Assembly (NCBI GenBank): GCA_028287235.1
Contig: JAQBQB010000030.1
Location: 1 to 64,000, forward strand
Direction of reading: 5' to 3'
DNA from: Gemmatimonadota bacterium
GTDB taxonomy: Bacteria; Gemmatimonadota; Gemmatimonadetes; Gemmatimonadales; Gemmatimonadaceae
DNA length: 64,000 nucleotides
Under the pieces are notes generated by a model that ran no database searches, was not told the DNA's origin, and was given only the letters and a program-made list of their open reading frames with translations. A program made the translations under genes and the position numbers. Numbering within the stretch: position 1 is the first letter of the stretch; each line of letters begins with the position of its first letter. This document shows positions 1 to 64,000 of the stretch, piece after piece.

Positions 1-3
1 GAT

Positions 4-101
4 CTCCACGCCCCACGCCCCACGCCCCACGCCCCACGCCCCACGCCCCACGCCCCACGCCCCACGCCCCACGCCCCACGCCCCACGCCCTACGCCCCAC
101 G
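4..101. repeat. Tandem heptamer array (CCCCACG)n
   Basis: About fourteen head-to-tail copies of the heptamer CCCCACG, perfect apart from the first unit (CTCCACG) and one unit reading CCCTACG near 88-94. The array stops just before a short dispersed hairpin repeat. A similar short heptamer array (CCCGCTT) lies at 61555-61596, also beside a hairpin repeat. No coding function is evident. Such arrays tend to vary in length by slippage and may also be affected by assembly. Confidence 0.95.
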
Positions 102-105
102 CCCC

Positions 106-139
106 TGTTTCCGCGTCATCCGTGCGAAAATGACGGAGC
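106..139. repeat. Dispersed hairpin repeat, copy 1
   Basis: The segment can fold as CGTCAT / ATGACG around a purine-rich loop. The same sequence, with one loop difference, ends the right arm of the large palindrome at 1870-2136, and an inverted copy begins that palindrome's left arm. Three copies of one hairpin within 2 kb indicate a dispersed REP-like element, not chance. No nearby transposase is visible. Confidence 0.75.
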
Positions 140-289
140 TATCCCGATAGAGCGGCCACTCGCGCGAAGAATTATGAGTTCTCGCATATCGCGACAGACG
201 ATGCATTCCGCGAACCGCATCCGACGAAATCGCTAGGACGAATCTTCCGACCTGCATCGAGGTTCCCAATCGCCTGATCGCGTCCCGAT

Positions 290-1684
290 GTGACCTATTC
301 CACTGCCGGTGTGTGTTTTGCGTGTAGGTTTGCAAAGTCTTCCCACCACAGGAAGCGATTGCCTACCTCGACGACACGCCCCTCTCCTCCCGAGCCGCAT
401 CGCCCATTCACCGATCCAGCTCTGGCGACGCTGGGGCGGATTCTCGGGCACACACCGCACGCCACGAGCGCCGGGTTGCTCAACAACGCCGAGATCGTGG
501 TATGGCAGTCGTCGCGGCGTCTGGTCATCGCGCTGGCCATCGGGACGATCGGCGTGCTGCTGCACCTGTTCGGCATCGCGAAGGGGCCGAGCTGGCCCTT
601 TCTGGCCGTGGTTCCGGTCTACATCGGCGTCGTCGCGCTGTTGACGGTGTCGATCGAGCGGCGGCATCAAGTGACGCGCGCCGCGCTCGTCGTGCTCGCG
701 TTGACCGACGTCGCCGCAATTTTCGCGACCGTCGCATTGGTGACGCCGCCGGCGTTCTACCTGCGCGCATTGCTCCTCAGCCTCTTGGCGCTCCAATTCA
801 CTCAAATGTTCTTCGGACGTTCGCCGGCGCTCACCGTCGTCGTGACGTCGGCGCTCGCCTACATCGGGCTCATGATCGGCGCGTGGGAGCTCGGGATGAA
901 CGTCAACTGGATCGAGCAGGGCTGGCTGCTCGCGCTCTACCTGCTCGTCGCGCTCAACGGTATGGCGTTGCAGGCGAGCGCGAACCGGCGGCTCGCTGCG
1001 CTCGTCGATCTCTTCGCCGCCGCCCAACGCGGTGATTTTTCGCGAACCTTCGTCGAAGAGCGCGACCGCGAGCCCGACGGCATCACCCTCCTCGGCCGCG
1101 CGTACAACCATCTTCGCTCAGAGCTCGCGACGATGGTGTTGACCGACACGCTCACCGGCTGCCTCAACCGCCGCGGCTTCGAGCAGGTGTTGAACCAGAC
1201 GGTGTCACTGTCGATGCGGCGCGGCGGCGAGCTCACGCTGTTGGCGATCGACATCGACCACTTCAAGGCGATCAACGACACCGTGGGACATCTCGCCGGC
1301 GACGCGATTCTTCGCGAGCTCGCCGAGCTGCTCTCGCAGTCGTCGCGCCCCGGCGACGTCGTCGCGCGCGTCGGCGGCGAAGAGTTCGTCGTGCTCCTTC
1401 CCGGCGCCGATAGCGAAGACGCGGGCGTGGTCGCCGAGCGTGTGATGGCGAACGTGCGCGGCCACACGTTCCGCACCGCGCGCGGCCGCCAGCAGGTGAG
1501 CGTGAGCCTCGGCATCGCGTCGGAGCAGATCATCGACGCGCACATGACCGGCGCGCTGCGCGCACGCGCCGACGAGGCGTTGTACGTCGCGAAGCGACTC
1601 GGAAGAAACCGCGCGGTGATGTGGGCGCCGGGCATCCGCTCGAACGCCACACCGCCATGGACGGGAATCTCCACGACACTCTAA
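290..1684 (+). CDS. Membrane-anchored diguanylate cyclase (GGDEF)
   Basis: Predicted to make cyclic di-GMP from two GTP at the inner membrane. The N-terminal half carries about five or six hydrophobic segments (roughly residues 78-225). A short HAMP-like linker follows, then a GGDEF domain (roughly 285-450) with the signature GGEEF at 362-366. An RPGD motif at 353-356, exactly five residues upstream, matches the RxxD inhibitory I-site, so product feedback is expected. There is no EAL or HD-GYP domain. The GTG at 290 is uncertain: codons before about residue 40 lack the strong GC third-position bias seen later, so the true start may lie downstream (for example TTG at 359). What signal the membrane part senses cannot be told. 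Confidence 0.88.
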   Translation: MTYSTAGVCFACRFAKSSHHRKRLPTSTTRPSPPEPHRPFTDPALATLGRILGHTPHATSAGLLNNAEIVVWQSSRRLVIALAIGTIGVLLHLFGIAKGPSWPFLAVVPVYIGVVALLTVSIERRHQVTRAALVVLALTDVAAIFATVALVTPPAFYLRALLLSLLALQFTQMFFGRSPALTVVVTSALAYIGLMIGAWELGMNVNWIEQGWLLALYLLVALNGMALQASANRRLAALVDLFAAAQRGDFSRTFVEERDREPDGITLLGRAYNHLRSELATMVLTDTLTGCLNRRGFEQVLNQTVSLSMRRGGELTLLAIDIDHFKAINDTVGHLAGDAILRELAELLSQSSRPGDVVARVGGEEFVVLLPGADSEDAGVVAERVMANVRGHTFRTARGRQQVSVSLGIASEQIIDAHMTGALRARADEALYVAKRLGRNRAVMWAPGIRSNATPPWTGISTTL

Positions 1685-1869
1685 GCGGGTCTTTCGCCGC
1701 GCGCGATGGCGTGCATATTGATCGCTGCCGTGCTACCGGGAGCACGGTGCGTGACGTGGTGATGGGCTGGGACGCATCACGCCGCGCGGAGCTCGGAAGG
1801 CACCCAGAAAGTAATTGCCTCGAGAGCTCATAACTACGTTGCGCCGCGACTGGCCGCTCTGCTGGGACG
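1685..1869. other. Intergenic stretch without a recognisable gene
   Basis: Between the diguanylate cyclase stop and the palindrome that follows I see no ORF with coding-like third-position composition, no RNA gene and no clear terminator. It forms the first part of a 471-base gene-free interval that ends at 2155. Confidence 0.6.
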
Positions 1870-2136
1870 ACTCCGTCATTTTGTTCGCGGATGATGCGGA
1901 AACAGCCGCGGAAAAAGCCGGATCGCTCCGTGAGGAGCGATGGATTCTCTCGCAACGAGCCCGGACGACTTTTTCTTTGGAACAGACGCTCGGGCTGCCA
2001 CTAATTGCTTCCCGAGCGTCTGTTCCAAAGAAAGAGAGTTCGTCCGGGCTCGTTGGGCATGGAGCTGTCAATTCACTCGGAGCGATCCGGCCGTTTCCGC
2101 GGCTATTTCCGCGTCATCCGTGTGAAAATGACGGAG
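1870..2136. repeat. Large imperfect palindrome with hairpin-repeat termini
   Basis: Two arms of about 125 bases are inverted around a short loop near 1995-2010. The core match is nearly perfect: ACAGACGCTCGGG at 1983-1994 against CCCGAGCGTCTGT at 2011-2023, continuing outward through the TTCTTTGG / CCAAAGAA and CCGGACGA / CGTCCGGG blocks. Farther out, GGATCGCTCCG at 1920-1930 matches CGGAGCGATCC at 2078-2088. The outermost CTCCGTCATTTT (1871-1882) matches AAAATGACGGAG (2125-2136). The arms differ by small indels and substitutions, so this is an old or repeatedly corrected inverted duplication. The termini match the hairpin repeat at 106-139. It has no ORF of its own. It could act as a strong transcription barrier or be a non-autonomous mobile element. 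Confidence 0.85.
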
Positions 2137-2155
2137 CCGTCTTCCGAGACAGCCC

Positions 2156-2878
2156 TTACATCGCGAGATACGCCTGCCTCAACGCCGGCAGCGCTCCAAG
2201 CACGAACATCACGATCGCAAACGCAACCGCCTTCTCCTTCGACACTTTCCCCGTCACATAAAAGCCAATCCCCAACAACACTGTTACCCAAAGAGTTATC
2301 AAATCGAGTCGCCCCATCAACTGATACACTATTGGATTGGCCGTATCGGGATCCATGAAGCGCGCCGGACTCAGTGACACGGCCAGCGCTCCGTTCAGCT
2401 TGGCGGGATCCATCATCAATCCCTGCACGCCGTTGATCACCGTCCCAACCACGCGCGGCATGTAGGCCCACGCGGCCACGACGAGCGCGGCGTGATACGC
2501 CTGCTTCGAGCCGAACAGTTTGCCCACGAGCCATGCGACGGAGCCGAGCAGGAACATCGTGATCAGCATGACGACGCCAATGCCGTACTTCGTGCTCGCC
2601 GTGGTCATGCCGCGCATCTTGTCCATCATCTCCGCGGTCATCTGCGGATTCTTCGCCATCACCTTCGCGGAGTTCCGCGCGAACTCGGCGTCGAACAGCG
2701 GCTCGAGGGTGTTGAACGTCGCGTAGAAGATCACCGCGATCGAGATCGCCACGAACAGCATCGGCGGCCACACGCTCTTGTCCTGGCGGCGCCGGAATAC
2801 GTCGGTCGGTTGGAAGAAGATGTCGATGACGTCTTCCCAGAAACCGGGCGACTTTGCGGGTGCGGAGATGGTTGCCAT
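2156..2878 (-). CDS. YIP1-family integral membrane protein
   Basis: A 240-residue protein with a short cytoplasmic start, an early FFQPTDVF segment typical of bacterial Yip1-domain proteins, and about five hydrophobic helices (near residues 43-60, 98-120, 128-150, 190-210 and 215-232). The family in bacteria has no established biochemical role. It may be a membrane scaffold or stress-associated protein. It stands alone between the palindrome and the GntR region. Its stop lies about 20 bases from the palindrome's end, so the palindrome may serve as its terminator. The start at 2878 is the only good ATG before the hydrophobic core. Confidence 0.75.
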   Translation of the reverse strand: MATISAPAKSPGFWEDVIDIFFQPTDVFRRRQDKSVWPPMLFVAISIAVIFYATFNTLEPLFDAEFARNSAKVMAKNPQMTAEMMDKMRGMTTASTKYGIGVVMLITMFLLGSVAWLVGKLFGSKQAYHAALVVAAWAYMPRVVGTVINGVQGLMMDPAKLNGALAVSLSPARFMDPDTANPIVYQLMGRLDLITLWVTVLLGIGFYVTGKVSKEKAVAFAIVMFVLGALPALRQAYLAM

Positions 2879-2966
2879 TCGAGAGAGAAGGGGAAGGGGG
2901 AGCGAACGTCAGGCGCCTTGTCCGGAGCTCAGCTTGCGCCTTTTCTCTTTCAATCCTTTTTAATAG

Positions 2967-3074
2967 GATGTTCGTCGCGCGCAGGTGCAGCGCGGCCGGG
3001 CTGTCATGATACGACTTGGCGGCGTCGTGGAACAGATGCGCGATCTCGTCCGTGCGGTTCGCGCCCTGGGCATG
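2967..3074 (-). pseudogene. Coding remnant, possibly the C-terminus of an SPFH/Band 7 (slipin-like) gene
   Basis: Directly after the TGA of the GntR gene, the same reading frame stays open with strongly GC-rich third positions for about 36 codons. It reads in part DEIAHLFHDAAKSYHDSP and then AALHLRATN. Coding bias stops abruptly at an AT-rich patch (CTATTAAAAAGG) near 2966. The peptide resembles, from memory of the family, the tail of SPFH/Band 7 proteins (a YHDxPxALHLRAMNML-type segment). There is no start codon and no upstream domain. Either a neighbouring gene was deleted down to its last codons, or the GntR protein was once longer. The family assignment is tentative; the coding composition is the firmer observation. 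Confidence 0.4.
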
Positions 3075-3473
3075 TCAGCTCTTCTCCTTGGCATGTCGCC
3101 CTTCGATCGCCTTGACGTACGCCGCGATTTCCGGAAAGGAGATGCCGAGTGCCGACGCATCGGCGAGTAACCGGTCGACGAGCGGCCGCAGTTCACGTTC
3201 GCGATCGCGACGCGTCGCCGGAGCGGTCGGCTGGGTGGGGATGTCGCGAACGAACGTACCGATGCCGCGCCGCGTGGTGAGCACTCCGGCTCGCTCGAGC
3301 CCCGCGTACACCTTTGCGACGGTGTTCGCGTTGACGCGTAAATCGACGGCGAGCTGTCGCACCGTCGGCAACCGGTCGCCGCTCCGCAGCCGCCCGCCCG
3401 CGATCGCGGCGCGAATGGCGCGCTCGATCTGGGCGTAGAGCGGCGTGGGGTCGGATCGGTTTATGGCGAGCAC
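3075..3473 (-). CDS. GntR-family regulator, YtrA subfamily
   Basis: A 132-residue protein with an N-terminal winged helix-turn-helix (residues about 10-75), including the characteristic PLYAQIERAIRAAI and LPTVRQLAVDLRVNANTVAKVY segments. A short helical tail follows in place of a large effector domain, as in YtrA-type regulators, which usually control ABC exporters. No ABC gene is adjacent. The GTG start is five bases from a -10 box, so the transcript is probably leaderless. A perfect inverted repeat overlaps the promoter, pointing to autorepression. Confidence 0.85.
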   Translation of the reverse strand: MLAINRSDPTPLYAQIERAIRAAIAGGRLRSGDRLPTVRQLAVDLRVNANTVAKVYAGLERAGVLTTRRGIGTFVRDIPTQPTAPATRRDRERELRPLVDRLLADASALGISFPEIAAYVKAIEGRHAKEKS

Positions 3474-3508
3474 GTATGATTGTACTAGTAGATTAGTACA
3501 ATCGTCAA
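3474..3508 (-). promoter_or_regulatory. Promoter and palindromic operator of the GntR gene
   Basis: On the minus strand a -35 box TTGACG (3508-3503) and a -10 box TACAAT (3484-3479) are separated by 18 bases, and the -10 ends five bases before the GTG codon. The interval 3478-3503 is an inverted repeat with perfect 10-base arms (GATTGTACTA / TAGTACAATC) around a 6-base centre, so a bound dimer would cover the spacer and the -10. This is a textbook arrangement for repression by the adjacent GntR protein. Confidence 0.75.
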
Positions 3509-3567
3509 GCGGTGGCTCGCCTAATCGCTAATTGTGTTGATCTGACCACTCCTGTTCACTGGGCGCG

Positions 3568-3649
3568 GGGATGAGGATGATAGGGGAATACAGAAAGGGT
3601 CGGGCGTGAGCCCGACCCAATCCGAACTCGACCCCTCTATCCTCATCCC
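3568..3649 (-). terminator. Nested hairpin after the HEAT-repeat operon
   Basis: The inner stem GGGTCGGGC (3597-3605) and GCCCGACCC (3610-3618) has a GTGA loop. It is enclosed by an outer inverted repeat (GGGATGAGGATGATAGGGG at 3568-3586 against CCCCTCTATCCTCATCCC at 3632-3649). It lies downstream of the HEAT-repeat operon and upstream of the GntR promoter. There is no strong U-tract, so termination may be inefficient or the structure may protect the mRNA end. Confidence 0.55.
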
Positions 3650-3701
3650 AGAGCACAGAGAGCTAGAGTGCTTACTCCGCGACCATCGCGATTGATGCGA
3701 T

Positions 3702-5003
3702 TCAGCGGGTAATGAGCTCAGACAATGCGGCTTTTACCCTCGGATCTTCCGACCGCGACAGCTGCGAGATGGCACTCCGCCGGACGCTCAAGTTCTCCTC
3801 GCCCTTCACGATCGCCAACAGCTTGTCCACCGCGGACCGCTCGCCGTTGCGTACGTAGATCCCGATCAACGTCTGCTTCATGCTCGGATCGGTGGTCGTG
3901 TCGTACAGCTTGATCATGTCGCCGATCGACGCGCCGGCGCGGCTCGCCGCGTCGATGGCGCGACGGCGCATTTGCAGCGGCTCGTTCCCGTCTTGCGCCA
4001 TGTTGACGAGCCACTTCGTGTTCTCCGAGCCGCCGATGTCGGTGAGCGCCTGGAATACGGCTTCACGCGAGCGGTCGCTCTTAAGGCTCGGATACAGCTC
4101 GCGAAGGAGCGCTGCATCCTGCGCCGTGGCGTAGTCCTGGCCGAGTGCGCGAAGGGCCACGGTGAGCACTTCGTCGGGTAAGTCGGTGCGGCGAACCGCG
4201 GTGCGCAGATACTGGCGAGCGCGCGGGTCGCCCGAGCGCGCGAGCGTGGACATCGACTCCTTCGCCAGCCAATTGCTCTGCGTCTGCTTCGACAGCTCGA
4301 TGAGCGGCGGAATACCCGAGCCGTGGTCGAGGCGGCCGAGCACCGACAGCGCGCCTTGTCGAACGGTCTGGTTGTCGTTCTCGTCGCGCGCGATCTGTAG
4401 AATCGGATCGGTGACGCTCGACGGAATCGTCTGCATGCCGTCGGTCGAGCGGCCCATGTAGTTCAATGCGCTGCGCCGCGTCTCGCGCGGCAGTGTCGTG
4501 TTGCGCGCGATCGTCACCAGCGTGCTCGCAGTGTTCGCGCTGTCGGCGAGCATCGCCGGCATGATCGCGTCGCGGCCGGCGCGGCCGTCGATCTTGCCGG
4601 CCATCGAAAGCAGATAGTCTGCAGCTTCCTGCCCGCGCACGTGTCCGAGGTCGGTGACGCCGCGCAGCGTGGAGTCGGTCGGGCCCACGTACGCTTGTAC
4701 GGAAAGCGGAACCTTGTCGGCGCGGTCGATGACGACGCGCACCGGTCCGGCCACGCAGTTCTCCGTGCGTACGCCGTCGTTGTAGTTGCCGTAGAAGCTG
4801 CCGCTGTAGCTGTTCGGCCCCGTCTGGATGTACGTGCGGCCGTTGCCGCAGATCCCCGCGCGCGACGGGAAGTTGAACTGCACGCGGCCGTCGGGCGCCG
4901 ATGCGACGCGGTCGGCGAGGGACTGGGCCGCGGCGGGGGTGACGGCCGCCGCGACGAGCGTGGCGGCCACGGTGAGCTGTGTGACGCGTGAGAGGCGGTT
5001 CAT
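3702..5003 (-). CDS. Secreted HEAT-repeat protein (433 aa)
   Basis: A signal peptide (residues 1-26, ending AAA-Q) is followed by a region of about 100 residues with two cysteines, then HEAT/PBS-lyase-like helical repeats over roughly residues 120-433. Repeats recur about every 30-37 residues with patterns such as LTDIGGSEN and SALNYMGRS. Such arrays form protein-binding superhelices. No catalytic motif is seen. Its start overlaps the stop of the upstream 604-residue HEAT protein (ATGA at 5000-5003), so the two are translationally coupled and probably act together in the envelope. It is the last gene of the ECF sigma operon. The partner protein is unknown. Confidence 0.82.
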   Translation of the reverse strand: MNRLSRVTQLTVAATLVAAAVTPAAAQSLADRVASAPDGRVQFNFPSRAGICGNGRTYIQTGPNSYSGSFYGNYNDGVRTENCVAGPVRVVIDRADKVPLSVQAYVGPTDSTLRGVTDLGHVRGQEAADYLLSMAGKIDGRAGRDAIMPAMLADSANTASTLVTIARNTTLPRETRRSALNYMGRSTDGMQTIPSSVTDPILQIARDENDNQTVRQGALSVLGRLDHGSGIPPLIELSKQTQSNWLAKESMSTLARSGDPRARQYLRTAVRRTDLPDEVLTVALRALGQDYATAQDAALLRELYPSLKSDRSREAVFQALTDIGGSENTKWLVNMAQDGNEPLQMRRRAIDAASRAGASIGDMIKLYDTTTDPSMKQTLIGIYVRNGERSAVDKLLAIVKGEENLSVRRSAISQLSRSEDPRVKAALSELITR

Positions 5004-6814
5004 GGCCGGCCCTTGTCGATGATGTCCATGAGGAGCTGCGTCGACCGCGGATCGTTCTTCCGCGTGATCGCGTTCATCGCCTGCTTCCGAAGGTCCACGA
5101 CGGTGCTGTTCTTCACGATGTCGAGCAGCTTGTCGGTCGCTTCCGGCTCCTTGCGGTTCGCGAGCACGTTCACGATTTGCGAGCGGATGTTGTACGAGTC
5201 CGCGCTGTCGTAGAGCTTGTTCAGATCGGCGATCGACGAGTTGGAGCGCAGCAGGCGCGAGATCGCGGCGGCGCGCAGCTGGCTCGGCTCATTCTGATTC
5301 TGCGCGATCGCGAGCACCCACTTGTCGTTGTCGGCGCCGCCCATGCGGCCCACCGCGCCGATGATCGCTTCCTTCAAGCGGTCATTGTCGGCCTTGCCGT
5401 AGAGGGTGCGCAGGTACGCTGCGTCGTCCGCCGTGGCGTGATCGTTGTTGAAGCTGCTCACCGCCTCCACGCGCAGGGTGATCGGCGCGTCCTTGCGGTC
5501 GATCAGCGCGCGCATGCTCTGTCGAGCCTTCTGGTTGTCGCTCGACGTGAGCGACCGAACGATCGACCGCTGGATGCGCTCGTCCTGCTCGGTGCGCAGC
5601 ATGTCCTCGAGGGCGTTGAGACCCACGTCGCCGGTGAGCCGCGGCAGCGCGCTGATCGCCTCGGAGCGCACGGTATACGACGGATCGGATTTCGCCGCGG
5701 CGATGAGCAGCTGCGCCGACTCGGCGTCGCCGCGGCGGCCGAGCATGAACACCGCGCGGCGGCGCAGCTCGCTCGAGCACTCGTCCTTGCGGTCGAGCAC
5801 CTTGCGGAGCAGCGGCATCGCGGCGGTGGGGTCCATCTGACTCAGCGCGTTCATCGCTTCGACGCGCACCTGAATGTCTTCGTTGTCGCAGATCGACGCG
5901 CCGCCCTGCGATGCCGCCTTGGCCACCTTGTTGGCTGCGTCGCGATTGCCGCGCTGCGCCAGCACGCCGTTGATACGGTTGTACAGCGTGGCAACTTCGC
6001 TGTCGCTCGCGCCGCGGCGCGCCGCGTAGAACCCGTCGTTCGAGCTCGAGTTCGAGACGTTCATCGTCTTGGTCGCGAGCGGCTCGAGCAGCTTGGCCGC
6101 CTTCTCCAGCTCGTCCGTCGTGCCGACCTTGTACCGCGCGTACGCTTCGTAGTAGATCGCGTCCGCCTGGTAGGCCGATTTCGGATATTTCTGCTGGATG
6201 TCCTGGAACATCCGCGCGGCGCGGCCGTACTCGCCCACGTTGAGCGCGTTGCGAGCGACGCGATAGACCGAGTCGGCCGGATCGCCCTGTGCCCACGGCG
6301 CCGGCGGCATGCGCACGGACACGTCGCCGCCGCGATAGATCGCCATTGGCGCCATTGGCGCCATCGGTGCCATTGGTGCCATTGCCGGCATCGGGGGGAG
6401 TGACCCCATCGGCGCGAGCGCGGCGAGCGGAGCGAACTGCTCTCTGTCGATCATCGACGCGGCACGCATCGCCTCGCGCTGCACTTCCATGATCTCGCGA
6501 TTCTGTACGATCACCTCGCGGGACATCTCGCGCGCCGCGGTCGCCATCTCGCGCCCTTCGCGCGCCACTTCACGGATCCGATCGAGTTGATCGGCGTCGA
6601 TGATGCCGATTCCATCGCCCGGTCCATAGAAGATTCTCGCCGTGCGCGGAGCCGGGGACGGACGCGCGGCTGGTGTGGCTGGCACAGCTGGTGTCGCCGG
6701 CGCAGCTGGAACCGGCGGCGACGCCGGTGGGGGATTCTGGGCATGCGCCACCGACCCGGCGGCGCTGACCAGGGACAATGCCGCCAGCATCATGGCGAGC
6801 GTGATGCGTTTCAT
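5000..6814 (-). CDS. Secreted protein with TPR-like and HEAT repeats (604 aa)
   Basis: A signal peptide (residues 1-25, ending AHA-Q) is followed by a proline/alanine linker. A helical charged segment (about 70-125) comes next, then an unusual APM repeat of about five units near residues 140-160. A tetratricopeptide-like unit (about 185-235, containing MFQDIQQKYPKSAYQ) resembles YbgF/CpoB-type tandem-helix domains. HEAT repeats then run to the end. It probably acts as a periplasmic scaffold. It sits 11 bases after the anti-sigma gene and overlaps the next HEAT gene by four bases. The ECF sigma context suggests an envelope-stress or cargo-sorting role, which is inference. Confidence 0.82.
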   Translation of the reverse strand: MKRITLAMMLAALSLVSAAGSVAHAQNPPPASPPVPAAPATPAVPATPAARPSPAPRTARIFYGPGDGIGIIDADQLDRIREVAREGREMATAAREMSREVIVQNREIMEVQREAMRAASMIDREQFAPLAALAPMGSLPPMPAMAPMAPMAPMAPMAIYRGGDVSVRMPPAPWAQGDPADSVYRVARNALNVGEYGRAARMFQDIQQKYPKSAYQADAIYYEAYARYKVGTTDELEKAAKLLEPLATKTMNVSNSSSNDGFYAARRGASDSEVATLYNRINGVLAQRGNRDAANKVAKAASQGGASICDNEDIQVRVEAMNALSQMDPTAAMPLLRKVLDRKDECSSELRRRAVFMLGRRGDAESAQLLIAAAKSDPSYTVRSEAISALPRLTGDVGLNALEDMLRTEQDERIQRSIVRSLTSSDNQKARQSMRALIDRKDAPITLRVEAVSSFNNDHATADDAAYLRTLYGKADNDRLKEAIIGAVGRMGGADNDKWVLAIAQNQNEPSQLRAAAISRLLRSNSSIADLNKLYDSADSYNIRSQIVNVLANRKEPEATDKLLDIVKNSTVVDLRKQAMNAITRKNDPRSTQLLMDIIDKGRP

Positions 6815-6825
6815 CGCTCCTCTCC

Positions 6826-7494
6826 TCAGTTCGCAGTATTGACGGCGGCCGCTGTGCGCAGCCGCGTAATGACGTCGCGCTGTTCCAGCGCGCGGTTGAT
6901 CAGATCGAGCTCGGTGCGGCTATGGTTGTTCTGCAGCCGAACGACCTGCGCGAGCACGAGCTCGAGATCCTCGAGCAGGTTGCGCATGTCTGGGTCGCTC
7001 GACGCCGGTGAATCGATGAGCAGGCGTGTAGTGGTGAGCAGCTCGCCGGCGCGCCCCACGAACTGTTGATTGGCGCGGCCGCTCTTCACCTCGGATGGCA
7101 GCGCGATCAACAGCGCTGCGGTCTGGCCGAGGTACTTCGACGTCTCGACTTCGTACGGATTGTTGGCGAGCGCCAGCGCACTGTCGGGCCGTGCGGGCGC
7201 CGCGCTTGCAATCGGCGGCGCGGCCTGTGCCGGCACCGCGCGCTTCCCGAGCGAGGTGGAGACGCGTCCAAGCCCAATGCCGATGACAAGCGTTGCGGCG
7301 ATGGCGAGCCACTGACGGTTCCGCGAGGCGGCCCGGGTGTCGCTGCGCGCAACGATGTCTCGTGCCGACCGGTCACCGACGAGCGGCAAGCGCTCGTCGA
7401 TTCCCTTCCACATCTCGTCGAAGTCCACCACCGGTGGCTTCCGGAACGTCTGCGCGGCGTCGCGCATCAATTCGTCAAAGCGATCTTCGTTCAT
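6826..7494 (-). CDS. Membrane anti-sigma factor candidate
   Basis: A 222-residue protein with a soluble acidic N-terminus (about 1-60), one transmembrane helix (about residues 74-95, AIAATLVIGIGLGRV) and an extracytoplasmic helical domain rich in leucine and arginine. Its start overlaps the stop of the ECF sigma gene by ATGA, the standard arrangement for a sigma/anti-sigma pair. It lacks the HxxxCxxC zinc motif of ZAS anti-sigmas, so the assignment rests on topology and context. It would hold the sigma factor at the membrane until a periplasmic signal arrives. Confidence 0.65.
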   Translation of the reverse strand: MNEDRFDELMRDAAQTFRKPPVVDFDEMWKGIDERLPLVGDRSARDIVARSDTRAASRNRQWLAIAATLVIGIGLGRVSTSLGKRAVPAQAAPPIASAAPARPDSALALANNPYEVETSKYLGQTAALLIALPSEVKSGRANQQFVGRAGELLTTTRLLIDSPASSDPDMRNLLEDLELVLAQVVRLQNNHSRTELDLINRALEQRDVITRLRTAAAVNTAN

Positions 7495-8072
7495 GAGTCA
7501 AACTCCGGTGCCAGGTCGGCGAGCACGGCGCGGAGTTGCGCGCGTGCCTGCGACAGCCGGCTCTTGCAGGTTCCTTCCGCCACGCCGAGGACTTCTGCGA
7601 TTTCGGTGTGGGTATATCCCTCGATATCGTGCATTACTACCGTTGTCCTATAAATCTCAGGCAGGTCCGTGATTGCCCGGTGGAGGCGCTCGCGCAGCAC
7701 GGGGTCGACCGCCGGGCCGTCTGAGCTGATCGGGTGAACGTCCTCGAGGTCCGTCTCCCGTTCCCTGAACCGCTTCACCTTGCGCATCGCGTTCGCCACG
7801 ACCGTGACCGTGATCCGATGGAGCCAGGTGGAAAGCGCCGAGTCGCCGCGAAACTTCGCCAGCTGCCCGAACGCTCGAACGAACGTGTCCTGCGTGAACT
7901 CGCGAGCCAGGTCCGCGTCCCCGGTCAACCGAAAGGCGAGCCGAAAGACCCGCGCCGAGTGCGCGTCATACAGCTCGCGCGCCGCGATGCGGTCTCCGTT
8001 GAGCACCCGAGCGATCAAATCGGGTTCGCTCACCCGGTAGGTGGACTGAAGGGCAACGACTGGTCTGGTCAC
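7491..8072 (-). CDS. ECF RNA polymerase sigma factor
   Basis: A 193-residue sigma-70 factor with only regions 2 and 4. Region 2 (about residues 35-100) includes the FTQDTFVRAFGQLAKFRGDS core-binding segment. Region 4 (about 125-182) includes LPEIYRTTVVMHDIEGYTH and the recognition helix EIAEVLGVAEGTCKSRL. It starts with GTG at 8072 and is the first gene of a four-gene operon with an anti-sigma candidate and two HEAT-repeat proteins. It probably also drives its own operon. No clear duplicated promoter could be picked out upstream. Confidence 0.92.
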   Translation of the reverse strand: MTRPVVALQSTYRVSEPDLIARVLNGDRIAARELYDAHSARVFRLAFRLTGDADLAREFTQDTFVRAFGQLAKFRGDSALSTWLHRITVTVVANAMRKVKRFRERETDLEDVHPISSDGPAVDPVLRERLHRAITDLPEIYRTTVVMHDIEGYTHTEIAEVLGVAEGTCKSRLSQARAQLRAVLADLAPEFDS

Positions 8073-8171
8073 GTGTTGCTGGTTAGATGCGGAGATCGGC
8101 GAAAGCGTTCGGTTCGAGGGTTCAGGGCGTTCGGGGCGTTCAAACCTTCCTCGGCATTGCCCCGTCTAATC

Positions 8172-8192
8172 TCCCCGGAACCCTTCCGGGGA
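8172..8192 (+). promoter_or_regulatory. Palindrome in the PadR-1 leader, candidate operator
   Basis: A perfect 9-base inverted repeat, TCCCCGGAA (8172-8180) and TTCCGGGGA (8184-8192), with a 3-base centre lies 11 bases before the PadR start codon. The second PadR gene in this window has a different perfect palindrome at the equivalent place (58261-58275). PadR dimers bind inverted repeats and often regulate themselves. An mRNA hairpin hindering translation is an alternative. Confidence 0.5.
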
Positions 8193-8202
8193 AGAGAAAC
8201 GC

Positions 8203-8526
8203 ATGCAGACCGACCTCTTACAAGGCACCCTCGACACCCTCGTGCTCAAGACGCTGTCCTGGGGACCGCGGCACGGCTATGCCGTCGCCCGCTGGATCAA
8301 GGATACGAGCAGCGGAACGATCGCGGTCGAGGACCGGGCACTGTACGTCTCCCTCCACCGGCTCGAGGAGCGCGGCTGGGTCGAATCGCAGTGGGGGCTG
8401 TCGGAGAACAACCGGAAAGCCAAGTACTACGAGCTCACGTCGGCGGGCCGGCGCCAGCTCCAAACGAAGGCCTCCGAGTTCACGGCCTACGCGCTCGCGA
8501 TGTTCAAGATCCTCCAAACCGCCTGA
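8203..8526 (+). CDS. PadR-family transcriptional regulator
   Basis: A 107-residue winged-helix regulator. The family opening (GTLDTLVLKTLSWGPRHGYAV) is followed by the recognition region with DRALYVSLHRLEERGW and the beta-wing NRKAKYYELTSAGRRQL. The C-terminal dimerisation helix is short. It lies 12 bases upstream of an ADOP-type permease, the standard PadR-ADOP arrangement, and so probably represses that permease. Many family copies have YPALHRLE where this one has YVSLHRLE. The effector is unknown. Confidence 0.9.
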   Translation: MQTDLLQGTLDTLVLKTLSWGPRHGYAVARWIKDTSSGTIAVEDRALYVSLHRLEERGWVESQWGLSENNRKAKYYELTSAGRRQLQTKASEFTAYALAMFKILQTA

Positions 8527-8538
8527 CCGGGAAACGCC

Positions 8539-11202
8539 ATGCGCCAAATTCCGGGGATCCGCCGACTGCCGCATGTCGGCACCTCTCGCAGCTCGATCGA
8601 GCGCGATGTCGACGAAGAGATGCACTTCCATATCCAGATGCGAATCGAGGACCTGATGCGCCAGGGACAGTCAGAAGCGGATGCTAAAGCGACAGCAACG
8701 CGAGAATATGGCGACATCTCTCTGGCTCGCCATGAGCTTGCGTCAATCGACAGACGGTCGGCCAGGCAGGCCTCCTGGCGCGAGACGCTCGCATCCGTCG
8801 GCCAGGATATACGCTTCGCGCTCCGTGGTCTGGGCACACGACCCGGCTTCACGGCCACCGTGCTGCTTACCATCGCCCTCGGCGTCGGCGCCAATGCGGC
8901 GATCTTCAGCGTCGTCGACTCGGTGCTCCTCCGGCCGCTTCCCTTTACGCAGCCGGACCGGCTGGTCCATCTCTGGGAGACCTTCCACTCCAACGTCGAC
9001 AACCGGTCGGAGGCGTCGTACCCCGACTACCTCGATTGGCGCGCTCGGTCGAAGACGTTCACCGATCTCGCCGGCTATCATGGCGGGGGGTTCCTGTTCG
9101 GCGGCTCCCAGCCCGCCACAGTTTCGGGCGCCAAGTCGACGGCCAATTTCTTCGACGTCTTGGGCGTGCGCCCGCTCGTGGGCCGCACCTTCTCCGCCGG
9201 CGAGGATGCCATCGGCGCGCCGAAGGTGGTGCTGCTCTCCTATGGATTCTGGCAGCGGCAGTTCGGCGGCGACCGAGCTGTGGTCGGCCGCGCGGTCACG
9301 CTCGACGGCACCGCGGCCACGATCATCGGTGTGCTTCCCGAGAGCTTCCAGTTTGCGCGCCAGGGCGGGGCTCAGATCTGGGTGCCGATCGACCGCGGCA
9401 AAGTGCAGCGCGAGCAGCGGGGGAACCACTGGCTGAACGTCGTTGCGCGGCTAAAGCCCAACGCCACCGCCGCCACGGCGGCTCAGGACCTCTCGGCGAT
9501 CATGCGCGACTTGGCGAAGGTCTATCCGCCGTCCAACGCCGGCCGCGATGGGCTCATCGTGCCTCTCCAACAGGAGCTCGTGGGCTCGGTCAAGCCGATC
9601 CTCCTGCTGTTGTACGGCGCTGTGGTCGTCGTGCTGCTCGTGGCGTGCGTGAACGTGGCGAACCTGTTGCTCATTCGCGGCGCCGACCGCCAGCGCGAGA
9701 TCGCGGTGCGCGTTGCGCTCGGCGCAGGCAAGGCGCGTCTCGTCCGGCAGCTGCTCACCGAAAGTTTGCTGCTCGCGGTGTTCGGCGGTCTGCTCGGGTT
9801 GGGCGTCGCGCAAGCCGGCCTCCGCGCGCTCGTGGGCTTGATTCCGGCGCAGCAGATTCGCGGCATTCCGCAGCTCGCCACGGTGGGGCTCGACCCGCGC
9901 ATCGTCGCGTACGCGTTGCTGTTGTCTTTGCTCGCGGGGCTCGGGTTCGGAATCATTCCGGCCCTGCGCATGACGAAGCCGGCGTTGTACGACGCGCTCA
10001 AGAACGCCGGTCGCGGATCGATCGGCGGCGCCAGCCGGCTGCGCGACGGTCTCGTGGTGGGCGAGATCGCGCTCACTGTCATTCTTCTGTCGGGGGCGCT
10101 GTTGTTCGGCCGCAGCCTCATGCGACTGCTTGCGATCGATCCGGGATTCCGCGCCGAGCACGTGGTCACGACGAACGTCGTGTTGCCTCGCGCCAACTAT
10201 CGCGATGCGGCCTCGCAGGTCGACTTCTTCCGGCGCTTTACCGATCGCCTGCGTGAGACGCCCGGCATGCAATCGGTCGGTCTGACGACCAAGCTGCCGC
10301 TCGACTTCGGCAACTCGATGGGCTTCTACATCGCGAGCCAACCTGTGCCTGCGCCGGGGCAGCTCCCAAATGCGAGCTATCGCGAGGTGAGCACGGACTA
10401 CTTTCGGACACTCGGAATTCCGGTGACGAGCGGGCGAACGTTCGGCGCGGGCGACGACGCCACCGCGGCACGCGTGGCGGTCGTCAATCGCGCATTTGTC
10501 ACCGCGTACTTCAAGAACCAGGACCCGATCGGCCAAGTGCTGACGACGGGCAGCGATTCCTTCCACGTGGTCGGCGTGGTGGGCGACGTGACGATCGGAA
10601 AGCTCGAGGACAAGATTCCACCCACGCTCTATCTCCCGTTCGCGCAAAACGCGGAGCCGGTGATGACGGTCGTGGTTCGCACGACCGCGACGGTCGAGCA
10701 GCCGAGCCGCGGCATTCGCGAGGTAGTCGCGAGTCTCGATCCGAGCGCCGCGCTGTCACAGGTCACATCGATGGACGATCTCGTCACCGCGTCGGCGTCG
10801 GTGTTCATGAGGCGATTCCCGCTCTACCTCGTCGGCGCGTTCGCGCTGACGGCGCTCCTGCTCGCGATTGTCGGGATCTACGGCGTGGTGAGCTACTCGG
10901 TCGCTCAGCGCACACGCGAGATGGGCATTCGCCTGGCGCTCGGCGCCGAGCCGAAGAGTCTCGTGGCGCTCGTTCTGTGGCACGGCGGCGTGATGGCCGC
11001 GGCGGGCATCGTCGTGGGCGTCGGAGGCGCGCTCGCGCTTGGACGGTTCGCCGCGACGATGCTGTACGGCGTGCGGCCGAGCGACCCGCTGACCTATGCG
11101 AGCGTGGCGTTGGTGCTCGCCGTCGTCGCCGTCTGCGCGACGATCGTTCCGGCCCGGCGCGCGACGCGGGTGGATCCGGCGTTGGCGCTCAGGTCGGACT
11201 GA
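8539..11202 (+). CDS. ADOP-type ABC transporter permease (MacB/FtsX family)
   Basis: An 887-residue permease with two MacB_PCD plus FtsX units. The N-terminus carries the ADOP-specific helical segment (about residues 20-60, DVDEEMHFHIQMRIEDLMRQ). A transmembrane helix near 105-130 follows, then a periplasmic domain, then three transmembrane helices (about 355-480). The second half repeats the plan and ends with three helices and the conserved ARRATRVDPALALR tail. No ATPase is encoded next to it, as is usual for these orphan permeases. Related MacB systems export peptides or lipids or act as mechanotransmission complexes. The substrate here is unknown. Confidence 0.88.
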   Translation: MRQIPGIRRLPHVGTSRSSIERDVDEEMHFHIQMRIEDLMRQGQSEADAKATATREYGDISLARHELASIDRRSARQASWRETLASVGQDIRFALRGLGTRPGFTATVLLTIALGVGANAAIFSVVDSVLLRPLPFTQPDRLVHLWETFHSNVDNRSEASYPDYLDWRARSKTFTDLAGYHGGGFLFGGSQPATVSGAKSTANFFDVLGVRPLVGRTFSAGEDAIGAPKVVLLSYGFWQRQFGGDRAVVGRAVTLDGTAATIIGVLPESFQFARQGGAQIWVPIDRGKVQREQRGNHWLNVVARLKPNATAATAAQDLSAIMRDLAKVYPPSNAGRDGLIVPLQQELVGSVKPILLLLYGAVVVVLLVACVNVANLLLIRGADRQREIAVRVALGAGKARLVRQLLTESLLLAVFGGLLGLGVAQAGLRALVGLIPAQQIRGIPQLATVGLDPRIVAYALLLSLLAGLGFGIIPALRMTKPALYDALKNAGRGSIGGASRLRDGLVVGEIALTVILLSGALLFGRSLMRLLAIDPGFRAEHVVTTNVVLPRANYRDAASQVDFFRRFTDRLRETPGMQSVGLTTKLPLDFGNSMGFYIASQPVPAPGQLPNASYREVSTDYFRTLGIPVTSGRTFGAGDDATAARVAVVNRAFVTAYFKNQDPIGQVLTTGSDSFHVVGVVGDVTIGKLEDKIPPTLYLPFAQNAEPVMTVVVRTTATVEQPSRGIREVVASLDPSAALSQVTSMDDLVTASASVFMRRFPLYLVGAFALTALLLAIVGIYGVVSYSVAQRTREMGIRLALGAEPKSLVALVLWHGGVMAAAGIVVGVGGALALGRFAATMLYGVRPSDPLTYASVALVLAVVAVCATIVPARRATRVDPALALRSD

Positions 11203-11282
11203 AACGGCAGCTAACGCGGACACGTGGAGGCGCAATCGAGGCGTTGGGTTGAGGCTTCCACCGGTCTGCTCCATCTTCGGCG

Positions 11283-12674
11283 ATGAGCAATTCGGAAAAC
11301 ACTCTTGGGACTGGCCAGGGAAGCGCGGGTGAGCCCACACTTGCGCGACGGTTGGGACCGTTCGACGCAACGATGATCGTGATGGGCGGCATCATCGGCG
11401 CGGGCATCTTCGTCAATCCGAGCGTCGTCGCGCGTCAAGTCCATACGCCTAACCTCGTCCTCGCCGCGTGGGTCATCGGGGGCGCCATCGCGTTGATCGG
11501 CGCCTTCGTGTACGCCGAGCTTGCGGTGTTGCGACCGCGAGTCGGAGGACAATACGCCTATTTACGCGACGCCTATCATCCGGTCGTCGCGTTCCTGTAT
11601 GGGTGGACGCTGCTGCTCGTGGTGCAGACGGGCGGCATGGCGGGTGCGGCGATCATTTTCGGACGCTACTTCCGCGAGCTCACCGGTTTCGGCGTACCGG
11701 AACAGGCGGTCGCCGCGCTCACGCTGGCGATTCTCACGATCGTGAACTGCCTCGGCGTGCGCGCGGGGAGCAACCTCCAGAGCGCGCTGATGCTCACCAA
11801 GCTCGCGGCGATCGCGCTGTTGATCGGCGTCGGCTTCATTCTCGCCACGCCGGCGCCGACGATGGCGTCCGCGGCGAGTACGGTGAGCACGGCGAGCACC
11901 GGTAGCGGTGGCGCGATCGGCCTTGCCACCGCGATGGTGCCGGTGTTGTTCGCCTACGGCGGATGGCAGACGGCGAGCTTCGTGAGCGGCGAGATGCGCG
12001 ACCCGCGCCGCGATCTGCCGCGCGGGCTGATGATCGGCGTCGTGGGCGTGATCGTGCTCTATCTTGCGGTGACCTTCGTTTGCCTCCGCGTGCTCGGTGT
12101 CGACGGTCTGGCGCAGACGTCGACGCCCGCATCCGAAGTCATGCGGCGCGCGCTCGGCGATCGCGGCGCGCGATTGATCGCGCTCGGCATCGCGATCTCG
12201 ACAGTGGGCTTTCTCAGTCAGAGCATTCTCACCGCGCCGCGCGTCTACTACGCCATGGCGCGCGACGGCGTGTTCTTCAAGGCCGTGGGATCGCTCGACC
12301 CGCGGTCTCGCGTGCCGGTTGTCGCCATCGTGCTGCAAGGCGTGTGGGCGGCGGTGATCGCGCTCACCGGCAAGTATGATCAAATTCTCAACTACGTCGT
12401 CGCGATCGACGTGTTGTTCTTCGGGCTCACCGGCGCGTCGCTGTTGGTCTTTCGCGCTCGCGCACGGCGAGCCGGAACTGAAGCGGCCGAGGGCGATCTG
12501 GTTCGCGTGCCCTGGCATCCCATTACGACGATCGTCTTCGTCGCGGCGTGTTGGGCGGTGTCGCTGACGACCATCGTGCAGTACCCGCGCAACGCGGGCA
12601 TTGGCGTGGGAATTCTGTTGATCGGCGTAGTCGTGTACGGACTCTGGCGAAAGCCGCTCCTGACGACCGGGTGA
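11283..12674 (+). CDS. APC-superfamily amino acid permease
   Basis: A 463-residue inner-membrane transporter with about 12 hydrophobic segments. It opens with the APC motif GGIIGAGIFVNPSVVA in helix 1 (about residues 35-55), the region that binds the substrate amino and carboxyl groups. AELAVLRPRVGGQYAYLRDAY in helix 3 resembles LAT/YfnA-type exchangers. It stands 80 bases after the permease gene and is convergent with the histidine operon. Specificity cannot be told from sequence. A serine/threonine-rich loop near 190-210 is probably a surface insertion. Confidence 0.88.
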   Translation: MSNSENTLGTGQGSAGEPTLARRLGPFDATMIVMGGIIGAGIFVNPSVVARQVHTPNLVLAAWVIGGAIALIGAFVYAELAVLRPRVGGQYAYLRDAYHPVVAFLYGWTLLLVVQTGGMAGAAIIFGRYFRELTGFGVPEQAVAALTLAILTIVNCLGVRAGSNLQSALMLTKLAAIALLIGVGFILATPAPTMASAASTVSTASTGSGGAIGLATAMVPVLFAYGGWQTASFVSGEMRDPRRDLPRGLMIGVVGVIVLYLAVTFVCLRVLGVDGLAQTSTPASEVMRRALGDRGARLIALGIAISTVGFLSQSILTAPRVYYAMARDGVFFKAVGSLDPRSRVPVVAIVLQGVWAAVIALTGKYDQILNYVVAIDVLFFGLTGASLLVFRARARRAGTEAAEGDLVRVPWHPITTIVFVAACWAVSLTTIVQYPRNAGIGVGILLIGVVVYGLWRKPLLTTG

Positions 12675-12677
12675 GAA

Positions 12678-13310
12678 TTAGGCCCGGGCGTCGAGCGCCG
12701 CGCGAAGATCGCCGATGCCAAGCCCGAGCGCACGGAGCGCGACCAGCATGTGATACGTGAGGTCCGCTGCCTCGCTCAGCGCGCGCTCGCGGTTCTCGTC
12801 GGCGCAGGCCATGACCAGCTCGGCGGCTTCCTCGCCGAGCTTCTTCAAGCGAAGATTCCGATCGGCGAGCAGCTTCCGCGTGTAGCTCGGCTTGTCGGAC
12901 TGCGCCGCGACTGCGCGCGCGTGGATCGTGGCATCCAAACGATCGAGTGCGTCAGCCGCGTTTTGGGTTGCACCTTCGCTCGCCGTACCGAAGCAGCCGA
13001 CCGCTCCCGTGTGGCACGCCGGTCCGGCGGGTGCCACGGTCGCAACCACCGCATCGCCGTCGCAATCGGCGTGCAGCGCGACTACCCACTGCACGTTGCC
13101 GCTCGTCTCGCCCTTGTGCCACAGGCCGCGCGTGCGCGATCGATAGTGCATCTCGCCGGTCGCCATCGTGCGCGTGAGCGCTTCGCGATCCGCGTGCGCG
13201 ACCATCAACACCGCGCCTGTGCGAAAGTCCTGAGCCACCACGGTCACGAGACCACCCGCCTTCGAGAAGTCGAGACGATCGAGGTCTGTATCTACGCTCA
13301 GGCGAGTCAT
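12678..13310 (-). CDS. hisI: Bifunctional phosphoribosyl-AMP cyclohydrolase / phosphoribosyl-ATP pyrophosphatase
   Basis: A HisIE fusion of 210 residues catalysing steps 2 and 3 of histidine synthesis. The HisI half (about 1-110) has TRGLWHKGETSGNVQ, the metal-binding ADCDGD and the cysteines in GPACHTGAVGCF. The HisE half (about 118-205) has YTRKLLADRNLRLKKLGEEAAELVMA with the acidic Mg-binding residues. The start was placed at the ATG at 13310 because it overlaps the hisN stop by ATGA and begins the HisI domain; the open frame upstream is a shadow of hisN. It is the last gene of the his operon, three bases from the convergent permease stop. Confidence 0.95.
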   Translation of the reverse strand: MTRLSVDTDLDRLDFSKAGGLVTVVAQDFRTGAVLMVAHADREALTRTMATGEMHYRSRTRGLWHKGETSGNVQWVVALHADCDGDAVVATVAPAGPACHTGAVGCFGTASEGATQNAADALDRLDATIHARAVAAQSDKPSYTRKLLADRNLRLKKLGEEAAELVMACADENRERALSEAADLTYHMLVALRALGLGIGDLRAALDARA

Positions 13311-14107
13311 CGTCCGCCTCCGTTTTTCGTTTCCATCTCCGCGTTGCCGAGCACGTTCCGTGACTCGGCGGCGATCGTGAGATTCGTTGCGATCGCGCTG
13401 CCGCCGAACGCAGTAGCCCGGCCGGACCAGTCGGTGAACACGCCGCCCGCCTCGACGATCGCCGGCATCAACGCGGCCGCATCCCAGGCGGCGAGCGCGC
13501 CGTCCACCATGACCTCGGCGCGTCCCGTTGCGACGAGCAGATAGCCATAGCAGTCGCCCCACGATCGGCTGAGGGCAGCGCGGTCCGCCAGTCGCCGCCA
13601 ACTCTCGGCGTGTTCTGGAGCGGCCGCGAACCGCTCGTCGGTGGTCAGCACGGTGGCCGCCGACAATCGATCGACGGTGGAGACGTGCGCCCGTGCGCCG
13701 TTCCACCAGCAACCCTGCCCGTGTGCCGCGCACAGCAGCTCATCCAACACCGGAAAATACGCCGCGCCAGCCACGATCACTTCGCCGATGGATACGCCAA
13801 CCAACGTTCCCCACAAGGGAACGCCGCGGACGAAGCTCTTCGTTCCGTCGATCGGATCGATGATCCAGCGCCGGCGCGCGCCGCGGTCGAGCGCACCGAG
13901 CTCCTCACCGATGATGTCGTCTTCGGGAAAGCGCTGCGCGAGCCACTTGCGCGCCGCGGACTCGGCCGCGCGATCGGCGATGGTGACCGGCGATCCGTCG
14001 GCTTTGATTTCGACGGTGAGCTGCGATTTGAAGTGCCGGTTGGCGACGTTACCCGCCGCGCGTGCCAGATCGGCGACCGCTTCCAGCAGGAGAGACTCTT
14101 CGTTCAT
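13307..14107 (-). CDS. hisN: Histidinol-phosphatase, inositol monophosphatase family
   Basis: A 266-residue member of the Mg-dependent IMPase superfamily. It has the motifs GEELG (about 66-70), [12 protein letters not shown] (metal and phosphate site, about 82-93) and WDAAALMP (about 214-221). Its place inside the his operon, together with a HisB that has only the dehydratase domain, argues that this is the histidinol-phosphate phosphatase and not an inositol or PAP phosphatase. It overlaps hisF upstream and hisIE downstream by ATGA. Confidence 0.92.
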
Positions 14108-14877
14108 ACCAAGCTCGCTCGTGTGAGGACATCCGCTTCCGCGAGGCAGCGTTTGATCGCCGACACCGACGTCGTGCCGTCGTGCAGGATGCCCGCGACG
14201 AGCGCCGCGTCAGCATCCGACTGCGTCAACACGTCGACGACGTGCGCGGCCGTTCCTGCTCCGCCCGACGCGACGACCGGGATATCGACCTCCGAGGCGA
14301 CGGTGCGTGTCAGCTCGACGTCGTACCCGGTTCTGGCGCCGTCACGATCGATGCTCGTGAGGAGAATCTCACCCCCGCCAGCCGCGGCGCAACGCGCTGC
14401 CCACCCGACGGCGTCGAGACCCGTGTTCCGCCGCCCGCCGCCGACCCACACGTCCCAGCCGCCGCCACCGGCGCGCCGCTTGGCGTCGATGCTGGCGACT
14501 ATGCATTGCGACCCGAATCGATCGGCGGCCTCGGTGAGCAGCGATGGCCGTTCGACCGCGGCCGAGTTGATGCCCACTTTGTCCGCTCCGGCGCGCAACG
14601 CGCGGCGCACGTCGTCGCAGGTGCGGATGCCGCCGCCGACCGTTAGGGGAATGAACACACCCTCAGCGGTGCGCGAGACGAGCTCGAGCAGCGTCGCCCG
14701 CTGCTCCGGACCGGCCGAGATGTCGAGGTACACGATCTCGTCCGCCCCGTCGCGCTCGTACCGTGCGGCGAGCTCCATCGGATCGCCGGCGTCGCGAAGA
14801 TCGACGAAGCCGGTTCCCTTGACGACTCTGCCTCCGGCAACGTCGAGACACGCGATGATTCGCCGCGCGAGCGTCAT
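14104..14877 (-). CDS. hisF: Imidazole glycerol phosphate synthase, cyclase subunit
   Basis: A 257-residue (beta/alpha)8 barrel. It uses ammonia from HisH to convert PRFAR to imidazole glycerol phosphate and AICAR. The catalytic aspartates are visible in IIACLDV (residue 11) and in LLTSIDRDG (about residue 135). The phosphate-binding loops VGGGI and ASGGAG are intact. An [15 protein letters not shown] loop is glycine-rich but within family variation. It overlaps hisB and hisN by four bases each. Unlike many operons, hisF is separated from hisH by hisA and hisB. Confidence 0.97.
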
Positions 14878-15416
14878 GGTTCCGCGCGGAACGTGGCCGC
14901 GCCCTTCGTGCTGAACACGGCCGCTTCGGTCTCGCGCAACGCGTCGCGCAGCGCGAGGCCGAGCGCTTTGAACGCGGCTTCGACCACGTGATGCCGGTCG
15001 CGTCCGCGCAAGACGCGCAGATGGATCGTGGCGCCGGCGTTGTCGGCGAACGAGCGCATCCAGTGGTCGTACATGTTGCTCGGCAACGGTCCGGCATAGT
15101 ATGGCCGTCCGCCGATGTCGAGTGCGCAGTGCACGAGCGCGTCGTCCATGGGAATGGTTCGATCGCCGTAGCGCGCGCAGGCGGGCGGCGCGTATGCTGC
15201 GAACGCCTTGCCCAGGCAGATCGCGACGTCTTCGATGACGTGATGCCGCAGGTCGCCGCGCGCCGTGACGGTGAGTCCCAGTCCCGTGTATCTCGCCAGG
15301 GCCTGAAGCATGTGGTCGAGGAAGGGAACCGACGTGTCGATCGCCGTCGTCGCCGCGTCGGCGCTGATCGTTGCTCGAATGCGCGTCTCGCGGGTTTCAC
15401 GCTCGATGGTCGTCAT
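14874..15416 (-). CDS. hisB: Imidazoleglycerol-phosphate dehydratase (monofunctional)
   Basis: A 180-residue IGPD with the duplicated manganese-binding histidine motifs [12 protein letters not shown] and [15 protein letters not shown] in the first half and [20 protein letters not shown] in the second. The N-terminal phosphatase domain of the enterobacterial bifunctional HisB is absent, which explains the separate hisN. The start at 15416 is chosen because ATG ACG ACC overlaps the hisA stop by ATGA and gives the family's usual N-terminus. Confidence 0.95.
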
Positions 15417-16126
15417 GCTCCAAACTCCTCCGCCACGTCGCGCGGATTCAGGGTACCGGTGTACAGCGCCATGCCGACGACGGCGGCGGCAACACCCAGG
15501 CGCGCGAGCGCTCGCAGGTCGTCGAGCGTCGTGATTCCTCCCGATGCAATGACGGGAACCGACGACGCGCGAACGATGCTCTCGATCAACGACAGCGCGG
15601 GGCCGCGCATTTGTCCTTCCACGTCCACCGCGGTCACGAGCAGACCGGCGAGCGGCAGCGCGCTCAGCGAACCGACTGTGTCGAGCAGATCCCGATCGAT
15701 CGTTTCGGTCCATCCGCGAACGGCGAGCTGGCCGGCGCGCACGTCCGTCGCGACCATGAGGGTTCCTGGATAGCGCGACGCCTGGTCGGCGAGCCACTCC
15801 TCATCCTCCAGCGCGCGGGTGCCGACGACGACCTCCGAGGCGCCGGCGGCGAGCAACTGCTCGATTCGCTCCGCCGAGCGCACGCCACCGCCTACCTGCA
15901 CGCGCGCGCCGTCTTCGCGCAAGATCGCGTCGATGATCGGCGCGTTGGTGCCGCAGCCCATCGCGGCGTCGAGATCGACCACGTGCAGTCGCTCGAAGCC
16001 GACGTCGAGCCACTCGCGCGCTACGCGCACGGCGTCGGGCAGCCGAATACGCTCGTGTGCGTACGATCCACCCACGAGCTGGACGCACGCTCCGCCGCGC
16101 AGATCGATTGCGGGAATGGCGATCAT
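15413..16126 (-). CDS. hisA: ProFAR isomerase
   Basis: A 237-residue (beta/alpha)8 barrel that converts ProFAR to PRFAR. It begins with IPAIDLRGGACVQLVGG, containing the catalytic Asp at residue 8. The second catalytic Asp is in VTAVDVEGQMRGP (about residue 128). Phosphate loops QVGGGVRS and ASGGI are present. The start at 16126 overlaps the hisH stop by ATGA; the upstream open frame belongs to the hisH shadow. Confidence 0.96.
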   Translation of the reverse strand: MIAIPAIDLRGGACVQLVGGSYAHERIRLPDAVRVAREWLDVGFERLHVVDLDAAMGCGTNAPIIDAILREDGARVQVGGGVRSAERIEQLLAAGASEVVVGTRALEDEEWLADQASRYPGTLMVATDVRAGQLAVRGWTETIDRDLLDTVGSLSALPLAGLLVTAVDVEGQMRGPALSLIESIVRASSVPVIASGGITTLDDLRALARLGVAAAVVGMALYTGTLNPRDVAEEFGA

Positions 16127-16719
16127 CCGGAACACTCCGCGAGCGCGGCAGCGAGAAATCGAACGCCCGCCGCCGAGCTCTTCTCCGGATGAAACTGGAC
16201 ACCGATGGTGCGCGCATGGCGCACGACCGCGGGAAAGCGATCGCCCTCGTGTGTGGACCACGCGGTGACCGATTCCGCGCGTGCAGGACGCGTGACGAAC
16301 GAGTTCGCGTAGTACACCCAGGACAGCGGCGCAACGTTCAATAGCGGATCGACTCCCTCCTCCAGCGTGTTCCAGCCGATCTGCGGAACGCGTGTCGCCA
16401 CCAGGCGCTCTACACGGCCGCCAATCACGCCGAGGCCGCAACCGGCGCCCTCGTCACTGCTCTCGAAGAGAAGCTGCATGCCCAGACAGATGCCGATTGC
16501 CGGCAGGCCTCCCTCCAGCGCCGCCGCCATCGCCGAACGCGCGGGCGCCAGTCGCGTAGCCGCGTGCCCGAATGCTCCGACGCCGGGCAGCACGAGCACG
16601 TCGGTGTCGAGGCACCGAAGCGGATCGGACTCGGCGCGGACCGTTGCGCCCGCGAGCACGAGCGCCTTCTCGAGCGAGTGCAGGTTGCCGGCGCCGTAGT
16701 CGAAGATCGTCACCCGCAT
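16123..16719 (-). CDS. hisH: Imidazole glycerol phosphate synthase, glutamine amidotransferase subunit
   Basis: A 198-residue class-I glutamine amidotransferase. The nucleophile lies in GICLGMQLLFESS and the catalytic His in VQFHPEKSS. It opens with VTIFDYGAGNLHSLEKAL. It supplies ammonia to HisF. The ATG at 16719 overlaps the end of hisC by ten bases, and its own stop overlaps hisA. A longer in-frame start exists but extends into hisC and lacks family support. Confidence 0.96.
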   Translation of the reverse strand: MRVTIFDYGAGNLHSLEKALVLAGATVRAESDPLRCLDTDVLVLPGVGAFGHAATRLAPARSAMAAALEGGLPAIGICLGMQLLFESSDEGAGCGLGVIGGRVERLVATRVPQIGWNTLEEGVDPLLNVAPLSWVYYANSFVTRPARAESVTAWSTHEGDRFPAVVRHARTIGVQFHPEKSSAAGVRFLAAALAECSG

Positions 16720-17831
16720 GCCGCTCTCGCCTCGTCGAACGCGGCGAGCGCCGCTTCGAGCTCGGGCCACGGACCTACGGAGATGCGCAGCGCGGAGCCG
16801 TTCGTGAACTGTAGCGCGGGAATGTCGCAGTGCAGGTCGCTGAACGCGCGAACGGCGACGCCGCGGTCGCGCATGCCTCGCGCGATTCCGCGGGCATCCT
16901 TCATTGGAGCGAGGAGAAAGTTGCTGGCCGACGGCAGGACGTCGAGTCCGCGTTCGCGGAGCGCCGTAACGAGCGTGGCGCGGTTGGTGACTGCGTCAGC
17001 GACCCGCGCTCGCACCCAATCGAGATCCTCGGTGAGCGCCGCGACAGCCGCGCGTTCGGATGCGGCGCTCACCTTGTAGGGCCCGCGGGACTTTTCCACC
17101 TCGGCGATCAGCGTCGCATTGCCGATTCCGTATCCGACGCGCAGCCCCGCGAGTCCAAACGCCTTCGACAGCGTTCGTACTACGAGGAGCCGCGGCGAGC
17201 GCGCGACCAGATCGACGACGCTCGCACCACTGAACTCGACGTACGCTTCGTCGACGATCACCACGCCTCGCGCGCGTGCAATCACCGCTTCGATCGTCGC
17301 GCGCGGAACGATCGTGCCGGTTGGATTGTTCGGCGAGCAGAGATATACGATGGCCGGATCTCCGGCGAGCAGGCGATCGACGTCGAGGTCGTACGACGCG
17401 TTCAATGGAATTGGATCGACACTGAGTCCGTTCATTCGCGCGAAGAGCGGAACCATTGGAAAGGACGGCTGCAGCATCGCGAGACGGTCGCCGGACTCGG
17501 CGAACGCGCGGATCGCCGAGTCGAGCACGTCGTCGGAGCCGCAGTCCGTGACGATCATCGCCGGACTAACGGTGGGACAGTCCGCTCGCACGTACGCGGC
17601 GAGCGCCTCCTTGAGCGAAGCCGCGTACACGTCCGGATACCGGGCCAAGGCCGACTCCGGACTTGCGCGCAACTCGCGGAGCGCCGCCGGCGGCGCTCCC
17701 CATCGGTTAGTGTTGTCGCTCAGATCGATCGCGACAGCGCCGCGATCCGGCGTGTACAGCTGAACGTCGCGGAATGCGGCGCGTGTCTGCGCGCCGCTGT
17801 TCGAATCGATCGTGACGGCGTTCGTTGTCAT
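16710..17831 (-). CDS. hisC: Histidinol-phosphate aminotransferase
   Basis: A 373-residue fold-type I PLP enzyme. Visible motifs are LSDNTNRWGAPPAALREL near the start, CSPNNPTGT for substrate and PLP contact, VIVDEAYVEF, and the Schiff-base lysine in RTLSKAFGLAGLRVGYG (about residue 223). It transfers the amino group from glutamate to imidazole acetol phosphate. Start and stop overlap hisD (four bases) and hisH (ten bases). Confidence 0.95.
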   Translation of the reverse strand: MTTNAVTIDSNSGAQTRAAFRDVQLYTPDRGAVAIDLSDNTNRWGAPPAALRELRASPESALARYPDVYAASLKEALAAYVRADCPTVSPAMIVTDCGSDDVLDSAIRAFAESGDRLAMLQPSFPMVPLFARMNGLSVDPIPLNASYDLDVDRLLAGDPAIVYLCSPNNPTGTIVPRATIEAVIARARGVVIVDEAYVEFSGASVVDLVARSPRLLVVRTLSKAFGLAGLRVGYGIGNATLIAEVEKSRGPYKVSAASERAAVAALTEDLDWVRARVADAVTNRATLVTALRERGLDVLPSASNFLLAPMKDARGIARGMRDRGVAVRAFSDLHCDIPALQFTNGSALRISVGPWPELEAALAAFDEARAACG

Positions 17832-19135
17832 GCTGTGACTCCCAAGCGGCGCGCGGCCGCGGCGTGTGCGGGAAGAGATTCCGCGTCGGCGAACCGGCCG
17901 ACGTCGTCGGCGAGGCTTCGTGCGGCGTGTGGATCAATGCGTTGATACGTGGTCCAGCGAACGAAGTCGAGCGGTGAGAGCCCCGAATAGGCGCGAGCGG
18001 AGCCGCCGGTCGGCAAGACATGGTTGGCGCCCGTCATGTAGTCGCCGAATGTGACCGAAGACGTCTCGCCGAGGAAGACGGTGCCCGCGTTTCGCACGAG
18101 AGGAAGCAACGCGTCGGGGTCGCAGACCGCGAGCAGCAGGTGTTCCGGCGCGTATGCGTTGGCGAATTCGATCGCCGCGCGGAGTGTCGCTGCCACGAGG
18201 ATTCCGCCCTGCGCGGCCAACGCTGCACAGACTACCTGTTGCCGCTGCGCGCTCGCGGCAGCGGCTCTCAGGGCCTGCTCGAGGCGGCCGGCGGCAGACT
18301 CGCTCAATACTACCGCGACTACGCAAGCGCTCGGGTCGTGCTCCGCCTGCGCCACCATCTCGCTCGCGACGGCGCTCGGATCGGCATGCTCGTCGGCGAC
18401 GACGACCAGCTCGCTCGGACCGGCGGGCGAATCGATCGCCACGCTGTCGACGAGCTGCAGCTTGGCCGACGCGACGAACGCGTTCCCGGGGCCGACGATC
18501 CGATCGACACGCGGAATGGATTCTGTGCCGAGCGCCATCGCGGCGATCGCACCTGCGCCGCCCACCGCGAACACGCGATCGACTTCCGCGATCGCCGCGG
18601 CGGCGAGGACGGCCGCGGGCGGACTCCCCGCGCGATCCGGAGGTGAGCACAGAATGATCTCGCTCACCCCTGCCACGCGCGCGGGAATCGCGCCCATCAA
18701 CACGCTGCTCGGATAGCTGGCCCGGCCGCCGGGCGCGTACACACCGACGCTCCGCAGCGCATCGGGCCGGCGCCCCACGACAATGCCTGGCGCCGGCGAG
18801 GTTTCCATGGCTGTTGGTGCAAAGGCACGGTGCACGGTGGCGATGTTGCGTGCGGCGCGTTCCATCGCTTGGCGCAGTGGCTTGGGCATGCTGTCGAGCG
18901 CGCGGCCGAGCGCCGCGCGGGGAATTTCCAGCGCCTCCAGCTCGACGCGATCGAAGCGGCGCGCCATGTCGCGCAACGCTGCGTCGCCACGCGCGCGGAC
19001 GTCGGCGATGATGCGCGCCGATTCCGCCGCCACTGCCGGATCGCCGCCGGGGGCGCGATGGTACAGCGCGTTGCGGTCGCTCGACGTCAGCAAATCGAGC
19101 GATCCCGTGAACCGCAGGAAATCGGCGGCGCTCAT
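17828..19135 (-). CDS. hisD: Histidinol dehydrogenase
   Basis: A 435-residue zinc enzyme that oxidises histidinol to histidine in two NAD-dependent steps. Motifs seen are GVYAPGGRASYPSSVLM, AVGGAGAIAAMALGT, VGPGNAFVASAKL (about 225-240), DSPAGPSELVVVADE, AQAEHDP, YAPEHLLL, and GDYMTGANHVLPTGG with the zinc and catalytic histidine near 350-365. The start at ATG 19135 overlaps the hisG stop; an upstream in-frame extension is a shadow of hisG. Confidence 0.97.
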   Translation of the reverse strand: MSAADFLRFTGSLDLLTSSDRNALYHRAPGGDPAVAAESARIIADVRARGDAALRDMARRFDRVELEALEIPRAALGRALDSMPKPLRQAMERAARNIATVHRAFAPTAMETSPAPGIVVGRRPDALRSVGVYAPGGRASYPSSVLMGAIPARVAGVSEIILCSPPDRAGSPPAAVLAAAAIAEVDRVFAVGGAGAIAAMALGTESIPRVDRIVGPGNAFVASAKLQLVDSVAIDSPAGPSELVVVADEHADPSAVASEMVAQAEHDPSACVVAVVLSESAAGRLEQALRAAAASAQRQQVVCAALAAQGGILVAATLRAAIEFANAYAPEHLLLAVCDPDALLPLVRNAGTVFLGETSSVTFGDYMTGANHVLPTGGSARAYSGLSPLDFVRWTTYQRIDPHAARSLADDVGRFADAESLPAHAAAARRLGVTA

Positions 19136-20007
19136 GGAACGAGTCGTTCGATGCGGGTGACGAGAACACCTGTTGCGCCCAGCGCGCGCAGGTCGCCAAT
19201 CGTCTGGTAGATGTCGGACGCCGGCACGACGGCGTGCACGGCGACATATTCTCCACCATTGAGCACATCCACGACCGTTGGCCCACCGAGGCCAGGGAGA
19301 ATCCGTCGCACGTCGGAGAGAAGCCGGCGCGGAACGTTGGCCATCACGTATCGCTGTCCCTTGGCGCGAATCACCGACTCGAGTGCCGCCACGAGTCCGA
19401 CGATGGCGCGCGCGCGGTCGCTCGCGCCATCGAGCGACTCTGCCGTCGCGCGCGCACACACGAGACGCGCCGAGGACTCGAGTACCGTGGCGACTTCGCG
19501 AAGTCCGTTCACGCGAAGCGTCGAGCCCGACGACACGAGATCGACGATGACGTCGGCAATCCCGAGATGCGGTGCGATCTCCGCGGCGCCGGAGACAGGA
19601 ACGAGCTGGACGGCGCGCCCGAGCTTCGCGAAGTACTCGGCGCTGAGCCGCGGAAAAGCGGTGGCGACGCGCGCACCCTGCGGCACGTCGTCAGGGGTGT
19701 GAATACCACTGTCGTCGGTCGCCGCGAGACTGAGTCGGCAGCGGCCGAGCTCGAGGTCGAGCAGCGACACCACGTCGCGTCCCGACTCAGCGACGAGGTC
19801 CCACCCCGTGACGCCGATGTCGGCGGCTCCGTCGGCGACGAACTCGGGGATGTCCGCCGCGCGAACGAAGATCGCGTCGAACATGCCGCCGAGCGACGCG
19901 GTCAGCGCGCGCTCGTTCCGGACGCGAACGTCGAGTCCCGCGTCGGCGAACAGCTCGCGCGTGTCGTCGGCCAGCCGTCCCTTGTTGGGCAGTGCGATAC
20001 GTGGCAT
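19132..20007 (-). CDS. hisG: ATP phosphoribosyltransferase, long form
   Basis: A 291-residue first enzyme of histidine synthesis. The catalytic domains (about 1-210) begin RIALPNKGRL and include the PRPP loop in DLVSSGSTLRVNGL. The C-terminal ACT-like regulatory domain (about 212-290, with GGPTVVDVLNGGEYVAVHAVV) marks the HisZ-independent long form that is feedback-inhibited by histidine. It is the first structural gene of the his operon and lies 94 bases after the His-rich leader peptide, with an intrinsic terminator between them. Confidence 0.96.
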   Translation of the reverse strand: MPRIALPNKGRLADDTRELFADAGLDVRVRNERALTASLGGMFDAIFVRAADIPEFVADGAADIGVTGWDLVAESGRDVVSLLDLELGRCRLSLAATDDSGIHTPDDVPQGARVATAFPRLSAEYFAKLGRAVQLVPVSGAAEIAPHLGIADVIVDLVSSGSTLRVNGLREVATVLESSARLVCARATAESLDGASDRARAIVGLVAALESVIRAKGQRYVMANVPRRLLSDVRRILPGLGGPTVVDVLNGGEYVAVHAVVPASDIYQTIGDLRALGATGVLVTRIERLVP

Positions 20008-20033
20008 TGGAAAATTCGAGAAATTCGAGAGAG

Positions 20034-20065
20034 AAAAAACAAAAAGGCCCGTCGAAAGACGGGCC
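20034..20065 (-). terminator. his operon attenuator terminator
   Basis: Read on the minus strand, GGCCCGTC (20065-20058), a 4-base loop, and GACGGGCC (20053-20046) are followed at once by TTTTTGTTTTTT. This is a strong intrinsic terminator placed between the leader peptide and hisG. Its 5' arm GGCCCG is complementary to CGGGCC inside the leader ORF (20133-20128, codons 18-20), giving a plausible antiterminator. Confidence 0.88.
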
Positions 20066-20101
20066 GCAGATTGGAACGCGAGTGTGTAGTGGTGACGACC
20101 G

Positions 20102-20185
20102 CTACGCGTGCACGCGTACCTCCCCAGGGCCCGAGGGACCGTGGTGATGGCGATGCGTGTGGTGCGTGCGGTTGATCGGCTGCAT
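20102..20185 (-). CDS. hisL: Histidine operon leader peptide (His-rich, 27 aa)
   Basis: A 27-codon ORF on the his operon strand, starting ATG at 20185 and ending TAG at 20104-20102. Residues 8, 9, 11, 13, 14 and 15 are histidine (core THHTHRHHHG), with a seventh at 26. It precedes a strong intrinsic terminator and hisG, the classical layout of ribosome-mediated attenuation. When His-tRNA is scarce, a ribosome stalled at codons 8-15 would leave codons 18-20 free to pair with the terminator's 5' arm, so hisG is transcribed. No Shine-Dalgarno is visible. A TACGTT box ends six bases before the ATG, so the leader may be leaderless. It is only 32 bases after the CAP-domain gene on the same strand. 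Confidence 0.85.
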   Translation of the reverse strand: MQPINRTHHTHRHHHGPSGPGEVRVHA

Positions 20186-20217
20186 GGAAGTAACGTACAC
20201 CGGTGGATGCGGATCAG

Positions 20218-20970
20218 TCAACGTGGGACGAAGGAGCCGGCCTGGTCGATCACGCACACGACCCCGTATTTCGGATGCGGCGCGCATCCGATGCCGACGA
20301 CGCGTGCACCGGGGTCGAACGTGTTCCGGCGGTGGCCGCGATCGGGCACCCCGTCGTCGATGATCATGTCTTCGATGACGTCGCGCCCGGAGATCACGCT
20401 GCCGTAGTCCGCATTTTCGGAGTAGCTCCCGCCCCACGTCCCGTAGCGGGCGAGGCGCGCTTCGGGCGACGCCCCGTCGGAGCTCGTGTGGCCCACGGCG
20501 CCCGTTCGCCTCTGATCGTTGGCGAGATCGCGCGCGGCCTTCGACATCGCGTCACTGAGCGTGAGCGTAGCGACGCGCGGTTGCGATCCGAGCGCGTCGA
20601 TCGCCTCGCGCACGGCGGATGGCCCCTCGCTCGTTTGGACGGCGACGGGCCAACCGGGCCGTCGCAGCCGATTGCCGCTGAACAGAGGCAGTAGCGGCGT
20701 CAGATTCGCCGCATACGACTGCGGGTTGTCGCGCGCCGAATTCAACTCGAACAAGACTTCGCGCTCGAGGCGCGCGAAATCCACGGGAGTGCGTGTGGAC
20801 GACGTCGAGGCCGGCGCGGTGGTGACGCCAGGAACCGTGCTACACGAGACGAGCGCGGCCATGGCCGCGACTGTACATCCATGTCTCGCAAGCGGGACGA
20901 CACCGTCTCCCGGCACAGACGAAATCCGATTGGTGACTCGGGTCACGAGCATGCGAAGTCGTTTATGCAT
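20218..20970 (-). CDS. CAP/SCP-domain lipoprotein
   Basis: An exported protein with an N-terminal hydrophobic stretch ending in a lipobox-like LVSC. A CAP (SCP/TAPS/PR1) domain follows (about residues 85-250), with LFELNSARDNPQSYA, the ENADYG loop and GHRRNTFDPGARVVGIGCA, plus two cysteines in the last strands. Bacterial CAP proteins are secreted, with proposed lipid-binding or protease-like roles, none certain. The ATG at 20970 (MHKRL) gives the best signal peptide; an upstream in-frame ATG at 21009 is possible. It is transcribed toward the his leader with no terminator between. Confidence 0.78.
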   Translation of the reverse strand: MHKRLRMLVTRVTNRISSVPGDGVVPLARHGCTVAAMAALVSCSTVPGVTTAPASTSSTRTPVDFARLEREVLFELNSARDNPQSYAANLTPLLPLFSGNRLRRPGWPVAVQTSEGPSAVREAIDALGSQPRVATLTLSDAMSKAARDLANDQRRTGAVGHTSSDGASPEARLARYGTWGGSYSENADYGSVISGRDVIEDMIIDDGVPDRGHRRNTFDPGARVVGIGCAPHPKYGVVCVIDQAGSFVPR

Positions 20971-21057
20971 CGGCAGTTGTCGATTCGCGAAAATCGCGCC
21001 CGGCGGCACTGCACGTGCCTGTCGAGAGGTGTGAAGTCATGTCCCCAGGAGGATTGG

Positions 21058-21507
21058 ATGCGAAAGGTCGAGCTATTTGTCGTGCTTGGAATGTTGGCCG
21101 CCGCAGCGCCCGCGATGGCGCAGAGTCGCGGCAAAGGGAACGACGGCGTTCCGCCGGGCCAACGGCCGAGGGCCGGCATGTGCCGAATTTGGGTCGACGG
21201 TCTGCCTCCCGGCCAACAGCCCGCGCCCACGGACTGTGCGACGGCGCGCGCACGCGTCCCGTCGAACGGTCGAATTCTCTTCGGATCGCGCACGCAATCC
21301 AACCGGCATCTGAATACGTCGAATGGACAGGTGGTGGGCGTGAACGGCCAGCCTTGCGTCCAGCGCGCCGACCAGAACGGCACGCTCCGCACGCTGTGTC
21401 GTGACATGAATGCGTCGAGTGAGGACCGCGCCGACCGCAACGACGACGATCGCGACAATCACAAGGGGAAGAAGCTGAAAAAACCCAAAGGCGACCGCGA
21501 CGATTAA
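21058..21507 (+). CDS. Small exported protein with a charged C-terminal tail
   Basis: A 149-residue protein preceded by an excellent Shine-Dalgarno (AGGAGG, six bases before ATG), which fixes the start at 21058. A signal peptide covers residues 1-22 (APAMA-Q). The mature part has a PPGQRPRAGMCRIWVDGLPPGQQP segment seen in other small secreted proteins of soil bacteria, four cysteines, and a highly charged Asp/Arg/Lys tail. Function unknown. Ten bases separate it from the next gene. Confidence 0.75.
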   Translation: MRKVELFVVLGMLAAAAPAMAQSRGKGNDGVPPGQRPRAGMCRIWVDGLPPGQQPAPTDCATARARVPSNGRILFGSRTQSNRHLNTSNGQVVGVNGQPCVQRADQNGTLRTLCRDMNASSEDRADRNDDDRDNHKGKKLKKPKGDRDD

Positions 21508-21517
21508 CTTTCACGCC

Positions 21518-22087
21518 ATGCGCGCCGCATGGCGGTTCACGAGGGCGGCGGGGTTTGCCGCCCTCGTTTGTATAGGCTGCACCCACGACGATACGACAAC
21601 AGTGCGCGGACGCGGACTGACGGTCGCATCGTTGTCTTCTGCCGCGCAGGCGCGCGTGTATGAAGCTGCCGCCCGCGTCGCGTTCGATGTCACCGACCCG
21701 TCGCTGTCGCTGCTGGTCGACCCGCGCCAGTTGCCGCGCGCGATCGGTCTCGCGCCCGAAGGACGGCTGCCCGACGCGGTCGTGTCGCAGCTCGAGAGCG
21801 GTGGCGTGATCAAGGGAACATGCGAGCCTCCGCTGACGGGGACGCGCGGCAATCCACGTTGCACCGCGCCGCTGCCCGGCTATCTGATGCGCTTCTCGCC
21901 TGTCTTCACCATTCGCGGCGATTCGGTGCAGGTCTACGTCTACATGCAGGGGTACGACGTCCCGGCGTCAGGCAGCTCGAAGACGCTGCGCTTCGAGCGC
22001 GCGTACCAGGTCGCCCGCCATGGCGACGTTTGGCGCGCCGTGCGCGAAGGACGCGTCCCGAAGGAAGCCCGCGGCGACTCGAAGTGA
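21518..22087 (+). CDS. Putative lipoprotein of unknown function
   Basis: A 189-residue protein with an N-terminal hydrophobic segment ending in VCIGC, a plausible lipobox with Cys near residue 21. The mature part has two cysteines (TCEPPL and NPRCTAP) and a beta-rich stretch (MRFSPVFTIRGDSVQVYVYMQGYD). It matches no family I recognise. Its stop overlaps the start of the 1014-residue fusion by one base (TGATG), so the two may be co-translated. Confidence 0.7.
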   Translation: MRAAWRFTRAAGFAALVCIGCTHDDTTTVRGRGLTVASLSSAAQARVYEAAARVAFDVTDPSLSLLVDPRQLPRAIGLAPEGRLPDAVVSQLESGGVIKGTCEPPLTGTRGNPRCTAPLPGYLMRFSPVFTIRGDSVQVYVYMQGYDVPASGSSKTLRFERAYQVARHGDVWRAVREGRVPKEARGDSK

Positions 22088-25000
22088 TGCTCGATCAAAC
22101 GCCGCGCTTCGATCTCGCCGCCGCCGAGCGCTTGGCGCGAGAACATTTCGGAATCGAGGGCCGCGCCAGCGTCCTAACGAGCGAGCGCGATCAGAATTTC
22201 CTCATCACGGCGCGAGACGGGCGCCGCGCCGTTCTCAAGATCGCCAACGCCGCGGAAGACCGGGCGATGCTCGCTGCGCAGCAGGAAGCGCTCGTGCACC
22301 TGTCCACCCGCGTGCCGACGACGCCGCGCGTCGTGCCGGCGACCGGGGCGACGACGCTCGTCGAGATCGATGGAGAGGATGGACGCCGCCACCTGATGTG
22401 GGCGATCACCTGGCTGCCCGGCCGCCCGCTCAGTACGGCGCCGCGCCGGAGCGCGGCCCTGCTCGCGGACTTCGGCCGGCAAATCGGCGTGCTCACTGCC
22501 GCGCTCGCGCACTTCGACAGTCCGGGAATTCATCGCGACTTCTATTGGGATCTCGCCAACGGTCGCGCGATGGTCGCTCGGCATCGGCCGCTCATTACCA
22601 ACGGTCCGCTCGGACGAGCTCTCGATCGGTTGATTGGCGAGTTCGACGTTCGAACGGCGCCGCTGCTCGAGCGGCTTCCGCGCGCCGCGATCCACAGCGA
22701 CTTGAACGACTACAACGTCCTCGTCGGAGGCTGGGACGACGTCGAGTCGCGCGAGCAACGCGTCACCGGCATCGTCGACTTCGGCGACATGGTGTACAGC
22801 TATCGCGTCGGCGATCTCGCGATCGCCATCGCCTACGCGATCCTCGGCTCCGACGATCCGCTCGCCGTCGTGTCGCAGATGGTGCGCGGCTACTCCGAGA
22901 GGGCGACGCTCGACGACGGCGAGCTTTCGGCGCTGTTCGGTCTCGTGGTGCTTCGGCTGTGCACGAGTGTCTGCATCGCCGTGGATCAGCTCCGGCAGCG
23001 GCCCGACAACGAATACCTCGGCGTCAGCCAGTCGGCGATCGCCGGCATGTTGCCCACGCTCGAGGCGATCCCATTCAGGCTCGCCGAGGCCGTCGTGCGC
23101 GAAGCCGCCGGAGTTACGCCGGTTCCGGCGAGCGTTCTCGTAGCTGACTTTCTCCAGCGCGCGCCCAACATCGCGCCGGTGCTCGGCGCGGACCTGCGCA
23201 CCGAGCCGAGCATCGTGCTCGATCTCAGCATCGCGAGTCCAATGATTGGCGGTGACGCGAACGAGAACGCCGAGCCGAGGCTCACGGAGCGCGTGTTCGG
23301 TGCGATGCGCGATGCCGGTGTTCGCGTCGCCGTTGGCCGGTACGATGAGCCGCGCCTCCTATACGTGGCGCCGGCGTTTGCGCTCGGCGCGCGTCCGACC
23401 GACGAGCATCGCACGATTCACATCGGACTCGATCTGTTCGCCGCAACGGGCGCGCCGGTCTTTGCGCCGCTGGCCGGTGTGGTACATGCCTTCGCCGACA
23501 ACGCCTCGCCACAAGACTACGGTCCGGTGATCGTGCTGCGCCACATCACGGACGATGGCACGCCCTTCTTCACGCTCTACGGCCATTTGAGTCGCGAGTC
23601 GCTAGATGGGCTGACGATTGGACAGACCGTCGCCGCCGGCGAGCAGATCGCGACGCTCGGTGCGCCCGAAGTGAACGGCGGATGGACGCCGCATCTGCAC
23701 CTGCAGATCATCACCGATCTGCTCGGGCTCGACACCGACTTTCCGGGTGTCGCGCGGCCGACGCAGCGCGGCGTGTGGCGCGCGCTCTGCCCCGACCCGA
23801 ATCTCCTCGCGCGCGTCCCCGCCGATCGATTCCCTGGCGCGGCACTCTCCAAGAGCGAAACGCTCGCCGACCGCCGCGCCATGATCGGACACAACTTGAG
23901 CATCGCCTACCGCGACCCGGTGAAGATCGTGCGCGGGTGGAAGCAGTATCTCTACGACGACGAGGGCCGGCGGTACATCGACGCGTACAACAACGTGCCG
24001 CACGTCGGGCATGCGCACCCGCGCGTCGTGGAGGCGGGCGTCGCACAGATGCGCGTGCTCAACACGAACACGCGCTACCTCAACGATCTGCTCACGCAGT
24101 ACGCCGACCGACTGCTCGAGACGCTGCCGCCCGCGCTCGACGTCTGCTACTTCGTGAACTCGGCGAGCGAGGCGAACGAGCTGGCGCTGCGCCTCACGCG
24201 CGCCTACACCGGCCGGCGCGACATGATCGTGCTCGAGGCGGCGTATCACGGCAACACGACGTCGCTCATCGACATCAGCCCCTACAAGCATGCGGGGCCC
24301 GGGGGAGCCGGTGCGCCGAAATGGGTACACGTTGCGCCGCTGCCCGATGACTACCGCGGGCCGTACAAGCGCGGCGACGGTCATGCGGGCGCGAAGTACG
24401 CGGCGCAGGTCGCGTCGATCGTCGATCGGATTGGACTCGTGGGTGGCTTCATCGCCGAGACGTGTCCGAGCGTGGGCGGGCAGCTCCTATTTCCGAAGGA
24501 TTATTTAGGAAATGTATATGAGCGTGTTCGCGCGGCGGGCGGCGTGTGCATCGCCGACGAGGTGCAAACGGGGCTCGGCAGAATGGGCACGAGCTTCTGG
24601 GCGTTCGAGGCGCATGGTGTGGTGCCCGACATGGTGGTGATGGGCAAGCCGCTGGGCAACGGTCATCCGATCGCCGCGGTGGCGACGACGCGGGCCATCG
24701 CCGACGCGTTCGACAACGGCATGGAGTACTTCAGCACCTTCGGGGGAAATACCGTATCGTGCGCGATCGGCATCGCGGTGCTCGACGTGCTGCGCGACGA
24801 AGGGTTGCAGGAGCACGCGCGAGTGGTTGGGGACGAGATGCTCGCGAAGCTGCGGACGCTCGCCGACCGCTATCCGCTGATTGGCGACGTGCGTGGATCG
24901 GGGCTGTTTCTCGGTGTGGAGCTCGTCCGCGATCGCGAAACGTTGGAGCCGGCGGGCGAAGAGGCGTCGTTCGTCGCCAACCGAATGCGCGAGCGCGGCA

Positions 25001-25131
25001 TACTCCTCGGCACGGATGGGCCGCACCACAACGTGGTCAAGATCCGGCCGCCAATGCCGTTCTCGGCCGGCGACGCGGACGTGCTCGTGGCGGAGTTCGA
25101 GCGGGCGTTGGCAGAATTGCCACTCGAGTGA
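22087..25131 (+). CDS. Kinase / M23 peptidase-like / class-III PLP enzyme fusion
   Basis: A 1014-residue three-domain protein. Residues about 1-340 form an APH-type kinase with catalytic HSDLNDYN at 203-210 and DFGD near 233. Residues about 400-570 form an M23/LytM-like domain with HIGLD at 445-449 and HLH at 536-538, so its zinc ligands are kept. Residues about 585-1014 form a class-III aminotransferase fold with a Schiff-base lysine at 854 ([10 protein letters not shown]). Separate human relatives of the outer domains are hydroxylysine kinase and the phospho-lyases for phosphoethanolamine and phosphohydroxylysine. The likely job is therefore to phosphorylate an amino alcohol and eliminate the phosphate. 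Why an M23-like domain sits between them is unknown. The start at 22087 follows the upstream stop; the longer open frame is a shadow. Confidence 0.88.
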
Positions 25132-25179
25132 CGAATGGCGCACACTGGCGGACGACCGTAAACTCCGAGCGTTGACGCA

Positions 25180-25215
25180 AAAAGAACGGGCGGCCCAAAG
25201 GCCGCCCGTTCTTTT
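25180..25215. terminator. Bidirectional intrinsic terminator
   Basis: A perfect 16-base stem (AAAAGAACGGGCGGCC at 25180-25195 with GGCCGCCCGTTCTTTT at 25200-25215) and a CAAA loop. It lies between the convergent fusion gene and ahcY, with A/T runs on both sides so it can serve both directions. Confidence 0.93.
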
Positions 25216-25233
25216 GTGCTCTTCCGCAAGACT

Positions 25234-26715
25234 TTAGTACCTGTACAACTCCGGCTTGTACGGCCCCTCGACCGGCACGCCGATGTACGCCGCCTGCTCC
25301 GGCGACAGCATGGTCAACCGCGCACCGAGCTTGTCGAGGTGCAGGCGCGCCACCTTCTCATCGAGATGCTTCGGCAGCACGTACACCTTTCGCTCGTACT
25401 TGCCCGGATTGCCCCACACTTCGATCTGCGCCATCACCTGGTTGGTGAAGCTCGCCGACATCACGAAGCTCGGATGGCCCGTTGCGCAGCCGAGGTTCAT
25501 CAGGCGGCCTTCCGCCAGAATCATCACCGAGTGGCCGTCGGGGAACGCGAACTCGTCGTACTGCGGCTTGATGTTGATCCGCTTGAGCCCCTTCACCTTC
25601 TTGAGGCCGGCCATGTCGATCTCGTTGTCGAAATGGCCGATGTTCGCGACGATCGCCTTGTCCTTCATCTTCGCCATGTGGTCGGCGGTGATGATGTTGA
25701 AGTTGCCCGTCGCCGTGATGAAGATGTCGGCCGTTGACAGCACGTCGTCGATCGTCACGACCTGGTAGCCTTCCATGCACGCCTGCAGCGCGCAAATCGG
25801 ATCGATCTCGGTAATCACGACGCGTGCGCCCTGTCCTTTGAGGGCCTGCGCGCAGCCCTTGCCGACTTCGCCGTAGCCGAACACCACCGCGAGCTTGCCC
25901 GCGATCATGACGTCGGTGGCGCGGTTCAATCCGTCCACCACCGAGTGGCGGCAGCCGTAGATGTTGTCGAACTTCGACTTCGTCACGGAGTCGTTGACGT
26001 TGATCGCCGGGAAGAGCAGGGTGCCGGCCTTCATCATTTCATAAAGACGGTGCACGCCGGTGGTCGTCTCTTCGGTCACGCCCTTGATCTCGCCGGCCAT
26101 TTTCGTCCAGCGGCCGGGATGGCGCGTCGACTCCTGACGAAGCAAGTCGAGGATCACGCCCCACTCCTCAGGATCGTTCGCCGCGTCGAACGCCGGAATC
26201 TTGCCGGCCTTCTCGTACTCGGCGCCCTTGTGCACGAGGAGTGTCGCGTCGCCGCCGTCGTCGAGCAGCATGTTGGGGCCGCCGCCGTCGGGCCACATCA
26301 ACGCCTGCTCCGTGCACCACCAGTACTCATCGAGCGTCTCGCCCTTCCACGCGAACACCGGAATGCCCGCGGGCTTGTCGACGGTACCCTTGCGACCGAC
26401 CGCGACGGCGGCGGCGGCGTGGTCCTGCGTCGAGAAGATGTTGCACGACACCCAACGCACGTCGGCGCCGAGGTCGGTGAGCGTCTCGATCAGCACCGCG
26501 GTCTGCACCGTCATGTGCAACGAGCCCATGATGCGCGCGCCCTTGAGCGGGTTCTTGCCCTTGTACTCGTCGCGGATCGACATCAGGCCGGGCATCTCTT
26601 GCTCGGCGAGACGAATCTCCTTGCGGCCGAACTCGGCGAGGGAGAGATCGGCGACCTTGAACGGCGGACGGTCGGTGGCGGCTTTGTTCGGCGCGGTCAA
26701 CGTGGCGGTGCCCAT
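25234..26715 (-). CDS. ahcY: Adenosylhomocysteinase
   Basis: A 493-residue NAD-dependent enzyme that splits S-adenosylhomocysteine into adenosine and homocysteine, regenerating methylation capacity. Visible motifs are [32 protein letters not shown], the NAD site [11 protein letters not shown] (about residue 265), the catalytic region [13 protein letters not shown], and the terminal KPELYRY. It contains the roughly 40-residue insertion of the long class. ATG at 26715 is preferred over TTG at 26721 because AAGGA lies eight bases before it. It follows the SahR-like gene, with a REP-like hairpin between. Confidence 0.97.
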
Positions 26716-26742
26716 TAGCAAATCCTTATGGAGAAAAGTGGT

Positions 26743-26841
26743 GTCATCCCGAGCGAAGCGAGGGATCTACTCAACGTGATAATCGCCGGCAATAATCACC
26801 GGACAGTAGATTCCTCGGTCGCGTCGCTCCCTCGGAATGAC
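26743..26841. repeat. REP-like inverted repeat, copy A
   Basis: The left arm (26743-26771) begins GTCATCCCGAGCGAAGCG. The right arm (26805-26841) begins AGTAGATTCCTCGG and ends TCGGAATGAC, its near reverse complement. The 33-base spacer holds a smaller inverted repeat. A second element with the same arms lies at 61453-61542. The right arm lies inside the 3' end of the ArsR-methyltransferase gene, whose stop is in the spacer. Confidence 0.85.
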
Positions 26842-27815
26842 ATTGTGGTGCTACTCCCTGCGCTACTACTCCCTGCATTCCGTGCACTGGCAACGAACAA
26901 CGTCGGCCCTTTCATCTCCGGATCGTCCGGAAGCGCGCGATAGCGGCACGACGTGAATCCTGCGTTGGACAACCATTCCTTCACCTGCTCTCCGTCGAAG
27001 CCCTGCCACACGTGGCCGAGCTGAATGACGTAGTCCACGCGGTCGTGCGACATCAGGTCGACGATCAGCACCCGTCCGCCCGGCTTGAGCACGCGTTGAA
27101 TCTCACGCATCGCCTTCGCCGGATCGGTGACGAAATGCGCGACGAGAAAGAGGACCGCGATGTCGAGCGTATCGTCGTCGATCGGCAGCGACTCGATCGT
27201 GCCTTCGCGCAGCTCGACGTTCTCGCGACCCACGAGGCGTTCCTTCGCCGCGGCGAGCATCGGTCCCGACTCATCGACGGCGATCACGCGACCCACGCAC
27301 GGCGCGAGCGCGTCGGAGATGTGTCCCGTGCCACAGCCCAGATCCCCGACGACCCACGTCTCGTCGAGCAGGTCGAGCAGCGCGAGCAAGTCGGTGCGCG
27401 TGCCGATCATGTCGGCGCGCATCTTGTCCCACATGCTGGCGGAGTTCAGAAAAAAGATCTGCGCCTTGTCGCGGCGCTTCGCGAGGACGCTCTCGGCGCG
27501 GCGCGCGTCCTGCGCCGATCCAACGGCACCGGCGACTTGCGAGCGCACGAGCGACCAGAGCTGCCGCGTCGCGGCGTCCAGACGGTTCGGCACCATCTTA
27601 TAGAAGCGGCTCGTGCCTTCGCCGCGCGAGACGAGCCAGCCGTCGTCGGCGAGGAGCTTCAAGTGGCGGCTCACCGTGGACTGCGGGAGCTGGAGCACCG
27701 AGCAGAGCTCGCTCACGGTCAACTCGTGCCGGTCGAGGAGCAGCAAGATGCGGCTTCTCGTCGGGTCGGCGAGAGCGGAAAAGCGCTCGAGGACGTTCAG
27801 TCGGTGGTCAGTCAT
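26796..27815 (-). CDS. ArsR-family regulator fused to a SAM-dependent methyltransferase domain (SahR-like)
   Basis: A 339-residue protein. The ArsR winged helix (about residues 5-90) includes LADPTRSRILLLL and the recognition helix PQSTVSRHLKLLADDGW. A class-I methyltransferase fold (about 135-300) includes the SAM motif VVGDLGCGTGHISDAL and the acidic VIAVDESGPML. It lies directly upstream of ahcY. ArsR-methyltransferase proteins in this context are known as SAH-responsive regulators (SahR) of SAM recycling in Proteobacteria, so it may sense SAH and not methylate. Its last 15 residues (from MSFRGSDA) are encoded by a REP-like repeat and are unlikely to be functional. ATG 27815 is preferred over the upstream ATG at 27848. 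Confidence 0.85.
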   Translation of the reverse strand: MTDHRLNVLERFSALADPTRSRILLLLDRHELTVSELCSVLQLPQSTVSRHLKLLADDGWLVSRGEGTSRFYKMVPNRLDAATRQLWSLVRSQVAGAVGSAQDARRAESVLAKRRDKAQIFFLNSASMWDKMRADMIGTRTDLLALLDLLDETWVVGDLGCGTGHISDALAPCVGRVIAVDESGPMLAAAKERLVGRENVELREGTIESLPIDDDTLDIAVLFLVAHFVTDPAKAMREIQRVLKPGGRVLIVDLMSHDRVDYVIQLGHVWQGFDGEQVKEWLSNAGFTSCRYRALPDDPEMKGPTLFVASARNAGSSSAGSSTTMSFRGSDATEESTVR

Positions 27816-27820
27816 TGCAT

Positions 27821-27864
27821 CCGTGCATCCGGATGGAAGGTGACTCAAGAAACGGCTCGAGTCA
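27821..27864 (-). promoter_or_regulatory. Candidate operator region of the SahR-like gene
   Basis: The 63-base gap upstream of the ArsR-type gene holds TGACTC (27841-27846) and GAGTCA (27859-27864) as an inverted repeat overlapping a -35-like TTGACT. A CATCCGGATG palindrome lies nearer the start. Either could bind the regulator. No copy of the first palindrome is seen before ahcY or metK. Confidence 0.4.
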
Positions 27865-27878
27865 AGCCCCGGCTCAAC

Positions 27879-28910
27879 CTATTCCTCGTGTGCCGAGAAC
27901 GTCTGCTGAAATGCTGTGAGATCGTCGATGACGAGCCCGATGCGTGTGATCTGGCGCTCGGAACCGTAAAGTCCGATTGCGCGCACCGGTTCGCGTAGCT
28001 CCACAAGGGCGTTCGGCTGTCCCGGCACCGCGCGAAGGTATCCCGGCGTACCCTTCGCTGGCGCCTTCACCCGGCCGAAGTCGATCCGCTCGATCGACGC
28101 GCGCGGAATGTCGATCGACCACAAGACGCCGCTGCGGATGCGAAGCTCGGTGCGCGAGAGCAGAATAGGTCGAAGTTGAACTGCCCGCGCAAAGCCCAAC
28201 AGCCAGACGGCGCCGAACGCGCTGACGGCGAACAGGCCGAGTGCCACGCGAGGTGCGAACGCGCGAACGAGGAAGTGTACGGCGACGGTTTCGACGATCG
28301 TCACGAAGAGCAGGACGTACAGTGTCGCGGCGTAGGCCTCACGCTTGTGGTACGAGAAGCCCTGCGCGCCGGGTGGGACGAACGGCTTGCGACGCCAGGA
28401 TGCCAGCGCGTAGAACATCAAGCTCGCCTCCATGGCGACGACGTCAGCCAGACGAGCCTGCATGATCGAATCATCGAGCGACGCGCGAATGCGTTCGGGG
28501 ACGTCCATTGAGACGCCGGACGCGGCGAGCCGTTGCTGGGTTCGTCTCACGCCGATGACCACCAAGGCGACGACCGCGACCTCGAGCGGAATTCCGAGAT
28601 ATCGAATAAACTGAACGAGATCGCGCTGTCCTGGCGGAAGCGTGAGCGTCGCCGTGACGACGCTCAGTGCAAACACCGGCAGCGAGGTGCGGAGGGTCGC
28701 ATGACCCGGTCGAACGACCAGCGCCCAATAGGCGAACGTGACGCCGAGGGTCAAGTCGATGCTGATCGCGGCGCCAAATAGATCGGGCCGTGTGCCGAAC
28801 GTCGCTGAGTGGGCGAGGGTGCCGTCGACGATGTAAAAGAGCAGGGCGACGACGATAAAACCGAGCGGCGTCCGGATTCTTTGAAAACGTGGAACGAGAA
28901 CAGCGTTCAC
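27879..28910 (-). CDS. Multi-pass membrane protein of unknown function
   Basis: A 343-residue protein starting with GTG at 28910. Two groups of hydrophobic helices (about residues 15-130 and 195-245) flank a cytoplasmic loop. A C-terminal soluble part (about 250-343) has the PH-like pattern TELRIRSGVLWSIDIPRASIERIDFG, as in bacterial bPH2/DUF304-like domains that read out membrane-near signals. No enzyme motif is visible. It is divergent from the TldD/TldE pair and upstream of the SahR-like gene on the same strand. Confidence 0.65.
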   Translation of the reverse strand: MNAVLVPRFQRIRTPLGFIVVALLFYIVDGTLAHSATFGTRPDLFGAAISIDLTLGVTFAYWALVVRPGHATLRTSLPVFALSVVTATLTLPPGQRDLVQFIRYLGIPLEVAVVALVVIGVRRTQQRLAASGVSMDVPERIRASLDDSIMQARLADVVAMEASLMFYALASWRRKPFVPPGAQGFSYHKREAYAATLYVLLFVTIVETVAVHFLVRAFAPRVALGLFAVSAFGAVWLLGFARAVQLRPILLSRTELRIRSGVLWSIDIPRASIERIDFGRVKAPAKGTPGYLRAVPGQPNALVELREPVRAIGLYGSERQITRIGLVIDDLTAFQQTFSAHEE

Positions 28911-29036
28911 GAGGTATGTCCGGTCAGTCGTTCATACAGTTCCCAAACACCGAGACAGCATCTTCGCTGTTGACCATACGGCTCGGCCCAGCGACAGTTT
29001 CCGCAAGGCTCGACTCCACCCCAGCCATTGGCGACA

Positions 29037-30671
29037 ATGACCAGCAGGCGAGATTTCCTCAAGAAGACCGGCGCCGTCGCGGCCGCGGCCGCCGCAGGCT
29101 CGGTATTGTATCCGGGCTTCGCCGCGGCGATGACCGCGCCGCCAGTCTATCCGCGCGGCGTCAGCGCATTCGAAGAGCTTCCGATCAAGGAACTGCTCAT
29201 GGATGCGCTCAACGCCGCCAAGACCGCCGGCGCGTCGTGGTCCGACGCGCGCATCGGCCGCTACCGGCAGAGCTTCGTGGGCACGCGTGAGAAGCAGATC
29301 GTGCAGGTCGGGGATACCGACTCGATCGGCATCGGCGTTCGCGCGCTCGTGGGCGGCGCGTGGGGATTTGCCGCGACGCAGAACCTCACCCGCGACGGCG
29401 TGGTTGCCGCCGCGCGCGAAGCCGCGGCTATCGCCAAGGCGAATCGCATTCCGGGCGCTGCGCCAGTCGTGCTCGCGGCGTCGCCGGCCTATCCGAACGC
29501 GACATGGAAGAGCTCCTTCGAGATCGATCCGTTCACCATTCCGGTAGAGCAGAAGGCGCAGCTTCTCATCGACGCGAACACCGAGGCGATGAAGGCCACG
29601 AACGTGAAGTTCGTGAATAGCACGCTCTTCTTCGTGAAGGAAGATCGCAACTACGCGAATACCGACGGCTCCTTCATCACGCAGACTGTGGTGCGCAGTT
29701 GGGCGCCGTTCACCGCGACCGCCGTTTCCGCCGACTTCACAGATTTCCAATCGCGCGGCAACACCGTGCAGCCCATGGCGCGCGGCTGGGAGTTCATCGT
29801 CGGTGCCGACCTCAAAGGAAACGCGCGCAAGTGGGGCGAGGAAGCAGCCGAGAAGCTCAAGGCAAAGCCGGTGGACGTGGGCCGCTACGACCTCGTGCTG
29901 CATCCGTCGCACCTCTGGCTCACGATTCACGAGTCCATCGGACATCCCACCGAGTTGGACAGAGCGATGGGCTACGAGGCCAACTACGCCGGCACGAGCT
30001 TCGTCGCGCCGCCGGAGAAAGTGCTCGGCCAGCTCAAGTACGGTCCGGAGTTCATGAACATTCAGGGCGACCGGACGCAGGAAGGCGGCTGCGCCACGAT
30101 CGGCTACGACGACGACGGCGTGAAGGCGGAGTCGTTCCTCATCATCAAGAACGGCGTGTTCCATGATTACCAGACGAGCCGCGAGCAGGCGCCCTGGCTC
30201 GAGTGGTACTACAAGAAGAACAACATGCCGGTGAAGTCGCACGGCTGCTGCAACGCCGACAACTGGAGCAGCGTGCAGTTCCAGCGCATGCCGAACGTCT
30301 CCCTTCTGCCCGGCGTGCAAGACAAGACGTGGGAGGATCTCATCGCCGCCACGGACAACGGCATCGGGATCGTCGGCGACGGCTCGTTCTCGATCGACCA
30401 ACAGAGGTACAACGCGCAGTTCGGCGGCCAGGTCTTCTACGAGATCAAGGGCGGCAAGATCACCGGCATGCTCAAGGACGTGGCGTACCAGATGCGCACG
30501 CCCGATTTCTGGAACTCCATGGACATGATCGGAGGCAAGTCGAGCTACATGATGGGCGCGAGCTTCTTCGACGGAAAAGGACAGCCCGGCCAAGTGGGCT
30601 CGGTGAGCCACGGCTGCGTGCCGGCGCGCTTCCGCAACATCAACGTCATCAACACCGGGAGGAAGGCATGA
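29037..30671 (+). CDS. tldD: TldD-family metalloprotease with Tat-like signal
   Basis: A 544-residue TldD/PmbA-family protein. The N-terminus SRRDFLKKTGAVAAAAAAGS fits a twin-arginine signal, so it is probably exported folded. The zinc motif HESIGH is at 298-303. A late cysteine in SHGCVPARF corresponds to the family's third ligand region. In E. coli TldD/TldE form a cytosolic heterodimer that degrades unfolded peptides and matures microcin B17. A secreted version is a variation found in several phyla. An upstream TTG at 29028 is an alternative start. The gene overlaps the next by ATGA. Confidence 0.87.
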   Translation: MTSRRDFLKKTGAVAAAAAAGSVLYPGFAAAMTAPPVYPRGVSAFEELPIKELLMDALNAAKTAGASWSDARIGRYRQSFVGTREKQIVQVGDTDSIGIGVRALVGGAWGFAATQNLTRDGVVAAAREAAAIAKANRIPGAAPVVLAASPAYPNATWKSSFEIDPFTIPVEQKAQLLIDANTEAMKATNVKFVNSTLFFVKEDRNYANTDGSFITQTVVRSWAPFTATAVSADFTDFQSRGNTVQPMARGWEFIVGADLKGNARKWGEEAAEKLKAKPVDVGRYDLVLHPSHLWLTIHESIGHPTELDRAMGYEANYAGTSFVAPPEKVLGQLKYGPEFMNIQGDRTQEGGCATIGYDDDGVKAESFLIIKNGVFHDYQTSREQAPWLEWYYKKNNMPVKSHGCCNADNWSSVQFQRMPNVSLLPGVQDKTWEDLIAATDNGIGIVGDGSFSIDQQRYNAQFGGQVFYEIKGGKITGMLKDVAYQMRTPDFWNSMDMIGGKSSYMMGASFFDGKGQPGQVGSVSHGCVPARFRNINVINTGRKA

Positions 30672-32020
30672 GCGCCGCCGATTCTCGCGTGATGACCCGC
30701 GAACAAGCGCAGGCGCTCGTGGAGCGCACGGTGAAGATGTCGAAGGCCGACGAGATCCAGGTGAACGTGGGCGGCGGCTACAGCGCCAACATCCGCTTCG
30801 CCGACAACCGCATCTCGACCGCCGGCGGCGTCTCGACGGCAACGCTGAGCATTCAAAGCTCCTATGGACCGAAGCACGCCGTGACGTCGACGAACGACTT
30901 CACCGACGCGGGGCTCGAGCGCGCGGTGCGGCAGTCGGAAGCGTTGGCCAAGCTGGCGCCGGACGATCCGGAGTCGATGCCCGCACTCGGGCCGCAGCAG
31001 TACGACGACGTGAAGACGTACTTCGACTCCACGGCGAATCTCGGCCCTGACGGGCGCGCCGCGGCGGCACGTGTGGCGATCGATCCGTGCAAGGCGGCGG
31101 GCGACCTCAAGGCCGCCGGGTTCCTCGTCACCGGCATCGGCGCGGGCGCCGTCGGCAACAGCAAGGGATTGTTCGCCTATCAGTCGGGTACGTCGTCGAA
31201 CTACACGCTCACCGTGCGCACGACCGACGGCACGGGATCGGGTTGGGCCGGCGCGGATCACCCCGACTGGTCGCAGCTCGACGTGAAGGGCGTTGCGCAG
31301 GCGGCGATCGAAAAAGCGCGCATGTCGCGCAACCCCGTGGCGATCGAGCCCGGACGCTACACGGTCATTCTCGAGCCGCAGGCGGTCGGCGATCTCGTGC
31401 AGTTGCTCGCGTTCACGTTCGGGGCACGCGCGGCCGACGAAGGCCGAAGCCCGTACTCGAAGCAGGGCGGCGGCAACAAGCTCGGCGAGAAGATCGTCGA
31501 CGAGCGGGTGACGTTGTTCTCCGATCCCGCCGATCCGCAGCTGTTGAGCAACAGCTTCGATGGGCAGGGGCTTCCGGCACACCGGCAGGCCTGGGTCGAG
31601 AACGGCATCCTGAAAAAGCTCACCTACGGACGCTTCTGGGCGCAGAAGAAAGGCGTGCAGCCTGACGCTGGAACCAACGCCGTGAAGTTCGCGGGTGGAA
31701 CGCAGACCACCGAGGACCTCATCAAGTCGACTCCGCGCGGCATTCTCGTGACGCGCCTGTTCTATTTGCGTCCGGTCGATCCACGCACAGTGTTGTACAC
31801 GGGCCTGACACGCGACGGCACCTTCCTCATCGAGAACGGCAAGATCTCGAAGGCCGTGAAGAACTTCCGCTTCAACGAGTCGCCGTTGTTCATGCTGAAC
31901 AACCTCGACGCGATTGGGCGCGCGGTGCGCGTCGCGGGTACGGAGGCGGGTGGCGACGTCGTGATGCCGTCGATCAAGGTGCGAGACTTCAACTTCACCA
32001 GCTTGTCGGACGCTGTCTGA
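30668..32020 (+). CDS. TldE/PmbA-family partner protein
   Basis: A 450-residue TldE-like protein with no HExxxH motif, as expected for the non-catalytic partner of the TldD/E heterodimer. Family segments include RFADNRISTAGG near residue 40, an LEPQAVGDLVQLLAFTFGAR stretch (about 238-257) and KLTYGRFWAQKKGV. It has no signal peptide although its partner carries a Tat-like one, so it may be co-exported as a complex (hitchhiker) or the pair may meet elsewhere. The start at 30668 overlaps the TldD stop. Confidence 0.85.
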   Translation: MSAADSRVMTREQAQALVERTVKMSKADEIQVNVGGGYSANIRFADNRISTAGGVSTATLSIQSSYGPKHAVTSTNDFTDAGLERAVRQSEALAKLAPDDPESMPALGPQQYDDVKTYFDSTANLGPDGRAAAARVAIDPCKAAGDLKAAGFLVTGIGAGAVGNSKGLFAYQSGTSSNYTLTVRTTDGTGSGWAGADHPDWSQLDVKGVAQAAIEKARMSRNPVAIEPGRYTVILEPQAVGDLVQLLAFTFGARAADEGRSPYSKQGGGNKLGEKIVDERVTLFSDPADPQLLSNSFDGQGLPAHRQAWVENGILKKLTYGRFWAQKKGVQPDAGTNAVKFAGGTQTTEDLIKSTPRGILVTRLFYLRPVDPRTVLYTGLTRDGTFLIENGKISKAVKNFRFNESPLFMLNNLDAIGRAVRVAGTEAGGDVVMPSIKVRDFNFTSLSDAV

Positions 32021-32054
32021 CGGAGTAGGCGCGTGCGCGTGGGCGGATCGCCGC

Positions 32055-32579
32055 TCACGCGTTCGCGCGATTCTCCTGCTCGCCCCGGTCGGCGACTGCA
32101 CCGAACCCGGATGCGCCGTCGTCACCGCCGTGCGGCATTCCGCCGAGCAGCGCGAGATACGCATTCATGCGCCGCACCAAATCCCTCGGACTGACCGGCT
32201 TGAGAATGTAGCCGTCGAACGTGGGTGATCCTCCCACCAGATCCGCCGTGGAGTCCACGCGCGCCGAGAACGCGATGAGGGGAATTCCGCTCGTCGCCGG
32301 GTCGGACTTGAGCATGCGGCTCGCCTGAAAGCCGTCGAGCTCCGGAAGCCCGATGTCCATCAAGACGAGACTCGGATGGAGCGAGCGGGTCAGGGCAATG
32401 GCTTCCGGCCCCGTGGTCGCTTCCTCCACGCGGTAGCCGTAGTGCCGCAAGATGAGGCAATACACGCGTCGTGTATCCTCGTTGTCTTCCGCGAGCACCA
32501 CGAGCGGCTGCGTCCGTCGCGCGTCACTGTCGTCACGCTCGTCACTGTCTGGCTCGTTTGACCACTGCTCGGAAGACAT
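32055..32579 (-). CDS. Single-domain response regulator
   Basis: A 174-residue protein with one receiver domain (about residues 24-145). The acidic pocket AEDNED, the phosphoacceptor in LVLMDIGLPELDG (about residue 73), the Thr/Ser position in LIAFSA and the conserved lysine in ILKPVSP are all present. There is no output domain; N- and C-terminal tails are polar and probably disordered. No histidine kinase is adjacent, so it may be a phosphorelay intermediate or a CheY-like effector for a distant kinase. Confidence 0.87.
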   Translation of the reverse strand: MSSEQWSNEPDSDERDDSDARRTQPLVVLAEDNEDTRRVYCLILRHYGYRVEEATTGPEAIALTRSLHPSLVLMDIGLPELDGFQASRMLKSDPATSGIPLIAFSARVDSTADLVGGSPTFDGYILKPVSPRDLVRRMNAYLALLGGMPHGGDDGASGFGAVADRGEQENRANA

Positions 32580-32745
32580 CCGGCACCCGCGCCCTTCGGC
32601 TGCAACTGTGTGCGCATACGTGCTTTCAACGTCAGCAGTGCAGAAAGCAGACCCATAGTGACAGTCCCGTGAACTTGCCGGGGATCTGGCTAAGATTCGA
32701 ACAGTGACCGGATATCCTCGGCACCGGTTAGGCCTCTAGAACGCC

Positions 32746-33348
32746 ATGCCGAGACCACATCTGTCCGCCCTCAGCCTGCAGCACAGCGCGCCTCCACATC
32801 CGGTTCCGCCGAATGCATCGATGATCAGCCGAGCGAAGCTCGGGGACATCGACGCGTTCACGGCGATCGTGGACGCGTACTATTCGCGCTGCCTGCGGTT
32901 CGCGCGCGCCATGCTGCTGAACGTCGACGACGCCGAGGACATGGTGCAGGACACGTTCGTGCGGCTCTATCGGGCGCTGCCGCGATACGAGGAGCGCCAG
33001 CGGTTCGAGTCGTGGCTGTTTCAAATTCTCGGCAACTGCTGCCGCACGGCGAACACCGCGTTTCGCCGCCACTCGGCGCAGACGGTAGACGACGCATTCG
33101 CGCTCGAGCGTGTGGCGTCGCCCGACGTGACCGGTGCGCGCCTGGATCATGAATGGGGCGACGCCGTACGGAAGGCGCTTGCGGACGTGCCCGAGTACAA
33201 TCGAGAGATTTTCCTGTTGCATTATATAGAAGAATTCTCCTACGACGAGATCGAGCGCATGACCGGCGTGAAGCAGTCGGCGCTCAAGATGCGGGTCAAG
33301 CGAGCCAGCGATTTTCTACGCGCGCGGCTGAGCCAGGAGCACGGATGA
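32746..33348 (+). CDS. ECF RNA polymerase sigma factor (second operon)
   Basis: Regions 2 (LRFARAMLLNVDDAEDMVQDTF, then the RLYRALPRYEERQRFESWLF segment) and 4 (LADVPEYNREIFLLHYIEEF, then EIERMTGVKQSALKMRVKRA) are clear. ATG 32746 gives 200 residues. An internal ATG at 32821 (MISRAKLGDIDAF) may be the true start because the first 25 residues are not family-like. It heads a compact operon: the next gene overlaps by ATGA and the third by four bases, pointing to sigma, anti-sigma and exported effectors transcribed together. Confidence 0.9.
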   Translation: MPRPHLSALSLQHSAPPHPVPPNASMISRAKLGDIDAFTAIVDAYYSRCLRFARAMLLNVDDAEDMVQDTFVRLYRALPRYEERQRFESWLFQILGNCCRTANTAFRRHSAQTVDDAFALERVASPDVTGARLDHEWGDAVRKALADVPEYNREIFLLHYIEEFSYDEIERMTGVKQSALKMRVKRASDFLRARLSQEHG

Positions 33349-33956
33349 GCGGGATCGACGACGATCCGCTCCTGCGTCGCGCCCTGGAGGAGCTGCGGCG
33401 CCTTCCGGCCACCGATCCGGAGGCTGTGCGTCGTGTCGTCGGCGTCGCCGCGGAAGCACGCGTGTCCCCGGCGGACGAGCCGGTTGCCGACCGGTCGTCG
33501 AGCGGTGCGCGATCGATGCGACGGTGGACCGCCGTGAGCGTTGCGGCGGCCGCGGCGATCGTCGGCTTCGTCGCGCGCGGTGTCTGGCTCCCCGGCGCAG
33601 GTCCCGTGCGTACCGAGAACGTCGCGTCCCCATCGGTCGCGGCGGCGGCGCCCATGGTGAAAGCGTCGGCCGGCGGAGCGATCGTGGCGTTGCCGCAGCA
33701 GTTCGTGCTCGAGAATTCGGCAGCCCACCGCATCTCGGTGGTAGGCGATTTCAACAAGTGGAATGCCGCGAGCGCGCCCATGACACGCGCGGCGGAGGGC
33801 GGGTTGTGGTCGACCGTGATTCCGATTCTTCCCGGCCGGCACGTGTACGGCTTCATGATCGACGATTCGCTGTTCACGCTCGACCCCCGCGCTCCCAAGG
33901 CGCGCGATCCGGATCTCGGTACCGATGGATCGGTCGTCATCGTGGGGCGGCCATGA
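33345..33956 (+). CDS. Membrane anti-sigma candidate with a C-terminal glycogen-binding-like (AMPK-CBM) domain
   Basis: A 203-residue protein. A cytoplasmic N-terminus of about 55 residues, lacking a zinc motif, is followed by one transmembrane helix (about 60-78, AVSVAAAAAIVGFVARGVW) and an extracytoplasmic domain (about 118-203). That domain contains RISVVGDFNKWNAASAPM and later GRHVYGFMIDD, the GDFNxW and YxFxIDG hallmarks of the AMPK-beta/CBM48 fold. Position after the sigma gene suggests an anti-sigma whose sensor domain could bind a glycan. Most anti-sigmas do not carry this domain. Confidence 0.7.
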   Translation: MSGIDDDPLLRRALEELRRLPATDPEAVRRVVGVAAEARVSPADEPVADRSSSGARSMRRWTAVSVAAAAAIVGFVARGVWLPGAGPVRTENVASPSVAAAAPMVKASAGGAIVALPQQFVLENSAAHRISVVGDFNKWNAASAPMTRAAEGGLWSTVIPILPGRHVYGFMIDDSLFTLDPRAPKARDPDLGTDGSVVIVGRP

Positions 33957-34609
33957 GAATGTGTACCGCGCTGCTCGCTGGTCTGTGCCTTGCCGCGCGC
34001 GTGGCGGCCGCGCAGGAGCCTACGCCGGTGCTGCCGGGCGATCGCGACGCGAGCGCCGAGCTCGCGAAGATCATCGCAGCTACGCGCGCGCACCACCTGC
34101 CCGTGGATCCGATCCTCGAGAAGGTGCAATACGCCATCGTGATGCGCGCGCCGGCTGCGCGTATCGTCGCGGCGGCGCGCGCGATCGCGGCACGACTAGA
34201 GATCGCCCGCGATGCCCTCGCGCCGCGCGACTATCCCGCCGACGTCGCGGCGGGAGAAGGGGCGTTGAGCTACAACGTGCCCAAGGTCGTTCTCACGACG
34301 ATACGCAACGCCAGCCCCGAGCCGTCGGTCGTCGTACCGCTCGGTGCGCTCACGCAGCTCGTCGCCAGCGGCGTCTCGGTCACGCGCGCATCCGACATCG
34401 TGACATCGCTCATTCGGCGCGGCGCGTCGGGACAGCAGCTCGCGTCGTTCAGCAATGACGTCAATTCCGACGTGCGACTTGGTGGCCGGCCAGACGATGC
34501 GCTGAACGTGCGAATGCGTGGACTCACGGCCGCGCTTGCTCCGGCGGGTCAGGCGGCCGTGACTCAAGCAATCACGACCGGGGCCGCCGCCCCGCCGAAA
34601 AAGCCGTAA
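33953..34609 (+). CDS. Exported helical protein of unknown function
   Basis: A 218-residue protein with a signal peptide (1-20, VAAA-Q). Alanine- and arginine-rich helices follow (about 30-85), then a stretch resembling repeats of about 30 residues (VPLGALTQLVASGVSVTRAS, LIRRGASGQQLA) as in small repeat scaffolds. It overlaps the previous gene by four bases and lies 27 bases before an outer-membrane-type protein gene. I recognise no family. Presumably it works with its operon partners in the periplasm. Confidence 0.7.
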   Translation: MRMCTALLAGLCLAARVAAAQEPTPVLPGDRDASAELAKIIAATRAHHLPVDPILEKVQYAIVMRAPAARIVAAARAIAARLEIARDALAPRDYPADVAAGEGALSYNVPKVVLTTIRNASPEPSVVVPLGALTQLVASGVSVTRASDIVTSLIRRGASGQQLASFSNDVNSDVRLGGRPDDALNVRMRGLTAALAPAGQAAVTQAITTGAAAPPKKP

Positions 34610-34636
34610 CCGCGGTCCCTGCCGCTAATTTGGGGG

Positions 34637-35770
34637 ATGCGCCGAGCCAGGCTCATCCCCCTGTTCGTTTGTGCCGCACTGTCAGCAGCGCCGTTGCATG
34701 CGCAATGGCAGCTCACGGCCGACGCGGGCGTGTCGCACCTTCGCCAGGCCGGACTCGGCGAGGCAAGCGCGCTCACCCTCGGTGCGAACCTCGACGTGCT
34801 CGGCGATCGGACGGCGTTGCAGACCGGCTTTCTCGCGGCGCGGACGTCCGCGGACCGATGGACGACTCAAGGCTTCGCGGCCGGGGCGTTGCGCGGCGCG
34901 CAGGGCCGGGCGGGTCGTCTGGATCTCACCGGCTTCCTCAGCAGCTTCGCTGCCACGAGCGAACGTCCGACCGTCTCGAGCGAGGTCATGGCGCAAGCAC
35001 GGCACGGTGGGAGCGAAGCCGGCGGCGCGGTCGGGCTCGGCGGCGGTGTGTTCTCGAGCAACGGCGGCGTCGCGCCGTTGCTGCATCTGCAAGCCGACGC
35101 GTGGAGGAACGTGCGCGCGAATCAACTGCTCGGCGAGGCGTCGCTGGTCAGAACGCAGTTGACGGCGGTTCCGGTACCGACACGCGGCAGTCGACTCGTG
35201 CCGCTGTCCTACGCGGACTTTTCCGGAAGCTGGCGGCGCGACTTTGCCGGTCTGACGCTCGGAGCGCTCGCCGGCATGCGCACGGGGATCGATGGTATCG
35301 CGAGAGTCGACGGGTGGGCGACCGCCGAGGCGACGGCGTGGATCACGCCACGGTCGGCGATCGTTGCCGGCCTGGGGCGCACGCTCGAGGACGTCGTGCG
35401 CGGCGCTCCGCGCACGCGCTTCGTCAGTGTCGCGCTCCGATTCGCCGTGCGCCCGCAGCCGAGTCTGACGACTCGGCGCGGTGCTGTCGCCGGGGTCGTG
35501 GTGGCCGTGGAGCCGTCGAGCGACGGACGCCAGCGCATCGAGGTGCGGGGCGCCGCGGGGTCGCGCGTGGAGGTGATGGGCGATTTCACGAACTGGAATG
35601 CCGTGGCGCTCGAGCGAAACGGCGGCGTGTGGCGCACGGAATGGGTCGTGTCGCCGGGGCTGCATCGCATCGCGCTGCGAATCGACGACGGCGTATGGAT
35701 CGCGCCGGCGAACCTGCCCCGCGTGACCGACGACCTGGGCGGCGTCGTCGGCTTGATTACGATTCCCTAA
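34637..35770 (+). CDS. Outer-membrane-type protein with a C-terminal glycogen-binding-like domain
   Basis: A 377-residue protein with a signal peptide (1-22, PLHA-Q). About 255 residues of alternating strand-like sequence with glycine turns follow, resembling a small beta-barrel. The AMPK-CBM-like domain (about 290-370) has RVEVMGDFTNWNAVALE and HRIALRIDDGVWIAP. The domain recurs from the anti-sigma candidate three genes upstream with the same GDFxxWN core, so the operon encodes two exported modules of the same fold. The gene ends five bases before the convergent serpin. Confidence 0.68.
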   Translation: MRRARLIPLFVCAALSAAPLHAQWQLTADAGVSHLRQAGLGEASALTLGANLDVLGDRTALQTGFLAARTSADRWTTQGFAAGALRGAQGRAGRLDLTGFLSSFAATSERPTVSSEVMAQARHGGSEAGGAVGLGGGVFSSNGGVAPLLHLQADAWRNVRANQLLGEASLVRTQLTAVPVPTRGSRLVPLSYADFSGSWRRDFAGLTLGALAGMRTGIDGIARVDGWATAEATAWITPRSAIVAGLGRTLEDVVRGAPRTRFVSVALRFAVRPQPSLTTRRGAVAGVVVAVEPSSDGRQRIEVRGAAGSRVEVMGDFTNWNAVALERNGGVWRTEWVVSPGLHRIALRIDDGVWIAPANLPRVTDDLGGVVGLITIP

Positions 35771-35775
35771 TAGCG

Positions 35776-37026
35776 TCAGGGAAGGCGGACGACCTTCCCC
35801 ATGAACAACACCGTGCCCGACAGCCGCTCCCGGATCACGAAGATGAACGGCCGGTCGACACGTACGACCTGGCGAACGGGGAGGCTGACGACGACGACCC
35901 CGACCGAAGTGACTGCCGCGGCCTCGGTGCCTTGCTCGTTGATGTCGACGAACGTCTTCTGCGTTACCTCCGATATCGCCAGCGAGCGACCGGCAGACAT
36001 GCGGCTGAAGTCGGCGCCGTCGGTGAACGGCGCGCGCATGCCAAGCGCTTGGAGATCCGGAATCAGGCTGCGCTTCCAGGACATCGTCACCTTGGGCAGC
36101 GCGAGCTCCACTTCAGCCGTGTGCAGTCCCGACGTCAGCGTCTGCCAGGCTGCCCCGTCGAATGCGGCCGCGACCGTCTCGACGCTCGTTCCGGCTTTCG
36201 GGAGCACAACGGTCATGGTGAACGCAGAGTCGCCATAGGGAAGGTCGACCGCCTGGTACGTCGCCGTCTCGGCGTAGGTCATCCTGCCGTTCCGGTGCAT
36301 GAGGCGGACAGGCTGGTCCCCGCTGACCGAATGGAAGACCGCGCTCTCCGTCTGCGTCGAGTCGAAGCGCGTACGCCAACTTCCCTTGAAGTAGATGGCG
36401 TTGATCAGGAACATCACTTGGTCGCGGGGGATCGCGTCGAGGATCGTGGGAATCTTGCCCTTCGTCTCGGTATTCACCCAGCCGTTGATGGACGCCAGCG
36501 AAGCGGCGCCGTTTGAGAAGTCGAGCGGCTTGATGGTGGCGTTGAAGTAGTTCGCGCCGTCGTCGAGGAACGGCTGGTTGAAGGCGAAGGTATTTCGGTA
36601 CCAGATGGAGTTGGCGATGCTCATCGTCACCGACGGGTCGAGCGAGGTGAGCAGCGCAATGAGCGATTTGTAACCGGCGTCGATGTCGGCGAGCGAGCTC
36701 GTGCCGAATTGCAAGCCCGCGCGCATCTCGTCGAACGTCTGGTTCGACGCCCCGTTGAGAGCCATGCCGAGCGCGAACGACGCGCTGAGCGGGGACACGA
36801 AGACGTTCGAATCGCGCTGCGCGGGATTGATCCGCTGCCAGAGCGCGAAGGAGAAAGTGTTCGACGCGGCGAGCACGCTACGCTCGGCGGCCGACAGGTT
36901 GCGCGGCAGGCCGGTGAGCGCCCTCTGCGGCTGCCCGGCTTCGGTCACGCCCGGGGAGGCGCAGCCCACGGCCGGAACGATGGCCACCAGCGCGAGTGTT
37001 CGAATGATCGACGAGCGAGTTGGCAT
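35776..37026 (-). CDS. Serpin-family protease inhibitor lipoprotein
   Basis: A 416-residue serpin with a lipoprotein signal (VPAVGC, Cys near 19). Family segments include NVFVSPLSASFALGMALNGA, FLINAIYFKGSW, and a C-terminal DRPFIFVIRE. The reactive-loop hinge reads EQGTEAAAVTS (P17-P7), so an inhibitory serpin is likely. Counting from the P17 Glu places P1-P1' at Val-Ser, favouring elastase-like proteases. ATG 37026 (MPTRSS) is chosen for the lipoprotein signal. The serpin may protect the cell envelope from foreign or its own proteases. It is divergent from the metK leader. Confidence 0.9.
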   Translation of the reverse strand: MPTRSSIIRTLALVAIVPAVGCASPGVTEAGQPQRALTGLPRNLSAAERSVLAASNTFSFALWQRINPAQRDSNVFVSPLSASFALGMALNGASNQTFDEMRAGLQFGTSSLADIDAGYKSLIALLTSLDPSVTMSIANSIWYRNTFAFNQPFLDDGANYFNATIKPLDFSNGAASLASINGWVNTETKGKIPTILDAIPRDQVMFLINAIYFKGSWRTRFDSTQTESAVFHSVSGDQPVRLMHRNGRMTYAETATYQAVDLPYGDSAFTMTVVLPKAGTSVETVAAAFDGAAWQTLTSGLHTAEVELALPKVTMSWKRSLIPDLQALGMRAPFTDGADFSRMSAGRSLAISEVTQKTFVDINEQGTEAAAVTSVGVVVVSLPVRQVVRVDRPFIFVIRERLSGTVLFMGKVVRLP

Positions 37027-37102
37027 GACGTGCCTCAGGTGACTGATTCTGTGATCGCCCAACTGTCCCGCGAGGCCAGCGGTCACCCCGTGAAATCTCC
37101 GC

Positions 37103-37130
37103 TTGACGCCGCGGTGGCGGATGCTAGCTT
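37103..37130 (+). promoter_or_regulatory. metK promoter
   Basis: A -35 box TTGACG (37103-37108), a 16-base spacer and a -10 box TAGCTT (37125-37130). Transcription would begin about 37137, immediately before the first helix of the pseudoknot aptamer. The same -35 hexamer precedes the GntR gene. Confidence 0.75.
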
Positions 37131-37137
37131 CAACCCT

Positions 37138-37207
37138 GCGCGGTGATTTCCCCGATTTGACGGGCCGCGCACGGAGGCCAAACGAGCCCCGCGTGAACCC
37201 GTCTAAG
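37138..37207 (+). ncRNA. SAM-II/SAM-V-like riboswitch aptamer (predicted)
   Basis: The metK leader folds as an H-type pseudoknot. P1 pairs GCGCGG (37138-37143) with CCGCGC (37165-37170). P2 pairs GACGGG in the P1 loop (37159-37164) with CCCGTC downstream (37198-37203). Loop 1 carries GATTT (37145-37149), CCG and TTGAC. CTAAG follows P2. These agree in order and place with conserved SAM-II features (GAUUU, CCG, UUG in loop 1 and CUAA after P2). Position before metK fits a SAM sensor. The linker (about 27 bases between P1' and P2') is longer than in compact SAM-II RNAs, as in long-loop variants. The match is by eye. Confidence 0.72.
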
Positions 37208-37220
37208 TCGTGTGGCGCTC

Positions 37221-37262
37221 AACGGCCCGCGACAACTCACTGTCGGGGGCCGTTTTCATTTT
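37221..37262 (+). terminator. Intrinsic terminator controlling metK
   Basis: AACGGCCC (37221-37228) plus CGACA (37230-37234) pair with TGTCG (37241-37245) plus GGGCCGTT (37247-37254) around one G-G mismatch and a 6-base loop, followed by TTTTCATTTT. It lies between the aptamer and the metK start. CGGCCCG in its 5' arm can pair with CGGGCCG at 37161-37167 across P2 and P1', giving a mutually exclusive antiterminator. The element is therefore predicted to switch metK off when SAM is bound. Confidence 0.85.
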
Positions 37263-37289
37263 GCCGGCGCTCCGGCACGGAGATCCTGT

Positions 37290-38375
37290 ATGAGCTCGTA
37301 CACGTTCAGCTCGGAATCTGTCAGCGAAGGCCATCCCGACAAAGTCTGCGACTACATCGCCGACTCGATTCTCGACGCGCACCTGACTGGCGACCCGAAC
37401 AGCCGCGTCGCCTGCGAAGTGCTGTGCAAGAGCGGCCAGGTCGTGCTGGCCGGCGAGATCACCTCGCGCACGAATGTCGACTACGAAGCGGTCGCCCGAC
37501 AGGCGATTCGCGAGATCGGCTACACCGATCCGTCCGAGGCGTTCAACGCCGACGGCGTGACGGTCACGCAGTTCATCAGCAAGCAGTCGGGCGACATCGC
37601 CATGGGCGTAGACACCGGCGGCGCCGGCGACCAGGGCATCATGTTCGGCTATGCGACCGATGAGTCGCCCGAGCTCATGCCGCTGCCGGTGCAACTGGCG
37701 CATCGCCTGTCGCAGCGCCTCACGACGGCGCGGAAAAGCGGCGAGCGAATGTGGCTTCGTCCCGATACCAAGACGCAGGTGAGCGTCCGCTATGAAGACA
37801 ACGCGCCGGTGCGCGTCGAGACGGTGCTCGTCTCCGCCCAGCACAGCGCCGACGTGTCGCACGAGGAGATCCGCGACTACGTCGCGAGCTGCCTCGCCCC
37901 CGAAGTGCTCGGCGCCTGGTTCGGCCCGCACGTCGAAGTGCTCGTGAATCCCACCGGGCAGTTCATCGAAGGCGGACCGTCGGCCGACTGCGGCGTCACG
38001 GGCCGCAAGATCATCGTCGACACGTACGGCGGCATGGGCCGGCACGGCGGCGGCGCGTTCAGCGGCAAGGATCCGTCGAAGGTCGACCGCAGCGGCGCGT
38101 ACTTCGGCCGTTACGTCGCGCGGCAGGTCGTGAAGAACGGCTTCGCGAAGCGCGCCGAAGTGCAGGTGGCGTACGCCATCGGACGCGCCGAGCCGGTCTC
38201 GGTTCGCGTCGACACCTTCGGCACCGGCGACTGGGAGGGCGCCGCGGAGTTCGTGCGCAAGTTCGACTATCGTCCGGCCGCGATGATCGAGCAGCTCAAG
38301 CTCCGCAATCCGATCTATCGCAGCACGACGAACTACGGACACTTCGGCAAGCCGGGGCTGAGCTGGGAGGCGTAG
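37290..38375 (+). CDS. metK: S-adenosylmethionine synthetase
   Basis: A 361-residue enzyme making SAM from methionine and ATP. Seen motifs are FSSESVSEGHPDKVCDYIAD, GAGDQGIMFGYATDE, GGPSADCGVTGRKIIVDTYGG and RHGGGAFSGKDPSKVDRSGAY. It is somewhat shorter than E. coli MetK, mainly at the C-terminus after YGHFGKPGLSWEA. The start at 37290 has GGAG eight bases upstream and lies after the riboswitch-terminator unit. The in-frame region upstream is open but belongs to the leader RNA. Confidence 0.97.
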   Translation: MSSYTFSSESVSEGHPDKVCDYIADSILDAHLTGDPNSRVACEVLCKSGQVVLAGEITSRTNVDYEAVARQAIREIGYTDPSEAFNADGVTVTQFISKQSGDIAMGVDTGGAGDQGIMFGYATDESPELMPLPVQLAHRLSQRLTTARKSGERMWLRPDTKTQVSVRYEDNAPVRVETVLVSAQHSADVSHEEIRDYVASCLAPEVLGAWFGPHVEVLVNPTGQFIEGGPSADCGVTGRKIIVDTYGGMGRHGGGAFSGKDPSKVDRSGAYFGRYVARQVVKNGFAKRAEVQVAYAIGRAEPVSVRVDTFGTGDWEGAAEFVRKFDYRPAAMIEQLKLRNPIYRSTTNYGHFGKPGLSWEA

Positions 38376-38386
38376 CCCCAGACAGG

Positions 38387-39289
38387 CTAGGGTTTGACTG
38401 ATCTCACCCCGGACAGTTTTCCCGCTTTGTCCATGGTGTATTCAATCAGATTTCCCGCCTGATCCTTGACCTGCTTCACGAGCTGACCGGCCGCATTGGT
38501 CGTCGAGCTCACCGTCGGCAACTGCATGATGTTGCCGACGGTTTTTTGTGCCACGAGCTTTCCCGCGGCCGACATGGTCTTGTCGATGAGTGAGCCGGTC
38601 GCCTGATCGACCACGTGTTGGAGGATGTTGCCGTTCGACATCTTGGTCGAGCTCAGCAGAAGCCCTTTCACGCCGCTCACGACGTCGCCGACGAGACCGC
38701 CCACCGCGCCGCCCGCGTTGGCGAGGGTGCTGGTGAGCTGCTGCACCACTTCCGGATGATTGTCCACGAACGTGAGCGTCTGATCGACGATGTGCACGAC
38801 GTCGTCGAGATCGACGAGCAGCAGCGCGCGGGCGCGGACGTCTTGAATGGTCAGATCCACGTCGCCAATGAAGACGTCGGCGCCGGCCGAGATGTGGACG
38901 AGGTTCGAGACCTTGGCGTCGAGGCTGATCTTCGCGGTCACCGTGTCGACCTTGAGGAAGATGCGCTCCACGCAGAGGTTCGGAATGTCGAGCACGACGT
39001 CGTACTCCGGATACTCGTGCGACCGCGGCGTACCGCCGGTGATGCGATTGCTGTCGCTGGCGGTCTGCATGCGCTGGCCGGTGACGTTCAAGCTGTCGCC
39101 CGCCGAGCGGCGAAAAGTGCGGCCGCTGTCCGGTCCCACGCAGGCCACGTGCATGTCGCGCGTGCCCTGGAGCCGTTGCGTCGCCGGCTGTGGCGCGGGA
39201 CGTTGTTGTGCCGTGGCTGCATTTGCCGCGAGCGAAACGAACGCCGTGGCGAGTACCGTGATTCCCAACGATCGAGCCGTCGTGCGCAT
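38387..39289 (-). CDS. Secreted protein of an uncharacterised paralogous family (long member)
   Basis: A 300-residue protein with a signal peptide (1-27, ATA-Q). A core of about 90 residues (about 95-185) reads like EYDVVLDIPNLCVERIFLKV, followed by LVHISAGADVFIGDVDLTI. It is clearly related to the 157-residue protein encoded at 40054. The C-terminal 120 residues contain glycine-rich and AGKL-type repeats (SAAGKLVAQKTVG, MDKAGKLSGVRSV). No known domain is recognised. The ATG at 39289 is preferred because it gives the signal peptide. The paralogue sits on the other side of the divergent promoter region. Confidence 0.75.
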   Translation of the reverse strand: MRTTARSLGITVLATAFVSLAANAATAQQRPAPQPATQRLQGTRDMHVACVGPDSGRTFRRSAGDSLNVTGQRMQTASDSNRITGGTPRSHEYPEYDVVLDIPNLCVERIFLKVDTVTAKISLDAKVSNLVHISAGADVFIGDVDLTIQDVRARALLLVDLDDVVHIVDQTLTFVDNHPEVVQQLTSTLANAGGAVGGLVGDVVSGVKGLLLSSTKMSNGNILQHVVDQATGSLIDKTMSAAGKLVAQKTVGNIMQLPTVSSTTNAAGQLVKQVKDQAGNLIEYTMDKAGKLSGVRSVKP

Positions 39290-39487
39290 GTGGCTGTCCG
39301 TGTACGAGAAACGCTCGCGCCTCGAGTCCGCGCGCCGGAGTGCGTCACCAGTCGCGAACGTCGTCCGCAAAAGCGTTGCCGATGGAATTGAAAAACACGA
39401 AACACACGAAGCGCCATGCACTCGCGACGAATGCGTGCACAGGGCACGGAAGTTGAGAAGCCGTCGCAGCCAATGGCCGTTCATCCC

Positions 39488-40048
39488 ATGAGCGAATCGC
39501 TCATACGCATTCAGTCATCGCTGCGTCGCGCTTCGATCGCGGCGATACTCGCCACCGCGTTGCCGCTGGCGTGTGTTCGCGCGCAATGCCAGACAGCGAC
39601 GAGCTCAGTCGATGCGACCGGCTCGCCCGCGCGCTCAGATACGGGTCAGATAGTGCGCGGGGCGCCGCGTCAGACGCAGACGTCCAACCCCGCAATCGTG
39701 CTCTTTGCCGAAGCGAGTGCTCGCGAAGTCCGCTTCAACTCGCAGCCGGAGCTCAGAGTTCGGCTGTGCGGGGGATTGGATTCGATTCACGTCCTCGAGC
39801 GGCGGAATCTCCCCTCGCCCGTCGTCACGAACACGACCTATCGCGACGTGTACGTCGCCGTCCAGATCTTCGGCCGGCTCAACGCGGACTGCATCGCGAA
39901 CACGGTGCTCGGCGGACGCCGCGCGGCTGGTCGCGCGGCCGACAGCAGCTCGCGCGCTGCGACCGTCGGTCTCGATTGTGCGTCGCTCGAAGTGCGCGGA
40001 ACCACACCGCGGCCGCCGTCCGATTCGGGCCGCTCACCACGGAGATGA
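39488..40048 (+). CDS. Exported protein of unknown function
   Basis: A 186-residue protein with a signal peptide (about 1-32, VRA-Q). Beta-rich segments follow (AIVLFAEASAREVRFN, LRVRLCGGLDSIHVLERR, YRDVYVAVQIFGRLNADC) and four or five cysteines. I recognise no family. The stop is followed five bases later by the start of the small paralogue of the 38387 protein, so these two genes form an operon. Confidence 0.68.
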   Translation: MSESLIRIQSSLRRASIAAILATALPLACVRAQCQTATSSVDATGSPARSDTGQIVRGAPRQTQTSNPAIVLFAEASAREVRFNSQPELRVRLCGGLDSIHVLERRNLPSPVVTNTTYRDVYVAVQIFGRLNADCIANTVLGGRRAAGRAADSSSRAATVGLDCASLEVRGTTPRPPSDSGRSPRR

Positions 40049-40053
40049 CCTGT

Positions 40054-40524
40054 ATGCGCTCTCGCCTGTCCTTCGCCGTGCTCCTCGCCGGTTTCGTCGC
40101 CCTGCCGGTAGGCGCGCAGGTGGCGCGAGATTCCGTCGCGCGGCGTCCGGCCCAGCCTGCGGGTGGACGGTATCAAGCGAGCGCGCAGGGGCTCACGACG
40201 AATCGCGACGTGATTCTCGAGATCCCCGAGCTGTCGGTCGATTCGATCGGCCTCACCGTATCCGACGTTCGCGCGCACGTGTCGCTCGACGCCAACGCCA
40301 TGAACCTCGTCCAGATCACCGCGGGCGTCGACGTCGCCATCAAGAAGGTGCAGCTCGGCATCGTCGGCGTGTACGCCGAGGCGTATCTCTACGCGGATCT
40401 CGACAACGTCGCGCGCATCGTCGACCGGGTGGTGCAGACGCTCGACCGCAATCCAAAGATCCTCACGCAGACGCTGGCGGCGGTGGACACGACGGTGAAC
40501 GCGGCGCTGAAGAAGCAGCCGTAG
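40054..40524 (+). CDS. Secreted protein of an uncharacterised paralogous family (short member)
   Basis: A 156-residue protein with a signal peptide (1-19, VGA-Q). Its core RDVILEIPELSVDSIGLTV and LVQITAGVDVAIKKVQLGI aligns with the 300-residue protein at 38387-39289, residue by residue in pattern (DVxLxIPxLxVxxIxL; ITAGxDVxI). The family appears to be a beta-rich domain with no catalytic motif. Preference is for ATG 40054, nine bases after GGAG, over ATG 40045, which overlaps the upstream stop. Confidence 0.75.
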   Translation: MRSRLSFAVLLAGFVALPVGAQVARDSVARRPAQPAGGRYQASAQGLTTNRDVILEIPELSVDSIGLTVSDVRAHVSLDANAMNLVQITAGVDVAIKKVQLGIVGVYAEAYLYADLDNVARIVDRVVQTLDRNPKILTQTLAAVDTTVNAALKKQP

Positions 40525-40638
40525 TCGAGCGCGGACCGCTCTCTGCGCGCCGCTCGAGACCGTCCGGGCGCTCGGCCGCCGGCACGAACACCGTCGGCCG
40601 GAGCACGTGCTCGAGCGCCTGCGAGTCGATGAGAGAAA

Positions 40639-41385
40639 TCATAAGCCGATCCGTACGCCGGCGCGCACGAGCACGAGATGCGTGGCGGTCTCCATCGAGT
40701 TGATCTGAATCTGCGCGTTCGGCAGATCGACGATGCTGCCAGGCCGCAGGTAGCGCGCGTGTCCGCCGTTGAAGTATTGCACGCCGAGGTCGAGCAGCAC
40801 CTTCGTCTTCTTCTCGTAGAGCGGCAGATAGACGCCGCCGCCCGCGACCCACGTCGGCGTGAAGTCGGATTGGTTGGTGGTGCTGGCGAAATCGTGACTG
40901 TCGTCGACGCCGTCGAGATGGCTCTCGGTGAAGAACACCTGGGCGCCGACGCCGGCATTCACATAGGGCCGGATCTTTCCGGTCGGCCAGGCGAGCTGCG
41001 GACCGAGGCTCATCGGCACGATGTAGTTGGTCGTCGAGACCTTCACCTGTATGCGGCCGCCAATCGAGGCGCTGATCGGCACGCGCTTCGACTCGTCGCC
41101 GTAGTCGATGAATCCCGCGCCGGCCCGCAGGCTCAATATTCCGCGCTTGTCGAGACGGAAGAGATACGCCCCGTCGAGGCCATAGCCCAAGCCGATGTTG
41201 CTGCGCAGCGCGCCGAGCGGGCGGCTTTGGGTGAGCGAAAAGCTGCCCGAGCTCCGGAGCTCGAAGTCAGAAGGAATGCGCTCTCGGCTGGGACGGCACA
41301 CGCAGGTGCTCGAGTCCTGGGCCGCGACCGGCGCGGCAACGGCGGCGCACAACACCGCCGCACGGGCGACGCGTGATTTCAACAT
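40639..41385 (-). CDS. Outer-membrane beta-barrel protein candidate
   Basis: A 248-residue protein with a signal peptide (1-22, PVAA-Q). Strand-rich sequence with glycine and aromatic alternation throughout (SNIGLGYGLDGAYLFRL, GGRIQVKVSTTNYIVPMSLG, PYVNAGVGAQVFFTESH) ends in a hydrophobic strand LVLVRAGVRIGL, as in OmpW/OmpA-type eight-stranded barrels. A well-placed GGAGG precedes ATG 41385. Function unknown. The stop is in the short gap convergent with the small paralogue gene. Confidence 0.7.
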   Translation of the reverse strand: MLKSRVARAAVLCAAVAAPVAAQDSSTCVCRPSRERIPSDFELRSSGSFSLTQSRPLGALRSNIGLGYGLDGAYLFRLDKRGILSLRAGAGFIDYGDESKRVPISASIGGRIQVKVSTTNYIVPMSLGPQLAWPTGKIRPYVNAGVGAQVFFTESHLDGVDDSHDFASTTNQSDFTPTWVAGGGVYLPLYEKKTKVLLDLGVQYFNGGHARYLRPGSIVDLPNAQIQINSMETATHLVLVRAGVRIGL

Positions 41386-41601
41386 ACGATCCTCCACGGG
41401 TGGGTGGGGCGCGCGGAGCATCCATCGATCCGCACACAAAGCGGAAAGGCAGAGCACATGCCCCCGGCGGAAATCATATGTTTATATATCTATCTCGTTA
41501 CGTCACAGCGGTTTCCCCTGGGCGTAGAGCCCAGTTCACAGTTCCCTGGATGTGTGATCTGTCGCACCTTTGAGACGTGTGCGTGTCCGATGACACGGAC
41601 G

Positions 41602-42726
41602 TTACGGCTTCTTCGGCTCGTCCCCCGGCCTTCCCTTCAAAAACTGCACGACGATCAAACGCTGCTGCTCGTTGGCGGTGGCGGCGGACTGCGGCCGGCG
41701 AGCGTTCGCATCGAACCGGTTGACCGAGTTGATGCCCGCGATGATCGGAATCGACGACATGATCTCGCCGAAATACGTCACCGCTTCAGTCTCGCGCAGC
41801 CCGGCCACACCGCTGGGAATGCGGCTCAGCCGCACCACGGACCGGCGAATCTGAAAGCTCGCCGGGTCGAGATACATCGAGCCGTTCACGTCGGGATCCC
41901 GGATCTTCGTCGCCGCGACAAAATCCACCCGCAGCATGTCGACACCGTCCACCGTCTCGAGACCGCCGTTATAGAAACAGTGATTCTCGATGAACACCCG
42001 GTCGGCGAAGTGCACGAGCGTGGGGATGTTCATCATCAACGTGCCCCCGAAGAAGCGCGAGCCTGAGCGCGTGATGACCGTGCCGGGCTTGTACGTCCAG
42101 GCGCTGCTGCTCTCGAATCCCACCGTGTCGATGCCGTCGACCTTGACGTCGCCGTTCACCAACGTGGTTGAGAGCGTTCGCTCCACCTGGTACAGATACG
42201 GATACGTTCTCGTGAGCAGGCGGTACTGATCGGCGTTCTGGTGGAGCTGGTCGAACACCGTGGCGAACGCCGAGTCGGCGGCGGCCTTGGGCACACCGGG
42301 ATCTTTGCACTCCGGGTAGCCCCGGACCTGGACCGTAGACAGCCGAACGGCGACGTGTGCCAACTGCACATGAATCGTATCCACGCGGCCGGCGTGGACG
42401 ATCACGGACAGTTCGGCGGGCGAGTAGCCGAGGTGACGCACGCGAAGCAGCACCGGGCCGGCCGGGAGGTCGGAGAGCGTGAACACGCCTTGATCGTTGC
42501 TGAACCGCTCGCGGCCCAGGGCCGGCACCGAGACCACACTATAGGACAGAGGCAGCCCCCCGTCCTTCATCGCGACGATTCCCACGATGCCGCCCGTGGA
42601 GTCGGCGTGCGCCGCTTCGCGCTGGGCCGCCGCGGCCGGGGGCGCAGACAAGCATCCGAGCACCACGCACAGCCTGACCGCCGCGCGGGCGGGCCGTAGA
42701 GCTGTTGCGACGCCGAGGCGAGCCAT
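41602..42726 (-). CDS. Secreted protein with carboxypeptidase-regulatory-like N-terminal domain
   Basis: A 374-residue exported protein. After the signal peptide (about 1-35, AAA-Q), a CarboxypepD_reg-like beta-sandwich (about 45-130) contains GIVAMKDGGLPLSYSVVSV and LPAGPVLLRVRHLGYSPAEL, as in the plug-leading domains of TonB receptors and other Gemmatimonadota secreted proteins. The rest (about 150-374) is strand-rich with a GFESSSAWTYKPGTVI segment and no recognised domain. ATG 42726 is chosen because the signal peptide begins there. It is divergent from the M16 pair. Confidence 0.7.
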   Translation of the reverse strand: MARLGVATALRPARAAVRLCVVLGCLSAPPAAAAQREAAHADSTGGIVGIVAMKDGGLPLSYSVVSVPALGRERFSNDQGVFTLSDLPAGPVLLRVRHLGYSPAELSVIVHAGRVDTIHVQLAHVAVRLSTVQVRGYPECKDPGVPKAAADSAFATVFDQLHQNADQYRLLTRTYPYLYQVERTLSTTLVNGDVKVDGIDTVGFESSSAWTYKPGTVITRSGSRFFGGTLMMNIPTLVHFADRVFIENHCFYNGGLETVDGVDMLRVDFVAATKIRDPDVNGSMYLDPASFQIRRSVVRLSRIPSGVAGLRETEAVTYFGEIMSSIPIIAGINSVNRFDANARRPQSAATANEQQRLIVVQFLKGRPGDEPKKP

Positions 42727-42883
42727 GACGTCAATCTGTGCCGCGCACGGCGAAAGGGAAATGAACTGTTGCCGCCGGCTCAACTCGCCGCGCTCTTTGC
42801 CGATACTCATCGCGATAGTTGCGTTGCCGGCGGCGGCTCGTAAAAGATTGAAGGGTTCGCGCCTCGCTCTCTCCTGGACTCGC

Positions 42884-44368
42884 ATGCATCGACTTCCTCC
42901 TCTCGCGCGCCGCGGCGCTTGGACGTTGTTGGCTACGTTCGCGCTGCTTCCGCTGCCGGTGCCGGTCGCGGCCCAGGTCGCGCCGCCAACCCGTCCGCTC
43001 GCGTACACCCGCGCGGTGCTCGGCAACGGACTGGTCGTGCTGCTCAACGAGGACCACTCGTCGCCGGTCGTAGCCGTCGAGATGCTCTACCGTCTTGGCT
43101 CGAAGGACGAGCCGGCCGGCAAGACCGGGCTGGCGCACCTCTGCGAGCACTTGATGGGCGAGGGTTCGCCCAACGTGACGATGACCAAGCAACTCCTGCT
43201 GTCGGTCGGCGGTTCGTCGACCAGTCCCACGGCCTCTTGGGCCGCCACGGACGAAGACCGCACGCACTACTTCTATACGGTTCCCGCCAACCAGCTCGAG
43301 ACGGCGCTCTGGGCCGAGTCCGACCGCATGGCCGCGCCGCTCACGTTCGCGAACGACGAACATTTGAAGAGCGTTCGGGAGATCGTTCGGCAGGAGCGCG
43401 CGCAGAATCGCGACGGCCGCACGTTCGGCGACGCCGAGCGACTCACGCTCGATCAGTTTTTCGTTGGACAGACGCGCTATCCGCGCGACGCGCTGGGTCC
43501 GATGGCCGATCTCGACCGAACCAGCGCGGCCGACGCGAAGCAGTTCTGTCTTCCGTACTACGTGCCGAACAACGCGGTGCTCGCGCTGAGCGGCGACTTC
43601 AAGACCGCCGACGCGCAGAAGCTGGTGGCGAAGTACTTCGGCTCGATCGCGCGCGGCGTCGTTCCGGCGCATCCGGCCGTGGCGCCAACACCGCTCACGG
43701 CCGAGCGCCGCGTGGTTCTCGAGGACACGCGCGCCCGAGTGCCCGTGCTGCGGTTGGCCTGGTTCACCGCGGGCTTCTCCCAGCCAGACCGGCTGGCGCT
43801 CAATGCCCTCGCGGCGATGCTCGCGCCAACCGATCCGCGCATGCGACAGTTGCTCCCGGGCGCCGACCGCGCCGGTCGTTTATCGAAGCTGCTCGTGTAC
43901 GACCGGCAGCTCGCGACGTCGGTGTCGGCCGGGAATTTCGACATGGAGACGGGCGGCATCTTTCAGATCGAAGTCACGCCGCGCGCCAACGCGCCGATGG
44001 GCCAGATCGAGACGCTCGTCGACAGCGTGCTCACCGACCTCAAGGCGGGTGTCATCGCCGACGCGGAGCTGGCCCCGTATCGAGAGGCCACGACGGTCAT
44101 CGGCGTGACGACGCTGCAGACGCGCGGGGCTCGCGCGGACACACTCGCGCAGGGCGAAGCGTTCGCCGGCGATCCAGTGGCCTACGCCAAGCAGGCCGCG
44201 CGCACGCTCCGGCTATCGCCGGCCGACGTACGCGCCGCCGCGCAAAAATATCTGACCAATGAGCGCGTGGTGATGAGCCTCATTCCAGCGGGCAAGCTGG
44301 ACTTGATCAGCAAGCCCACGCTTCCGTACACCAACGTGACACCTGCGAAGGCGCAGGTGGTGCCGTGA
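42884..44368 (+). CDS. M16-family zinc metallopeptidase (catalytic subunit)
   Basis: A 494-residue peptidase with a signal peptide (about 1-30, AAQ). The inverted zinc motif HLCEH at 85-89, with a downstream Glu in the same domain, makes it a catalytic M16 (pitrilysin/mitochondrial processing peptidase-like) protein. The two halves have M16_N and M16_C folds. It lies two bases before a second M16 gene that lacks the zinc motif, so they form an alpha/beta pair. It should work in the periplasm on small peptides. Confidence 0.9.
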   Translation: MHRLPPLARRGAWTLLATFALLPLPVPVAAQVAPPTRPLAYTRAVLGNGLVVLLNEDHSSPVVAVEMLYRLGSKDEPAGKTGLAHLCEHLMGEGSPNVTMTKQLLLSVGGSSTSPTASWAATDEDRTHYFYTVPANQLETALWAESDRMAAPLTFANDEHLKSVREIVRQERAQNRDGRTFGDAERLTLDQFFVGQTRYPRDALGPMADLDRTSAADAKQFCLPYYVPNNAVLALSGDFKTADAQKLVAKYFGSIARGVVPAHPAVAPTPLTAERRVVLEDTRARVPVLRLAWFTAGFSQPDRLALNALAAMLAPTDPRMRQLLPGADRAGRLSKLLVYDRQLATSVSAGNFDMETGGIFQIEVTPRANAPMGQIETLVDSVLTDLKAGVIADAELAPYREATTVIGVTTLQTRGARADTLAQGEAFAGDPVAYAKQAARTLRLSPADVRAAAQKYLTNERVVMSLIPAGKLDLISKPTLPYTNVTPAKAQVVP

Positions 44369-44369
44369 C

Positions 44370-45824
44370 ATGAGTATTTCGTCAATGCGAATTCGCTCGA
44401 TGGTTTCGGCCGCCGCCGCGCTGGCGCTTGCGCTCCTGCCGACGCGGGTCGCGCAGGGCCAGAAGCTCGATCGCTCGATTCGCCCGCTAGCGCCGGCCTA
44501 CAAGGCGCCGGTGTTTCCCGCGGTGAACGTACACACGCTGCCGAACGGGCTGCGTGTGGCGATCGTCGAGAATCACGCCCTTCCGATCGTCGGCGTTCGC
44601 GCGGTGCTGTCGTTCGATTCCACGGCGGATGCTCCCGGGAAGGAAGGAGTGTACGCGGTGACGCTCGGAATGCTGCGCGAAGGCACGACGTCGCGGAGCG
44701 CCGAACAGATCGCGACGCTGGTCGGATCGCTCGGCAGCGATGTGAGTCCAACGCGCTTCACCACCGTCACGGCGAGTGCCGATCGCTCACTCGCGTTGAT
44801 GGCCGACATGTTGACGCACCCGGCCTTTCCGAGCGACGCGCTCGAGCGCCGGAAGGCGATGCAGGCGACTGCCGTGCAGCGCCAACTCCAGTCGCCCGGC
44901 ACCGCGCCTCGCCGCGCGCTGTTCGCGGCGATGTTCGGCGCGGCGCATCCGGTCGCGCGCTCCGTGCTCGGCAGCGACGCGACCGTCAAGTCGATCACGC
45001 GCGACGACGTGGCGAACTTCTATGGCGAGTACTTCCGGCCCGAGAACGTGACGCTGGTGGTCGTCGGCGACGTTCGGAGCGCCGACGTGCTCGCCTCCGT
45101 CGCGCGGTTGTTCGGCCCGTGGCAGGGTCACGGCTCGCCGTACGCCATTCGCGCCGAGCCCGCAGCGGCGCCTTCGGCGACGACCATTTATCTGATCGAC
45201 CGTCCGAACGCGCAGCAGGCGTACGCATACGTGGGGCAACTCGGCCCGAGTCACTCGGCGGCCGACGTACCGGCGATGGAAGCCCTCGCGCCCATCCTTG
45301 GCTTCGGTGCGCAGAGCCGCCTCGCGAGAAACATTCGCGAGCGTCACGCATACATGTATTCGGGAACGCTATACGCCTTGAGCTGGCAGCCGGAGCCGCG
45401 GCCGTCGATGCTCTATGGCTCGGGCGCGTTCGCGCCGATCAAGACGGACAGCGCGTTGGCCGAATGGATCTCCGAGCTCAAGGCGATCCGCGCCGACCGG
45501 CCGCCCACGCCGGAAGAGATGGCGAGCGCGCGGGCGGCGATCAACAACAACCTGTCGACCGCTCTCGAGACGGTGGACCGATTGGCCGATCGCTTGGCCA
45601 CGTACGCGCACGCCGGAATTCCGCTCGACTTCGACAATCGATTGGCGCGCAGTGCGGCGACTCTGTCATCGGCCGATGTTCGCGCGGCGGCCGCGGCGCA
45701 CATCGATCCGGAGCACCTCGCGATCGTCGTCGCCGGAGATCGGGTGAGCTTGGAGCCAACGCTCCGCGCGCTGAAAGTCGGGCCGGTGGTTGTGGTTGAC
45801 GAGAGCGGGAAGCGACTGCCGTAA
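44370..45824 (+). CDS. M16-family protein lacking the zinc motif (non-catalytic partner)
   Basis: A 484-residue protein with a signal peptide (about 1-30). The usual HxxEH position reads GVYAVTLGMLREGT, so zinc binding is lost. The fold otherwise matches M16, with FYGEYFRPENVTLVVVGDV and a C-terminal repeat. In heterodimeric M16 enzymes the inactive subunit supplies the substrate chamber. It pairs with the preceding active gene, which starts the operon. Confidence 0.88.
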   Translation: MSISSMRIRSMVSAAAALALALLPTRVAQGQKLDRSIRPLAPAYKAPVFPAVNVHTLPNGLRVAIVENHALPIVGVRAVLSFDSTADAPGKEGVYAVTLGMLREGTTSRSAEQIATLVGSLGSDVSPTRFTTVTASADRSLALMADMLTHPAFPSDALERRKAMQATAVQRQLQSPGTAPRRALFAAMFGAAHPVARSVLGSDATVKSITRDDVANFYGEYFRPENVTLVVVGDVRSADVLASVARLFGPWQGHGSPYAIRAEPAAAPSATTIYLIDRPNAQQAYAYVGQLGPSHSAADVPAMEALAPILGFGAQSRLARNIRERHAYMYSGTLYALSWQPEPRPSMLYGSGAFAPIKTDSALAEWISELKAIRADRPPTPEEMASARAAINNNLSTALETVDRLADRLATYAHAGIPLDFDNRLARSAATLSSADVRAAAAAHIDPEHLAIVVAGDRVSLEPTLRALKVGPVVVVDESGKRLP

Positions 45825-45843
45825 AGGAAATACGCAGCTCGCG

Positions 45844-47046
45844 CTATTTCACGAACTCGATCGTCACGCCCGACCTGATCGCCCCGGCGAGTCTCGCGGC
45901 GTCCCAGTTCGTGAGACGCACGCAGCCATGTGAGCTGGCGAGCCCGATGGTGTGCGGGAGCGGCGTGCCGTGAATGCCGACGTGCTCCTTGGTCGTCGCG
46001 ATCCACACGACACCCACGGGCGAGTTGGGGCCAGGCGGCAGCGTCGCCTTCGGGCGCGAATCGGGGACGTCGGAGTAGAGCGTGGGGTTGTAGTGAAACA
46101 CCGGATGCCACTGCACGCCGTCGACCTTGTAGATGCCGCTCGGCGACGGATCGTATTCCGATCCCACGGTCGTCGGAAAGTGGAAGACGACTGAGCCGTC
46201 GGCCGCGAGGGCGTGCAAATACCGGCCGTCCTTCGCGACGTGAATCTTCGTGATCGGCTTCACGCCGACCGTCTTCACCAATTTCTCGGCATTGAACGGC
46301 TCGACGTTCGGCACCCAGATCTCGGTGCCCGCTTTGGGGCTGACGAAGCTCACCGTGGGGTTGAGTCTGCGGAGGACGTCGGTGATCGTATGAAAACGCT
46401 CATCGAGCATCTCGAGCGCCGACGCGTAGCACTCGCACGGCAGCTTCTCCTGGTCGTAGACGCTGTTCGGCACCCAGAAGTAGGGGCCGGCCACGTCTTC
46501 CTCCGTGAGCGTGTACGTCACCGCCGCATCGGTTCTGCCGACCTTCTCGACGAGCTTGTCGTACGTCGGCTTGTCGAGTTTTCCGGTCGCGGGTAGGCCG
46601 TTTTCCTCCTGGAAGAAGTACACGGCCTTGGCCACGTTCTGTCCCGTCTTGCCGTTCAACACGCCGGTGGAGAAGTGCGCGCGATCCAGCATCACCTGCG
46701 CGCGAAGGATGGCTGGCCCCTCGGGGTCGTCGAGCAACTCGGCGGTCGGTTCGTCGTTCACCGTAGCCGGAGAGATGGCCGCCAAACCGGTCGGCGCCGC
46801 GGCCGGCGGCGCGCGGCGTACGGCGACGGGTTGTGCGATTGGCGCGGCGGCCGCAGGCGACGCATACGAGTGTTCCTGAACGTCGGCGCGCGCCGAAATG
46901 CGCCAGGATGTGTCGCCGGCTGGGGAGATAGGCGATAAATCCGCAACGTCGCGCTCGCTCTCAGGCGTGACAACGGAGACGGGACGGGTCTGACAGGCGG
47001 CCGTTGCGGCCAACACGATGAAAACGAGCGAACGAATCCTCTGCAT
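45844..47046 (-). CDS. L,D-transpeptidase (YkuD) lipoprotein
   Basis: A 400-residue protein with a lipobox (TAACQT, Cys 18), a Pro/Ala linker, and a peptidoglycan-binding-like helix bundle (about 105-165, with VMLDRAHFSTGVLNGKTGQN). A LysM-like segment (about 215-250) precedes the YkuD catalytic domain (about 260-400). The HGCVR motif is at 373-377 with catalytic Cys 375, and an upstream IHGT is present. It would form 3-3 crosslinks or attach proteins to peptidoglycan. GGAGGA precedes the ATG. Confidence 0.9.
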   Translation of the reverse strand: MQRIRSLVFIVLAATAACQTRPVSVVTPESERDVADLSPISPAGDTSWRISARADVQEHSYASPAAAAPIAQPVAVRRAPPAAAPTGLAAISPATVNDEPTAELLDDPEGPAILRAQVMLDRAHFSTGVLNGKTGQNVAKAVYFFQEENGLPATGKLDKPTYDKLVEKVGRTDAAVTYTLTEEDVAGPYFWVPNSVYDQEKLPCECYASALEMLDERFHTITDVLRRLNPTVSFVSPKAGTEIWVPNVEPFNAEKLVKTVGVKPITKIHVAKDGRYLHALAADGSVVFHFPTTVGSEYDPSPSGIYKVDGVQWHPVFHYNPTLYSDVPDSRPKATLPPGPNSPVGVVWIATTKEHVGIHGTPLPHTIGLASSHGCVRLTNWDAARLAGAIRSGVTIEFVK

Positions 47047-47196
47047 CTAATTCCTCCAAGTCGATGCAGAGATGGACTTTCACGATTCGTACCGGAGCGC
47101 CGCCGGCTCTCGTCACGGCCGGCTCCGGCGGGTACATTGCACGGACGGGCCGGACGGACCTCGCGCGCCCGTTCACGTGCCGATTTGGTGGCTCAG

Positions 47197-48258
47197 ATGA
47201 CCGCGAAACCCAACCTCGAATCGATTCCGCGGGGCGCAGCGCCGGCCACGCGTGAGTCTGCCTCCCGGCCGACCCTGGTTCCACCGACGCGTCCGCTCCC
47301 TGACGATCACGTCGAACGAAATCCCGGCACGCCGCTCGACCTCGATTTCGTTCGCTCCATCCGGGTGAACCGAAGTGCCGTGGAGCGCCGCTCCGCGACC
47401 ATTCCCACCCGCCGCACGGTCAAGAAAGAATGGCAGGCGGCCTGGCTGTTGCGCGCGATCACCTTGATCGATCTCACGACGCTCTCCGGCGACGACACGC
47501 CCGGAAACGTTCGCCGCTTGTGCGCCAAGGCGCGCCACCCGCTTCGCGACGACGTCGCCGAATCGCTCGGCGTCGGCGAGCTGGGCATCAAGGTCGGTGC
47601 GGTGTGCGTGTACCACTCGCTCGTGAAAACGGCCGTCGCCGCACTCGACGGATCGGGCATTCCCGTCGCGGCGGTCTCGACCGGATTTCCTGCCGGCCTG
47701 AGTCCGATCAAACAGCGGATCGAAGAGATCCACGCGTCCGTCGCCGACGGCGCGAAAGAGATCGACATCGTCATCACGCGCGCGCACGTGCTCACGGGTA
47801 ACTACGAAGCACTCTACGACGAGGTGCGCCGCTTTCGCGAAGCGTGCGGCGATGCGCACATGAAGGCAATTCTCGCCACCGGCGAGCTGGCGACGCTCGG
47901 CAACGTGGCGCGCGCGAGCATGGTGGCAATGCAGGCCGGCGCGGACTTCATCAAGACGTCCACCGGCAAGGAAGGAGTGAACGCGACCATTCCTTTCGGG
48001 CTCGTGATGGATCGCATGATCCGCGAGTACTTCGAGCAGACCGGCTACGCCGTGGGCTTCAAGCCTGCGGGGGGAATTCGAACCGCCAAGACCGCGCTCG
48101 AGTTCTTGTTTTTGATGAAAGAGGAGTTGGGCGACCGCTGGCTGAAGCCGGACCTCTTCCGCTTCGGCGCGAGCTCGCTGCTCACCGACATCGAGCGGCA
48201 GCTCGAGCACTTCACGACCGGGCGCTACGCAGCGGCCCACCGCCACCCGATGCCATGA
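47197..48258 (+). CDS. deoC: Deoxyribose-phosphate aldolase
   Basis: A 353-residue class-I aldolase splitting deoxyribose-5-phosphate into glyceraldehyde-3-phosphate and acetaldehyde. The Schiff-base lysine is in ADFIKTSTGKEG (residue 253), with VGFKPAGGIRT and MKAILATGEL around the site. The first 95 residues are a polar extension not needed for the barrel. ATG 47197 is preferred over upstream in-frame starts. It overlaps the aldehyde dehydrogenase by ATGA, so acetaldehyde can be handed to it. Confidence 0.92.
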   Translation: MTAKPNLESIPRGAAPATRESASRPTLVPPTRPLPDDHVERNPGTPLDLDFVRSIRVNRSAVERRSATIPTRRTVKKEWQAAWLLRAITLIDLTTLSGDDTPGNVRRLCAKARHPLRDDVAESLGVGELGIKVGAVCVYHSLVKTAVAALDGSGIPVAAVSTGFPAGLSPIKQRIEEIHASVADGAKEIDIVITRAHVLTGNYEALYDEVRRFREACGDAHMKAILATGELATLGNVARASMVAMQAGADFIKTSTGKEGVNATIPFGLVMDRMIREYFEQTGYAVGFKPAGGIRTAKTALEFLFLMKEELGDRWLKPDLFRFGASSLLTDIERQLEHFTTGRYAAAHRHPMP

Positions 48259-50642
48259 CCATGACGACCGTAGCGGAAATTTTCGAGACGATGGAGTACG
48301 GGCCCGCGCCGGAGAGCGACAAGGAAGCGCTCGCCTGGCTCGCGAAGCACGAGCGCGTATTCGGCCATTTCATCGACGGTACGTGGACGGAGCCGGGCAC
48401 GGTGTTCGACGTCATCAATCCGGCGACGAGCGCCGTGATCGCGCGCGTCACCGACGGCACGAAGACAGACGTCGACGCGGCGGTGGCCGCCGCACGCGCC
48501 GCGCTGCCGGCATGGAAAGCGCTGACGCCTCATGCCCGCGCCCGGCACATCTATGCCATTGCCCGCGGCGTTCAAAAACACTCGCGGCTCCTCGCGGTGC
48601 TGGAGAGTATGGACAACGGCAAGTCCATTCGCGAGACGCGCGACATCGACATTCCGCTCGTTGCCCGGCACTTCTACCACCACGCCGGGTGGGCGCAGCT
48701 CATCGAGAGCGAGTTCCCCGGCTACGAGGCAATCGGCGTCGTGGGTCAGATCATTCCGTGGAACTTCCCGCTGCTCATGCTCGCGTGGAAGATCGCGCCG
48801 GCATTAGCAGGTGGTAATACCATTGTTCTAAAGCCCGCCGAGTTCACGCCGCTCACCGCGCTGGCGTTCGCGGAGATCGTGCAGGAGGCCGGGCTCCCTG
48901 CCGGTGTGATCAACATCGTGAACGGCCACGGCGAAACGGGCGCGGCGATCGTAAACCACCCCGACGTCGACAAGATCGCGTTCACGGGTTCGACCGAAGT
49001 GGGGCGCATCATCCGCAAGGCGACGGCGGGTTCGGGCAAGAAGCTCAGCCTCGAGCTGGGCGGCAAGAGCCCGTTCATCGTGTACGACGACGCGGATCTC
49101 GACAGCGTCGTGGAAGGAGTCGTCGACGCCATCTGGTTCAACCAGGGCCAGGTGTGCTGCGCCGGCTCGCGCTTGCTCGTGCAGGAGGGCGTGGCCGACC
49201 GGCTCGTCCAGAAGCTCCGCGCTCGGATGGAGAAGCTCCGCCTCGGCTCTCCGCTCGACAAAGCGGTGGACATGGGCGCGATCGTGGCGCCCGTCCAGCT
49301 CGAGCGCATCAGGGAGCTCGTCCAGCAGGGTGTCACTGAAGGGGCGACGATGTGGCAGCCGTCGTGGGCCTGCCCCACGGAGGGTTGCTTCTACCCGCCA
49401 ACGCTCTTCACCGACGTTCAACCCTCGTCGACAATTGCCCAAGTCGAGATCTTCGGTCCGGTGCTCGTCACGATGACCTTCCGCACGCCGGAGGAATCGG
49501 TCGCGATCGCGAACAACACGCCCTACGGCCTGGCGGCCAGCGTGTGGACGGAGAGCATCAACCTCGCCCTCGACATCGCGCCCAAGATCAAGGCGGGCGT
49601 GGTGTGGATCAACTCCACCAACCTGTTCGACGCCGCCGCGGGGTTCGGCGGGTATCGCGAGAGTGGGTTTGGTCGGGAGGGCGGACGGGAGGGGATGTAT
49701 GAGTATGTGAAACGGGAAGTGCGAAGGGGGAAGAGGGACGGCGGAACGTCCAAGCGCGCCGTGCCCACTCGCAACACACAAAGGGCCTCCCTTCCCTCGA
49801 TCGACCGCACCCCCAAGCTCTTCATCGGCGGCAAGCAGGCGCGGCCGGATTCCGGGTACACGCGCCGCGTGTATTCGCCGAGTGGCGAGCTGGTTGGCGA
49901 GGCGCCGGAAGGGAATCGCAAGGATGTCCGCAACGCGGTCGAGGCGGCGCATGCGGCCGCCGGCAAGTGGGCCCGGTCGACCGGGCATAACCGCGCGCAG
50001 ATTCTGTACTACATCGCCGAGAACCTGTCCGTGCGCGCCGAAGAGCTCGCGAGCCGGATCGACGCGATGACGGGCGGCGGCCTGAGGCGCGCGCGGCAGG
50101 AAGTGGACGCGTCGGTCTCGCGCCTCTTCACGTACGCGGCGTGGGCCGACAAGTACGACGGCGCGGTGCACAGCGTGCCGATTCGCGGCGTGGCGATCGC
50201 CATGAACGAGCCGATCGGTGTCATGGGGCTCGCCTGCCCCGACGAGCTTCCGCTCCTCGGGATGATCTCGCTCGTCGCGCCGGCGATCGCGGCCGGCAAC
50301 ACGACGATCGTCGTGCCGTCGGAGGCGCATCCACTCGCGGCGACCGATTTCTATGGCGTGCTCGAGACTTCCGACCTTCCGGACGGCGTGGTCAACATCG
50401 TCACCGGCGACAAGAACGCGCTGGCGAAGGTTCTCGCCGAACACGACGCCGTCGACGCCGTGTGGTACTTCGGCGCGCGCGAAGGCGTGACGATGGTGGA
50501 GCTGGCGTCGGCGTCGAACATGAAGCGGACGTGGGCCAGCTGGCACGACCGCGACTGGCTCGACGCGAACGACGGAGAAGGCCGCGAGTTCCTGCGCGCG
50601 GCCACGCACGTGAAGAACATCTGGGTGCCGTACGGCGAGTGA
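48255..50642 (+). CDS. ALDH16-like double aldehyde dehydrogenase
   Basis: A 795-residue tandem enzyme. The first ALDH unit (about 1-480) is complete: VVGQIIPWNFPLLMLAWK, LELGGKSPF with the catalytic Glu, and Cys 301 in NQGQVCCAGS. The second unit (about 490-795) keeps the NAD-domain plan but lacks a catalytic Cys and ends early, as in ALDH16 proteins where it helps to assemble the dimer. A Lys/Arg-rich linker (about 475-525) joins them. Co-translation with deoC suggests oxidation of acetaldehyde to acetate in deoxyribose catabolism. Confidence 0.88.
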   Translation: MTMTTVAEIFETMEYGPAPESDKEALAWLAKHERVFGHFIDGTWTEPGTVFDVINPATSAVIARVTDGTKTDVDAAVAAARAALPAWKALTPHARARHIYAIARGVQKHSRLLAVLESMDNGKSIRETRDIDIPLVARHFYHHAGWAQLIESEFPGYEAIGVVGQIIPWNFPLLMLAWKIAPALAGGNTIVLKPAEFTPLTALAFAEIVQEAGLPAGVINIVNGHGETGAAIVNHPDVDKIAFTGSTEVGRIIRKATAGSGKKLSLELGGKSPFIVYDDADLDSVVEGVVDAIWFNQGQVCCAGSRLLVQEGVADRLVQKLRARMEKLRLGSPLDKAVDMGAIVAPVQLERIRELVQQGVTEGATMWQPSWACPTEGCFYPPTLFTDVQPSSTIAQVEIFGPVLVTMTFRTPEESVAIANNTPYGLAASVWTESINLALDIAPKIKAGVVWINSTNLFDAAAGFGGYRESGFGREGGREGMYEYVKREVRRGKRDGGTSKRAVPTRNTQRASLPSIDRTPKLFIGGKQARPDSGYTRRVYSPSGELVGEAPEGNRKDVRNAVEAAHAAAGKWARSTGHNRAQILYYIAENLSVRAEELASRIDAMTGGGLRRARQEVDASVSRLFTYAAWADKYDGAVHSVPIRGVAIAMNEPIGVMGLACPDELPLLGMISLVAPAIAAGNTTIVVPSEAHPLAATDFYGVLETSDLPDGVVNIVTGDKNALAKVLAEHDAVDAVWYFGAREGVTMVELASASNMKRTWASWHDRDWLDANDGEGREFLRAATHVKNIWVPYGE

Positions 50643-50737
50643 TCGCGGCCGCCGGGGGCCGGCTCGTTAGAGATCTTGTACGATTGCACGATCGTTGATC
50701 CAACTTCGCGAGCTCACTCCCTCTGGCGGTGCGCGGT

Positions 50738-53353
50738 ATGTCACTCCGTTTCTTGTCCCTTCCGGGCCTCTTCGCCGTCGCCCTCATCGCCGGCTGCAAA
50801 GATAATTCGTCGCCCATTTCGCACGCGCCGACGCACCTGTCGATCGTCTCGGGCGCGAATCAATCGGGCGACCTCTCGAAGGCGCTCGACTCGGCCCTCG
50901 TGGTGCTGGTGCTCGACGGCACGGAGAAGCCCGTCGCCGGAGTCGTGCTCACCTGGACGGTCACCGGCGGCGGCGCGCTCTCGGCGACGACCACCACGAC
51001 CGACACCGCGGGCAAGGCGACCGTCACCTGGACGCTCGCTCCGACCGCCGGCGTCCAGGTCGTGACGGTGACGAGCGCGTCGATTGCCGGTGCGTCGGCG
51101 TCGTTCGTCGCCACCAACGGTGCGACGATCAGCGGCACGGTGACCGGGGCGGGCGGGCTCCCCTTTGGCGCCGGGTTTTCGCGCGCCGCATCAGGGGCCG
51201 CCCGCTTCAACACGGTGCCGGCGCGAGGACGCCAGCTGTCGAGCGATCGGATCGTCGTCGGCTTCAAGAACGACGTGGCGGGCGTCGCCGCGGCCGGCTC
51301 GTCGACCTACCGCTCGCTTTCCGTGGCGCGGCAGACCACGACGCGACTGCAACAGAGCGTGGCGGCGCTGTCCCGATCGCGTCCGTTGAGCGGCGCGGAG
51401 ATCTCGCCGGCCATCCTCGCGGCGCGCATGCATGTGGACGACACGCTGCAAATCGACGCGGTGATGGAGTCGTTGCGCAGCGATCCGAGCGTGGCCTGGG
51501 TCAGGCGTGACGGCTTCATGACGATTCGCGATGGCACGCCCCGCCCCATCGTCCCCGACTGGATCACGCAGCTCCTGTCGACCCGCGCGCCGCTCACGAC
51601 GACCGCGGGTGGCACCACGGCGTCGTCGGTCGCGACGAAATTGCCCAACGATCCCAATTTCTGGCTGCAGCTCTGGCCCGCCGCGATGATCGATCTGCCG
51701 CGCGCCTGGGCAATCACTACGGGAAGTCCGAACGTGACGGTGGCTGTCGTCGACATGGGAATCCGATTCGACAATGCGGACATCGCGCCGAACCTCACCG
51801 CCGACGGATACGACTTCGTCACGCCGTTCACCTTCCCCGCGGAACACTTCTGCGACGGAACGACGTTCACGACGACCACCGGCGACGGCGACGGTCCCGA
51901 CTCCGACCCGACCGATCCTGACGACATCGAGTTCAACCCGGATTTGAATTGTTGGGAGCACAGCACCATGGGCGATCACGGGCTCTGGACGGCGGGCATC
52001 GTCGGGGCGGTGGGCAACGAGGGTGCGGGCCTCGCGGGAGTGAACTGGAACGTTCGCATTCGTCCGATCCGCGTGCTCGACATCACCGGCGGCGGCTCCT
52101 TCTTCGACATCGCGCAGGGAATTCTGTACGCCGCGGGACTTCCGGCGCGCGGCGCGAACGGCGCGCTCGTGCAGGCGCCACGATCGCCGATCATCAACAT
52201 GAGCTTGGGCGGGACAGGCGACGATCCATCGGTCAGGGCCGCCGTGGCTGCCGCGGTGGCCGCAGGATCGCTCGTGGTGGCGTCGGCCGGCAACTCTTCG
52301 TTGGATTTTGACACGTTCCCGGCCGCCTACCCGGGAGTGATCGGCGTCGCCGCGGTGGGTCAGGATGGGAATCTGTCGACGTACTCCAACGCCGGAACGT
52401 TCGTCGCCGTCTCGGCGCCGGGCGGCGATTTCCGGCTGGACGACAACGGCGGTGGTTCCGTCGTCGGCCTGGGCTGGAACTTCGTGACGAACCGTCCGAC
52501 TGCCTTCTTCGGCTACGGCACGTCGGCGTCGGCTCCGTTCGTGTCGGGCGTCGCCGCGCTGCTGCTCGCGCAAACGCCGACGCTCACCGCCGCGCAGCTG
52601 ACGCAGCGCATCGAGCAATACGCCACGCGTCCGGCCGGCGCCACGCGAAGCGACACCTTCGGTTGGGGAATCGTCAATGCGTACAACAGCCTCACGCAGC
52701 AGAACGGCCCCGCCAGACAAACGTTCGTTCGGCTGATCGACGCGACGAGCGGTTTGGCGACGCGCACGGCGGCCGTCGCCGCGAACGGAAACTTCGCGCT
52801 CGCGCGCGTCCAGCAGGGCACGTATTACCTGCAAGCGGGCGACGACGAAGGTGGCGACGCGACGATCGGCATTCCGGGCCGTCGTTTCGCTTGGGCCGGC
52901 GGATCCGGCTCGCCCACCGTGTTCAACGTGAACGCAAATTCGCTCACGGCGGCCATCGCCATCGGCGTGCCCACCGAGGTCGAACCGAACGACGACGTGG
53001 CGCACGCGAACATTCTCGGCGTCGGCAGCTACGTCGTGGGCAACATCACCCCGCCCGATGTTCGCGACGTCTACAGCATCACGATCTCGACGCCCGGCGT
53101 CTATACGATCGAGACCTCCGGTGTCGTCGGAACGTGTGGGATCGGCATCGAGCTCGACACCTTCCTGTCCGTCGTGACGTCGACCGGCACGCTGGTCGGC
53201 TCGAACGACAACTTCACGTCCACGACCAGTCGATTGTGCTCGCACGTGCAAGCCACGCTGGCCGCCGGCGTCTATTACGCGACCGTCACCGGTGTGGGAG
53301 CGAACGCCGCGTCGCGCGGCCGGTATCGGCTCGCGGTGCGCGCGGGTCCGTGA
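50738..53353 (+). CDS. Secreted subtilisin-like (S8) peptidase lipoprotein
   Basis: An 871-residue protein with a lipoprotein signal (ALIAGCKD). A bacterial Ig-like domain (about 30-130) has Thr/Ser-rich strands (GVVLTWTVTGGGALSATTTT). A pro-domain-like segment (about 160-275) follows. The S8 catalytic domain has Asp 339 (VAVVDMGIRF), His 414 (GDHGLWTAGIVGA) and Ser 596 (YGTSASAPFVSG). A pre-peptidase C-terminal-like domain (about 750-871) includes the usual EPNDD. An acidic TGDGDGPDSDPTDPDD loop before the His may bind calcium. ATG 50738 gives the best signal. Probably a surface-anchored protease for nutrient peptides. Confidence 0.9.
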   Translation: MSLRFLSLPGLFAVALIAGCKDNSSPISHAPTHLSIVSGANQSGDLSKALDSALVVLVLDGTEKPVAGVVLTWTVTGGGALSATTTTTDTAGKATVTWTLAPTAGVQVVTVTSASIAGASASFVATNGATISGTVTGAGGLPFGAGFSRAASGAARFNTVPARGRQLSSDRIVVGFKNDVAGVAAAGSSTYRSLSVARQTTTRLQQSVAALSRSRPLSGAEISPAILAARMHVDDTLQIDAVMESLRSDPSVAWVRRDGFMTIRDGTPRPIVPDWITQLLSTRAPLTTTAGGTTASSVATKLPNDPNFWLQLWPAAMIDLPRAWAITTGSPNVTVAVVDMGIRFDNADIAPNLTADGYDFVTPFTFPAEHFCDGTTFTTTTGDGDGPDSDPTDPDDIEFNPDLNCWEHSTMGDHGLWTAGIVGAVGNEGAGLAGVNWNVRIRPIRVLDITGGGSFFDIAQGILYAAGLPARGANGALVQAPRSPIINMSLGGTGDDPSVRAAVAAAVAAGSLVVASAGNSSLDFDTFPAAYPGVIGVAAVGQDGNLSTYSNAGTFVAVSAPGGDFRLDDNGGGSVVGLGWNFVTNRPTAFFGYGTSASAPFVSGVAALLLAQTPTLTAAQLTQRIEQYATRPAGATRSDTFGWGIVNAYNSLTQQNGPARQTFVRLIDATSGLATRTAAVAANGNFALARVQQGTYYLQAGDDEGGDATIGIPGRRFAWAGGSGSPTVFNVNANSLTAAIAIGVPTEVEPNDDVAHANILGVGSYVVGNITPPDVRDVYSITISTPGVYTIETSGVVGTCGIGIELDTFLSVVTSTGTLVGSNDNFTSTTSRLCSHVQATLAAGVYYATVTGVGANAASRGRYRLAVRAGP

Positions 53354-53476
53354 TCGCACTCAAGAATTTTGCTCGACGCCCGATACTCTGTACCGAGGGA
53401 GTGAGGGATGCCGCGAGCGCAAGGATGCGGCGCGGTGTCCCACGAGCGAAGTGAAGCACAGAGCGAAGCGAACAAC

Positions 53477-53507
53477 CGAGCGGCACCCCGGCAGGGGCTG
53501 CCGCTCG
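53477..53507 (+). terminator. GC-rich hairpin between convergent genes
   Basis: CGAGCGGCA (53477-53485) pairs with TGCCGCTCG (53499-53507), extended inside by CCCC/GGGG. It lies between the S8 stop (53353) and the convergent gene's stop (53532). Only a weak T-rich stretch follows, so termination strength is moderate. Confidence 0.6.
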
Positions 53508-53531
53508 TTCGCGTTTCGGCGCGTCATCCCA

Positions 53532-54080
53532 TCACCGCGTCCAAAGCAGCAGCGCCTCGCACTGCGGCGCCGCGCGTTGGTACTGCCCGGGCACGTTGAA
53601 GCGGTCGTAGTACTCCACGCCCGCAAGGGTTCCAGTGCCGATGGCGTCCAGCGGATCGGTGGAGCGCGTTCCGTTGACGAATACGTCGAGCCGGCATCGG
53701 TTGTCGATGTTCGTCGTGGCCGCGCGTTGCGCGTCGAGTGCCCGGCCAATGCCAAGCAGGTGTTTCCGCAGCACCGTGCCGAGTGGAAGCGCGCGCTCGG
53801 CCTGCAGCACGCTGTCGGTGATGAAGCGGCCAACGCCGCGTCTCTGGCGAATCGTGTACTCGACGAGGCGGCTTGGCACCGCGACGGCGACCATCATCTC
53901 CGAGTCGCGCGCCGGAACGGCGCGGCTCGCCGCGGCGTGTTGATCACCGGCCACCGGTTTGACGTGAACGGTCTCCGCCGGCATTTGCGGCGGACTCGCC
54001 ATGAGACGAGCGGATGCCGCCACGAGGACGATCGTCGCGCCGGCAAATGTCGTGAGAACCCGCGGCCATGAGTATTTCAT
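53532..54080 (-). CDS. Exported protein with a plug-like C-terminal segment
   Basis: A 182-residue protein with a signal anchor (about 1-28). The C-terminal half resembles the carboxy part of small Gemmatimonadota proteins related to TonB-plug domains: VFVNGTRSTDPLDAIGTGTL, then GVEYYDRFNVPGQYQ and LLLWTR. Two cysteines may pair. Function unknown; a small surface or receptor-accessory role is a guess. It is divergent from the 54280 gene. Confidence 0.6.
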   Translation of the reverse strand: MKYSWPRVLTTFAGATIVLVAASARLMASPPQMPAETVHVKPVAGDQHAAASRAVPARDSEMMVAVAVPSRLVEYTIRQRRGVGRFITDSVLQAERALPLGTVLRKHLLGIGRALDAQRAATTNIDNRCRLDVFVNGTRSTDPLDAIGTGTLAGVEYYDRFNVPGQYQRAAPQCEALLLWTR

Positions 54081-54279
54081 AATAGCCCACCTCGTTGTAG
54101 AGGAGGCTCATGACGTGCGCACACTCGACGGAGTTTCTCGAATTCTCGCCGATTGTGTTTCGATTGCCGACGGAAAGTGCAAAGGAACTATGACGCCGCC
54201 GCGTGGATTGCGCGATTACGACTAGCAGGGAGCGCGCACCGGCGTTCAATTTGTCGCATACCCATCCCCTGGAGACCAG

Positions 54280-54870
54280 ATGACGACGATGGAACGCATT
54301 GCTGCGGCGCTCGTGCTCGCGGCCGGACTGCACGCTCGGCCGGCGCTGGCTCAGAGTCACGCCGGCACGTGGGACGGCACGGTGACGACGCAGCAAGGCG
54401 CGCAGCCCACGACGATCACGCTCGACAGCACGTCCACGGGATGGAGGGGCACGCTCCTCGCGCCGATGTTCAACGGCCAGGCCATGCCCTTCTCGTCGGT
54501 CACGGTGAAAGGGGACACGGTCTCGATGACCCTGCCCATTCAGAACGGTATGGCCGAGATGCGCGGTGTCGTCGCCGGCAGCACGCACGTGCTCAGCGGC
54601 CAGCTCTGGTTCGACGGCACCGATGCGGGGACGTTCTCGTTCGCGCGGAAGGCGAAAGCGCCGGGATCTGGGATGACGATCTCCGCGCCTGTCGTTCTGT
54701 TGTCCGCGTTCGTGCCGTCTAGGCTTTGGGCCGCCCCTCCAGATACTTCTCCATCCACGACTGTACCTCGCCCCACCAGAGCTTCTGGTTCTGCGGCTTC
54801 CCGATCCAATGCCCTTCGTCGGGAAACATCACGAGCCGGCTCGGTACGTTCATACGTTGGAGCGACGTGA
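54280..54870 (+). CDS. Exported protein of unknown function with an overrunning 3' end
   Basis: A 196-residue ORF with a signal peptide (about 1-25, LAQ). The region to about residue 148 is coherent: strand-rich, with TWDGTVTTQQGAQPTTITL, GWRGTLLAPMFNGQAM and LSGQLWFDGTDAGTFSF, as in small lipocalin-like or DUF-type beta proteins. The last 50 residues are a Ser/Pro/Arg-rich reading through the 3' end of the convergent S9 gene and look non-functional. The natural stop may have been lost near 54718, or the end is a recent frameshift. Confidence 0.65.
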   Translation: MTTMERIAAALVLAAGLHARPALAQSHAGTWDGTVTTQQGAQPTTITLDSTSTGWRGTLLAPMFNGQAMPFSSVTVKGDTVSMTLPIQNGMAEMRGVVAGSTHVLSGQLWFDGTDAGTFSFARKAKAPGSGMTISAPVVLLSAFVPSRLWAAPPDTSPSTTVPRPTRASGSAASRSNALRRETSRAGSVRSYVGAT

Positions 54871-56806
54871 ACATCGAGAGATCTTCCGTGTACGGCACGC
54901 GGTAATCGAGCTCGCCACCGGTCACGAGCGTCGGCGTCTTGAAGTTCTTCGCGAAGAGATGTGGCGAGTACACGCGATACTGCGACGCCATTGCCTGCGG
55001 GTTCCAGATCGGACCGCCGTACTCCCAGTCGGGGAACCAGAGCTCCTCGGTGGACGTCGCCATGTTCTCCAGGTTGAACGGGCCGGCGTGTGAGACGAGC
55101 GCCTTGAACCGGTTCGAGTGACCGGCAATCCAGTTCACCATGTAGCCGCCGAACGATCCGCCGGCGGCACCCAGCGCGTTGCGGTCGATCCACGGGTTCT
55201 TCGCGAGCGCGGCGTCGAGGCCGTTCATGAGATCGGTGTACACCTTGCCGCCCCAGTCCTTCGACACTTCGTCGACGAACTTCTGTCCGTAGCCGAACGA
55301 GCCGCGCGGATTGATGATCACCAGGGCGGCGCCGGTCGCGGCGAACATCTGGTAATTCCAGCGGCCGTGCCACTGGTCGAGCCACTCGCCCTGCGGACCG
55401 CCGTGAATCAGCAGAATGGCCGGATACTTCTTGCCCGCTCGCCAATTCGGCGGCTTGACGAGGAATCCTTGCACGCGCGCGCCGTTCGCTCCGGTGAACC
55501 AGAAATCCTCTGCGCCGTTCACCGCGAGCTGCGCGACGAGCGCGTCGTTCTCGTGCGTCACCGCGTGGGCGGCGACGGGCGCCAGCGCGGTCACTGCGCC
55601 GGAATAAACTTCCGCCGGAGCTTGCGTAGCGTCGCGCACCCAGACGAGTGAACGCCCGTCGCCCGACAGCGCGAACGCGCTGCTGTTGTGGTCGGACACG
55701 AGGAGCTGTGGCGCAGTGGCCTTGAGCAAACTGGCACCAGCCGTGCCGCGCTCGAACAGGATACGATACAGCTTCGTGCGGCCGGCATCGACGGCCTGCA
55801 CGTAGAGCGCGTTCATGTCGGGCGACCAGAAGTATGCGTCGGCGTTGCGATCCCAGGTGGGCAGCAGCTCGCGCGAGGTCCTGTCCGCCCGGTTGTAGAC
55901 CATCATCCGCCACCGGTCGGACTCGAAGCCGGCGCGCGCCTGGGACGCATACGCGATGAACCGTCCGTCGGGCGAATAGACAGGATTCTGATCGCCGCCT
56001 TTGTTCGCCGCCGTGATGACCACCGGCGTTCTCCCGGCCGACGATACGGTGTAGAGGTTGAGGTCCGTGGTCGTCGCGTCGTTGCGCCCCTGATCCTTCG
56101 CGGTGTACGCGAGCTCGAGGCCGTCGGGCGACCAGGCGTAGCCTTCGCTGCCGCCGAACGGTCCCGGCGGCACGTCGTACCGCGCGCCTGCCACGAGGTC
56201 TTTCGGCGCGCTGCCGTCGAGGGGGACGACGAACAAATGCGACCGAGTTCCTTCATCCCAGGCATTCCAGTGCCGATACATCAATTGATCGGCGATGTGA
56301 GCCTTCACCTTGTTGTCGGCTGCCACTTTGTCCTTGGCCGCGTTGCACGCGTCGGTCGAGCACTCGGGGTAGACGGCCGACGTGAATGCGATGCGATCGC
56401 CGATCGGCGACCACACCGGTCCCGTCGCGCCGCCGTTCAGGCGCGTCAACTGGCGTGGGCTGGTGCTGCTGGCGTCGGCGACCCAGAGTTGGCCGCCCGA
56501 CACATAGGCGACGTGCTTGCCGTCGGGCGACCAGCGTGCTTCGGTCGCTGCGGCGTCGGACGACGGAAAGACCTGCGGTGCGCCGCCGGAGGTGGGAACG
56601 AGGAACGTCTGAGAGGCGCGCTTGTTCTGCGCGACGTCGGTCGTTCGAACGGAATAGAGGACGGACTTCCCGTCGGGCGAGGGCTGCGGGTCGGACACCG
56701 CGCGCACCGCCGAGAAGTCGTCGAAGGTGATGGTACGCTTTTGTTGGGCGCCGGCTGTAGCCGAAAATGTCAGCGCCGTGACAGCTAGCAGCACGTGAGT
56801 TCGCAT
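54719..56806 (-). CDS. Secreted S9-family prolyl oligopeptidase-like peptidase
   Basis: A 695-residue peptidase with a signal peptide (1-20, AGA-Q). A WD40-like beta-propeller follows (about 25-420) with repeated PDGK, SPDGR and SPDG blades. The alpha/beta hydrolase domain (about 430-695) has the nucleophile in GGSFGGYM (Ser 551). A catalytic His lies in DEGHWI near 675. The architecture fits S9C (acylaminoacyl/DPP-like) enzymes, which remove short N-terminal peptides. Its stop lies inside the convergent 54280 ORF. Confidence 0.92.
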   Translation of the reverse strand: MRTHVLLAVTALTFSATAGAQQKRTITFDDFSAVRAVSDPQPSPDGKSVLYSVRTTDVAQNKRASQTFLVPTSGGAPQVFPSSDAAATEARWSPDGKHVAYVSGGQLWVADASSTSPRQLTRLNGGATGPVWSPIGDRIAFTSAVYPECSTDACNAAKDKVAADNKVKAHIADQLMYRHWNAWDEGTRSHLFVVPLDGSAPKDLVAGARYDVPPGPFGGSEGYAWSPDGLELAYTAKDQGRNDATTTDLNLYTVSSAGRTPVVITAANKGGDQNPVYSPDGRFIAYASQARAGFESDRWRMMVYNRADRTSRELLPTWDRNADAYFWSPDMNALYVQAVDAGRTKLYRILFERGTAGASLLKATAPQLLVSDHNSSAFALSGDGRSLVWVRDATQAPAEVYSGAVTALAPVAAHAVTHENDALVAQLAVNGAEDFWFTGANGARVQGFLVKPPNWRAGKKYPAILLIHGGPQGEWLDQWHGRWNYQMFAATGAALVIINPRGSFGYGQKFVDEVSKDWGGKVYTDLMNGLDAALAKNPWIDRNALGAAGGSFGGYMVNWIAGHSNRFKALVSHAGPFNLENMATSTEELWFPDWEYGGPIWNPQAMASQYRVYSPHLFAKNFKTPTLVTGGELDYRVPYTEDLSMFTSLQRMNVPSRLVMFPDEGHWIGKPQNQKLWWGEVQSWMEKYLEGRPKA

Positions 56807-56962
56807 GCTCGTCGATTCGAAGAGACGTAAACAGTACAGCCGGCACCACCGGATGATCCAGCGGCCGAGCCTCCAGCCGCCCGCGCGCTTCGCATCAAGG
56901 TGACGGAAACGCCGGGAGCTTCCCGGGGTATCTATACCTTAGACAGAACCGATGGAGGTCTC

Positions 56963-57190
56963 ATGTCCAGATATTCGTTTGCCGTGAGTAGCCCCGAGTC
57001 GAGGCAGGAAGGCGTCATCGATAGCGAGTCCTTTCTCGCGGCCGTGGATGCACTCGGCCTGCACGTCGACGTTCGGACGGGCGATGTTCTCGAGATCGGC
57101 GTGGCCGGATTTCCGCCCGCCAAGTATCAGTGCGTCGGAGAGCTCAAGAACCTGCCGGTGTGGATGCCGGCTGGTCAGAAAGCCGCATAG
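56963..57190 (+). CDS. Small conserved-looking protein of unknown function
   Basis: A 75-residue protein. GGAGG lies four bases before ATG 56963, which favours this start over an in-frame upstream ATG that has none. The sequence mixes acidic and hydrophobic residues (FLAAVDALGLHVDVRTGDVLEIGV, then FPPAKYQCVG), suggesting a small soluble alpha/beta fold. It stands alone and is convergent with the DUF72 gene, separated by a strong terminator. Confidence 0.7.
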   Translation: MSRYSFAVSSPESRQEGVIDSESFLAAVDALGLHVDVRTGDVLEIGVAGFPPAKYQCVGELKNLPVWMPAGQKAA

Positions 57191-57203
57191 ATCGTTCGTG
57201 AAG

Positions 57204-57237
57204 AAGGGGCCGGCGCTCACTGCGCCGGCCCCTTTTT
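57204..57237. terminator. Bidirectional intrinsic terminator
   Basis: The stem AAGGGGCCGGCGC (57204-57216) pairs with GCGCCGGCCCCTT (57222-57234) around a 5-base loop, followed by TTTTT. It ends the small-protein transcript. It also contains the last codons of the DUF72 gene; the loop holds its TGA stop. Confidence 0.92.
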
Positions 57238-58230
57238 GTTGCGCATGGGCGCGATCAATTCGGCCATCTCGAGCGCGTTCGTCGCGCCGTAATTCGCATA
57301 GCAGTTGCTGAACACAATGTGCAACTGTTCGGTCTGCCCGGAAAGTTCGAGAATCACCGACAGCCATTCCTCCAGCTCCGCCGGATCGTAGAGATACCGG
57401 TACTTCTCGACGACTGGCGCGTCGCTCGCACCCCAGAGCTCGCTTCGGCGTCCGTGCAGACGCACGATCGCGAGCTCGGATGTCGTGACGGCAGGCACTA
57501 GAGGCAGGCTCGTCGGAGCTCCGGGAGGCGTATCCGCGACGACGTACGTCATGTGCTGTTCCCTGAGCTGCGCCCACACGCGCTCGCGCAGCCGCGCTTC
57601 GAGCCAGCTCGGGTGGCGAAACTCCACGGCGATCGGTAGGTCGCCGAGCAGGTCACGAGCGCGGGCGAGCATGGCCGGCGTCGAGCGCTCGGGGCGAACC
57701 CAGGGCGCGAACTGCAGAAGGATCGCGCCGAGCTTGCCGGACTCGTGTAGTGGTGTGACGGCGTTCCGAAACAACCGCCACACTTCATCGCGCAGCTCGA
57801 GCGGGAGATCCTTGGCGTAGACGCGCGGTCCGGCGGCCAGCGACGGCGGGAGCGCCTCGCGAATCGAACGCGGCAGCCGCGAGATCTCGGTGGCGTGCCC
57901 CGTCATCAGTGCGTGCGCCTTGACGTTGAACACGAAATTGTCGGGCGTACGCTCGACCCACCGCTCGGCGGTCTGGGGGTCGGGGATCGCGTAGAAGCCC
58001 GCGTCGGCTTCGACCATGGAGAAGCGCGTCGCGTAGTGGCGCAGCCGCGCCTCCGGCGTCTTCACCGAATCCGGATAGAAAACGCCCTTCGCCGTCATGG
58101 TGCGGTCGGTCCAGCTGGCCGTGCCGACGCGGATTGCCGTGCCCCCACGAATCAGAGGCTCCGCCGCGCCGTGGCGGACGGTCCGTTCGCCTGCGGCCTT
58201 GTGCCCCGGATCGTGTGTCAAATCTGTCAT
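57217..58230 (-). CDS. DUF72-family protein
   Basis: A 337-residue TIM-barrel-like DUF72 protein. Family motifs are IRVGTASWTD near the start, FYAIPDPQTAERWVERTPDNF, LGAILLQFAPW, IAVEFRHPSW and a late AIVRLHGR. The biochemical role of DUF72 is not established. The stop codon lies in the loop of a strong terminator, so the last few residues are shaped by that hairpin. ATG 58230 is chosen over TTG 58233. It is divergent from the second PadR gene by 68 bases. Confidence 0.9.
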   Translation of the reverse strand: MTDLTHDPGHKAAGERTVRHGAAEPLIRGGTAIRVGTASWTDRTMTAKGVFYPDSVKTPEARLRHYATRFSMVEADAGFYAIPDPQTAERWVERTPDNFVFNVKAHALMTGHATEISRLPRSIREALPPSLAAGPRVYAKDLPLELRDEVWRLFRNAVTPLHESGKLGAILLQFAPWVRPERSTPAMLARARDLLGDLPIAVEFRHPSWLEARLRERVWAQLREQHMTYVVADTPPGAPTSLPLVPAVTTSELAIVRLHGRRSELWGASDAPVVEKYRYLYDPAELEEWLSVILELSGQTEQLHIVFSNCYANYGATNALEMAELIAPMRNKKGPAQ

Positions 58231-58260
58231 CAAACCTTTTTCCGGCTCCCCGTGTCCAAG

Positions 58261-58275
58261 CCTAAGAACCTTAGG
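58261..58275 (+). promoter_or_regulatory. Palindrome before PadR-2, candidate operator
   Basis: A perfect 6-base inverted repeat CCTAAG-AAC-CTTAGG lies 23 bases upstream of the PadR ATG and 30 bases from the divergent DUF72 start. Its position mirrors the palindrome before the other PadR gene (8172-8192), although the sequences differ, so each PadR may recognise its own site. Confidence 0.5.
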
Positions 58276-58298
58276 TAACGACCCCGACCGACCCGGCC

Positions 58299-58646
58299 AT
58301 GGCTGCCTCCGATCTCGATCTCGTCCGCGGTACGCTCGACCTGCTCATCCTGAAAACACTCTCGTGGGGGCCGATGCACGGTCTCGCGGTCGTGCGCTGG
58401 ATCGAGCAGACCACCCACGAGCAACTCCAGATCGAAGAGGGCGCGCTCTACCCCGCGCTACACCGCATGGAAGAAAAGGGCTGGCTCGACGCCGAGTGGG
58501 GCTACACCGAGCGAAATCGCAAAGCGAAGTTCTACCGCCTCAGCACCCGCGGGCGCAAGCAGCTCGCGTCGGAGCTGTCGCGCTGGTCGCGTTACACCTC
58601 CGTGGTAGGACTCGTGATCGCGGCGCGCGGCGCGGGGGCACGGTGA
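58299..58646 (+). CDS. PadR-family transcriptional regulator (second copy)
   Basis: A 115-residue regulator close to the one at 8203: GTLDLLILKTLSWGPMHGLAV, then EGALYPALHRMEEKGWLDAEWG and NRKAKFYRLSTRGRKQL. The C-terminal helix is slightly longer. It overlaps the second ADOP permease by GTGA at 58643-58646, so repressor and permease are co-translated. The two PadR genes and their permeases are paralogous modules. Confidence 0.92.
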   Translation: MAASDLDLVRGTLDLLILKTLSWGPMHGLAVVRWIEQTTHEQLQIEEGALYPALHRMEEKGWLDAEWGYTERNRKAKFYRLSTRGRKQLASELSRWSRYTSVVGLVIAARGAGAR

Positions 58647-61378
58647 GCTGGGCCAACGAGGGTTGGAGGAATCTCCGCCGGGTCTTTCGCCTTCCCCTGA
58701 CGCGCAAGCGCATCGATCAAGAGGTCGACGACGAGCTTCGCTTCCATCTCGAGGGCCGGATCGAAGAGCTGATGGAGCGCGAGCAGCTCACGCGCGCCGC
58801 GGCCGAGCGGGAGGCCCGCAAACGTTTTGGCGATTTCGACGCGTACCGGCGCGAAGCCCGGGACATCGACGACAGAACCATGCGCTATCGCTCACGAATC
58901 GAGCTCCTCGATACGCTCACGCGCGAGATCCGGCATTCCGCTCATGTGCTGCTCCGCACGCCGGCCTTCTCGCTCATCACGTTCATCACGTTGGCGATCG
59001 GCATCGGCGCCACGACGGCCATCTACACCGTCGTCGACGAAGTCGTGCTCCGTCCGCTGCCATATCGTAACGCCGACCGCATCGTGTCGGTCATGCATCC
59101 GGCAACCGTACCCGGAAGCGGCGAATCGAAGTGGGGCCTCTCCCAAGCCGGCTACCTCTACTTCAAGGAGCAGAATCATTCCTTCGAGGACCTCGGCGCC
59201 TACATGACGGGCACGATGACCATCCTGAGCGATCAGGGCGCCGAACAGGTGCGACGCGGCCAGGTGACGGCGTCGCTCTTCACGACGCTGCAAGCGCGCG
59301 CCGCGCTCGGCCGCCTCATCACGCCGCAGGACGATCAGCCCAACGGTCCTCCGATCGTCGTGCTGAGCTACGAGTACTGGCAACGCCACTTCGGCGGCGC
59401 TCGCACCGTCGTCGGCACGATGTTGCAAACGAGCGGCGTACCGCGCCAGATCATCGGTGTCGCCGAGCCCGGGTTGTCGCTGCCGAGGCCGGGTGCCTTC
59501 TCGTCGAAGTCCGATCTCGCGGGATTCGGCGTCGACGTGTGGACGCCGATGCAGCTCAATCCGAACGACCGGCCGGTCAACTCGCACCAGTACGCCGCGA
59601 TCGGCCGGCTCGAGCCAGGTGTCACGCCGGAGGCGGCACAACGCGATCTCAGCGCGCTGATGCGCGACTTCCCCAGCAAGTTTCCCACGGCGTACACCGA
59701 CAAGTTCATCTCGCAATTCAATTTCCGCGTGAGCGTTCTGCCGATGCGCGATGAAGTGCTCGGCCCCACGCTCGCGAAAGCGCTCTGGGTGCTGTTCGGC
59801 GCGGTGGCCATCGTACTGTTCATTGCCTGCGCGAACGTCGCGAATCTCTTCCTCGTTCGCATGGAAGCGCGCCGTCGCGAGTCGGCGATTCGCACGGCGC
59901 TCGGCGCGGACCGCGCGCACATGGCGATTCACTTTCTATCGGAGAGCCTACTGCTCACCGTTGCCGCTGCGCTCGCGGGAATCGTCGTTGCGCGCATCGG
60001 ACTCGGTGCGATTCTCGCAATCGCGCCGGTGGACATCGCGCGCCTGTCGACGGTGCGGCTCAACGGGATGTCTGCGCTCTTCGCCCTGACGCTCGCGCTC
60101 GTGGCCGGCGTCGTGTTCGGGCTCATCCCGCTCGCTCGCACCGCCGTCGACGTGAGGACGTTGCGCGAAGGCGGGCGAGGCATGACGGCATCGAGCGGCC
60201 AGCGCGCGGTGCGGAACGGACTCGTCGTGGGACAGGTCGCGCTCGCGCTCGTGCTGCTCGCCGCGGCGGGACTGATGTTGCGGAGCTTCGCCAATCTGAG
60301 AAATGTGAAATCCGGCTTGAATCCAGCCGGCGTCGTCGTCTTCGAGACGTCGCTCCCATTTTCTGATTTCAAGACCAGAGAGCAGATCTCGATCTTCCAA
60401 CAGGAATTTCAACGGCGCGTCGCGGCGTTGCCCGGCGTACAGCGTGTGGGCGCGACCAACTCTCTTCCGCTCCAGGACTATGCGAACGGTTGCACGAGCG
60501 TGTTCCGCGAAGGGCGGCCGTACGAGGCGAAGCAGGAGCCGCCGTGTGTCGCGACGGAGTGGGCCCTCCCCGGCTTCTACGAGAGCCTGGGCATCCAGGT
60601 GCGGGGACGCACGCCGGCGTGGAGCGACGTGGACCCAACGGGGAAGTCGCGTGGCACCGCTGTGGTGACGAAGGCGCTCGCCGATCGCCTGTGGCCGAAC
60701 GAAGAACCGATCGGCATGGGAATCAACGCCGGCGGCGGCGGGGGGTTACAGACTGTCGTCGGCGTCATTCCCGAGCTGCGCGGACACGGACTCGATCAGC
60801 CGCCATCGGAAGCCGTGATCGTCACTGCGCTGAGCGGCTACACGGTGTGGACGGTCAAGACTGCGAGCGGCGACCCGAGCACCCTCGTCCCGGGCGTTCG
60901 CCGCATTCTCGCCGAGATGAATCCGCGCGTTCCGGTCGTCAACGCGCGTACGATGGGCGACGTGGTGGCGCGCTCCACGTCGCGCGCATCGTTCATCATG
61001 ACGCTGCTCGCGCTCGCCGGATCGATGGCACTGCTGCTGAGCGCTCTCGGCATCTATGGCGTCATCTCCTACCTCGTCACGCAGCGCCGCTCGGAGATTG
61101 GCGTGCGCGTAGCGCTGGGCGCGCGGTTGCCGCAGGTCGCCGCGCTGATTCTCGGACAGTCGATGCGCCTCACCGTGTTCGGCGTGGTGATTGGGTTGGT
61201 CGCGGCCGTGTTGGGCATGCGCGTGTTGGGGTCACTGCTTTTCGAGGTGAGCCCGACGGATCCCGCTGTGCTCATCGGCACCGCAGTCACGCTCGTTCTG
61301 ATTGCGGCGGTGGCAAGCCTTGCTCCTACGCGGCGCGCGGCGCGGATCGATCCGGTCGAGGCGATGCGGGGGGCGTAG
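58643..61378 (+). CDS. ADOP-type ABC transporter permease (second copy)
   Basis: A 911-residue permease with the same plan as the 8539-11202 protein. The ADOP N-terminal segment (VDDELRFHLEGRIEELMERE, about 27-46) is followed by two MacB_PCD/FtsX units, each with periplasmic domain and three helices, ending ARRAARIDPVEAMRG. A glycine-rich VPGSGESKWG loop lies near residue 155. It starts with GTG 58643, overlapping the PadR stop. Substrate unknown; no ATPase gene is adjacent. Confidence 0.88.
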   Translation: MSWANEGWRNLRRVFRLPLTRKRIDQEVDDELRFHLEGRIEELMEREQLTRAAAEREARKRFGDFDAYRREARDIDDRTMRYRSRIELLDTLTREIRHSAHVLLRTPAFSLITFITLAIGIGATTAIYTVVDEVVLRPLPYRNADRIVSVMHPATVPGSGESKWGLSQAGYLYFKEQNHSFEDLGAYMTGTMTILSDQGAEQVRRGQVTASLFTTLQARAALGRLITPQDDQPNGPPIVVLSYEYWQRHFGGARTVVGTMLQTSGVPRQIIGVAEPGLSLPRPGAFSSKSDLAGFGVDVWTPMQLNPNDRPVNSHQYAAIGRLEPGVTPEAAQRDLSALMRDFPSKFPTAYTDKFISQFNFRVSVLPMRDEVLGPTLAKALWVLFGAVAIVLFIACANVANLFLVRMEARRRESAIRTALGADRAHMAIHFLSESLLLTVAAALAGIVVARIGLGAILAIAPVDIARLSTVRLNGMSALFALTLALVAGVVFGLIPLARTAVDVRTLREGGRGMTASSGQRAVRNGLVVGQVALALVLLAAAGLMLRSFANLRNVKSGLNPAGVVVFETSLPFSDFKTREQISIFQQEFQRRVAALPGVQRVGATNSLPLQDYANGCTSVFREGRPYEAKQEPPCVATEWALPGFYESLGIQVRGRTPAWSDVDPTGKSRGTAVVTKALADRLWPNEEPIGMGINAGGGGGLQTVVGVIPELRGHGLDQPPSEAVIVTALSGYTVWTVKTASGDPSTLVPGVRRILAEMNPRVPVVNARTMGDVVARSTSRASFIMTLLALAGSMALLLSALGIYGVISYLVTQRRSEIGVRVALGARLPQVAALILGQSMRLTVFGVVIGLVAAVLGMRVLGSLLFEVSPTDPAVLIGTAVTLVLIAAVASLAPTRRAARIDPVEAMRGA

Positions 61379-61452
61379 CGGGGACGGGAGAGAGCGGAAA
61401 ACGGGACTCGGAGAACACAAAACGGAAAACGAAGGCGCGAACACCAGGACAT

Positions 61453-61542
61453 GTCATCCCGAGCGGAGCGAGGGATCTTTCGTAGGCCGCGTAGCCGGCC
61501 AAGAGCACGTTTGAGTAGATCCTTCGCTTCGCTCAGGCTGAC
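61453..61542. repeat. REP-like inverted repeat, copy B
   Basis: The left arm begins GTCATCCCGAGCGGAGCG (61453). The right arm (61514-61542) begins AGTAGATCCTTCGC and ends CAGGCTGAC, largely its reverse complement. The arms match those of the element at 26743-26841. An inner GGCC.../...GGCC hairpin occupies the spacer. It lies between the ADOP permease stop and the DUF4097 stop. Confidence 0.85.
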
Positions 61543-61554
61543 AAGCGTTGCGCG

Positions 61555-61596
61555 CCCGCTTCCCGCTTCCCGCTTCCCGCTTCCCGCTTCCCGCAT
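61555..61596. repeat. Tandem heptamer array (CCCGCTT)n
   Basis: Five exact copies of CCCGCTT and a sixth ending CAT run from 61555 to 61596, directly up to the stop codon of the DUF4097 gene. The unit length matches the CCCCACG array at 4-101, and both arrays sit a few bases from a dispersed hairpin repeat. Confidence 0.9.
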
Positions 61597-62480
61597 CAGT
61601 TCTTCCGCAGCTCGATCTGTCCATTGCCCGTGTTCAACCGGAGGAGCGGGCCGCCCTTGCCGATCGTGCCGCGCACATGCTGTGCATCGAGCCGTCCCAC
61701 GATGCTGATGTCGAAGTCCGAGCGCAGCGAGCCGTTGCCGCTCGACGCGTCGATGCGGCCGTTGAAGCCGTCGGGCAACGTCACTCTGATCGCACCCGAG
61801 CCGGAGTTGAACGTCATTCCCGCATCCGAGGGCAGCGACTTCATACGGACGTCGATGTCGCCGTTTCCGGTGTTCGCGTTCACCGCGCCCAGCGCCGTCG
61901 TCACGTCGATGCGCCCGTTGCCCGTCGTCACCGTCACCGGGCCGTTGGCGCTCTCGATCCGCACGTCGCCGTTGCCGGAGGTCGCGTCGACGCGGCCCGT
62001 CGTCTCGCCGACCATGACCTTGCCGTTGCCCGTGCTCACCGAAACGTCGGCGCCGGCGCGCTCGATGGTGACGTCGCCGTTGCCGGTGGAGGCGTTCACG
62101 CGCGTCGAGCGCGGGACCAGCACCGTGAACTCCACGCGCACGCGGTTGGTGTTACGGTAGCCACGATTGCGATCGCCGCACGACTGCTGCTGATCGTAGA
62201 GCGTACAGATCTCGACCTCGCCGTTCGATTCGCGAACGTCGAACGCAACGTCGCGCGTCGACCCGCCGCTTCGGACGATCTTCGCCGCGCGCACTTCGAC
62301 GCGATTGCTCGACGATTCGCGCACGCTGATCGGGCCGTTGCCGTTGCGAATGGTGAGACGCGAGTCAGCGCCAAGCTGCTTGGACCACGTGAACGTCGCG
62401 TCGTCCCGTCCCTGTTGCGCGAGGGAGGGCGAGGTGAGAAGCAGTGCGATGCCGGCGGCGGCAAGTGTGGAGCGAAGCAT
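61596..62480 (-). CDS. Secreted DUF4097-family protein
   Basis: A 294-residue protein with a signal peptide (1-22, LAQ). The mature part is a long beta-solenoid of roughly 18-22-residue turns carrying repeated TGNG/SGNG corners (VNASTGNGDVTIERAG, VSTGNGKVMVG, TSGNGDVRIES, TGNGRIDV, SGNGSLRSD). This is the DUF4097 pattern, probably an adhesin-like or envelope-associated fold. No catalytic motif. ATG 62480 is chosen over upstream in-frame starts because the signal peptide starts there. Confidence 0.88.
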   Translation of the reverse strand: MLRSTLAAAGIALLLTSPSLAQQGRDDATFTWSKQLGADSRLTIRNGNGPISVRESSSNRVEVRAAKIVRSGGSTRDVAFDVRESNGEVEICTLYDQQQSCGDRNRGYRNTNRVRVEFTVLVPRSTRVNASTGNGDVTIERAGADVSVSTGNGKVMVGETTGRVDATSGNGDVRIESANGPVTVTTGNGRIDVTTALGAVNANTGNGDIDVRMKSLPSDAGMTFNSGSGAIRVTLPDGFNGRIDASSGNGSLRSDFDISIVGRLDAQHVRGTIGKGGPLLRLNTGNGQIELRKN

Positions 62481-62627
62481 GAGGGGTCCGATGAGAAGAT
62501 ACGGGGCGCGGGGCCGCAGCGCCTCCACTTGATTCGACAGCCGGACCACCTGCTGGGTTTGAATCGATCCCGCTGAACGTTGCCAGTGCGCCCGTCACAC
62601 CCTTTTCACATCCTCTTCACATCCTCT

Positions 62628-64000
62628 TCACACGTTCTTCATCTCCGCGATCAGCCCCGTGAGCGACGCCTTGGCATCGCCGAACAACATGCTCGTCCGC
62701 TTGTCGTAGAACAGCTCGTTCTCGATGCCGGCGAACCCGGCGCTCATGCCGCGCTTCAGCACGATGACCGATTTGGCGCGATCGGCGTTCAAGATCGGCA
62801 TGCCGTAGATGGGCGACGCAGGGTCGGTGCGCGCGGCGGGATTCACCACGTCGTTCGCGCCGATGACCAGCGCGACGTCGGCGCGGTCGAAGTCGCCGTT
62901 CACCTCGTCCATGTCGAACAGCTTGTCATATGGGACGTTCGCTTCGGCGAGCAGCACGTTCATGTGTCCCGGCATGCGGCCGGCGACGGGATGCACCGCG
63001 AACTTTACTTCGCCCCCGCGCGCCTCGATCATCTCCGCCAGCTCGCGCACCGCGTGCTGCGCCTGCGCCACTGCCATGCCGTATCCCGGGATGACGATCA
63101 CGAGCTGCGCGTACGCGAGCTGGATCGCCGCGTCCTCCACGCCGATCGACCGCACCGAAAGCCCCTCGGCGGTCCGTCCGGCGATCGCCGTCGTCTGGCT
63201 GCCGAACGCGCCGAACAGCACGTTGGTGAACGACCGGTTCATCGCCTTGCTCATCAGGATCGACAGGATGAACCCCGATGCGCCGTCGAGCGAGCCGCTG
63301 ATGATGAGAATGACGTTGCCGATCGCGAACCCCGTCGCGCACGACGCGAGCCCGGAGTACGAGTTCAAGAGCGCGACGACCACGGGCATGTCCGCGCCGC
63401 CGATCGGCATCACGAGCATGACGCCGAAGATCACCGATGAGCCGATCATCGTGTAGAACGCCCACCGCTGCGTGGGATCGACGATCGTGTAGACGAACAG
63501 GCCAGCGATGCCGAGGAACACCAGCGCGTTCACGAAGTTCTGGCCCGTGAACGTCACCGGCTTCGACGTGATCCACTCCTGCAGCTTACCCGCGGCGACG
63601 ATCGTTCCGCCTACCGTGATCGCGCCCAGCATGATCTCGAAGTTGAGCGCCGCCATCTTGCCGTGCGACAGCGTGCCCACCGACGTGATGTCCGTGTAGT
63701 ACTCGGCGATGCCGACGAGCGTGGCGGCGAGGGCGCTGAAGGTGAGCGACAGCGCTATTCGCTGCGGCATCGCCGTCATGGGCACCCACATGCCCATGGG
63801 GTAGCCGATCACCACGCCGATCACCAACCCGCCGGCAATCCACCGGTAGTCGACGATGGTGTGGTTGAGCAGCGTACCCGCGATGGCGAACAACATGCCG
63901 ACCGCCGCCATCTGCATCCCGACCCGCGCCTTGTCGGGGCGAGTGAGACTGCGGAGTCCGAGAATAAAGAGGACCGACGCGATGAGGTAGCTGAGCTGGA
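62628..64000 (-). CDS. pntB: NAD(P) transhydrogenase subunit beta (partial)
   Basis: The reading frame continues to the window edge, so the N-terminus lies outside. Multiple membrane helices (about the first 230 residues seen) carry proton-channel sequence, including a conserved asparagine-rich NSYSGLASCATGFAIGN. The NADP-binding domain III has VIVIPGYGMAVAQAQHAVRE, then FAVHPVAGRMPGHMNVLLAEA, VNGDFDRADVALVIGANDVVN and KRGMSAGFAGIENELF. The enzyme uses the proton gradient to make NADPH from NADH. The alpha subunit should lie upstream, beyond position 64000. Confidence 0.95.
   Translation of the reverse strand, partial: QLSYLIASVLFILGLRSLTRPDKARVGMQMAAVGMLFAIAGTLLNHTIVDYRWIAGGLVIGVVIGYPMGMWVPMTAMPQRIALSLTFSALAATLVGIAEYYTDITSVGTLSHGKMAALNFEIMLGAITVGGTIVAAGKLQEWITSKPVTFTGQNFVNALVFLGIAGLFVYTIVDPTQRWAFYTMIGSSVIFGVMLVMPIGGADMPVVVALLNSYSGLASCATGFAIGNVILIISGSLDGASGFILSILMSKAMNRSFTNVLFGAFGSQTTAIAGRTAEGLSVRSIGVEDAAIQLAYAQLVIVIPGYGMAVAQAQHAVRELAEMIEARGGEVKFAVHPVAGRMPGHMNVLLAEANVPYDKLFDMDEVNGDFDRADVALVIGANDVVNPAARTDPASPIYGMPILNADRAKSVIVLKRGMSAGFAGIENELFYDKRTSMLFGDAKASLTGLIAEMKNV

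Follow-up and report, generated by a model that had tools for sequence, protein, structure and literature searches.

We propose that the histidine operon in the window, the whole 64,000-nt stretch of soil-bacterium DNA analysed here, is very probably controlled by a ribosome-mediated transcription attenuator with a leaderless leader peptide. The analysis shows the anatomy of this element, its conservation, a constraint at the RNA level, covariation of arms 1:2 and 3:4, and a structural switch predicted by folding. A known mechanism in a phylum-wide variant, with a conserved start that is probably leaderless, is very well supported by the sequence.

In the proposed mechanism, for which we infer the transcription start, leaderless initiation and the response to histidine starvation, the transcript would begin at the leader AUG or no more than a few bases from it, and ribosomes would load on the RNA 5′ end with no need for a Shine-Dalgarno site. 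If charged tRNA-His is sufficient, the ribosome would clear the run of His codons, region 2 would fold with region 1, and the terminator would form from regions 3 and 4. Under a shortage of charged tRNA-His, the ribosome would stall at codons 8-14 and cover region 1, so that region 2 could pair with region 3 ahead of the synthesis of region 4; once this 2:3 antiterminator had formed, RNA polymerase would continue into hisGDCHABFN.

Anatomy of the his leader region

The leader ORF lies on the minus strand at 20102-20185 (read from 20185 to 20102), encodes the 27-residue peptide MQPINRTHHTHRHHHGPSGPGEVRVHA, and is conserved in relatives. Histidine occupies codons 8, 9, 11, 13, 14, and 15, with one more at codon 26; the run HHTHRHHH (codons 8-15, 20141-20164) is the predicted stalling site, based on its frequency relative to controls and a scan of ribosome positions. 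An earlier note, made from the sequence alone, had described a 27-codon ORF with six histidines in codons 8-15 preceding a terminator and then hisG, and its coordinates and claims were right. It had also pointed to a TACGTT box ending six bases before the ATG and to the lack of a Shine-Dalgarno site. We found the box (the -10 box, 20192-20197) and no Shine-Dalgarno site before the window's leader ATG, together with a matching -35 box, TTGACT (20216-20221), that had been missed. An 18-nt spacer separates the two boxes. The TTGAC of the -35 box is conserved in relatives and recurs in a genome-wide pattern, and the box overlaps the stop codon of an upstream CAP-domain gene on the same strand, whose end at 20218 lies 33 nt upstream of the leader. 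A short ORF on the plus strand (20881-21507), secreted-looking and divergently oriented to the CAP gene, had no match in Pfam at E 1e-4. The window holds another His-rich stretch, at 24642 on the minus strand; it is antisense to an aminotransferase gene and was set aside.

The four RNA regions also lie on the minus strand. Region 1, the protector arm GGTCC (codons 16-17, 20136-20140), would be masked by a ribosome stalled on the His run. Region 2, the antiterminator arm CGGGCC (codons 18-20, 20128-20133), is a copy of the terminator 3′ arm, and its GGGCC can also pair with region 1. Region 3 is the terminator 5′ arm GGCCCGTC (20058-20065), and region 4 comprises the 3′ arm GACGGGCC (20053-20046) and the T-run (20034-20053 together). 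The terminator stem (20065-20046) reads GGCCCGTC-TTTC-GACGGGCC, then TTTTTG, and was the single match in a terminator scan of 19500-20700. The complementarity of the terminator GGCCCG to CGGGCC at codons 18-20, claimed before, was confirmed at 20133-20128; in the window, pairing of region 2 with region 3 amounts to 6 bp only.

Downstream of the leader is an eight-gene operon, hisGDCHABFN, all in one direction on the minus strand: hisG, encoding the long form of ATP phosphoribosyltransferase (19132-20007; TIGR00070 and TIGR03455), hisD (17828-19135; TIGR00069), hisC (16710-17831; TIGR01141, slightly below cut-off), hisH (16123-16713, approximate start; TIGR01855), hisA (15413-16126, approximate start; TIGR00007, slightly below cut-off), the hisB dehydratase gene (14874-15416, approximate start; HisB models, best E 3.5e-49, below cut-off), hisF (14104-14877; TIGR00735), and a gene for a hisN-type histidinol phosphatase (13307-14107; TIGR02067). 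Some known attenuators sequester a ribosome-binding site (PMC9413887), and the leader could similarly control hisG translation rather than transcription termination. We consider this very unlikely, as a terminator with a T-run was present in 104 of 104 analysed loci, its core nearly always GGCCCGTCC/GGACGGGCC, and in the window it ends about 39 nt before hisG.

To model a transcriptional switch, we folded nascent RNA that ended immediately upstream of the terminator 3′ arm, and let a ribosome cover the leader, its front edge set 13 nt beyond the first nucleotide of the codon in the A site. When this ribosome sat on the first His codon, the probability of pairing between the leader and the terminator 5′ arm was 0.79 on average, compared to 0.36 without a ribosome, and exceeded 0.5 in 102 of 104 loci. 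Leaders with shuffled codon order gave 0.56 when stalled and 0.43 without a ribosome. Pairing in the window was 0.71-0.75 at A-site codons 6-14, 0.37 at codon 15, and at most 0.40 later or elsewhere. Across 56 distinct loci, it was approximately 0.8 when the ribosome stood 3-7 codons short of the run's last His, much the same when it stood on the codons preceding the run, and no higher than 0.24 at positions two or more codons beyond that His. Because this boundary falls at the end of the His run, a His stall sits where it would matter, and the model predicts that the antiterminator is favoured by a ribosome stalled on the His codons. Equilibrium folding of the complete RNA favoured the terminator in all states; since the complete terminator is more stable in every state, the modelled switch must be kinetic, as in classical attenuators.

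Conservation of the leader and constraint on its RNA arms

HisG relatives were collected from public genomes and from genome searches of the same phylum and two others, yielding 133 loci whose HisG was at least 55% identical and whose upstream DNA was long enough. At least five His in eight codons were found within 300 nt upstream at 123 of these loci, versus 1 of 3,964 control pieces of 300 nt taken from the same loci, which argues that the His cluster is not due to chance. With a threshold of at least four His in eight codons, the counts were 128 of 133 and 37 of 3,964. No leader was seen in three exceptions among the 133 loci (L160, L143, and L144). In L031 the leader has decayed to two His, and the terminator and an ACGGGG after the His codons are kept.

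The nearest named HisG relatives belong to the Gemmatimonadaceae, which fits the earlier guess that the DNA came from Gemmatimonadota. The leader goes with the HisG type and is also present in Myxococcota, including Myxococcus xanthus (L061), and in Eisenbacteria. The HisG tree places the Myxococcota in a single clade next to Gemmatimonadota lineages, with Eisenbacteria sequences among them, a topology consistent with joint transfer of the his operon and its attenuator. Divergent HisG proteins (approximately 30-37% identity) of other Gemmatimonadota and some Myxococcota often have their own His-rich leader with a different terminator core, GCCGGC, making up a second his attenuator type (L170, L173, L176, L178, L179, L166, and L209). 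Short HisG adjoining a HisZ-like ORF had no leader directly upstream. A similarity search of plasmid DNA returned no match.

Two records labelled Comamonas sp. KCTC 72670 (L036) and Candidatus Kuenenia (L076) contain HisG and leaders whose closest grouping is with Myxococcus-like and Gemmatimonas-like sequences, and are probably mislabelled or contaminated. Of the 395 Gemmatimonadota genomes in the phylum search, 123 gave no HisG match; the genus to which the window belongs has four further members, and three of them are among these 123. Either histidine auxotrophy or a missed homologue would explain this.

With a CAP-domain gene ending so close upstream on the same strand, the terminator might merely end the CAP transcript and the His-rich ORF be a chance occurrence. 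This reading appears extremely improbable, as the ORF, the terminator core, and the promoter are all conserved across three phyla and chance produced such a cluster in only the one control piece. Conservation instead favours the attenuator, and it extends to the arms. In most leaders, the terminator 3′ arm is copied into the codons after the His run, with a protector arm before the copy; the sequence there is GGC CCG ACG GGY CGG or a variant of it. Region 1 GGCCC is able to pair with region 2 GGGYC, and region 3, the terminator 5′ arm, with ACGGGYC. A 1:2 hairpin was found in 91 of 104 loci.

Translation of the ACGGG element gives Thr-Gly in most Gemmatimonadota, Asp-Gly in Myxococcota, and Ser-Arg-Ala in L074. 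The use of this element in three reading frames indicates that the RNA rather than the peptide is conserved and points to selection on the RNA after the His run. Histidine runs bind metals, and the His-rich peptide could itself be the product, whether metal-binding or trans-acting, with RNA pairing secondary. A parallel is peTrpL of Sinorhizobium meliloti, which acts in trans (PMC7298713). We nonetheless judge a peptide product highly improbable, because the RNA after the His run is kept while reading frame and amino acids change, and because Tyr-, Asn-, and Cys-rich leaders precede matching amino-acid or tRNA genes in the same genome (see below).

Covariation was consistent with RNA pairing in the attenuator. 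L108 has a changed core, GACAGG/CCTGTC (G to A, C to T), that matches in the leader and in the two arms of the terminator. A GGGT/ACCC change likewise matches in all three places in L013, L077, and L096; L101, with a mismatch, is a counter-example. When the pairing energy of own arms was compared with that of swapped arms among distinct loci, in permutation statistics that ignore the relatedness of loci, none of 5,000 permutations was as good for the protector and none of 5,000 for the terminator. The antiterminator swap test was weak on 62 distinct loci (351 of 5,000), as expected because the core hardly varies, and gave 1 of 5,000 on all 104. Synonymous-codon shuffles were rejected as a test of the shared arm. 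They had no power because codon bias and the conserved TG already give the motif, most of which was kept. The earlier note had offered a full attenuation model and suggested looking for a conserved His run and compensating arm changes, and folding the region. The His-run conservation and the compensating changes, with the swap tests of protector and terminator, support that model, and the leader-terminator RNA folds better than shuffles (z -3.2).

Promoter geometry and the predicted leaderless start

At 97 of 104 loci, a TTGAC box was present 34-40 nt upstream of the leader's start codon. The -10 box is usually TAnnnT, divergent in some lineages, with a spacer of 17 nt (79 loci) or 18 nt (17 loci), and its end lies 5-11 nt upstream of the start codon, 7 nt being the commonest distance. 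The leaders begin with ATG in 79 cases and with GTG in 18, the latter mostly in Myxococcota, and motifs resembling a Shine-Dalgarno site preceded 12 of 97 starts. Transcription starts about 7 nt after a -10 box, so the position of this box implies a 5′ UTR of zero to a few nucleotides; in the window, the predicted start falls on the A of the leader ATG, with a 5′ UTR of zero. This promoter and start-codon geometry is conserved across three phyla, and a leaderless or nearly leaderless start therefore looks ancestral. Promoter and start codon are separated by an almost constant distance, which suggests a design that has leaderless translation built in.

A whole-genome scan for TTGAC-N18/19-TANNNT-N5/8-ATG returned 18 sites, versus 0 for a reversed control. 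These observations bear on the possibility that the attenuator is real yet not leaderless, with transcription starting farther upstream and translation relying on a weak site or on ribosomes arriving from the CAP gene. The transcription start is a prediction only, seven of the 104 loci have no TTGAC at the expected spacing, and some gaps between -10 box and ATG are 9-11 nt, all of which leave room for an upstream start. We consider it unlikely, however, given that the whole arrangement of TTGAC, 17-18 nt, a TAnnnT-like box, 5-11 nt, and a start codon is kept in three phyla, including at the GTG starts of Myxococcota, that few starts have a Shine-Dalgarno-like motif, and that the pattern recurs in the genome and not in its reversed control. 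A leaderless attenuator of this kind would lend itself naturally to work on the coupling of leaderless ribosomes to RNA polymerase, and M. xanthus, which carries the leader, is genetically tractable.

Known attenuators and candidate leaders for other amino acids

The gammaproteobacterial his leader (hisL), which we take to be Rfam His_leader (RF00514), likewise combines a short ORF containing a His run, alternative RNA pairings, and an intrinsic terminator before the his operon. The element described here differs in its phyla, in its predicted leaderless start, and in having protector and antiterminator arms inside the leader ORF after the His run. It also lacked an Rfam match: the window matched no family at the gathering threshold, and at the relaxed threshold no leader family, His_leader included, was among the matches to E = 10 at the leader site.

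The earlier note placed his attenuation classically in Gammaproteobacteria, where it does occur, but it is not confined there: the available text of PMC9413887 describes his attenuators for Proteobacteria and three Firmicutes lineages. The Firmicutes examples, also recognized by genome comparison, share a His-rich leader and a predicted terminator and antiterminator; they are from small scattered lineages (17 genomes), and that text does not mention leaderless starts. Unlike them, the element here is near-universal on one HisG type in its phylum and common to two other phyla. No his attenuators are reported for Actinobacteria in the portion of PMC1262725 available.

The leaderless leader had been proposed before as unusual. 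The conserved promoter geometry (97 of 104 loci) supports the proposal, but not the epithet, as attenuator leaders of this type have been described for S. meliloti trpL (PMC7298713) and Streptomyces leuL, trpL, and ilvL (PMC8079986), and leaderless polycysteine ORFs for mycobacteria (Canestrari 2020, via PMC9031893). As far as the accessible portions of these sources go, all have a short amino-acid-rich ORF read from the transcript 5′ end upstream of related genes; they involve other amino acids and phyla, with no His member found and no comparable conserved terminator core described. Literature searches, with most subscription journals outside their reach, returned nothing on his attenuators in Gemmatimonadota or Myxococcota or on leader-peptide attenuation of tRNA-Asn. 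The mechanism is known; as far as we found, the phylum, the compact layout, and the conserved leaderless start would be new. Within the searchable literature, the element thus adds a phylum without a previously reported attenuator of this kind, and a his attenuator kept across three phyla with its operon.

The promoter pattern alone yielded further attenuator candidates for Tyr, Asn, and Cys, less tested than his: besides the his leader, four amino-acid-rich ORFs followed by terminators were among the pattern sites. A Tyr-rich leaderless-type leader, MSCATAYRYYYYYATPNTGRWSRTR, and a terminator precede genes for DAHP synthase (aroF) and prephenate dehydrogenase (tyrA) at L236 (G000:C23:177800-181400, minus 94-171). 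A second, MSSLSARANYSYRYYYATRSPGRRSERLRV, and its terminator precede the gene for phenylalanine 4-monooxygenase, which makes tyrosine, at L237 (G000:C23:399000-402500). At L239:76-228 (G000:C9), a Cys-rich leaderless-type leader, CCTPVCCCMTMCH, and a terminator stand before a gene of the NirA/sulfite-reductase family, resembling mycobacterial polycysteine attenuators. Finally, an Asn-rich leader, MMTPANNSNRLNNRNSSRRSG, and a terminator directly precede tRNA-Asn(GTT) at L238:76-301 (G000:C28).

We lean slightly towards the view that, in Gemmatimonadota and partly in Myxococcota, a family of leaderless attenuators provides a general response to amino-acid starvation. A single design of promoter, leader, and terminator, in which the leader ORF contains a copy of the terminator 3′ arm, would be reused with His, Tyr, Asn, or Cys codons, and one member with Asn codons would control tRNA-Asn. 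The aromatic leader is present at most of 11 orthologous DAHP synthases (at least 65% identity; L272-L282) and absent from the paralogues examined; many have the leaderless promoter pattern, and several share CACGGG(CC) with the terminator.

Attenuation of a tRNA-Asn gene is possible and, if true, sensing of Asn codons there would be ribosome-mediated feedback on tRNA supply. Seven tRNA-Asn loci, the one above and six others (L243, L244, L246, L248, L252, and L261), have similar Asn-rich leaders (at least four Asn in eight codons), all with terminators, in which a copy of the terminator arm is not clear. Synthesis of Asn on the tRNA in genomes without AsnRS was rejected as an explanation for these leaders, since 16 of the 17 genomes checked have AsnRS whether or not they carry the leader; the remaining genome has AsnRS as two partial pieces.
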